This document shows positions 1 through 33,570 of a stretch of 33,570 bases of DNA, one piece after another (the stretch's first letter is position 1; each line of letters starts with the position of its first letter). The translations under genes were made by a program, and so were the position numbers. The DNA comes from Microcaldota archaeon (GTDB lineage: Archaea; Micrarchaeota; Micrarchaeia; Anstonellales; Bilamarchaeaceae), in assembly GCA_030648615.1 (NCBI GenBank), contig JAUSHJ010000039.1, positions 1 through 33,570 on the forward strand, given 5' to 3'. The notes under the pieces are model-generated. The model was given only the letters and a program-made list of their open reading frames with translations, searched no databases and was not told the DNA's origin.

Positions 1-2283
1 GGAAATACATTTTATGTAGAAAATAATGCAGTGCAGGTAAAAACATTAGTGATACAGCCAGTATATTCTTCCCAAATGCATGCGTGTGGATATGACACTG
101 AACAAACATACGTAGAACTGAGTACTCCTGCAGGCATTACAGGACATATAAATGTAGGAGAAAGCACAGCATTTAATGTACAGGAATCCTCCACTAATGC
201 AAATGTACTGATAAAAGTAGTAGTGAGTAATATAGCTGCGACATATGCCCAACAAGGAAATCCGCCTATAGTCGCCTGTACTGCCAGTTACAAAAAAGTT
301 ACATTAGTAGTAACTATACCAAGCCCAGGTAGCAACTCTGGATATTGTACTGATCCAGATGCGAGTGAAAGTCAAAGCGGTATCTTAACAAAAGCCACAA
401 TCTCCCAAGTTGGAACTATAACGTCTTCTAAAACTTCCAGCACAGCGATAAATTTAATAGCAACTTCTTCCACGGCAGCTACAGACACGTGTTACCTTAA
501 TGGAAACGTAGCTTCCGGAGGACAGATAAGGGAAAGAATTTGCAGCGTTGCTGATAATAATCAAATAAGAAGCACTACGATTAACTGTCCAGCTAATTAT
601 GCGTGCAATGATGGTGCCTGTAAAATAATAGCTTACATATGTACAGATAATGATGGAGACAACAGAAATACTGCGAGTAGCATAAGAATGAACCAATACA
701 TTGGTGGAGTATTGAACACTACGATTACGAAAAATGATTTTTGTATAGATGGAAGCAACGTAGGCGAATATCTTTGTACTGCTGATACAAGCAATGGTTA
801 TTCGGAATCAAAGTCCTGTCCTGCAGGTTGTCAAAATAATGCCTGTGTTGCATCTCAGAATTTTTGTACTGATGGAGATGGAGGTTCGAATTATTTCATA
901 AGAGCAGCAGTTCAAATTAAAAATCCGGCAAGAGGATTTCCAGAAGCTACAATACGCACAGATGAATGTATCGATGGTAGATTAAGGGAATATTCTTGTG
1001 ATAATAGTAATCCAGTTGATCCCATACTGACAGGAACCATATTAGACTGTCCGAATGGAAAAATCTGCAGTAATGGTGCATGTGTAACTGCTGAAGTCCA
1101 GCCAACTGAAGAATTCTGCACTGGAATACAAGAAGGCAACCTAGACCCTACGGTAAAAGATGGAGTAGTAAGTGGTACCAGACCAATAGGAGGTATAGGT
1201 GAAGGACAATTACAAGCTGATACCTGTACAGCTAATGATAAAGTAAAGGAATTTTTCTGCAGAGGCACAACAGCTGATTCGATAACAAATTTTTGTGCAA
1301 ACGGAACAACTTGTCAAGATGGTGCATGCGTAACAAATATACCCATACCAGGAAATACCCCATTCTGTAGTGACAGTGATAATGGTGATGACAAATCAAT
1401 CAAAGGAACGATAAGCTACGGCGTACTTAATGCCAATAGAAATGCAATTCAAAATACAACATTTATAGATAGCTGTACTCCAACTGGAAAAGTACTTGAA
1501 TATTATTGTGATGGAAATTCTAAAATAGAACACGAAGTAGATTGTGTTTCTGGACAAACTTGTTCTGATGGAGCATGTGTAGCTCCTCAAATAAATCCAC
1601 GAGTAAACCCTGGTGGAGCAACCTGCCAAGATAGTGACGATCTTAGCATATACATAAAAGGAGAAAATATCGCATTAAATGCAAATAATGTACTCGAAAC
1701 AAAATCGGATTATTGTATTGATCAGAAAACGATTACGGAATATTATTGTTCTAATGGAGAAAGAAGAGTGCAACAAAAACAATGTACTGCGGATTATATT
1801 TGTACAGATGGATCATGCGGTAGAATTAATGTATTGCAATCAACTAAAACAATTGAAATTGAATTAAATAAAGGATGGAATTTATTTTCTATACCTCTAA
1901 AAGATGCCACGTTAACTAGCAATTGTAATGGATTTAATACAAGAAAAAAATGGCACTATGATAGAGTAATAAAATGGATTAATCCTGGCAAACTTGATGC
2001 TGGCAACGGATACTGGTTTAAAGCAGATAATGCTTGCAAGATTACTGTCACAGGAACTAACTATGCAATTGATGATTTAAAGAAAACAGCATTGACAAGC
2101 GGTTGGAACCAGATAGGTAGCCCAGAATTACCTGTTAACATGAATACGTTATTAGCCAGCTGCAAAATTACACATGGACCCTGGAGCTATAATACACTTG
2201 CAGGTGTTTATGAAAAGGCAACTACTATGGTAGCTGGAAAAGGATATTTCATTAAATTATCAGAAGATTGTAAACTAGGATGA
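1..2283 (+). CDS. Large secreted/surface Cys-rich repeat protein, 5'-truncated by the window edge
   Basis: Frame is open from base 1 (GNTFYVENNAVQVK...), upstream of the track's start. About six repeats of the form C-x-D-x-D ... D-x-C-x-x-x-x-x-x-E-Y-x-C ... C-x-x-x-x-x-C-x-D-G-A-C-V, then a C-terminal GWNLFSIP...GWNQIG region typical of archaeal and bacterial surface proteins. Confidence 0.85.
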   Translation, partial: GNTFYVENNAVQVKTLVIQPVYSSQMHACGYDTEQTYVELSTPAGITGHINVGESTAFNVQESSTNANVLIKVVVSNIAATYAQQGNPPIVACTASYKKVTLVVTIPSPGSNSGYCTDPDASESQSGILTKATISQVGTITSSKTSSTAINLIATSSTAATDTCYLNGNVASGGQIRERICSVADNNQIRSTTINCPANYACNDGACKIIAYICTDNDGDNRNTASSIRMNQYIGGVLNTTITKNDFCIDGSNVGEYLCTADTSNGYSESKSCPAGCQNNACVASQNFCTDGDGGSNYFIRAAVQIKNPARGFPEATIRTDECIDGRLREYSCDNSNPVDPILTGTILDCPNGKICSNGACVTAEVQPTEEFCTGIQEGNLDPTVKDGVVSGTRPIGGIGEGQLQADTCTANDKVKEFFCRGTTADSITNFCANGTTCQDGACVTNIPIPGNTPFCSDSDNGDDKSIKGTISYGVLNANRNAIQNTTFIDSCTPTGKVLEYYCDGNSKIEHEVDCVSGQTCSDGACVAPQINPRVNPGGATCQDSDDLSIYIKGENIALNANNVLETKSDYCIDQKTITEYYCSNGERRVQQKQCTADYICTDGSCGRINVLQSTKTIEIELNKGWNLFSIPLKDATLTSNCNGFNTRKKWHYDRVIKWINPGKLDAGNGYWFKADNACKITVTGTNYAIDDLKKTALTSGWNQIGSPELPVNMNTLLASCKITHGPWSYNTLAGVYEKATTMVAGKGYFIKLSEDCKLG

Positions 2284-2289
2284 TTGAAT

Positions 2290-2907
2290 ATGCTCGATGA
2301 AAACGATTTTTCTACATTGCCTGGAACTGAAATTCCGTCAGTACAACCTAAACCTACAGTTCAACCTGTACCAATACCTCAACCTATTCCAGAACCTCAA
2401 CCGGTTTCCGCAGTAGGACCAACAGCATTAAAAAATAATTTACCAGATACAGAAAAACCACCTCAGAAAAGTGGAAATAGTATGATGATCGCAATTGCAG
2501 TAATACTAGTAATAGGACTCCTTATTATTGGTCTTATTATTGCCAGTGTTTACCTGGGATATGTAAAACTTCCAAATATTGATTTGACATTCCTTAGCAG
2601 TATTTTAGGTGGAAAGGCAATAGATGAAAAAGCTAAAGCAAATGCTGAAGCAGCAATCTCAGATGCTAATAATGCTATTTCGCAAGCAGAAGCGATAGGT
2701 GCAGATATATCTAGTGCAAGAACTGCATTAGATAAGGCAGAAAAAGAACTTTCTAGTGATGATTTCCCAGCAGCAATTAATAATGCAAATGATGCGGCAA
2801 ATAAAGCAAAACAGGCTGAAAAAATAAAACAAGCAGAAATAGATGCAGAGAAAAAGAAGAACGATACGGAAAATGAAATGCCACCTCCGTTACCTGATGA
2901 AGTATAA
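2290..2907 (+). CDS. Membrane-anchored protein: Pro/Gln-rich N-terminus, one TM helix, Ala/Lys-rich predicted coiled coil
   Basis: Immediately downstream of the surface protein. TM segment MMIAIAVILVIGLLIIGLIIASVYLGYV, then AEAAISDANNAISQAEA... Start may be TTG 2284 or ATG 2290. Confidence 0.7.
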   Translation: MLDENDFSTLPGTEIPSVQPKPTVQPVPIPQPIPEPQPVSAVGPTALKNNLPDTEKPPQKSGNSMMIAIAVILVIGLLIIGLIIASVYLGYVKLPNIDLTFLSSILGGKAIDEKAKANAEAAISDANNAISQAEAIGADISSARTALDKAEKELSSDDFPAAINNANDAANKAKQAEKIKQAEIDAEKKKNDTENEMPPPLPDEV

Positions 2908-2936
2908 GTATATTTTAGAGTAACCAAATATAAAAA

Positions 2937-3737
2937 TTAGCGAAGTAATACTGTATAATCTCTGAATTTATTATCCCCAGTCTGTTCTGATAAAGCATCC
3001 AACTGATCTACCAAAGACTCGATATCAGCTTGATAGTAACTACGAGCATTAGTGCGTATTTTTATTAGAAGAGTTTCAAGATGGGAATCCATAATTGAAT
3101 TTAAGCCTGGGAAAACATCCTGAGATGCTCTGATATCTAGCAAAATGTTAGCTGCTTCAATAGCAGGCATTGTATCCAGCAAAGATAAGACTTTGTCAAA
3201 CAATTTACCCTGTATCTGCATATAATTACACGAACATTCGTTTCCTTCAAAATTTGAAAGTATTCTGATGTAAATATTAATTTTTTGTACAGCACTGCCA
3301 TTATCACCAACTAATTTAGTAAGAAGTTCTTCCTCTGCTTTTTTAGTTTCTAAACTTTCATCACATTTGCAATATAATCCCATAATTATCTTTTCATCAG
3401 TTGAAAGAGGTCCTCTTTTGACTTTAAACATTCTCAGCACATCTGGAGGTATTGGTTGTTCAATTGATCCGATGCCTACTTTTGCTATTTTTGATCTGGA
3501 TTTTGTCTCTGGATTAACTTCTTGTGGTCTGGTTTCTGTAGTGTGTCTCTGAACAGCAAGTTTCTTAGCAATTCTTGGAACATTTGAAGAATCATCTGAT
3601 TTTTCACAGAATGAATCTGTGCAAACTGGAGATTCTTGTAATCTACTTACCTGAGGTTCTTTACCTCTTGTTAATAGAAAAGTTGCAGCTATAACAACAA
3701 CTCCTGCAGCAATAACTCTGTTCCTAGTTAATTTCAT
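2937..3737 (-). CDS. Uncharacterised protein with N-terminal signal/TM segment
   Basis: 266 aa ORF; MKLTRNRVIAAGVVVIAATFLLTRG N-terminus; TTTATAAA at 3760-3767, about 26 nt upstream of the start. Confidence 0.7.
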   Translation of the reverse strand: MKLTRNRVIAAGVVVIAATFLLTRGKEPQVSRLQESPVCTDSFCEKSDDSSNVPRIAKKLAVQRHTTETRPQEVNPETKSRSKIAKVGIGSIEQPIPPDVLRMFKVKRGPLSTDEKIIMGLYCKCDESLETKKAEEELLTKLVGDNGSAVQKINIYIRILSNFEGNECSCNYMQIQGKLFDKVLSLLDTMPAIEAANILLDIRASQDVFPGLNSIMDSHLETLLIKIRTNARSYYQADIESLVDQLDALSEQTGDNKFRDYTVLLR

Positions 3738-3827
3738 TATTTAATAGTGTCTAGAAATGTTTATAAATAATGGTTTAAGATGTAATTAAGTAAAAAAGGA
3801 TATAAATAATGGGTGAGTAATCAAATT

Positions 3828-4685
3828 ATGGCGTATCTTACTCTTAGTGGCAAGGAACCTGCAGAAGCAGTACTCAAAGATGCTGAAGCACGAGTTAAAA
3901 AACTTAAGCGACCTCCGCATCTCGCAATCATAGTTTTAGGCGATTATAAACCGTCACAAATTTACGTAAGGAAAAAAATTGAGACTGCTGAGAAAATTGG
4001 CCTGAAGACCACTGCTCATAGATTACCGGAGAACACCAGCGAGAAAGAACTGCTTGGGCTTATTGATAAATTAAACAGGGATGATGGCATTGATGGATAT
4101 ATAGTTCAAACACCACTCCCGAAACACATCAACAACAAAAAAGTTTCTGAAAGCATAAGTCCTGGAAAAGATGTTGATGGATATACTCCAGCTAATATGG
4201 GCAAAGTCCTTCTGAATATTTTTGATGAAGCGACATTTCCGCCAGCCACACCTTTTGGAGTAATGAAAGTTCTTGAATACTACAAAGTACAGATGAACGG
4301 TGCGGAAGCAGTGGTGATTGGAAGAGGAGATACTGTTGGAAAACCGATGGCTATGATGCTATTGCACAAAAATTGTACTGTTACTGTTTGTCATTCCAAG
4401 ACGCGAGACCTTGCAAAACACACGACCACCGCAGACATTATTATAGCAGCAGCTGGAGCACCCGGACTACTAAAAGCAGATATGGTGAAAGAAGGTGCGT
4501 GGATTGTTGATGTAGGCACTACCAGAGTAACAGTAGATGGAAAAGATAAAGTAGTTGGCGATGTTGATTTTGAAAATGTGATAAAGAAAGCTAATTGTTC
4601 ACCTGTTCCTGGCGGAGTAGGACCGATGACTGTTGCCATGTTGATTTTGAATACGGTTAAAGCAGCGGAGTATCATCAGAAGTAG
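3828..4685 (+). CDS. folD: Bifunctional methylenetetrahydrofolate dehydrogenase/cyclohydrolase FolD
   Basis: Motifs YxxxK-like region, QTPLPKH, PGKDVDGYTPANMGK, GRGDTVGKPMAMML, PVPGGVGPMTVAML. ATG 3828 is 24 nt downstream of TATAAATA (3801-3808); the track start (GTG 3813) is less likely. Confidence 0.95.
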   Translation: MAYLTLSGKEPAEAVLKDAEARVKKLKRPPHLAIIVLGDYKPSQIYVRKKIETAEKIGLKTTAHRLPENTSEKELLGLIDKLNRDDGIDGYIVQTPLPKHINNKKVSESISPGKDVDGYTPANMGKVLLNIFDEATFPPATPFGVMKVLEYYKVQMNGAEAVVIGRGDTVGKPMAMMLLHKNCTVTVCHSKTRDLAKHTTTADIIIAAAGAPGLLKADMVKEGAWIVDVGTTRVTVDGKDKVVGDVDFENVIKKANCSPVPGGVGPMTVAMLILNTVKAAEYHQK

Positions 4686-4707
4686 ATTTTCCAACAACAC
4701 TTGCAAT

Positions 4708-6477
4708 TTAGGTTACTCTTTTTACTACAGATTTAGGATTGTTACCAGAGGCAGAGGGTCTGCCATTACCAAGTTCTCTTACAAGTTTAGCATAAGCTTG
4801 AGGGTCTGCTGCCAATGCTCGAGCAGAATTATCAAGTGCATGTTCAACAGCTGCTCTTGCATTTGTCGGTAAACCTTCCGTAAGTGAGAGTACCTGAAGA
4901 GCTGAAACGTCCTTAGCATTTGTTAGACGAGTTACTTTCTCCATAGCACAACTAGAGATCATAGCTACGATTGCTTCTTGCATTTCGTGTGATTTTGACA
5001 TATCCGAAAGATACAATGAAGCCAGAGGTATCTGCCCTGGAGCCTGGAAATTATCGAAAAATAAAGTAATTGCCTTATCACAGGCAGACAGCCGTACCAT
5101 TTCAGAATAATCTGAAGTTCTTGCGATAGCCAAAAGTGTCGGAATATTAGTTGTATTCCTAATACTAAGCAAATGTTTTGCTTGTGCATTTTTAGCTAAA
5201 GTTTCATTTGCACGCGTTACTGAACTAAGTGCATGTACTCTTACGGATTTTGGAAGAATCCACCAACGAGTTGCTAATTCACTAAGACCCTTGGGGTCGC
5301 CTTTAGCTACCAGTTTTTCAATAAGATTATTTGCTGCCGTAACTATTCCTTCTCTGGCATCTTTCCTTGAGATTTTGTGATGGGCAAATGGAATTTGGGA
5401 AAACCAGTAAAGCTCTGTAATATTTCCTTTTCCTATCAGTTCTTTAACATAGTTTTGCTCTGCTCTTGGAATTGCTTCCTTTGCTGATTTACGTACAGAT
5501 GGAAGAAAAGATTTGCATCCATTAATTTCGTAGAGTGCTGTCGAATTTCCTTCAACTTCGTATTTAGCGATAACTTTCAAACCTGCTTTTTCCCGCACTT
5601 CTACTGGATGTCCGGAAAAAGTTGCAATCTTATCTATCTCACTATGCTCGCTCCTTGTTTCGAAGAATTTTATTGCTTTCATTCCTGCAGTAACTCTTGA
5701 AGAATACGAAGCATTCACATCTCGTGCGATTACCTGTAAGCGTACACCTGCATAATCATCCGTGCAAGCATTTGTTACGGCATTTTCACATGCTCTATCG
5801 AATAGATCAATTGCATAGGCAATTGCTGAAGCAGGAATTTTTATTCCACTAACTTTTTTATGTTTTATAAAATGAATATCAAGACTTTCGTAATTTCCAT
5901 CGACAACTGCTTTTTTTATTGCAATGATGCATGTACCCTCAAACCAGGCAGAAGCAAATCCACAAACTTCATTTGGAATTTCTTTGGTCTTGATAATATT
6001 CGCAAGTGCTAAAAAGTCGCCTTTGGATTCGTAGGCACGTACAAGAGCAAGACCTGCTTTAATTCTTGTTGATTCTGAAAAACCAGAGTCCAGAAGAATG
6101 TTCAAGAGGATTAACTCTGGCTTATGGTGTTCGTTAAGTATTAGAGTAATAAATGCATGATCTACTTCCTGCCTAAGTTCAATGGATAGCTCGGATTTCG
6201 ATAGTGCTTCAAATGAAGGAAAATGAGTGTTGGAAATATAATATTCAATAAGTGCTCTGACCACTGGGGCAATGTTTTGCCCTGCTTCTGTTTGTATATT
6301 TTCAGGAGCATTCGGATTTTTAGATAGCAGCATAAGACCTTGATAATTACTAGTACGGATGTAATTTGCAATAAGCTGTTTTCCTGCAGATATTTTTTCA
6401 GTTGTACTTGGATGTCTGTCAACGATTAGAAGAAGTTCTGCATTATCAATACCTGCGTATTTGTTAGTTCTAGTCAT
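4708..6477 (-). CDS. Large alpha-helical repeat (HEAT-like solenoid) protein, uncharacterised
   Basis: 589 aa. Recurrent units of about 35-45 aa with pattern P-x-x-x-R-x-x-A-G-x-x-x-I-x-x-Y-x-x-x-G-x-x-x-x-L. Confidence 0.7.
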   Translation of the reverse strand: MTRTNKYAGIDNAELLLIVDRHPSTTEKISAGKQLIANYIRTSNYQGLMLLSKNPNAPENIQTEAGQNIAPVVRALIEYYISNTHFPSFEALSKSELSIELRQEVDHAFITLILNEHHKPELILLNILLDSGFSESTRIKAGLALVRAYESKGDFLALANIIKTKEIPNEVCGFASAWFEGTCIIAIKKAVVDGNYESLDIHFIKHKKVSGIKIPASAIAYAIDLFDRACENAVTNACTDDYAGVRLQVIARDVNASYSSRVTAGMKAIKFFETRSEHSEIDKIATFSGHPVEVREKAGLKVIAKYEVEGNSTALYEINGCKSFLPSVRKSAKEAIPRAEQNYVKELIGKGNITELYWFSQIPFAHHKISRKDAREGIVTAANNLIEKLVAKGDPKGLSELATRWWILPKSVRVHALSSVTRANETLAKNAQAKHLLSIRNTTNIPTLLAIARTSDYSEMVRLSACDKAITLFFDNFQAPGQIPLASLYLSDMSKSHEMQEAIVAMISSCAMEKVTRLTNAKDVSALQVLSLTEGLPTNARAAVEHALDNSARALAADPQAYAKLVRELGNGRPSASGNNPKSVVKRVT

Positions 6478-6525
6478 TTATCCACAAATATTTACTGTTC
6501 ACAAATGCTTTTAATGTTGTTCTAA

Positions 6526-7833
6526 TTGAATAGAAAAGGTGACTATTTGAAAATTCTTGAGGAAAAACTTGCAAAATTCGGAATGAAACTTGGCTTAGAG
6601 AGGATTCGGACATTTTGCAGTTATCTTGGAAATCCCCAAAACAAAATGAAAGTAATTTTAGTTACTGGTACTAATGGAAAGGGAAGTGTCACCAGCTACT
6701 TATCAAGCATTCTCAAGGAAGAAGGTTACAAAACTGGTGCTTACTACTCTCCGCATATAAAAAAATATAATGAACGATTTCAAATAGATGGAAAACTTAT
6801 TTCTGATGTAAAATTTAAAAAATATGAGAAGATTACACTAGATTATTTGAAGAATAAGAAGGATAAAATTGAAAAGAAATTTTATCCGCATTGTAAATTA
6901 TCGAATTTACAATACAATAATAAAAAAGAAAACGAACTAACTTTATTCGAAGCACTTACAGGCATTGCATACAAATACTTTGCAGATGAAAACTGTGATT
7001 TCGCAGTAATGGAAATTGGTTTAGGAGGGAGATATGATGCGACAAACATTGCTGATGAGTGCATTTCCATAATAACAAATATTGCTCTGGAACACACAGA
7101 GTATCTTGGAGACCATGTGGAAAAAATAGCATGGGAAAAAGCAGGAATAATAAAAAAAGGTATCTCCATAACTGGTGCGGAAAAAGAAGCTTTGGAAATT
7201 ATAAAAATAGAAGCAAAAGGGCGAAACGTTCAATTAAAAATAATTAACGAGGATTTTTTTGCAACTTTGGTTGAAGCAACCGATAAACATACAGTGTTTG
7301 ATTACATTGGAGAGACATTTTACACGAAACTCGAAACTAATTTACTTGGCAGATATCAGGCAATTAATGCTGCATTAGCTGTTGCTGCTGCTGAAGAATT
7401 AGGAGTGGAACAAAATGCAATAAGAAAAGGTTTGAAAAATGCAAAGAATCCTGGAAGACTGGAGATAATTAGTACCAAATCATTGGTAGTTATTGACGCA
7501 GCACACAATATACACGGAATAAAGGAACTTGTAAAAAATCTGGATTTATTCAAATATGATAAATTAATTTGTGTTTTCGGAGTGATGAAAGACAAGGACT
7601 GGAAAGGAATGGTAACTTTACTTGCTCCTCACTGTGATAAAATGATAATAAATCAAATAAAAGATGAACGGGCAGCAGATGCAGATGAAGTTGCACGTTT
7701 CATACAACAATTCACGAGTGCCACCGCAATAAAAGACCCAAAGAAAAGCCTAGTTTTAGCTAAGAAAATAGCAAAAAAAGATGATTTAATCCTTATTTGT
7801 GGAAGCATTTACATGCTTGGCAAAATACTTTAA
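6526..7833 (+). CDS. folC: Folylpolyglutamate/dihydrofolate synthase FolC (Mur ligase family)
   Basis: VILVTGTNGKGSVTSYLSSIL, YYSPHIKKYNERFQIDG, MEIGLGGRYDATN, ITNIALEHTEYLG, VVIDAAHNIHGI. Start TTG 6526 or TTG 6547. Confidence 0.93.
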   Translation: MNRKGDYLKILEEKLAKFGMKLGLERIRTFCSYLGNPQNKMKVILVTGTNGKGSVTSYLSSILKEEGYKTGAYYSPHIKKYNERFQIDGKLISDVKFKKYEKITLDYLKNKKDKIEKKFYPHCKLSNLQYNNKKENELTLFEALTGIAYKYFADENCDFAVMEIGLGGRYDATNIADECISIITNIALEHTEYLGDHVEKIAWEKAGIIKKGISITGAEKEALEIIKIEAKGRNVQLKIINEDFFATLVEATDKHTVFDYIGETFYTKLETNLLGRYQAINAALAVAAAEELGVEQNAIRKGLKNAKNPGRLEIISTKSLVVIDAAHNIHGIKELVKNLDLFKYDKLICVFGVMKDKDWKGMVTLLAPHCDKMIINQIKDERAADADEVARFIQQFTSATAIKDPKKSLVLAKKIAKKDDLILICGSIYMLGKIL

Positions 7834-8819
7834 TCCAATGACTGAATATCGAATTTTCTAGAAAGTGCCAATATCTTCATTAAAATACTGCTAGGTTGTA
7901 AGTGAAGTGCTCCAGCGCACATGAAACCAGTATCAAATTCTGCAGATAAAATATTCAAAGCCATATTTATTTCCCTAGATATGCCAAGCATACGAATTGG
8001 AAAGGCTAGATAATTATGAAACTGAATTGGATCAAGTGTGTTTTGAGCTGCAATAATATCCTTAATTTTGAAATTTAAATAGCGATTTAGGATATGAAAA
8101 ACAATCCTTTCGTCACTTTGAAAAACTGATGCGCCAGAACAGTCTTCAGAGACCGAATCATCTTTAGCTAACAGTAATATCTTAGTACCGAAACGTTCTG
8201 CAATAGCAGTCCTAGCTTTACCAGCCAAAGTTCTGATGTTCTGATCCAGTTCTTCCTCTGAAAGACAAGTCAATAAACGTCTTGAAACTTGATCAAAAAT
8301 AGGTGGAATTACAAATGCTTTATTTTGTAGTGCTTCTCTTAGAATGGACAAACTTTCATCTTCCGTTATTAGACCAAAAGATTGTAAATCACAGCATACC
8401 ATGGTAGATTCTAGTGATACTAAATCTGAAAAGTCTTTTACTCCAAACTCCGAAAGAGAGTGAATGTCATCAGATGAATATGGTAAATCCGTGGGAAATA
8501 TTCGTTTCATAAACGGTTGAACTTCCGCATTCGATTCTATTTCTTTATCTGGAGCTGATCCGATCCAATTAACTATACTTGATCTTATTGTGATCACCAT
8601 AAAATTCAAGATAGCTAATTGCCGTACTGAAGTTTCATCATCAAATGAAATAGTTTTGACGTTTTCTGGAACTCGAAAATTTTTCATTCTGTCAAGCACT
8701 GTCTCTAGCAAAACTACCACATTTTGCGAGTTAGCTGCTGAAAGTTTTTTTGCGGCTTCAAAAGCTCGAGGAACTTGAGAGTTTATATGCATTTCTGGCA
8801 CTAAAAATAGTTTACGCAT
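7830..8819 (-). CDS. Uncharacterised protein, possibly a divergent TraB/ChaN-like fold
   Basis: ORF 7830-8864, with ATG at 8819 (MRKLFLVPEMHIN) preferred from the TATA spacing. N-terminal LFLVPEMH...VVVLLE resembles the LxGExH...LE pattern, but weakly. Confidence 0.65.
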   Translation of the reverse strand: MRKLFLVPEMHINSQVPRAFEAAKKLSAANSQNVVVLLETVLDRMKNFRVPENVKTISFDDETSVRQLAILNFMVITIRSSIVNWIGSAPDKEIESNAEVQPFMKRIFPTDLPYSSDDIHSLSEFGVKDFSDLVSLESTMVCCDLQSFGLITEDESLSILREALQNKAFVIPPIFDQVSRRLLTCLSEEELDQNIRTLAGKARTAIAERFGTKILLLAKDDSVSEDCSGASVFQSDERIVFHILNRYLNFKIKDIIAAQNTLDPIQFHNYLAFPIRMLGISREINMALNILSAEFDTGFMCAGALHLQPSSILMKILALSRKFDIQSLD

Positions 8820-8843
8820 GATGATAGTATAAATATAATCACA

Positions 8844-8851
8844 TTTATAAA
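8844..8851. promoter_or_regulatory. Palindromic TATA box (TTTATAAA) shared by two divergent, apparently leaderless genes
   Basis: Its centre, 8847.5, is the exact midpoint between ATG 8819 (-) and ATG 8876 (+). Confidence 0.6.
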
Positions 8852-8875
8852 GCTTTTGCGACATATAAAATAGTT

Positions 8876-9820
8876 ATGGTACCACAACTAACTCATAAAA
8901 TACAGACTAACACAGTTTTTTTCAATAGAAGAGAAATAGCATATGCTGACAGGAATGTACTCGGTGAAGCTTCACTAGCACATGTAAAAAGTATAAAAAG
9001 GAAATTTCCACAAAAACCTCTCACCGAACTACCATTTGGCAATGCTTCAAATGAATTAACTAGAACTCTAGTTGATACAATAATAATGAGGACAAGCAGA
9101 ATACCCTTAGATGCTGGTGCTGCTCTATCAATCGCTACCGATCTTCTTATAACTGGAGTTATTTGTCTTCTTACTCCTTCAACTACAGGAGATGAAAGGA
9201 GAATTGTAAATTTCTCAGACTTAGTGAGTTTCAGACTTGACTCTAATATAATTCGCTCGAATAACGAACTACTAACTGCAGAACGTCTTTTTATGAGAGA
9301 TAACGGTAATGATGATGGTACTGTAAAATATGTCAGTAGTGAAAATGAATTAGTGATTCCTGCAGTTACTCTATTGAGACATTTGGGTCTCGATGCCAGA
9401 GTAGCTAGGATATCCGGTCCGGAAAACGCTGCAGAAGCTACTCCACCTAAAGTAGAATCTTTTGGAGTTGCAGTTTTAGATGAAAATGTTGTTCCACATA
9501 TCAGAACATTTGCCATGACTGGAATTCACCCGCCTATGGATGAAATAGCAATTCTAAGCGACGAAGCAGTATTAGCTGTCCTTCATGCTTTAGATGCATC
9601 GAATAAAGTAAGAAAACTTAAAGAATCAGTTGTAATGAAAGCTTCAGAAGCCATAGTTAACTATGACCTAAGACAGGTTATGATCGCTCTTAAACCCAGT
9701 TTAGAAATATGGCCAAATAATGGTCCGGGCCATAGAGTATTAAGTGAACTTTATGAAGTTGTACCACAATACAGAGAAGACATAGTTAAAACACTGTTAG
9801 CTAGACAAATCAACGTTTAG
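8876..9820 (+). CDS. Uncharacterised protein
   Basis: 314 aa ORF with good coding character. C-terminal part (GPGHRVLSELYEVVPQYRED) is TPR-like. Central region weakly resembles the 25800/26901 paralogs. Confidence 0.65.
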   Translation: MVPQLTHKIQTNTVFFNRREIAYADRNVLGEASLAHVKSIKRKFPQKPLTELPFGNASNELTRTLVDTIIMRTSRIPLDAGAALSIATDLLITGVICLLTPSTTGDERRIVNFSDLVSFRLDSNIIRSNNELLTAERLFMRDNGNDDGTVKYVSSENELVIPAVTLLRHLGLDARVARISGPENAAEATPPKVESFGVAVLDENVVPHIRTFAMTGIHPPMDEIAILSDEAVLAVLHALDASNKVRKLKESVVMKASEAIVNYDLRQVMIALKPSLEIWPNNGPGHRVLSELYEVVPQYREDIVKTLLARQINV

Positions 9821-10382
9821 TTTTCTTAGATTTCTTTTTTAATTTTCCAACAGATTTCTTCATGGTCTTTTTCACGGATTTTTTAGAACTAGTATTTTTA
9901 ACAGATTTTGTTTTAGCAAAATTTTTAATTAATTTCTTAACTATTTTTTTAGTAGAGTTTGTTTTAACTAATTTTTTTGTTTTTTCAGATATTCTTCCAA
10001 TTAGAGATTTCTCCGTACTTTCTATATTACCTAAATAAACAGAGAGCAATCTGCCAACAACATCATTCCAATTAATTTCACTATGCTGCTGCATTCTTGC
10101 ATATAAATCCTGCGGCAGATTAAGTGGAAATGATGACAGTGAACCTAGAATATTTTTCTTCTGCCCGTAATCAAGTTTTATGATACCTTCTGTTTCCATG
10201 AACTTGATTATTTCTACTACTTTTTGCTGACCCAAACCAGCTTGTTTTGAAATTTCTAGAATACTTTTTTTACCATCTATGAGCTTATAGACTTTTACTC
10301 CGCCGTCCCCATAGTGATCTGAAATAGTTTTTGAAGCCCAACTTGAATCTCCCAGCATATTTACCACAGCTACATTAACCAT
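9810..10382 (-). CDS. Winged-helix protein with a Lys-rich histone-H1-like C-terminal tail
   Basis: KVYKLIDGKKSILEISKQAGLGQQKVVEIIKFMETEGIIKL is wHTH-like. The C-terminus is KKSVKKTMKKSVGKLKKKSKKTKR. Start overlaps the thyX stop by 8 nt. Confidence 0.75.
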   Translation of the reverse strand: MVNVAVVNMLGDSSWASKTISDHYGDGGVKVYKLIDGKKSILEISKQAGLGQQKVVEIIKFMETEGIIKLDYGQKKNILGSLSSFPLNLPQDLYARMQQHSEINWNDVVGRLLSVYLGNIESTEKSLIGRISEKTKKLVKTNSTKKIVKKLIKNFAKTKSVKNTSSKKSVKKTMKKSVGKLKKKSKKTKR

Positions 10383-11994
10383 ACTTCTTTTTTAATTCTT
10401 CCAGTTTCTTATCTAACTTCTTTTCTGATTCCAAACGTTCAAAATCATAGCTTTTCATGTCCATAAAATTGAAATGCTTGCCGATCATCGGATGCACTTT
10501 GTTGATTTCTGTAAACATCTCCTGTGCCACTTTCCTATAGTCTATGTGTCCCTGCTGCATGCTCCTTAGCTCGCACATGTGTATGGCTTCCCTTGCATTC
10601 AGTTTAATATTCCAGCGAATTTTATAAGCGAGTGGAACGACATACTGGGCTTGCTCCGGAAGTTTTTCCGCAATCTTCTCATATGTTTGCTTTGCAATGT
10701 CCATTGCATTTTTGAACTCAGACTCAAAACCGGCTTCGATTAACTCTGGAGGCAGAGTATAACCATGCTTAGTACTAAGCTGTTGCCGTGTTTGTGTCAA
10801 AACTCTATGGCGATGGAGATCTCTATAAGCACCAAAATTTGCAAGAATATCAAATGTGTAATAAGCATGTTCAAATGCCCTGCCGGGTTTATGCCGCCTA
10901 TTTCCGCGTTTACCTAAATAGGATGACACTAAATCATCTTTATCCTGAGCACCCATGTTTCTCGCTATTATCAGACATTGTTCCATGGAAAGATCAGAAT
11001 ATTGATAGAGAATTGCAGCTGATATTTTTTCATCTGCATCTTTGTCATAGTCAACTAGAGTAACTTCACGATCATTGTCATGCTTAAATCCTGCAAGAGT
11101 TGTTTCCACTTTTTTTCTTGTTTCATTAGAAGTAGCAGTCCAATATTCCTGCATTGACTGACCATATTTATCATTTGCTCTTTTTACGAATGATGGAATA
11201 ACTTTTGCTAATTCTTCTTGAAGCATTTTTGCAATCTGTTTTGACTCTGCTAAATTACTGGCATAAAGCTTTGTTAGAAGATACTCATATGCTCTTCCGT
11301 CTCCGAAGAAACCCATATTCGTAAGAGTAGATGCCGGAAGCAAACCACGAAGAACGTCACAGGTCTTTGCCCTTATTGTAGAGTTATATGCACGATCACT
11401 GACTTCGGCGGTCTTAGGATATTTGTCCATAAAATATTTTGACATTTTTTCGATTAGTTTTGCGTATGTTTCGAATAACAAATCACAAGTCTTAACATAA
11501 TTATCAGCAAATTCACTTTGCATTATTGTTGGTTCTTCATAATACTGCCATTTACCATTGACTTTCTGGTCAAAATAGACATATCGCGTGGATTTTTCCA
11601 GAGGACTTAAACCTAGTCTTGAATCCTGAAGTATTTTAGTAGCAATATTAGAAACTTGCTCAATGGCAACATGTGCACCAGCTAATTCAGCAACACTGTC
11701 GTCTCCGTAGCCTACCAAAACACGATCGTAAAATTCCTCTGCTTTTTTTATTGCAACCACTTGCTCAGTACCACTATCAGTTTGATGATTGACAATTTCC
11801 TTGAATCCCATATCTTTGTTTAAGATAAATTCTTCAAGTAATACACGTCGCAATGATTTCGTAGTTCTAGAGTAACGAGAGAACAGAGCACCTTTCACTA
11901 CTTCTGGGAGATTAACTAGTGCAAATATCGGCTTATCAAGATTAGTCATGAATGGTGCGAGTATTTTTTCTTCGTCTGGTGTAAATTCTCCCAT
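10375..11994 (-). CDS. thyX: Long two-domain FAD-dependent thymidylate synthase ThyX
   Basis: GYGDDSVAELAGAHVAIEQVSNIATKILQDSRLGLSPLEKSTRYVYF in the N-terminal half; YRDLHRHRVLTQTRQQLSTKHGY in the C-terminal half. Length of 539 aa matches the long ThyX form. Confidence 0.85.
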   Translation of the reverse strand: MGEFTPDEEKILAPFMTNLDKPIFALVNLPEVVKGALFSRYSRTTKSLRRVLLEEFILNKDMGFKEIVNHQTDSGTEQVVAIKKAEEFYDRVLVGYGDDSVAELAGAHVAIEQVSNIATKILQDSRLGLSPLEKSTRYVYFDQKVNGKWQYYEEPTIMQSEFADNYVKTCDLLFETYAKLIEKMSKYFMDKYPKTAEVSDRAYNSTIRAKTCDVLRGLLPASTLTNMGFFGDGRAYEYLLTKLYASNLAESKQIAKMLQEELAKVIPSFVKRANDKYGQSMQEYWTATSNETRKKVETTLAGFKHDNDREVTLVDYDKDADEKISAAILYQYSDLSMEQCLIIARNMGAQDKDDLVSSYLGKRGNRRHKPGRAFEHAYYTFDILANFGAYRDLHRHRVLTQTRQQLSTKHGYTLPPELIEAGFESEFKNAMDIAKQTYEKIAEKLPEQAQYVVPLAYKIRWNIKLNAREAIHMCELRSMQQGHIDYRKVAQEMFTEINKVHPMIGKHFNFMDMKSYDFERLESEKKLDKKLEELKKKYG

Positions 11995-12069
11995 GATTTT
12001 GCCTCGTTAGTTAGATTGTTAGAAGTTGATATTACTATTTAGGGAGGAAGTTTAAAATAAGTGTGGGGT

Positions 12070-12531
12070 TTACTTGGATACCCCAAGTGTAGTACAAATA
12101 AATTCGTGGACTAACTGATTTGTTTCTTTAGTAACTGAACGAGAAGAATCCGCACCGATTCTTTCTTTCACCACGGATTTAAAATACTCATAAAGCTCCG
12201 GCAAACCAAAGCGAACGTGACTAGCCCTTAATTGCCGCGGGGATTGGATATGATCAAGTATCATAACCCTGTCAGCATGATCCATCGGCAGTAGCAATTG
12301 CTTAAAAAGCCAGGTTAGGGCATCTGCTCGAAGAGATTCGCTTTCCCGATAATCCTTAAGAGTATACTGTTGAAACGAACGAGTGGCGACATGACCTTCG
12401 GTGCCCAATGATTTTAACGCACTGGCAAACGTTATAAACGCAGGATGTTCCATTATGCGACGAACAGTAACTTCGTCTTTCGCGTCTATCTGGATTGTTA
12501 TTCTTACCCTTGGCGCAACAGTATGTTTCAT
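12070..12531 (-). CDS. Uncharacterised protein
   Basis: 153 aa ORF; TTTATAAA at about 12556-12563, roughly 28 nt upstream. Confidence 0.6.
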   Translation of the reverse strand: MKHTVAPRVRITIQIDAKDEVTVRRIMEHPAFITFASALKSLGTEGHVATRSFQQYTLKDYRESESLRADALTWLFKQLLLPMDHADRVMILDHIQSPRQLRASHVRFGLPELYEYFKSVVKERIGADSSRSVTKETNQLVHEFICTTLGVSK

Positions 12532-12640
12532 AGATGAACATGTGTCTAAAAATGTTTATAAACGAATAAGTCGAAGGCAAAAATTAAATAACTGATTGAT
12601 AGCTAACGTTAATAAACATAACTAGACACATTCAATAGGT

Positions 12641-13237
12641 ATGAGATTGTGTGAAAGGACTAGAACAGAATATTTGGTTAGAGCAATACAAGCACCGATA
12701 ACTACTAAACTCATGATTGAAGACATAAGAAAACTTCCGCCACTTGGATTTCATGGCAAAAGTGCGAAAATCCTTGAATATTTAGAAGATGGAAGCAGCT
12801 ACAACGCAAATTTCATAGTTATATCTCCTGAAACAATTAGATCTCAGAGCATAGATGAATTTCTAAACGGACTAGTAAATCATTTGAGATTTTCCTTTGC
12901 TTTTGCTTACATTTATGCAGAATATGATTTAGCAATAAGCGGATATATGAGTGTTGCAGAAAAGAATTTACCTATATTTTTGATTACCACTCCAAAAGAG
13001 CAACAAATTCAGCACAATATGCCATGGAGTACTATTGAGGTCAAAAAAGAGGATGTGAAAGTTGTCAAAGTAACTGATTTAGAGATGAGTGAGATCGCTA
13101 GAAAGACACTAGGAACTCCAATATCAAGTGAAGACCCGGATAGAAGGAGGATAGTAATTAGTGAAGAAATAATTCGCCTGCTTGTTCAAAAGATAATATT
13201 TGCGATAGAAGAAATTTGTACAGAATTGGGCATGTGA
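12641..13237 (+). CDS. Uncharacterised protein, first gene of a tightly packed cluster
   Basis: 198 aa ORF; TTAATAAA-like box about 28 nt upstream; followed after 5 nt by the next ATG. Confidence 0.6.
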   Translation: MRLCERTRTEYLVRAIQAPITTKLMIEDIRKLPPLGFHGKSAKILEYLEDGSSYNANFIVISPETIRSQSIDEFLNGLVNHLRFSFAFAYIYAEYDLAISGYMSVAEKNLPIFLITTPKEQQIQHNMPWSTIEVKKEDVKVVKVTDLEMSEIARKTLGTPISSEDPDRRRIVISEEIIRLLVQKIIFAIEEICTELGM

Positions 13238-13242
13238 TTATT

Positions 13243-14046
13243 ATGAAACTAATTACAAAATTAAAAGAAGCGAGAGAACGAATTGCAAAGAATCAAAATA
13301 AACAGGCAAAAACTAGACTATTAGAAGGAATAATAGAAAAAAGTGCTGGTAGACAGGTAGATTTTGAGCATTTGAATTTAGCATTGGCTGCCACTGCCAC
13401 AAGAACTAATGTCTATGCGACATTCACAAAAGGCGATGATAGAGCTATTTACGTTTTAGGTGATCTGGTCCAGACATTCGTTTTGAGCGAATACTTGATA
13501 TTTACAGCAATAAATCGCGAAAGTAATGCTAAGAGTAGATTTGGAAAAAGCCACACATTTGTGAATTTAAATCCAAAAACAATTGCAGTTTTCCTGGACA
13601 GATTGAACACCAGGCTTGATTTTATAAGAGATGAAAAAATAATAGCACAGCTACCATGTGAAGACATCGTACTGGCTACAATTACAGCGGATACAATAGC
13701 AGCAAGAATTGCCAGCGAAAGACTTAATGAACAGTTAGGTCGAGAAGTTGATCCAAGTTTACAATTAACAGTTCCACTGGTAACTTCTGAATTGCCAAAA
13801 ATAGCACTATTAAGACTTCTGGCAACCGAAGGTTTTGATGGGGTAGAAAAAGACGCACTACTAAGACTTTTAGGAATAGATCATGAAAACGAAGTAAACG
13901 AATTGAGTAATGATAGAATACGAGAAGCTGGAGCATATTTCTGTACTGTAAATCTTACATCTCAAGGTTACCCTGCACTTACTGAACTTATTTCAATTGA
14001 TGACGTACTGCAGTTAAGACGGGAAGTTTTTGGTGATATTAGATGA
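13243..14046 (+). CDS. Uncharacterised protein, probable divergent paralog of the next gene
   Basis: The track starts at 13216, inside the upstream gene. ATG 13243 (MKLITKLKEARERIAK) is preferred. Confidence 0.65.
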   Translation: MKLITKLKEARERIAKNQNKQAKTRLLEGIIEKSAGRQVDFEHLNLALAATATRTNVYATFTKGDDRAIYVLGDLVQTFVLSEYLIFTAINRESNAKSRFGKSHTFVNLNPKTIAVFLDRLNTRLDFIRDEKIIAQLPCEDIVLATITADTIAARIASERLNEQLGREVDPSLQLTVPLVTSELPKIALLRLLATEGFDGVEKDALLRLLGIDHENEVNELSNDRIREAGAYFCTVNLTSQGYPALTELISIDDVLQLRREVFGDIR

Positions 14047-14906
14047 ATTTAGCAGCAAGAGTACGAAAATTCAGAGAACAGACACGACCACCTAATCCAA
14101 TAAAACTGGGACTTGTTGAAAAACTAAGAAAGCTCAATGAAACTGGAAAAACAGTTATTGATGGGAAAACATTTTCTTTAGATAACATACGGGAACTAAC
14201 AAAACTACTTGCAATTATTTCCATTAGGCAACCATTGGTAGCATTGGTTACGCCACGAGAAAATGGAAAGATAGATTTTGTTGTTAGTGATTGTGCAGAT
14301 AGATTCTTTGTGGGATTAGGGGATCAGCAAATAGGAGTAAATACGCTAGTATCTTCTGAAAACAGTGGGGAGATAGAAACTACGTGTACCATGATAGGAT
14401 TTTCTTCAAAAACACTTAAATCCATGCCAATTTCCACCAACGTATTCTGTGAAAGTATTGAAAACGAAGTAAGGAATATGCCTAACCCGCTAATAGCAAA
14501 TGTGATAGCGAGTTTTGGTTTTGAAAAAGCATTCGATGCTACTGTTTGTGAGTATGTTTTAGGCGAGTATGCCTATGCAAAACTTGTTGGATTAGTTACA
14601 AGACCTGATGACTGGATAAAAAAATCAATAGCTGCTGCATATTCACCATATCCACAAATTAGTTTCCTTAAAATGTTGGAAACTTTAGATAATGAAACAA
14701 TAGCAATGATTTTACAAATGGAGGGAATCCGGTCTGTGGAAGAGGTTGTAACTATTGATAGGATAAAATTGAATGTAATTGCTGGCAATCTAACAGTGGC
14801 GATTTTGAACAGGTCAAGTTGTGAAATTCAAGATGTTTTAAATATCGTAGAGGCAGCACAAATAATAAACGGTGTATTTGGACAAATCGTCTGTGTTCCT
14901 TCCTAG
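14043..14906 (+). CDS. Uncharacterised protein, probable divergent paralog of 13243-14046
   Basis: ATGA stop/start overlap with the upstream gene; similar order of N-terminal basic segment, central beta-rich segment and C-terminal helical segment. Confidence 0.65.
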   Translation: MNLAARVRKFREQTRPPNPIKLGLVEKLRKLNETGKTVIDGKTFSLDNIRELTKLLAIISIRQPLVALVTPRENGKIDFVVSDCADRFFVGLGDQQIGVNTLVSSENSGEIETTCTMIGFSSKTLKSMPISTNVFCESIENEVRNMPNPLIANVIASFGFEKAFDATVCEYVLGEYAYAKLVGLVTRPDDWIKKSIAAAYSPYPQISFLKMLETLDNETIAMILQMEGIRSVEEVVTIDRIKLNVIAGNLTVAILNRSSCEIQDVLNIVEAAQIINGVFGQIVCVPS

Positions 14907-14936
14907 ATGATTGGATTGGGAGAAAAAGATGATTAA

Positions 14937-15422
14937 ATGAAACTAAAGAAAGCCTTGATTTTGCCACTGATAGCATTCACCACTCTCTTTGGTTGCACGT
15001 CTAATAAACCATTTCGCTACTCAGTACCCTATGGAATGAGAAGACCAATGAGGGAAGAAACCCGCATTCGACCTGAAACAGAAGGTAAACTAACTCCAGT
15101 AACATCTGCTAATTTTGAAGAACTGGTGCTAAACAGAAAAGGATATGTAATTGTTGACATCTGGCAGAATTATTGTCATCCTTGTGATGAATTAAAACTA
15201 GTATTAGAAAATTTAGCACGCAGATACCACAATGTGAGCTTTTTTACTTTTGCAGATAACTGGGACGATGATGACAGGGCAATTCGAAGATATGTAGATC
15301 TTAGTGCATTGACATTGCCAAGGGTACTTATTTTCAAAAATGGTGAATTTATAAGAGAAATTAACGGTGCTGAAGAAAGAAAATTACTGCCAGATATGAT
15401 AAAAAACTTCGCAAGAGAATAA
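14937..15422 (+). CDS. Lipobox-containing thioredoxin-fold protein
   Basis: MKLKKALILPLIAFTTLFGC lipobox; VIVDIWQNYCHPCDELKLVLENLARRY gives a CxxC active site (CHPC); cis-Pro context LTLPRVLIFKNGE. Confidence 0.85.
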   Translation: MKLKKALILPLIAFTTLFGCTSNKPFRYSVPYGMRRPMREETRIRPETEGKLTPVTSANFEELVLNRKGYVIVDIWQNYCHPCDELKLVLENLARRYHNVSFFTFADNWDDDDRAIRRYVDLSALTLPRVLIFKNGEFIREINGAEERKLLPDMIKNFARE

Positions 15423-15486
15423 GTCAATTTCCCGAAAATAACCGATTTTTCCCAAGATTTATAAACTTCTGAGAATTAGATAAACT

Positions 15487-15651
15487 ATGGATAAAAAATA
15501 TTTGGAATTGAAACTCCCAAACGGAGAAATTGTGTTGCATCTTTTAAGAAAAGAAGGTACCCCTCTTGAAAGGCTAAGAGCTACACTAGGACCAGTAAAA
15601 GGAGATGTTAGAAAAATAAAGAAAGAAATTCAGGATGGTTTCGAATCATGA
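15487..15651 (+). CDS. Small uncharacterised protein (54 aa), coupled to the epimerase gene
   Basis: Below the track's size cutoff. ATG...MDKKYLELKLPNGEIVLHLLRKEGTPLERLRATLGPVKGDVRKIKKEIQDGFES*. TTTATAA about 26 nt upstream; its stop overlaps the next ATG (ATGA at 15648-15651). Confidence 0.6.
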   Translation: MDKKYLELKLPNGEIVLHLLRKEGTPLERLRATLGPVKGDVRKIKKEIQDGFES

Positions 15652-16535
15652 AGATATACATAACCGGAGCATCCGGAAGACTCGGTCACGCAGTAATGAA
15701 GCTTTTGCCTAGTGCAATCTCAGTTAACCTTAGAGATGAGTCTCTAAACTTAAAAAAAACATTTTCTAATGCTACTCACGTAATTCATTTAGCCGCATCT
15801 TTAAATTTCGAAGACGCAAGAGAACTATGGAAATCTAATTATGAATTAACGAAACGAGTAGTTAACTCACTACCGAAGAATTGCAAAATAGTATATGCGA
15901 GTTCAATCAGTGTTTACGGAAAGAGACTTGTAGAAATACCAGCAACAGAGAAAACTCCCTGCCACCCTGACAGTGCATACGCAAAAAGCAAATATGCTGC
16001 TGAACAAGAAGTAATTAAGCATGGAAATTACGTTGCTCTGCGAATTGCTGCAATCTATGGCCCTGGATTCACTGATTATTTCAAGATGATTGATGTTCTT
16101 AGAAAAGGACATATGAGAATTATTGGAGATGGCAGCAACAGAGTGCCGTTTGTTCATGTAGAAGATGTTGCAAAGGCGATTAAGAACTCTCTTAATGCGA
16201 AGAGCGGAATTTATCTTTTGTCTGCTGACTCGATAACACAAAGAAAAACGTTCGAAATAGTTTCCAAAGAATTGGGAATTACAACTCCTATGAAAACTAT
16301 TAGTCCAGACATAGTTCATGCATTGTTAAAGATTACAAAAATAATTAGAAAACTAACTCATAAGGGTGAATTCCTTACTCCTGAGCATTTGAACATTTTG
16401 TCTAAAGATAGAGTATTTGATTGTTCTAAAGCAAAGAAGGAATTGAAATTTAAACCGAGAAAGACTGAGCGGGGAATTGGAGAAATGGTGAAGGAGTATT
16501 TGAGGGTGAAAAAGAGTATGTCTGTTGTGAAGTGA
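15648..16535 (+). CDS. NAD-dependent epimerase/dehydratase (extended SDR)
   Basis: MKIYITGASGRLGHAV; HVIHLAA; YASSISVYG; YAKSKYAAEQ; RIAAIYGPG; VPFVHVEDVAKAI. Confidence 0.9.
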   Translation: MKIYITGASGRLGHAVMKLLPSAISVNLRDESLNLKKTFSNATHVIHLAASLNFEDARELWKSNYELTKRVVNSLPKNCKIVYASSISVYGKRLVEIPATEKTPCHPDSAYAKSKYAAEQEVIKHGNYVALRIAAIYGPGFTDYFKMIDVLRKGHMRIIGDGSNRVPFVHVEDVAKAIKNSLNAKSGIYLLSADSITQRKTFEIVSKELGITTPMKTISPDIVHALLKITKIIRKLTHKGEFLTPEHLNILSKDRVFDCSKAKKELKFKPRKTERGIGEMVKEYLRVKKSMSVVK

Positions 16536-16580
16536 CATGTTTTCAAAAGTATGTCTGTTCTGAAACGACATGTTGTAAAT
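16515..16580. repeat. Two tandem 33-bp units (AGTATGTCTGTTSTGAARYGACATGTT...)
   Basis: 16515-16547 and 16548-16580 match at 27/33 positions. The first copy spans the end of the epimerase CDS. Confidence 0.75.
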
Positions 16581-16616
16581 GATGCTTACAAGAAGAGTTG
16601 GGAAATACACAATACT

Positions 16617-16712
16617 ATCATTCTAGCTAATGATTTGCTAAAATGATATGCATTCTAGTAAATGACTTTCTAAAATGATAGTCATTTCGTTCAATGAGTT
16701 TGACGAAATGAT
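16617..16712. repeat. Three tandem hairpin-forming units of 31, 32 and 33 nt between convergent genes
   Basis: ATCATTCTAGCTAATGATTTGCTAAAATGAT / ATGCATTCTAGTAAATGACTTTCTAAAATGAT / AGTCATTTCGTTCAATGAGTTTGACGAAATGAT. Confidence 0.75.
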
Positions 16713-16716
16713 ACTA

Positions 16717-17760
16717 TTATTGATAACAATAGGTTACGGTCATCTCGGATATGGTGATATATGACGAGTGATAAGAAATATTAGACTCACTTGTAAGAGA
16801 TATTGTAAAATCGCCATCCGCTGCAACATTAAGGCCATTAGAAGGATTTATGAGTTCGCTTCCTTGAAATGTAAGTGTTCTAGTTCGTTCACAACTGCTA
16901 GAAGCAAAATTTAGTGAGGTATTAATTGCATCTTCGACCGAAACTGCCCCCATACCATTAGTATTCATACCTATATATGAAACTGATAAACTTGCAATTG
17001 AATTGCGTAAATTAGTAAATAATACAGCAAATGACTCGTGAGCGCCAGAAGAACCAGAGATTGGACGACGTATACCAATATCAGGTTCACAAAAATTTCT
17101 ACTAGCAAAGTAAGAACAAGAATAATTCATATAACCGCGGGCGGTTAACCAATCAACATCTGGCACAATTGACGGAGTATTGCAATTGAATTCTATAGTC
17201 TTTGTCTCACAATTTCCTGTTGAACTCGTACCACCATCAGCTACTGTTCCACCGTCCGTACTAGTAGTACTACCTGCATCACCAGCGTCTCGTGTCTCGT
17301 GTCCAGCGTCTCCAGTTCTGCCGCCATCTGTCCTTGACCCTGCATCTCTTAAACCACTATCTACTTCGTTTGCATCGCATCTGCCAATTCTTGCATTGCA
17401 AGTAGTATCTTCTGGACAAGCGATTACCTCATGCGGATTCTTGCATGTTTCTTCTTCACAATAGTTGAGCGTATTACCTACGCACATGAAAGTTGGATTC
17501 CTTCTGGAAGTAGCATCAGTTTGACTATCAGCATCTCTAAATTCGCCATCATCTGGAGAAACGGTACTCCCAGCATCTGCTCTGGCAGAATTCGATTGTT
17601 TTATAGTAGAACTATCTCCACAACCAACAGCAGTCAATAGTGCAAAAGCACCAAGAGCAAACTTGTTTCTGCTAGCCTGTCGTGAACTTCGAGAAGTTGA
17701 ATTTGAAGTAGAAACTCTTGAACCAAATAGTTTAGTCATAAGACTCATATTAACACGCAT
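16717..17760 (-). CDS. Lipobox-containing surface protein with Asp/Ala/Gly-rich linkers and one Cys module
   Basis: FALGAFALLTAVGC lipobox; DAGSRTDGGRTGDAGHETRDAGDAGSTTSTDGG linker; CVGNTLNYCEEETCKNPHEVIACPEDTTCNARIGRC module; C-terminal beta-rich domain. Confidence 0.8.
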   Translation of the reverse strand: MRVNMSLMTKLFGSRVSTSNSTSRSSRQASRNKFALGAFALLTAVGCGDSSTIKQSNSARADAGSTVSPDDGEFRDADSQTDATSRRNPTFMCVGNTLNYCEEETCKNPHEVIACPEDTTCNARIGRCDANEVDSGLRDAGSRTDGGRTGDAGHETRDAGDAGSTTSTDGGTVADGGTSSTGNCETKTIEFNCNTPSIVPDVDWLTARGYMNYSCSYFASRNFCEPDIGIRRPISGSSGAHESFAVLFTNLRNSIASLSVSYIGMNTNGMGAVSVEDAINTSLNFASSSCERTRTLTFQGSELINPSNGLNVAADGDFTISLTSESNISYHSSYITISEMTVTYCYQ

Positions 17761-17921
17761 ATTAATTATATACCACAGTATTTATAAATCTAAGGTTTAT
17801 CCGAAGAAGCAACGTTAGAACCAATCTTCTTAAGTAATTGCAAAACGTATCTTATCTTAAAAATCACCAGCAAATATTTATAAGGATAAATTGATAACAG
17901 ATATTTAGCAAAGGCGATAAA

Positions 17922-18863
17922 ATGCAAATTTACGAAATGGAAAAACAAAAGGACAGAGAAAGTGCTGCGAAAGAACTACTGAGATTTGAAAAGCTAATGA
18001 AGAAGACTGAGCAAGAATTCCAAAAATTACTTTCGTGGCAGATAAAATATTGTAAAGAAATTGTAGCCAACAAAAACGGTTATGAAGACAGGGTAATAAC
18101 TTATGGAACTACAGTTAAGTTCATTGAAAGAATTGATAACCCGTCGCCGGTGATGCTAAACGAAGTATACGATATAGAAAATGATGTAAAGAAAATCAAG
18201 CAGGAAGGATATGAAATAATAGGCGGGTTAGGAGGATTCTCTTTTAACAATGGAAGAGATGCTGGTGAATTAGTTTTTCTACCAGGTGGAACTGCAATAA
18301 GAACACAACTAGAAAACGGTTCGCACTACTCGATGATGGTAGCTCCTATGAATATTTATCCTCAGTGCATACTTACCGCAAGAAAAACTATAGATGAAAA
18401 ATTTGATAATAAAATTTTTCAGAATTGTAAATTATCAAATTTACAATATGAGAATGACAAAACTAATAAAAAAAGTAATCAAATGATCATAATTGTTTTT
18501 GAAAAAGGAGATGACGTCAAGCAAGGAATACAAAAAATTTCTGAATTAGTTGGAGATAGTAAAAAAACAATAACTGGAGTTATTAGCGGAAGTTTCACTG
18601 ATTTAAAAGGTTATATTTTTAGTGGAGCATCGCCAAAAACAGTTCTGACTAATTTTCAAATAAAAGAAAACAAAAATATGTTTTTCTATCAGACATTATT
18701 AGGAAAAGATGTAAAAGGTTTCAAAAGAGTTGTGCATACGCACGGTTATGAAGCTGCTAAATTTGGTGAACCGCATTCCTTTGGAGCGCATGTTGATGAT
18801 GCGATTATTAATATTTTTGCAATTGGTGTTTTTTCAATTATAGATAAAGTTGAGCAAAAGTAA
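17922..18863 (+). CDS. Uncharacterised protein; C-terminal half resembles a PPC/DUF296-type domain
   Basis: MIIIVFEKGDDVKQGIQKISELVGDSKKTITGVISGSFTDLKGYIFSG...RVVHTHGYEAAKFGEPHSFGAHVDDAIINIFAIGVFSI follows PPC/DUF296 order with His-rich motifs. CKLSNLQY insert precedes it. Confidence 0.55.
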   Translation: MQIYEMEKQKDRESAAKELLRFEKLMKKTEQEFQKLLSWQIKYCKEIVANKNGYEDRVITYGTTVKFIERIDNPSPVMLNEVYDIENDVKKIKQEGYEIIGGLGGFSFNNGRDAGELVFLPGGTAIRTQLENGSHYSMMVAPMNIYPQCILTARKTIDEKFDNKIFQNCKLSNLQYENDKTNKKSNQMIIIVFEKGDDVKQGIQKISELVGDSKKTITGVISGSFTDLKGYIFSGASPKTVLTNFQIKENKNMFFYQTLLGKDVKGFKRVVHTHGYEAAKFGEPHSFGAHVDDAIINIFAIGVFSIIDKVEQK

Positions 18864-19937
18864 TCAATCAATTTTTTTCAAATCCATAATTAACTTGACC
18901 AGATCACCTTGAGTTAAATGGGGCATGATAATAATCCTTATCCACTCCGAAAATTCGAAAACACCCCAACCACACGTTTCCAAATAATCTTTGAGTGAAT
19001 GAGTATCGAGTTTCTCTGATCTTATACCGATTATGTTGCAAACTGGTTTCATAACTGCTTTTATGGTTTTCAACTCCTTGAGCCGATCATAAAAATAATT
19101 AGTGAGCTCCAGACAAGTCTTGACTATTTCTTTGTACCCATTTTCACCGAGATATTCTATTACTGCTAGGGTTGCCATGGTTGGAGATGCTGGTCTAGTC
19201 CCAGCAATAACCGAAGAAGCTGCTGGATAGTACAATACATTTTCTGGACGCAATGAATCGAGCATCGTGCAATCCCTGAAAATAATGCACCCGGTCGGAG
19301 GCGGAACCAAACCCATTTTGTGCGGATCGATAGTTATCGAGGTTACTCCATCCACAGAAAAATCAAAATCTAGCAAATCATATCCAAGTTTTTTCATGAA
19401 CGGAAATACGAATCCGCCATATGCAGCATCAACATGCAAAGGTATTCCTGCAGCTAACGCAAATTCAGCTATTCTTGGAATATCGTCGATAACTCCCAAA
19501 CTAGTTGTTCCTGCAGTTGCCACAACTGCTACAGTATTTTCTGTGATTGCATTTTTGAGTTTCTCGACATCTACCGTATAGTCAAATCCAGCAGATACTG
19601 GACGTGGAGTTAATCCGAGCAAACGACATGCCCTTAGTATGGAGTAATGTGAGGTTATTGGAAATACGACTTCGCCACCTGGTATTTTCTTTCTCTCTCT
19701 TGCAGCCCACAATGCAATGATATTTGCCTCTGTGCCTCCGGAAACGATATGACCTCCTGCAGTTTGAGGTGTGTTAAGGAAACCACCAACTAAACGTACT
19801 GCTTTTTGCTCCATTTCCAAGGGAACGTGGATACCTAATTCCTGACCAGCATGCATCTGAAATGCATTGCGGGCAATATGATGAGGCACAGCAGTCATTG
19901 TACCTAGTTGTTTTATGTGCATGTGATGATTTAACAA
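18864..19937 (-). CDS. mfnA: L-tyrosine/L-aspartate decarboxylase MfnA (PLP-dependent)
   Basis: GGHIVSGGTEANIIALWAARE; TAGTTSLGVIDDI; HVDAAYGGFVFPF; SITIDPHKMGLVPPPTG with the PLP Lys. Confidence 0.92.
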   Translation of the reverse strand: MLNHHMHIKQLGTMTAVPHHIARNAFQMHAGQELGIHVPLEMEQKAVRLVGGFLNTPQTAGGHIVSGGTEANIIALWAARERKKIPGGEVVFPITSHYSILRACRLLGLTPRPVSAGFDYTVDVEKLKNAITENTVAVVATAGTTSLGVIDDIPRIAEFALAAGIPLHVDAAYGGFVFPFMKKLGYDLLDFDFSVDGVTSITIDPHKMGLVPPPTGCIIFRDCTMLDSLRPENVLYYPAASSVIAGTRPASPTMATLAVIEYLGENGYKEIVKTCLELTNYFYDRLKELKTIKAVMKPVCNIIGIRSEKLDTHSLKDYLETCGWGVFEFSEWIRIIIMPHLTQGDLVKLIMDLKKID

Positions 19938-20004
19938 TAAGAGTGATTAAAAATGTTGGCTAAAACTTAGTAGAGAATACTTGAATTGTGCCCACCAGCA
20001 AATG

Positions 20005-20042
20005 CTTATAAATATGTGTTTGTATGTTTATATGGTTATATG
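20005..20042 (+). promoter_or_regulatory. TATA box (CTTATAAATA) followed by three contiguous 8-bp direct repeats, a candidate operator
   Basis: TTTGTATG (20019-20026), TTTATATG (20027-20034), GTTATATG (20035-20042), downstream of the box at 20005-20014. Confidence 0.5.
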
Positions 20043-20048
20043 CAGTGT

Positions 20049-20073
20049 AGCAGGTCGCTACGCGACAGTCGAT
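20049..20073 (+). other. 25-nt hairpin motif, copy 1, in the 5' leader of the RHH-GGGPS gene
   Basis: AGCAGGTCGCTACGCGACAGTCGAT; stem GTCGC/GCGAC. Copy 2 at 25692-25716 shows compensatory changes. Confidence 0.55.
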
Positions 20074-20085
20074 TAAGGTGAATCT

Positions 20086-21030
20086 ATGAGAACAACTTTA
20101 GACCTAGAAGATGATGTTTATAAGAAACTGGTCAATCTGTCTGTAGAAAAATACGGAAATACCAAAAACATGTCGCAAGTTATGAGTGATTTATTGAAGT
20201 CCGGGGGTAAAAGGCAAAAGGAAGAGAAATTGATTACTTCCAGTGATCATCCAATCAAACGCGGAAAAATAGAAAATTACATTCTAGATGGAATCGAAAG
20301 ATATGGTGGACTACTTTTTGCAGTAATAGATCCGATGGATTACAAAAGTTTAGATGATGCAGTTAAAACTGCGAAAAATGCGAATGAAGGCGGAGCAGAT
20401 GTAATTCTTATAGGAGGTAGCACTGGAGTACAAGGAGAAATACTCGATACAGTAACACGCACAATTAAAGAAAGCGTGAATGTTCCAGTTGTATTATTTC
20501 CAGGGAATATCGGGACTGTAACAAAATATGCTGACGCAGTTTATTTCATGTCTTTACTAAATTCAAATAATCCGTATTGGATAAGCAAAGCTCAAATGCT
20601 CGCAGCCCCTACAGTAAAGCAAATGGGTATCGAAGCATTGCCTACTGGATACATGGTTGTTGAGCCAGGGGGAACTGTTGGCTATGTAGGTGAAGCAAAT
20701 TTACTCCCTCGTGATAAACCAAAACTTGCTGCAGCCATGGCATTAGGAGCGCAGTACATGGGTTTTAGATTTATAATTACAGATGCAGGTAGCAATCCAA
20801 AAGAAGGGCACATTCCTTTAGAAATGGTTGCGACTGTCTCGAAGTTCATTGACGTTCCTTACATTGTTGCTGGTGGAGTAAGAACTCCTGAACAGGCAGG
20901 CAGCATAATAACTGCTGGTGCTGATGCTGTACAAGTTGGAACGGCATTTGAGCATGATAATGCAGTTGAAAAGGTAAAGCAGATGGTTGCTGCAGTACGA
21001 CAAGGAGCTAAAGCTAGGAAGAAGGAGTAA
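20086..21030 (+). CDS. Geranylgeranylglyceryl phosphate synthase with an N-terminal ribbon-helix-helix domain
   Basis: N-terminus MRTTLDLEDDVYKKLVNLSVEKYGNTKNMSQVMSDLLKSG is RHH/CopG-like. The rest has GGADVILIGGSTGV, VPVVLFPGNIGTVTKYADAVYFMSLLNSNNPYWI, EALPTGYMVVEPGGTVGYVG, TDAGSNPKEGHIPLEMV, YIVAGGVRTPEQA. Upstream AAGGTGA is an SD site. Confidence 0.9.
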   Translation: MRTTLDLEDDVYKKLVNLSVEKYGNTKNMSQVMSDLLKSGGKRQKEEKLITSSDHPIKRGKIENYILDGIERYGGLLFAVIDPMDYKSLDDAVKTAKNANEGGADVILIGGSTGVQGEILDTVTRTIKESVNVPVVLFPGNIGTVTKYADAVYFMSLLNSNNPYWISKAQMLAAPTVKQMGIEALPTGYMVVEPGGTVGYVGEANLLPRDKPKLAAAMALGAQYMGFRFIITDAGSNPKEGHIPLEMVATVSKFIDVPYIVAGGVRTPEQAGSIITAGADAVQVGTAFEHDNAVEKVKQMVAAVRQGAKARKKE

Positions 21031-21838
21031 ATAGATATAGTAGCCCGTAATCAGGCTCATCTTCTGCTATAGATATCCCACAAACTTTTTTAGATTCTAA
21101 ACCTGCAGCTTGAGCAACATACATTGTTGGTTTTTCTCCAAATGCACTGAAGTGAGCTATTAAACCACCTGGTTTAACTGAGGCTTTGCAATAAGTTTGA
21201 ATCAAAAATTCCATAAGCTCTAAAGCAGTAATAACTATCTGATTGGAACGTGAAAACTCGCCATACTTCTGACCAACACATCTTTTTCTTAAATTATTAA
21301 AATTTGGGAATTCTGCTAGGAAAGCAGCTTTATCACTATCTGGAAGTCCTGAGAATTTCATTAACATATCTATAACAAGAGTAACCGCAGCACTATGCAT
21401 TGAAGATCCGAAAAGCATACTTGTATAGACGATATCTGCAGATACGCTAGGATAATTTGTAGTAAAAGGAGCATGATAATCGAGAATATAACCTGTGCCA
21501 CCTGGAGGAACTACACTAGTATAATTCGCTAGAGATATGTCATAATTACCAGAAAGACCTAATTGCATTATAGCATTTAGTACATTCCCATAACGATCAT
21601 TAGGTTGTCTAAGAGAAAGGACATCTAAAAAATTAATATTCTGTAACGGTCCGGTAATTTCGACAATTTTTCTAAAAACTGCTTTTGTCAATGGAACTCC
21701 GGCACTAGCAACTGGTGTTGGTATTGGAACTTCTACTTCTAATCTATTTAGCATTTTAGCAAAAGTAAGAGTATCGTGTATATCCACGTGTGGCATTCTC
21801 GGATCGATTTTTATAGGTCTATAGCTAGTCTTCTGCAT
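21014..21838 (-). CDS. Uncharacterised protein
   Basis: 274 aa ORF converging on the GGGPS gene with a 17-nt overlap. KPGGLIAHFSAFGE is faintly methyltransferase-like, not enough for a call. Confidence 0.6.
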   Translation of the reverse strand: MQKTSYRPIKIDPRMPHVDIHDTLTFAKMLNRLEVEVPIPTPVASAGVPLTKAVFRKIVEITGPLQNINFLDVLSLRQPNDRYGNVLNAIMQLGLSGNYDISLANYTSVVPPGGTGYILDYHAPFTTNYPSVSADIVYTSMLFGSSMHSAAVTLVIDMLMKFSGLPDSDKAAFLAEFPNFNNLRKRCVGQKYGEFSRSNQIVITALELMEFLIQTYCKASVKPGGLIAHFSAFGEKPTMYVAQAAGLESKKVCGISIAEDEPDYGLLYLFTPSS

Positions 21839-21959
21839 GATATACTTATGAATCGAAGTATTTAAAATACTTTACCATTTACTATAACAGATATGTAATC
21901 GTCTACCGAGAACAATTCGTAATAACATTAAGCTTTAATAGGATTAAGAAGATAATAAT

Positions 21960-22622
21960 GTGGTGAAAAATATGGCAGGACCAGCTAGTGCAGACCCAAC
22001 TCAAAACTCAAAAGACCTTGAAACTAGTTTTAAGACATATGCAAAAACTGTAACTCCATTAATGGAAAACGCTGCAACTGCTCATGCAATTATGATAGCA
22101 TCCGCAATGCAAGCTCAGGATCCTAAAACTTATGCAACTCTAAGAACAGTGCTAAGAAATGAAATAAAAAAAGTCGAAGCATTAGCGTTGAAGAATATAC
22201 CGGAACTTTTGGATGCAGGAATACGCATGAGCAAAATAGATCATGGATGGCACGCTCCACTCGCACTACCAAAAGATGCAATTCAAATAGAAGAAGCTAA
22301 AAAAATAGCAAACCAACCAGGGGTCACATTTAATGTACGTGAACGATTTACCGCTTCGCTTGTTCAAGAAAGAATTATTGATAACGGAAAAGTTATCCGT
22401 GTTACAGATGATAAACCAAATCCTTATCGTAACACTGCAGTTAGTGGTGACTCTGAATTCTATTTGGTTGCCAGTACACCTAAAGGAGAAGTACCCCTAG
22501 TAAGATTTTACGCTAGTTGGGAACCTAGTTCCATAGGGAATTTTGCAGTCTACCCTGTTGGAAAAGGAGAAATAGTCCCACCTCAAATATCTTTAGGTGG
22601 AGTCATACCAAGCAAACGGTGA
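21960..22622 (+). CDS. Uncharacterised protein
   Basis: 220 aa ORF; start GTG 21960 or ATG 21972. Confidence 0.6.
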   Translation: MVKNMAGPASADPTQNSKDLETSFKTYAKTVTPLMENAATAHAIMIASAMQAQDPKTYATLRTVLRNEIKKVEALALKNIPELLDAGIRMSKIDHGWHAPLALPKDAIQIEEAKKIANQPGVTFNVRERFTASLVQERIIDNGKVIRVTDDKPNPYRNTAVSGDSEFYLVASTPKGEVPLVRFYASWEPSSIGNFAVYPVGKGEIVPPQISLGGVIPSKR

Positions 22623-22664
22623 GCTAGCCAAACTCTTTTAAGTTTTCCGTGAGGAGTGAGTACC

Positions 22665-23327
22665 ATGGTAAACACAGAATTCATAGAATTTCTAGCTAAA
22701 AGCGGTGCAGTTAAGTTCGGAGAGTTCACTCTAAAAAGCGGACGACAGTCGCCATTCTTCATTAGTACAGGTGTACTCTGTGATGGTACAACAAGCTACG
22801 AATTAGGTAAGCACTACGCAAGAAAGATAACTGAAGTATACAAAGACCAGTTCTCTGCTATTTTTGGCCCAGCGTATAAAGGAATACCACTTGCAGTTTC
22901 CGTTTCCATTGCATTACAAAAGGAATTTTCAATTAATAGATGCTGGATGTTCGATAGAAAAGAGAAGAAAACCCATGGTGATGCAAGTTCTTTTGTTGGA
23001 CCTAATCTTGATCTTGGATCTAAGTTTATAATCGTAGATGATGTCATGACCACTGGAGAAACTAAGCTGGAAGCAGTAGAAAAGATAACTAATGGATTAA
23101 AGGGCGAAGTAATAGGAATTATCATTGCAGTTGACAGACAAGAGAAAAGAATCAAACTAAATGCAACTGAAGAGTTTACTGAAAAAACTGGGATTCCAGT
23201 TCATAGTATTACTACAATAAAAGAAATATTTGATCATCTTCTGAACAGAAATGTAGACGGGAAAGTTTACGTTGATGGAGATACCTACGCGGCTTTTACC
23301 GAATATAGAAAGAAGTATGGGATTTAA
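22665..23327 (+). CDS. pyrE: Orotate phosphoribosyltransferase
   Basis: FGEFTLKSGRQSPFFISTG; IFGPAYKGIPLAVSVS; FIIVDDVMTTGETKLEAVEKI PRPP-binding motif. GAGGAG precedes ATG 22665. Confidence 0.93.
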   Translation: MVNTEFIEFLAKSGAVKFGEFTLKSGRQSPFFISTGVLCDGTTSYELGKHYARKITEVYKDQFSAIFGPAYKGIPLAVSVSIALQKEFSINRCWMFDRKEKKTHGDASSFVGPNLDLGSKFIIVDDVMTTGETKLEAVEKITNGLKGEVIGIIIAVDRQEKRIKLNATEEFTEKTGIPVHSITTIKEIFDHLLNRNVDGKVYVDGDTYAAFTEYRKKYGI

Positions 23328-24061
23328 TTATAATATTTAAATTGAGGATTGTCTACCTTAAATTTATCTGCAGCATTACGAAGTTCTGCTACTTTTGCCA
23401 TGATGAATACATATTCCGAATCACCTGGACGTAAAAGTTTTACAGTTGAAGAATGATCACTTGGAAAAACAATACTTCCGTCTCTATTAACGATGCAAAT
23501 TTTTGGTATTTCTGTAACTGGATGTTTAGAAGTCTTAGGATGAGAGATAGCAAACATAGTCAAATTACCATATTTGTCCCAGCTCGCAGTGAAATATTGC
23601 TCTTGGACATCGGATCGTTTATCGTGAGGTTGGTATATTGTTACTCTGGATACTTTACCATCCTTATGGTAGGCAACTGCAAGTCCTTCCATTCTTCCAC
23701 CAACATAAAATTGTCTAAGATTTAAATTACCTTGATTATCAAAACGTAGAACTTCTCCGTTTAACTTTCCATTGACATATGTTTGCCTTACTTTTACATT
23801 GCCGTTAGAATGATAGACAATCTGTTCTCCGCTTAACTTACCATCCTCACAGGAGTATGTTAAACGCGGTAACATGCTTTGTTTTGGGGAAGTAATCCTT
23901 GCATGTTCGATACCAGATTCTTTAGCTTTAATACAGCCTTTGCTTGGAGGCATGATAGCAAGCTCAAGTGATTGTGGTTTCGCATGGGCACACGCACTTA
24001 GTGCAACTACCAATGTAACTATTGTGACAGCTCTCAATCTGGAAGGTTGTTTGTGTAACAT
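23324..24061 (-). CDS. Lipobox-containing MORN/YwqK-like repeat protein
   Basis: TIVTLVVALSAC lipobox; EQIVYHSNGNVKVRQTYVNGKLNGEVLRFDNQGNLNLRQFYVGGRMEGLAVAYHKDGKV repeats. Confidence 0.8.
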   Translation of the reverse strand: MLHKQPSRLRAVTIVTLVVALSACAHAKPQSLELAIMPPSKGCIKAKESGIEHARITSPKQSMLPRLTYSCEDGKLSGEQIVYHSNGNVKVRQTYVNGKLNGEVLRFDNQGNLNLRQFYVGGRMEGLAVAYHKDGKVSRVTIYQPHDKRSDVQEQYFTASWDKYGNLTMFAISHPKTSKHPVTEIPKICIVNRDGSIVFPSDHSSTVKLLRPGDSEYVFIMAKVAELRNAADKFKVDNPQFKYYN

Positions 24062-24076
24062 AAATTCACAATGCCG

Positions 24077-24562
24077 TCATACTGTTGAAAGTAATGTTCC
24101 TAATCCCATTTCAGTTGCATGTTCTCTGATGAACTTAGAAGCATCGGAATCCGGATTTGTTTTAACTTCCTCAATTAATTGTGCTTTGAAAGCATCTATT
24201 CGTTCTTGTCTTACACGAACTTCTTCCCCGACTCTTGTAAAAGCATCTGTTTCCAATGTAATAGCATTAGGACCATATGGTTTTTTGGAAAGGAATTTTC
24301 TTCTAGTCAATTCATCTGGAGAGCCAACATAAGAATTTTCAACTACAGTAAACCCAGTTTCTTTTGTCCAATAGCATCGATGCTCGTCCCCATTCTTTCC
24401 GATTCCCCTCTGAAAGAAATCTATTGGAGCTTCGGTGTAAGCAATTCTTGGTGGATGAAGATTGCGAATAGAATCTCTTAAAGACTCTCTTGAAGAACGT
24501 ACATCCGATCCATCTATTTTTACTCTACTTAGTGTTGTTTTACCTACTAGTTTAAGTGTCAT
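24077..24562 (-). CDS. Uncharacterised protein, tandem paralog of 24576-25256
   Basis: ATG 24562 (MTLKLVGKTTLS) with GGTGAT upstream preferred over the track start 24664. C-terminal FKAQLIEEVKTNPDSDASKFIREHATEMGL is shared with its neighbour. Confidence 0.7.
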   Translation of the reverse strand: MTLKLVGKTTLSRVKIDGSDVRSSRESLRDSIRNLHPPRIAYTEAPIDFFQRGIGKNGDEHRCYWTKETGFTVVENSYVGSPDELTRRKFLSKKPYGPNAITLETDAFTRVGEEVRVRQERIDAFKAQLIEEVKTNPDSDASKFIREHATEMGLGTLLSTV

Positions 24563-24575
24563 ATTATCACCATTT

Positions 24576-25256
24576 TTATTTCGAAAATTCCAATCCCATT
24601 TCAACTGCATGTGCTCTGATGAATACTGATTTTTCTGATAATGGATTTGTTTTAACTTCCTCAATTAATCTTATTTTGAAAAGAGTAATCTTACATTTTG
24701 AATCGAAATCACTAAGATCGCCAGCAGAATGACCAGAATTATCATAGATTTCAAGTCCTTTACCCGTATCCCATACAACTCTATATCCATCTTCGTTTTT
24801 ACCAATGCCTACTGTTGTTTTTTCCCCTCCATATAAATCGAGTGGTTGACTTGTGTATTTAAACGAAGGACTACCAGTTTGACTAAGTTTCATTTCTGCA
24901 AAAGATTCGACAGATCCGCCTTCACCAGTTGGAATCCAAGGTTTAGAATCTAAGTACCAGCCATCTCTTGTTGGGAACGCTGGAACTAAATCAACTCCTC
25001 GATCATCACGTCCATCAATACATGTAATATCAGAAGTACCAAACTGAGGCTCTGCTTCTTTTACGAATGGATTTGGAGTATCTGGTTTATCCCTAGCAGA
25101 AATTCTAGCAAATCCAGTTTCTAACAATAATCTTGCACCTACCAAATTTAATTTAATCCCGTGAACAGCATCTTTGAAAGGACTAGCAATATCTTTTGGC
25201 TTATCTCCTGGTTTTCCTGGCTTGAATATCAAATTATCACCTAAACTATTACTCAA
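24576..25256 (-). CDS. Uncharacterised protein, tandem paralog of 24077-24562
   Basis: Shares IKLNLVGA, GIGKNEDGYRVVW and FKIRLIEEVKTNPLSEKSVFIRAHAVEMGL. TTG start at 25256 is uncertain; TATA at 25263-25270 suggests a more internal start. Confidence 0.65.
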   Translation of the reverse strand: MSNSLGDNLIFKPGKPGDKPKDIASPFKDAVHGIKLNLVGARLLLETGFARISARDKPDTPNPFVKEAEPQFGTSDITCIDGRDDRGVDLVPAFPTRDGWYLDSKPWIPTGEGGSVESFAEMKLSQTGSPSFKYTSQPLDLYGGEKTTVGIGKNEDGYRVVWDTGKGLEIYDNSGHSAGDLSDFDSKCKITLFKIRLIEEVKTNPLSEKSVFIRAHAVEMGLEFSK

Positions 25257-25392
25257 TCAATGTTTATAAACCTTCATTTTCCATGATTTTACACATAAAT
25301 GAATTGAATTAATAAAAAGCAGGATTAAATAAATTGTCTTTCTAATCAAAAATGAGTAACAACTAATTGTTAATCTAAAGAAGGTGAACTTA

Positions 25393-25692
25393 ATGACATT
25401 CAAAGTCAATGGAACAATCGTAGAGAAAGAAGGCGGCGAAATGGTCGCAAGAGTAGAAAGAGACGAAGTACAAGATTACTCTGGAACTATGATCTTCAAA
25501 CTTGAATCCAATGAAATAAAGAACCCATACAAGACGACTATAGCAAAGACAGAAAAGGGTGGTATAATTAGCACTTCTGGTCACGAGTTAGCAAGAGTGG
25601 CAGAAGCAAGAAGACATTTTGATAATGGAAATCATTTGAGAGATGTTGAAATTGCTGCATTGTGGCTTTGGCTCTGTAAAGGAATGCGCTAA
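25393..25692 (+). CDS. Small uncharacterised protein
   Basis: ATG 25393 preceded by AAGGTGA. MTFKVNGTIVEKEGGEMVARVERDEVQDYSGTMIFKLES... Confidence 0.65.
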   Translation: MTFKVNGTIVEKEGGEMVARVERDEVQDYSGTMIFKLESNEIKNPYKTTIAKTEKGGIISTSGHELARVAEARRHFDNGNHLRDVEIAALWLWLCKGMR

Positions 25693-25716
25693 GCAGGAAG
25701 CTTCGCTTCAGCCGAT
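25692..25716 (+). other. 25-nt hairpin motif, copy 2, directly after a stop codon
   Basis: AGCAGGAAGCTTCGCTTCAGCCGAT; stem GAAGC/GCTTC; 19/25 identity to 20049-20073. Confidence 0.55.
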
Positions 25717-25799
25717 AGTTGCAAGTCGCTTCTCCGATTTATAGGGTAGCAACAACAGATAACATAGATTTTTATTCTCTTTTTAACAGATAATATAAC

Positions 25800-26816
25800 A
25801 TGCGAAATAGCCACAGAGAAAAATTCGCCAAAAAACGATGGGACGAAACAGTACTACTACCGAAACGAAGAATGACTGAAACTGAAGAATTAATAAGAAA
25901 ACTTGGCTCACCCATGGAAGAGGGAGTTTACTCCGATTCAAAAGCAAAACACATGTGGAAAATTGCCGATTGGGTAGAAGATATACGCGGCAAACGATGG
26001 GGAGAACGAAGTAAAGAAGGAGAATTGAGCGACGATATAGAAGCAATTTATTCGTTACTATTGCCACGAGAGCTACAAGCAAACATTTGCATCCCAGTTG
26101 ACCTTAACCGGATTTTAAAAATACTCGTTTCAGAAAGGAACTTTTTCACTAATCGTGGAATGCTTACTCCTGCACATATAATGGAATTGTCACTCCAAAA
26201 AAGGCAGAAAATCCTTACCTACCCTCACAATTATCTGAACTATGCGATGTTCGCCATGGTGGGTGTATTAAGAGAATTGAATTACGATGCAAAAGTAGCA
26301 TTTAAGCAAATGGAAATAGAAATGGGAACTTCTGATGGCGCTGTAATACTAAATAGTGGGATAGTAGTATGCACAGCTTTGATAACCCCGGATAACACCA
26401 ATAAACTCGTGATAGCTGGAATAGGTAGAAATGATTGTGAATATGACTCTGTTTTCATACCTGATGAAGAAAGTGCCATGGGAGTAGCAGCACTATTAAC
26501 TGCAGCAAATGCAGTTATGAAATATCTAACACTGGAAAAAGATATTGGTAGAATAAAACTTGATATCATGAGAGAGATTATAAGAAATCTAGAATGTGCT
26601 CAAAATGAAATAGCAGATGGAACCGACATCATAGTGGATTTTATGGCACCGCTTTTCGACATACTAGAAAGGACTTTCGATAGAAGCGTTATCGATGCGC
26701 TCTCAAGATCAAGAGTAGTATATGAGATTATAGAATCCGGAAAAGAAAGATTGGAACATATTAATGATTTTAAAACAGCAAGTGAAATAGCAGAACGTGC
26801 AGAAGGAACTAATTAG
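25800..26816 (+). CDS. Uncharacterised protein, tandem paralog A
   Basis: RGMLTPAHIMEL...TYPHNYLNYAMFAMVGVLRELNYDAKVAFKQMEIE... parallels 26901-27926 over most of its length. Confidence 0.75.
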   Translation: MRNSHREKFAKKRWDETVLLPKRRMTETEELIRKLGSPMEEGVYSDSKAKHMWKIADWVEDIRGKRWGERSKEGELSDDIEAIYSLLLPRELQANICIPVDLNRILKILVSERNFFTNRGMLTPAHIMELSLQKRQKILTYPHNYLNYAMFAMVGVLRELNYDAKVAFKQMEIEMGTSDGAVILNSGIVVCTALITPDNTNKLVIAGIGRNDCEYDSVFIPDEESAMGVAALLTAANAVMKYLTLEKDIGRIKLDIMREIIRNLECAQNEIADGTDIIVDFMAPLFDILERTFDRSVIDALSRSRVVYEIIESGKERLEHINDFKTASEIAERAEGTN

Positions 26817-26900
26817 AGATCAGTAACCAATAGATTTTGATTGTATAAAACATATGTACAATAGATAGATTTAAATTCTCATTTTATCAGCTAATATAAC

Positions 26901-27926
26901 ATGAAGCATTATGATCTAAAATTTAACATCCCAATTCCAGGCAACAAATTAATAATAAGCCCAAGAACAAATGAGGCGGATATAAGAAAAATAAGAAATG
27001 TTTTAGGGGCACCTTTAATGGAGGGTGTATTTTCTGATTCTACAAGTGGGAACGTAAAAAGACTAGCTGAATTAGTAAGGCTATCCAGAGGCCAAAGATG
27101 GGAAATGTTACGGCAAGATGTAAAAGTCCAACATGATATAAATGCAGTATTTTCTATTTTGCTACCGGATAGTGAGAAGGCAATTCTTCAGCCTCTGGTA
27201 GATGTAAATGCAGATAGAAAAAGAGTTGAAATCGTAGTTACTCCAGTAGAAGAACTCCATAACGCCGGAATGCTTACTCCTGCACATATTTTAGATAATA
27301 TAATGCAGTTCGATAAGAGTGATGTGTTTATCGCTTATCCCTTGGATTACCATCACTATGTTGGAATAGTAATGGTTGCAGTATTAAGAGAACTAGGATA
27401 TGAAGTACGGGTGGCTATGAAGTATAAATTGATGGAGATAGAAACCGCTGATGGAGATAAACAATTTCATATTAATCCACTTATATCTGCTGCACTAATT
27501 GAACCGTCTAATGAGAATGAGCTAATAGTCATGGGATTTGGATCCTGGAATGTCGGATATAATTATGTCAGGATTTTTGATGACCAATCTGCAGTAGGTG
27601 TAGTAGGTCTGCTTACTGCATATAATGCAATTATAAAAATATCAAAAGGAGTAGAATTAACCGGCAAAGTTAAAGTAAAACATATTTATGAATTCCTCCA
27701 AGCACTCAGTTTGGGCTTGAACATGCTACCGGGAAATGGAGAAATGGAAAAGGATTTTTTAGCTCCAGTACTATCACGTATTGCTAAAAATGAACCTCTT
27801 ATGAAAGTTCTTGAAAAGACTACTAATCTGGGGCAGTTCATAGAAGAAACAGTCGATAGATTGGAAGAAATGAAAATGGTTGAAAGAGAAACACCTAAAG
27901 ACAGTGATCCGAATATGTTTAGCTAA
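26901..27926 (+). CDS. Uncharacterised protein, tandem paralog B
   Basis: AGMLTPAHILDN...AYPLDYHHYVGIVMVAVLRELGYEVRVAMKYKLMEIE...; shared promoter block with paralog A. Confidence 0.75.
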   Translation: MKHYDLKFNIPIPGNKLIISPRTNEADIRKIRNVLGAPLMEGVFSDSTSGNVKRLAELVRLSRGQRWEMLRQDVKVQHDINAVFSILLPDSEKAILQPLVDVNADRKRVEIVVTPVEELHNAGMLTPAHILDNIMQFDKSDVFIAYPLDYHHYVGIVMVAVLRELGYEVRVAMKYKLMEIETADGDKQFHINPLISAALIEPSNENELIVMGFGSWNVGYNYVRIFDDQSAVGVVGLLTAYNAIIKISKGVELTGKVKVKHIYEFLQALSLGLNMLPGNGEMEKDFLAPVLSRIAKNEPLMKVLEKTTNLGQFIEETVDRLEEMKMVERETPKDSDPNMFS

Positions 27927-28942
27927 AGCCCGAGCATCTTGAGATACTCATCATCAATTCTTGTAACTGTGAGCTGTTTGCATTTTGCATTGCAACTTAG
28001 CAGTTCAGCAATACTAGGTTTTGTTCTTCCTTTGTCTCCTGAAATCAATTCTTTTATGTAAGTACCTGCTTCTGCAAGAACTCTTACTTTAGCAGTGTTT
28101 CCTTTGAATGATACGCAATTAATTAAAATTATTTTTCTTTTTCTGTCCAAATCTGCACGCCTGTGTACAACTCTAGTAGGAGTTTGCTGAATCAACGTAA
28201 CACCAACAAGAGAATTTATTTTCTTCGCATCTTCTTCGTTGAATTCCTTTGAAAATTCTATCTCTGCCTCGTATTCCTTATCGAAATGTGATTCTGTCAC
28301 TAATTCAAGTTTAGGTCTTGTAACAAATTGGAGATCTTCGACAACTACTTTTTGTTTTTCATTTATTTTCTTAGCCATTTCAATTAAATTAATCACTCTT
28401 GTTTTTGGTTCTATAATTTCTACTACAAATGGTCTGCCCGCCAAATTCATAGCATCGACATCTTCTCTGCCTGAAGCGTGTAGTGAATATTCTCTAGAAT
28501 TGGTAGCTTCTTTGAATGGTTCAGCAATAGCTTCCTCTACTGACTCATAATTCTTGCCACTATAATCGCATTTGAAACATCCGTCTCCGTCGCACTTCCT
28601 GCATTGCCATCGAGATTGTGAAATGCCACCTTCTAATTTTTTATAGCGTCCAAAAATGAATATAGGGTCATGTTCAAGATAGACCTCATTCTTAAGAAAA
28701 TCTACTATTACCCTAACTTCCCCTTGACCAGAATCGTATTTTTTACCAGTACTCTTTGAAAGTTTTGAAGATATTTCGTGATTCATAGTTGCCTTAATGC
28801 TTTTTGCCCCAGTGAATTTGACATCGAATTCTTTTTCTTCTTCGGTTAACTGGCTATCATCAATTTTAGTGGATAATGAAAATGATTTTACAGACTCGTT
28901 GCTAAGCATTGCTATCGCGTTATCAATTAGTTCAGAATTCAT
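27923..28942 (-). CDS. pus10: tRNA pseudouridine synthase Pus10
   Basis: WQCRKCDGDGCFKCDYSG Zn-finger-like; YSLHASGREDVDAMNLAGRPFVVEIIEPKTR; GTYIKELISGDKGRTKPSIAELL. Confidence 0.9.
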   Translation of the reverse strand: MNSELIDNAIAMLSNESVKSFSLSTKIDDSQLTEEEKEFDVKFTGAKSIKATMNHEISSKLSKSTGKKYDSGQGEVRVIVDFLKNEVYLEHDPIFIFGRYKKLEGGISQSRWQCRKCDGDGCFKCDYSGKNYESVEEAIAEPFKEATNSREYSLHASGREDVDAMNLAGRPFVVEIIEPKTRVINLIEMAKKINEKQKVVVEDLQFVTRPKLELVTESHFDKEYEAEIEFSKEFNEEDAKKINSLVGVTLIQQTPTRVVHRRADLDRKRKIILINCVSFKGNTAKVRVLAEAGTYIKELISGDKGRTKPSIAELLSCNAKCKQLTVTRIDDEYLKMLGL

Positions 28943-29005
28943 AATTAGTTGTTATTGCTATAGGCTTTAAGTCTTAAGCAATAGTATAAATGGAAAACAG
29001 AATTA

Positions 29006-29860
29006 TCAAAAATCAGGCATTGATTTTGCAGCCAAACTAGCAGCTTCCAATTGTACTGAAGTTAGTACACTTAAAGCTTCCGGAGTCTCACCTGCTGCTA
29101 ATTTTCGTATGTCTGCAAGACTGACATCCCGGACAATTTCTTTTGCCAGTATTCCTTCCGTATTCAGTTCGATAAGATCATGTGTAACGTATGCCACTCC
29201 GAACGCATTGACTTGACTGTAAAATGCATTAATTGTAAAAAACGTACTTTGCGCAGAACCCGTTTCACGTACCAGAAGGCTGATAGCTTGAAAATCTTTC
29301 CTGAATAAAACCCTCTTTCCTTTGCCTTTGACAGGTATGCCAGTTGCAGGGTCTTTTTTACCCCAGCCAGTCTCTTGAAGCATATTTTGAACAAGAATGA
29401 TTGAAGCTGGATGTATGACTGTTAATTTTTCTCCTTTTAGAGTTTCTTCTACAACTCCTTCTGGACCAGCTCTTGGTTCTATGAAAAGACCTATACCTCT
29501 AGCAGTTATTTCACTTGCTGGAACTAGTGCAACAACTTCGCTCCAAGGAAGTACCATGTCATGTCTCCATTCAGGTACCTCACCCCATTGCTTATCCTTA
29601 ATGTCTTGACCTTGTTCAAATGGTTGATTTACTGCAGGATGTGCCAAAAGTTGCCTAGCACCCAGACTATTTACTGAATCGAATACACGTAAATCTTTGA
29701 TTGACAGTGTGTTACGATAGGCAATATCTGTGAAAAGACGGTCTACAAGCAACTGTGATGGTAGCCCGCCTTTATCTGCTACAGAACTTCTGGCTTGAAT
29801 AAGGGTTAGCTCCTTACCTATTGGAACGATTCTTGGACGAAATATAAGTTGAGTTGTCAT
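29006..29860 (-). CDS. Uncharacterised protein
   Basis: 284 aa ORF; TTATAA box about 24 nt upstream. Confidence 0.6.
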   Translation of the reverse strand: MTTQLIFRPRIVPIGKELTLIQARSSVADKGGLPSQLLVDRLFTDIAYRNTLSIKDLRVFDSVNSLGARQLLAHPAVNQPFEQGQDIKDKQWGEVPEWRHDMVLPWSEVVALVPASEITARGIGLFIEPRAGPEGVVEETLKGEKLTVIHPASIILVQNMLQETGWGKKDPATGIPVKGKGKRVLFRKDFQAISLLVRETGSAQSTFFTINAFYSQVNAFGVAYVTHDLIELNTEGILAKEIVRDVSLADIRKLAAGETPEALSVLTSVQLEAASLAAKSMPDF

Positions 29861-29986
29861 GATAATACCTTTTGAAGTAGTTATAAGTTATGGTACTGTA
29901 GTATTAAAAAGATTTGTTATAAGGCTGAGATGTAACTAAAACTTAAATGCTAAACTAGAAACTCTGGACTCGCCATAACATAAACA

Positions 29987-30274
29987 CTAAACTCCAGCTT
30001 CATTGCACTCAATCATTTTTTCTACGATGTCTTTCATCCTTGGATTGATAGAAATGTGCAAACCGTAAGAAGTAGGCTTCTGGATAAGGATGTTTTCTTT
30101 AATCAGTTCATCTGCAGCTTCCTTGATTTCTTTTCCGAGATGTTTTGGAAACCCCTTATGTAAATTATCGAAAGCAGTATGTCTGCCTCCCCAATAGCCA
30201 TGTTTCGCAAGCTTTCTCAGTAGAACGATTTTTATCTCGTTATCTATTTTCATTAAGTTCACAAATCCAAACAT
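29987..30274 (-). CDS. Small winged-helix-type protein
   Basis: IKIVLLRKLAKHGYWGGRHTAFDNLHKGFPKHLGKEIKEAADELIKENILIQKPTSYGLHISINP. Start 30274 or ATG 30253 (MKIDNEIK). Confidence 0.7.
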   Translation of the reverse strand: MFGFVNLMKIDNEIKIVLLRKLAKHGYWGGRHTAFDNLHKGFPKHLGKEIKEAADELIKENILIQKPTSYGLHISINPRMKDIVEKMIECNEAGV

Positions 30275-30336
30275 TAATGTACGATAATATGAATTACAAA
30301 CTAAGATTTAAAAACATTAGCTTTTATAATAAATCT

Positions 30337-30669
30337 ATGGAAGAAGAAAAATCAGGATTTGTAAAATTATTTGGAGATTACCCTGCGATTAAAGTAATAG
30401 ATTTTTTGATTACGTTCAGGGAATTTGATTATTCGCTCACAGACATAGCAGAAAATTCTGGAGTTGCATGGAGCACGATACATACATTTTTTCCAGAACT
30501 AGTAAAAACCAGCATCGTACGAGAAACCAGGCAAGTTGGTAGAGCAAAACTTTACAAATTAAATATCGAAAATCCAGTAGTGAAAGAACTGATAATTTTG
30601 GACAACAAACTAATTCATGAATTGGCTAAAGAAATGACAACGGAAAAAATAATTGCAAGAAGTAGGTAA
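30337..30669 (+). CDS. Helix-turn-helix transcriptional regulator
   Basis: ATG 30337 (MEEEKSGFVKLFGDYPAIKVIDFLI...SLTDIAENSGVAWSTIHTFFPELVKTSIVRETRQVGRAKLYKLN). The track start 30145 overlaps the divergent gene and is rejected. Confidence 0.75.
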   Translation: MEEEKSGFVKLFGDYPAIKVIDFLITFREFDYSLTDIAENSGVAWSTIHTFFPELVKTSIVRETRQVGRAKLYKLNIENPVVKELIILDNKLIHELAKEMTTEKIIARSR

Positions 30670-30681
30670 TCTTTAGCAATC

Positions 30682-31026
30682 TTAGAGTCCTAATTCATGA
30701 TGTGGCTCGCTTGGCAATTCATTCTTTATCCTATATCCTTCTAGAATTAGTGTTGCTCGTTTTATCTTCGGCAATCGAATTGCTGCAATATTTTTCTTGT
30801 TGAGTTTTTCTACATATAAACCGAAATCTGCAAGAGTACTGGAACCGTTATCTACAAGAAATTTCAAAACATCCACTATGAGACGTCTACCTAATTCGTC
30901 ACTACCCCATATACTCAGTGCTAACGATGCTTGATTGATAAAGTGGGTTTTATCTGTTTCGCTCATGGTTTTCCAACGACTTACTAATTTAGCTTTAGTT
31001 GCATCATCGAAGTCTTCGAATATCAT
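30682..31026 (-). CDS. Uncharacterised protein
   Basis: 114 aa; starts immediately after the upstream stop (TAAATG). Confidence 0.55.
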   Translation of the reverse strand: MIFEDFDDATKAKLVSRWKTMSETDKTHFINQASLALSIWGSDELGRRLIVDVLKFLVDNGSSTLADFGLYVEKLNKKNIAAIRLPKIKRATLILEGYRIKNELPSEPHHELGL

Positions 31027-31425
31027 TTAGGCAGCACCTGTTTCTACCCACTTTTTGAAATTTGGAGTAGGACGTTCTAATAAATCGGCTAATGCACCTA
31101 TCTGCTTGGCTGCTGCACTTGTAACTAATTCTGGAGTTGCAATAGGGGTTAACGAAGCGAGTCTTGTTTCTGAAGGTTTGAATTTTTCTTGAGTCCTAGG
31201 AACAACTTTTTTAGGATCTTCTCTGGTGTTTTCTCTTGGAACTTCTTTTGGTATTTCTTTTCTTTCGGATTCTCTTTTTGCCTCAGCAAGACGTGCATAT
31301 TCGTTTAAATTTGCTGGAGTAACACCTGATCTACCAGCTACGGCATTATTGAATGCATCTAGAAGTTCTCTTGCGTATTTTGAAAGGGTTTTTGGTTCCT
31401 CTTTTTGAGCAGATGTTTCATTCAT
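31027..31425 (-). CDS. Uncharacterised protein with charged, probably disordered, central segment
   Basis: 132 aa; KRESERKEIPKEVPRENTREDPKKVVPRTQEKFKPSE. Confidence 0.55.
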   Translation of the reverse strand: MNETSAQKEEPKTLSKYARELLDAFNNAVAGRSGVTPANLNEYARLAEAKRESERKEIPKEVPRENTREDPKKVVPRTQEKFKPSETRLASLTPIATPELVTSAAAKQIGALADLLERPTPNFKKWVETGAA

Positions 31426-31476
31426 TTAAATCACTATAGCCAACTATCTGCGGGATTATTTATAATCTTAACTAAA

Positions 31477-31734
31477 TTAGCCATATCTTCGTTTTAGCAC
31501 TATTAGCAGTAAAGCACCGATAAGCAGAATTACGTTTGTAACCCAGATGAAAGGATCTGAACGAAGTAAACCTTAGGCAATCCAAAATATACCATTAAGC
31601 ATTCCGATAATTATTGTGAACCATGCTAAATCTTTGGTTTTCTTTGTTTTATATGACGTCCAGACTTGTGGAAAGAACAAAATAGCTGAAGCTATGGAAC
31701 CTAACAATCCAAATAACTAAACTAAATCAACCAT
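31477..31734 (-). pseudogene. SemiSWEET/PQ-loop (MtN3-type) transporter remnant with two in-frame stops
   Basis: Minus-strand reading: MVDLV*LFGLLGSIASAILFFPQVWTSYKTKKTKDLAWFTIIIGMLNGIFWIA*GLLRSDPFIWVTNVILLIGALLLIVLKRRYG*. TAG at 31717-31719 and TAA at 31573-31575. Confidence 0.8.
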
Positions 31735-31802
31735 AGAATTACCTAAAATTTAAACAGACTAGAAAAACAAAATAAAAGAAGAAAAAAAGAAAGTTGGATA
31801 TT

Positions 31803-32498
31803 TTAGTATCCAACGTGCTTTCGTGCATTCTTTATTACGTCTTTAGCAGATTCCTGTCCACCAAGACCGAATGCTATACCAATTGCTAATGCTACACCGA
31901 ATGCAGCAGCTTGGATTATGGTTACCAACACGTCTTTTATGATTGTTGTATGGAAACCCAATGTATCCAATGCAGCTACGACACCGATAAACATTACTAC
32001 AATTTTTGCACTGTTTGCAAGCATGGCCAGGTATTGTTCCTTACCAACGCTGGCAATTCTGTCTCTGAGCAATTCACCGACAACTCCAGAAATAACTACA
32101 AGCAATGCTGCACCTAGAATCTTTGGTATGTAATCAACAAGTGGTTGAAGAACATTAGCAACTTGTGAACCACCAAGGAACCAGACTACGCATAATTGCA
32201 ATACGATAAATACTACATAGTATTTTGCAATAGCAGCAAAAACATTGGTTAATTTAATCTTACCCAATGAATCTTCAAGCCTGTGAACTTCCAATAGTTC
32301 TTCGAACTTGACGAGTTGTAAAATTTTCTTAACCATACTTTCCACAAACCAGGAGAATACGATACCTACGACTAATAAAATAGCTGCAGCCATGAAAGCT
32401 GGCAATGCACTAATTAGATTAGACGCAAGAGTTTGTACACCCTGTGCAACTCCAGTAGCCAATGTATCTACACCGGCAGGAGTAAAAGTTTCTACCAT
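31803..32498 (-). CDS. Membrane protein with conserved TM-helix repeats, mechanosensitive-channel-like
   Basis: LPAFMAAAILLVVGIVFSWFVESMVKKIL..., IPKILGAALLVVISGVVGELLRDRI, AAAFGVALAIGIAFGLGGQESAKDVI. Strong SD GAGGTGAT upstream. Confidence 0.85.
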   Translation of the reverse strand: MVETFTPAGVDTLATGVAQGVQTLASNLISALPAFMAAAILLVVGIVFSWFVESMVKKILQLVKFEELLEVHRLEDSLGKIKLTNVFAAIAKYYVVFIVLQLCVVWFLGGSQVANVLQPLVDYIPKILGAALLVVISGVVGELLRDRIASVGKEQYLAMLANSAKIVVMFIGVVAALDTLGFHTTIIKDVLVTIIQAAAFGVALAIGIAFGLGGQESAKDVIKNARKHVGY

Positions 32499-32548
32499 TT
32501 AACATCACCTCAAATATAACAATACAACAAAGAAAAGAATTATAAATG

Positions 32549-33148
32549 CTACAATCGCCTCGTTGCTTTAATTAAAATGAGTTTCTCGAAGAAAAACGAT
32601 TGTTCCGAAAGAGTTTCACAAATAAAGAATTTTTTTTCTAAAAATTTCATTGTCTTCTCTGAATTGTTGAGTGAAGAGTGAACAAGTAAAAGTGATCCGT
32701 CTTTTTTCAAATAATGTTCGAATTCCGCAAGAAAACGATCCAGCACTTTTCTACCATCCTTGCCACCGTCAAAAGCGTGATTAATTATTCCGGATAGTTT
32801 TTCTGATTTATTAGTAGGAAGATATGGAGGATTGAATAGAATAAAATCAAATTTCTTCTTTGGTACTTTAGAGAAAAGACCGCTAACCATAAATTTAGCA
32901 TTTAATAATTTATTCAATTGACGATTGTACTCTGCATTTTTAACTGCCAAAGAATTGATGTCTACTCCGAGAACCTGATTATTTTTATCTGCAACTGCAG
33001 CAGATAAGGAAACAATACCAGAACCACAACCGATTTCCAATATTTCTCCTTTTATCTTTGAAACATAATCTGCAAGCATGAAACTGTCTTCTGCAGGTTC
33101 ATAGACCTGTTCGAAAATTTCCAGCTTTAGATTACGATAGTTGAGCAT
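32549..33148 (-). CDS. HemK/Mtq2-like class I methyltransferase
   Basis: VYEPAEDSFMLADYV; EILEIGCGSGIVSLSAA; FDFILFNPPYLPT. Confidence 0.88.
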   Translation of the reverse strand: MLNYRNLKLEIFEQVYEPAEDSFMLADYVSKIKGEILEIGCGSGIVSLSAAVADKNNQVLGVDINSLAVKNAEYNRQLNKLLNAKFMVSGLFSKVPKKKFDFILFNPPYLPTNKSEKLSGIINHAFDGGKDGRKVLDRFLAEFEHYLKKDGSLLLVHSSLNNSEKTMKFLEKKFFICETLSEQSFFFEKLILIKATRRL

Positions 33149-33167
33149 TATAGAACCTTGGCTTAAG

Positions 33168-33175
33168 TTTTAAAA
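33168..33175. promoter_or_regulatory. Palindromic TTTTAAAA box between divergent genes
   Basis: Inside GTTTTAAAAC, within 1 nt of the midpoint between starts 33148 (-) and 33197 (+). Confidence 0.45.
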
Positions 33176-33196
33176 CATACGAAATGAAATAATATT

Positions 33197-33570
33197 ATGA
33201 ATCTGAAGAATAATCTTGTTTATGTAGTAGTGTTAATATTGGTAATTGTTGGGATGTACTACGTATTTTCAAAAGATAATATAGATATGAACTATCCGCA
33301 ACCGCAACCAGGATTCGAGATACCTAAAACAGCAATACACTGGCACTCCTGGCTAAAAATTATCATAAATGGGCAGGAGCAGCAGATACCTGATGATATA
33401 GGCATAACAATTGGGAAAAAAGTTGATTTCGATCTTGGAAGCGATATGAATGCAGCCCCCATACATACTCATTCTGGAGATGGCGAAGTAGTTACTGATA
33501 TAGGCAGAAAGTTGCATATGGAGAGTCTGAAGCCTTATGTAAAACCCAGAACCCTTACTTTAGGTTATTT
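33197..33570 (+). CDS. Membrane-anchored His-rich extracytoplasmic protein, truncated at the window edge
   Basis: MNLKNNLVYVVVLILVIVGMYYVFSKDN...AIHWHSWLKIIINGQEQQIPDDIGI...APIHTHSGDGEV...KLHMESL; no stop before the window end. Confidence 0.75.
   Translation, partial: MNLKNNLVYVVVLILVIVGMYYVFSKDNIDMNYPQPQPGFEIPKTAIHWHSWLKIIINGQEQQIPDDIGITIGKKVDFDLGSDMNAAPIHTHSGDGEVVTDIGRKLHMESLKPYVKPRTLTLGY

Follow-up and report, generated by a model that had tools for sequence, protein, structure and literature searches.

A short double-hairpin DNA element dispersed in the genomes of Micrarchaeota and carried in frame by folC

Most known cases of palindromic DNA elements that lie within protein-coding genes come from Rickettsia and Wolbachia; there is one archaeal report, and we found no mechanism for their movement in the literature. 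The Rickettsia palindromic elements (RPEs) and the Wolbachia palindromic repeats are dispersed, occur in frame in unrelated conserved proteins as well as between genes, and are tolerated (PMC2229807, PMC10969869, PMC6649704). The RPEs are long stem-loops of 105–150 bp in alphaproteobacteria, given as 105–146 bp with terminal inverted repeats in PMC2229807. The archaeal case is a coding palindromic repeat reported in 2005 from one hyperthermophilic methanogen, Methanocaldococcus jannaschii (cited as reference 49 in PMC2996958). Also comparable are the double-hairpin elements of Allomyces mitochondrial DNA and the GC clusters of yeast mitochondrial DNA, which are very short and mobile, merge and shuffle, and have no known autonomous partner (PMC4478555; PMC2800124). 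Both kinds are organellar and G+C-rich, and the yeast GC clusters have putative target duplications of 2–3 bp (AG/ACT) (PMC4478555; PMC2800124).

The DNA studied here, the whole of which is referred to as the window, is a stretch of 33,570 nucleotides from a Micrarchaeota genome. An earlier note on it had reported near-identical palindromes with perfect 10-bp stems in folC and in a second gene, both encoding CKLSNLQY with one shared reading phase, and had interpreted them as a mobile palindromic element like the RPEs. The palindrome, ATTGTAAATTATC[G/A]AATTTACAAT, is present at both loci (6890–6913 and 18424–18447, both on the forward strand) in a common phase and with that reading, whereas in 100 dinucleotide shuffles of the window none is expected by chance, even with three mismatches allowed. 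Mobility is borne out by further copies in this genome and its relatives, but the palindrome proves to be only part of the element and most copies are intergenic. The complete mobile DNA element has two hairpins in roughly 57 bases, and the repeated palindrome (hairpin 2) forms its 3' half. In our view, it is very probably best explained as a non-autonomous, selfish double-hairpin element of Micrarchaeota; the evidence is drawn from MAGs throughout.

Like the RPEs, the element has multiple dispersed palindromic copies and occurs in frame in unrelated conserved proteins. It differs from them in its length of 54–57 nt, its two tandem hairpins, its unpaired TACAA end, its lack of terminal inverted repeats, its DPANN archaeal hosts and its defined A-rich target, a separation made on descriptive features. 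The M. jannaschii repeats, compared here by citation only, are likewise archaeal palindromic coding insertions, and because that report exists, as far as the citing paper conveys it, the Micrarchaeota element is not the first archaeal coding palindrome. In consisting of two adjacent hairpins in very short mobile DNA the unit resembles the mitochondrial elements, but unlike the yeast GC clusters it shows no visible short target duplication, and its sequence is different. A literature search of incomplete coverage found no description of such an element in Micrarchaeota. It appears to be a distinct family, apparently undescribed, that works like the RPEs, the M. jannaschii repeats and the mitochondrial double-hairpin and GC-cluster elements.

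Anatomy, structure and distribution

The features of the two loci in the window are as follows.

6526–7833, forward strand: host gene folC (folylpolyglutamate/dihydrofolate synthase, Mur ligase family), with a 24-amino-acid insertion relative to Micrarchaeota orthologs
6861–6917, forward strand: element copy 1 (57 nt), in frame in folC; covariance-model match 6855–6926, E = 1.5e-9
6861–6887, forward strand: hairpin 1 of copy 1 (10-bp stem, 7-nt loop); fold z of -7.3 (DNA) and -6.8 (RNA)
6890–6913, forward strand: hairpin 2 of copy 1, the palindrome of the earlier note; pattern search, stem check and fold
6918–6924, forward strand: 3' flank TAATAAA, which fits the target motif NNANAAA; flank logos and the empty site of a relative
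17922–18863, forward strand: host ORF of 313 amino acids with no Pfam match (ORF17922); orthologs match residues 1–157 and 183–313 only
18395–18451, forward strand: element copy 2 (57 nt), in frame in ORF17922; covariance-model match 18389–18460, E = 9.2e-8
18395–18421, forward strand: hairpin 1 of copy 2, TGAAAAATTT-gataata-AAATTTTTCA; sequence and alignments
18424–18447, forward strand: hairpin 2 of copy 2; pattern search and stem check

The element follows the plan 5'-GGACAAA…HP1…HP2…TACAA-3', with a usual length of 54–57 bp: a hairpin 1 of the GGACAAA type, a spacer of 2–3 nt (GC or GCA), a hairpin 2 of the TTGTAAATT/TTGGAATTT type and a terminal TACAA-3'. The folC unit at 6861–6917 reads GGATAAAATT-gaaaaga-AATTTTATCC-GC-ATTGTAAATT-atcg-AATTTACAAT-ACAA, and its ends were set from near-identical copies and from empty sites in relatives. 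Hairpin 2 of the window copies, written ATTGTAAATT-ATCR-AATTTACAAT, has in each case a perfect 10-bp stem and a 4-nt loop. The direct repeat between the two loci is wider than the palindrome, extending over 66 nt with 79% identity (6862–6927 versus 18396–18461). Over its full 57 nt, copy 1 folds into two adjacent hairpins (z = -7.3 as DNA and -6.8 as RNA), and none of its shuffles matches the native fold quality by DNA or RNA folding.

The upstream second hairpin is present in nearly all of the aligned copies from relatives. Stem sequences vary among copies and genera, but pairing is retained, and the structure of the element is conserved through compensatory changes. Both-sided changes were seen in 8 of 20 pairs in a first MAFFT alignment. 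In an alignment of 65 copies from many genera (A7), 97.4% of the cells are paired and 17 of the 20 pairs show both-sided changes, counts that lean toward structure because this alignment was fitted to the covariance model. The covariation score of the 65 copies is 0.413, compared with 0.124 for shuffled alignments and at most 0.051 for slid pairings. A covariance-model search of Rfam 15 gave no family that matches the element, the sole sub-threshold match lying elsewhere and being attributable to chance.

A search of the genome and its relatives, as the earlier note had proposed, returned many further copies. In the window's genome the covariance model finds 25–27 copies at E ≤ 1 and 25 at E ≤ 0.1; the counts for relatives include 48 in G026, 17 in G053, 16 in G056 and 13 in G005. 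At E ≤ 0.1 the element is carried by 26 of 59 relatives, and at the stricter E ≤ 0.001 a sample of 295 genomes from the phylum contains 35 carriers. A third exact palindrome, EKFDKKIFQNCKLSNLQYDKK, lies on another contig of the window's genome, in frame in a PMT_2-family glycosyltransferase, and every named record with the exact hairpin 2 sequence belongs to Candidatus Micrarchaeota. The distribution is patchy, as related genomes within one genus are often without any copy. A search of the IMG/VR viral sequences with three patterns gave no copies of the element; eight 17-mer matches were not elements.

Ends, target site and modular exchange

In flank logos built from 126 copies in three sets, information is at background level outside GGACAAA on the left and an NNANAAA flank on the right. 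Adenine occupies position +3 in 123 of the 126 copies, +5 in 116, +6 in 110 and -1 in 107, while the +1 position after the element has no comparable preference. The target consensus is A^NNANAAA or, on the opposite strand, TTTNTNN^T. In the window's genome and G026 there is also a weak bias toward A/T 11 nt upstream, which was discarded as a feature of the element since it does not hold in other genera.

Comparison of genomes indicates recent movement. A genome from Lac Pavin (G156) contains 6–7 near-identical 70-bp copies at unrelated sites that diverge exactly at the ends of the element. Its sister species (G266), with a DNA identity of 75–86% over most of the compared region, has an empty site (...CTGC|GAACAAAAgCGAATTG) where G156 is filled (...TACAA|GAACAAAAcCGAATTG), from which it follows that the A-rich motif pre-exists as the target and that the element inserts immediately 5' of it. 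No target-site duplication is visible at the G156 copies, either among the near-identical copies or against the G266 empty site; the left flank of the latter has diverged, leaving one clean junction, so that the absence of a duplication at this site rests on the right junction. A second pair of sites (TGAGAAA in G266 and TAAAAAA in G156, element strand) also fits, but is less clean because its flanks are of low complexity. The element is therefore multi-copy, dispersed and precisely bounded, has recently been duplicated and mobile, and inserts without visible duplication directly before a pre-existing A-rich site.

We note that the excess over orthologs at folC (6861–6935) and ORF17922 (18395–18466) is about 72 nt compared with the 57 nt of the element, and that the extra 15 nt are A-rich. 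A target-site duplication suspected from this difference was rejected, as the G156 copies show none.

Copies nest, form tandems and exchange hairpins. The first bases of the element, GGACAAA, themselves satisfy the target consensus, which would explain the head-to-tail tandems that occur beside existing copies (...TACAA|GGACAAATT and ATATAA|GGACAAAG). At L147, L167, L184, L182, L188 and L232, further double hairpins lie inside the element, either within the hairpin 2 loop or between its two hairpins. An internal 48-bp pair is found in both orientations (L162/L165 versus L199), and L232 and L233 have nearly the same nested hairpin 2 with a different hairpin 1; such merger and shuffling of hairpins resembles that of the GC clusters.

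The 48-bp pair represents a second double-hairpin family, GTGGAGAAATTC..GAATTTCTCC TGTAGCGAAC..GTTCGCTAC, found in either orientation between the two hairpins of the main element; its sites are L162 (832–1013), L165 (827–943), L199 and L186, in G026 and G004. A further nested pair, TGCGTTTTGC..GCAAAACGCA TCAGA CATCGCCC..GGGCGATG CTGA, occurs at L182, L188 and L198 in two genera (G053 and G056) and is G+C-richer than its host element. At two loci of the window's genome, L043 (G000:C63:20162) and L053 (C62:20105), unrelated hairpins, CTTGTCGCTctgAGCGACAAG and ATTGTCG..CGACAAT, break up hairpin 1.

Movement of the element

Elements of the IS200/IS605 type have hairpins at their ends, make no target duplication and insert in an oriented manner directed by a short motif, and REP/REPIN sequences and PATEs are tied to Y1/RAYT transposases. 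The Micrarchaeota element is, like REP/REPIN and the IS200/IS605-derived MITEs (PATEs), a small non-autonomous hairpin DNA, and it shares with the IS200/IS605 MITEs an oriented insertion at a short motif with no target duplication, as judged at one clean junction with the other flank diverged. It could accordingly be a miniature (MITE- or PATE-like) IS200/IS605 derivative, or belong to a REP/RAYT system; in either case a Y1 HUH transposase would act on the hairpin ends and mobilise it in trans. The two end-proximal hairpins, the absence of a visible target duplication and the orientation of insertion at the T-rich TTTNTNN^ are all consistent with this, as is the presence of Y1 genes in the window's genome (one) and in G156 (two). 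However, Y1 transposases do not track the element: copy number and Y1 matches show no correlation across the genomes searched (MAGs about 75–92% complete), there are no Y1 matches in G026 (48 copies), G053, G005, G256 or G266, and G045 has 14 Y1 matches but no element. The end hairpin of the Y1 element in the window's genome (AGCCCAGCACTTTAGTGCTGGGAGGG) is unrelated to the double-hairpin element. A covariance search around 15 Y1 loci revealed no flanking element ends, hence none shared with an autonomous Y1 element there; its single match was a copy recorded earlier, at about 1.1 kb distance from the Y1 gene of the window's genome. On the basis of copy number and end hairpin we rejected the Y1 transposase as the mobiliser and regard this origin as unlikely, although the incompleteness of the MAGs leaves some room for it.

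The Y1 (IS200-like) transposase just mentioned is the only one in the window's genome; it lies at C47:14377–14727 (L127), and the element copy about 1.1 kb away (C47:13217) is degraded. An autonomous partner was also sought at hairpin 1 sites lacking hairpin 2, but all those inspected continue into other hairpins, as composites, and none into an ORF. The Y1 matches per genome, the 15 Y1 loci and the hairpin 1 sites thus identified no mobilising enzyme.

A different route would be through RNA: following the proposal for the yeast mitochondrial GC clusters, a transcribed hairpin RNA would be copied by reverse transcription and enter the genome at A/T-rich nicks. Insertion adjoins a TTTNTNN end, the hairpins are stable as RNA, and there is merger and shuffling as in the GC clusters, for which an RNA route has been argued (PMC4478555). 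The A-rich flank, however, belongs to the target and not to the element and is therefore not a copied tail; we consider this route improbable.

For a non-autonomous, selfish double-hairpin element, which is the reading that we prefer, movement may take place as a folded single strand. The strand would be recognised by its hairpin shape and short end sequences by an enzyme supplied in trans, perhaps through an intermediate with the junction TACAA|GGACAAA. This junction resembles the target, which would explain the head-to-tail tandem insertions. It is possible, although we put it forward tentatively and with some doubt, that this represents a new mode of DNA movement, in which an enzyme or host process would read two tandem hairpins by their shape and insert them at A^NNANAAA without duplication, the modules nesting, inverting and swapping. 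The unit would then be defined by its structure and not by its sequence, and coding insertion would repeatedly supply DPANN archaea with new protein loops. The defined ends and target, recent copies, empty sites and covariation provide concrete sites at which to test what mobilises tiny hairpin elements, and these sites also bear on how such elements enter essential genes without killing the cell.

Intergenic and coding copies

Many of the copies lie between genes, some of them directly before start codons or after stops, as might be expected of cis elements useful to the host (RNA processing sites, terminators or 5' UTR regulators) that had been multiplied by recombination, with the coding copies accidental. 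Against this, the copies are patchy within genera, occur in unrelated proteins and nested in one another, have sharp transposon-like ends and a target motif, and match no Rfam family; we judge this explanation very unlikely.

The copy in folC is an insertion, as the earlier note had suspected. In an alignment of FolC orthologs, the 16 sequences from relatives are about 24 residues shorter exactly at the site of the element, so that the motif is not conserved there, and the solved FolC structure 1o5z also has a gap at this position. The AlphaFold2 model of FolC has a mean pLDDT of 88.7, with values below 50 for residues 118–130. This low-confidence insert lies in the loop between helices 89–114 and 135–149, with the fold kept around it. 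The insert is thus predicted to be a disordered, surface-type loop, in agreement with the surface placement suggested earlier.

Insertion could be established against orthologs or solved relatives in three further hosts. Orthologs of ORF17922 in G001 and G013 cover only residues 1–157 and 183–313. The insert in Kae1/TsaD of G156 is absent in G266, the Kae1 of which is 87% identical, and in other species, and coincides with a break in the alignment to solved Kae1. In Dus, the insert (residues 125–147) corresponds to a gap relative to solved Dus. Where they could be checked, the coding insertions sit in loops. The element is also in frame in LysE, HGSNAT_cat, PmbA/TldD, Pus10_C, RibD_C, the C-terminus of ribosomal L32e, an aminotransferase that is HisC-like by eye and, in the antisense orientation, a HepT-like ORF; for these hosts insertion is deduced from the presence of the element in the ORF. 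The RibD_C host (L015) was at first identified as DHFR, but Pfam assigns RibD_C. ORF17922 itself is about 61% conserved and was found in only G001 and G013 of 40 related genomes searched.

All six coding copies of the ATCR type, in FolC, ORF17922, PMT_2, RibD_C, Kae1 and an envelope-like protein (L122), share one common phase. Among 148 copies the unit is mostly 54–57 nt and its length is a multiple of 3 in 81, a count to which no probability is attached because the copies are related; in-frame statistics are in addition biased, the copies having been found through open frames. A joined-flank test also lists apparent disrupted cases among putative genes. An element landing in an open phase, with a length that is mostly 54 or 57 nt, extends the host ORF, which would lengthen the protein by about 19 residues, apparently without breaking it. 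The intact frames suggest that in-frame copies are translated and tolerated by the host protein. Splicing of the element from the mRNA as an archaeal BHB-type intron, such that the protein never contains it, would suit its presence in universal proteins such as Kae1, but is extremely improbable given that the coding copies confirmed through a protein family or an ortholog have lengths divisible by 3 and stay open in frame, which an intron does not need (although they were found via open frames), and that there are two separate hairpins with no helix pairing the two flanks. Where FolC, Kae1 and Dus of Micrarchaeota carry a lineage-specific insert of about 19 residues, selfish DNA should be the first reading, and adaptation not the default.

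The window has other repeated features. Two short tandem duplications with units of 33 and 32 bp are located at and just after the end of an epimerase-like ORF (16512–16577 and 16619–16682). Two tandemly duplicated gene pairs, comprising uncharacterised ORFs of about 200 and 340 amino acids, occupy 24077–25256 and 25800–27926, with repeated segments at the starts and ends of the genes.

Follow-up and report, generated by a model that had tools for sequence, protein, structure and literature searches.

A VapB-type ribbon-helix-helix domain joined in frame to the predicted GGGP synthase of a Micrarchaeota genome, with operator-like octamers in its own promoter

The window, by which we mean the whole 33,570-nucleotide stretch of DNA analysed, carries an open reading frame at 20086-21030 on the forward strand that runs from ATG to stop without interruption and encodes 314 aa. 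The protein begins with a ribbon-helix-helix (RHH) domain that ends near aa 45, continues through a linker (aa 46-56) and closes with a complete GGGP synthase (GGGPS; aa 57-312). The features of the locus are as follows.

15648-16535, forward strand: NAD-dependent epimerase, from a profile match
18864-19937, reverse strand: mfnA-like PLP decarboxylase, divergent; its profile match begins at model position 22
19998-20014, forward strand: candidate archaeal promoter, GCAAAT (BRE-like) with TTATAAATA (TATA-like), from sequence
20015-20046, forward strand: tandem octamers TGTGTTTG TATGTTTA TATGGTTA TATGCAGT, a predicted VapB-type operator, from a half-site matrix
20076-20081, forward strand: AGGTGA, Shine-Dalgarno-like, 4 nt before the ATG at 20086, from sequence
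20086-20220, forward strand: VapB-type RHH domain, from aa 1 to roughly aa 45 (MRTTLDLEDDVYKKLVNLSVEKYGNTKNMSQVMSDLLKSGGKRQK), from homology, alignment, AlphaFold and Foldseek
20221-20253, forward strand: linker, aa 46-56, containing TTG codon 49 (20230-20232)
20254-20256, forward strand: ATC (Ile57) at the ancestral GGGPS start position, from comparison with relatives
20254-21030, forward strand: GGGP synthase domain and stop codon, aa 57-314, from profile matches and AlphaFold
22656-23327, forward strand: pyrE (orotate phosphoribosyltransferase-like), the downstream GGGPS neighbour in many relatives

The BRE-like and TATA-like calls at 19998-20014 follow the general archaeal promoter consensus. 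The GC-rich stretch at 20047-20070, between the octamers and the ribosome-binding site, holds several short inverted repeats. A structured RNA leader was sought at 20037-20120, and this segment folded no better than its shuffles (z -0.5).

The synthase part matched Pfam PcrB (8.5e-49, aa 81-300), NCBIfam PRK04169.1-2 (4e-89, aa 60-305) and TIGR01769 (1e-62). The NCBIfam match exceeds the curated cut-off and the domain is full length, placing this part in the PcrB family. AlphaFold modeled the barrel confidently, with pLDDT of 76-98 in most 10-residue blocks past residue 60; residues 1-55 were of low confidence in this full-length run, whose alignment contained no RHH homologues. The domain is predicted to catalyze the first committed step in archaeal membrane ether-lipid synthesis (GGPP to G1P). 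It is also the sole GGGPS found in the 1.65-Mb genome, so unless the fused frame is translated the cell has no such enzyme. This metagenome-assembled genome (MAG) of 76 contigs is about 90% complete and is assigned to Candidatus Micrarchaeota by its nearest relatives. The first-pass annotation had described a single uninterrupted frame joining an RHH-like N-terminus to a complete GGGP synthase, and the reading frame, profiles, homology and AlphaFold models all agree with it. The linker that it called Lys-rich is present and short, at about 11-16 aa.

Searched apart from the enzyme, the N-terminus proved to have detectable RHH kinship. Pfam was silent for residues 1-60 alone; a search of relatives returned stand-alone VapB antitoxins at E values of 1.4e-8 and 2.8e-8, with 47-49% identity. 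In an alignment of 27 sequences, the RHH-family positions TT, L, Y, L, S and N are conserved, and AlphaFold run on that alignment modeled an extended N-terminus and then two helices (9-23 and 29-47), with pLDDT of 84-92 over residues 1-40. Both the beta-alpha-alpha fold of about 45 residues and homology to RHH proteins were therefore found. About ten of 23 Foldseek matches were RHH proteins such as CopG, Arc, ParD, MazE6, AtaR and PrpA, though all the matches were individually insignificant (best E 2.3). When the RHH profile was searched against PDB sequences, it gave a weak match to NikR only (E 0.075). One homologue, L125, matched VAPB_antitox and RHH_5, in both cases under the curated cut-off.

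A profile search located the RHH family in 82 of the 303 Micrarchaeota genomes. The nearest homologues are VapB antitoxins of 70-90 aa encoded directly upstream of PIN-domain toxins; the downstream PIN domain was confirmed by Pfam for five of them, and a PIN-like start follows in most of the loci inspected. We looked for homologues on plasmids and found none. The toxin-binding C-terminal tail of VapB is absent from the fusion, where GGGPS comes after aa 56, and no PIN match, hence no adjacent vapC, was found on the contig. By sequence, the fusion RHH is best described as a VapB antitoxin head that has no toxin-binding tail.

The strand of this head retains R2 and T4 in the 27-sequence alignment. 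At its outward-facing position 6 it has Asp, whereas I, L, N, V, M or S is found there in homologues, and an acidic residue on the DNA-facing strand could weaken DNA contact. This unusual residue leaves room for a reading in which the vapB fragment supplied only a promoter, a ribosome-binding site and a start codon, the RHH domain being carried along as a tolerated passenger with no remaining regulatory role of note. We consider that reading rather unlikely, as most of the family-conserved residues have been kept in the RHH and operator octamers are preserved beside it.

The gene neighborhood also bears on the passenger reading. Among relatives, 48 of 109 loci have the epimerase directly upstream of GGGPS, at a distance of 12-255 bp. 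In the window it lies 3.5 kb upstream with three genes between, mfnA included, indicating that the operon is broken here. The mfnA-like gene, which is possibly truncated at its N-terminus, appears to be private, with no close homologue in 58 relatives and one remote match of 31%. The operon break and the private mfnA fit the rearrangement proposed below; they would also suit promoter capture without regulation, as would the occurrence of the fusion in one genome only.

Other features of the region were recorded. A palindromic element of about 66 nt, with the core TTGTAAATT-ATCR-AATTTACAA, occurs at 6862-6927 and 18396-18461 of the window and at 34223-34288 of another contig (C41) of the genome. 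It encodes EKFDKKIFQNCKLSNLQY and has been inserted, each time in the same frame, into three unrelated proteins (FolC, the product of ORF 17922-18863, and a membrane protein); weaker copies occur in some relatives, and the element is reminiscent of the palindromic elements found in coding sequences of Rickettsia. The reverse strand at 16717-17760 encodes a long protein rich in Asp, Gly and Thr; it has a lipobox-like VGCGDSS and, by eye, the look of a Myxococcota lipoprotein. Orphan genes that lie side by side and resemble each other form two pairs, at 24077-25256 (reverse strand) and 25800-27926 (forward strand), with repeated DNA at matching places, which suggests that they arose by local tandem duplication.

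A GGGPS match was present in 273 of the 303 Micrarchaeota genomes, and the alignment extended through the RHH in the window genome only; none of the other 272 has the fusion. A sample of additional regions whose frames were long or suspicious was inspected, and those bearing GGGPS had no RHH. A scan across 85,462 species, which reaches close relatives only, yielded 80 loci, none with the fusion. In open-licence papers we found no published RHH-GGGPS fusion, no other GGGPS fusion and no regulator of this lipid step. The first-pass annotation had held confinement to this assembly against a genuine fusion, and among the 303 genomes the fusion is indeed so confined. The loss of the ancestral start codon, together with a matching operator, nonetheless favors a real private fusion over an artefact.

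The start codons were compared with those of relatives. Of 87 distinct GGGPS relatives, 25 begin exactly at the position of codon 57; almost all of these use ATG, and their usual opening is MKxGKxE. Most of the rest begin within 3 codons of that position. The fusion has ATC there, and the ancestral start codon appears to have been lost. The only usual in-frame start codon between Met34 and Met84 is TTG at codon 49. These observations indicate that the native start is gone and that the vapB-derived start at 20086 has taken its place. If translation instead began at TTG49 (20230), GGGPS would be made with a near-native N-terminus and the RHH would be unexpressed or separate; the purine-rich AGGAAG preceding this codon would fit. 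We judge this quite improbable, given the AGGTGA placed 4 nt before the ATG at 20086, the lack of another usual in-frame start in this interval and the lack of a stop codon between the two parts.

The same junction bears on whether the fusion is an assembly artefact, with a vapB fragment of other origin placed before GGGPS in silico. The source is a MAG, the fusion occurs in no second genome, and the GGGPS of the closest relative (L033/L004) adjoins an apparent EF-Ts fragment at a contig end (L033 1-110), probably a misassembly, so chimeras occur in such data. Against this, the junction is in frame and a few codons from the natural start, the linker is open, the native ATG is lost and no second copy of the RHH was found in the genome. 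An assembly chimera is, on this evidence, improbable.

One clade of VapB genes has a common palindrome, TATATGTTTARRCATAYAAACATAT, over the TATA box. A half-site matrix was built from the VapB operators of that clade only, with the window excluded, and run over both strands of the window. Ranks 1, 2 and 3 of 67,116 window positions fell at 20023, 20031 and 20015, exactly 8 bp apart, directly downstream of the TATA-like box and upstream of the fusion. A full-palindrome matrix again ranked the same promoter site first in the window. When 19938-20085 was shuffled 5000 times with dinucleotides preserved, 81 shuffles reached the best score and 1 reached the top-three sum; these statistics are post hoc, since the matrix was made after the resemblance had been noticed by eye and the motif was sought for that reason. 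The sequence TATGNTTATATGNTTATATG is matched exactly once in the genome, in the fusion promoter, and its weaker matches are no commoner genome-wide than those of a reversed control.

Comparable half-sites were found upstream of GGGPS in 0 of 87 relatives. High half-site scores were obtained for some VapBs outside the matrix (L125, L166 and L167, and G013 on the top-three sum), and many VapB clades have no such operator, among them that of L138, the VapB closest by identity. An operator in the gene's own promoter, as in VapB systems, is thus present by sequence similarity only. It had been proposed that the enzyme binds DNA and controls its own gene or other lipid genes. The VapB-type half-sites speak for control of its own gene; control of the others lacks support, as no second operator was found in the genome. 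Only the divergent mfnA shares its intergenic region with the fusion gene.

A further possibility is that the RHH was taken from a vapBC locus of the same genome, on contig C36, and that the fusion still regulates that toxin locus. Contig C36 does carry a headless VapB tail before a PIN toxin (L127, reverse strand, downstream of an apparent radA), and the orthologous pair in a relative (L198, genome G013) has an RHH head. The VapC proteins of the two genomes are 69% identical, whereas by eye the window RHH and the G013 head agree at about one position in three, L125 and L113 both being more similar to the window RHH, and no operator-like site lies upstream of the C36 locus. With low head similarity and no such site, the headless vapB is a poor fit as donor, and this origin is highly improbable.

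The best explanation, which rests on a single MAG and which we hold to be slightly better than an even chance, is a genuine lineage-private fusion in which a rearrangement captured the promoter, operator and head of a vapB gene and created an autoregulated enzyme of the PutA type. The rearrangement would have parted GGGPS from its usual operon and landed the 5' half of vapB (promoter, operator and RHH head) in frame before it, with neither the tail nor vapC, and the old GGGPS start codon would then have been lost. The RHH would dimerize and bind the octamer array immediately 3' of the TATA box, and the bound fusion would repress its own promoter and possibly that of the divergent mfnA. The fusion enzyme may in this way switch its own gene off. 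Autoregulation of the gene is probable, and the only GGGPS of the cell would be an autogenous repressor setting its own level.

Within this explanation, ligand or oligomeric state may control DNA binding. Group II GGGPS enzymes are mostly hexamers, with some dimers (PMC9385802), and catalytic efficiency falls about 380-fold when the hexamer is disrupted (PMC9298306). Since the hexamer is needed for efficiency, assembly state could link catalysis to DNA binding. In the specific form of this idea, occupancy by G1P/GGPP or dimer-hexamer assembly would shift the RHH heads over the octamers, making GGGPS a substrate-sensing repressor; we regard this form as distinctly unlikely. If true, it would couple lipid-precursor supply to the expression of the enzyme itself. 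The fusion would offer a direct way of testing self-regulation at the very step by which archaeal membranes are defined.

Three known systems were compared with the fusion. Its enzyme part resembles the group II MtGGGPS (PDB 4mm1), with full-length homology (phmmer 2e-67). The aromatic anchor W141 of MtGGGPS corresponds to Tyr200, but the cationic anchor partner K146 (PMC9298306) corresponds to Asn205, making hexamer formation by the fusion uncertain; the RHH extension is a further difference. Like the RHH-type VapBs of Micrarchaeota vapBC operons, the fusion has a homologous head and similar half-sites (TATGTTTA) in its promoter; unlike them, it has an enzyme in place of the toxin-binding tail, and vapC is not next door. 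The trifunctional proline utilization A (PutA) of enterobacteria likewise has an N-terminal RHH on a metabolic enzyme and is an autogenous repressor (PMC5293562). The two share an N-terminal RHH on an enzyme and an operator upstream of their own gene, the latter judged here from sequence. They differ in that PutA is catabolic, with redox and membrane switching, whereas the fusion joins a VapB-type RHH to an unrelated biosynthetic enzyme. Grafting the EcPutA RHH onto a PutA that has none conferred DNA binding and left catalysis intact (PMC5293562). An antitoxin head with its operator may be capturable as a ready-made autoregulatory module, and the fusion described here would be a natural counterpart of that engineered chimera.
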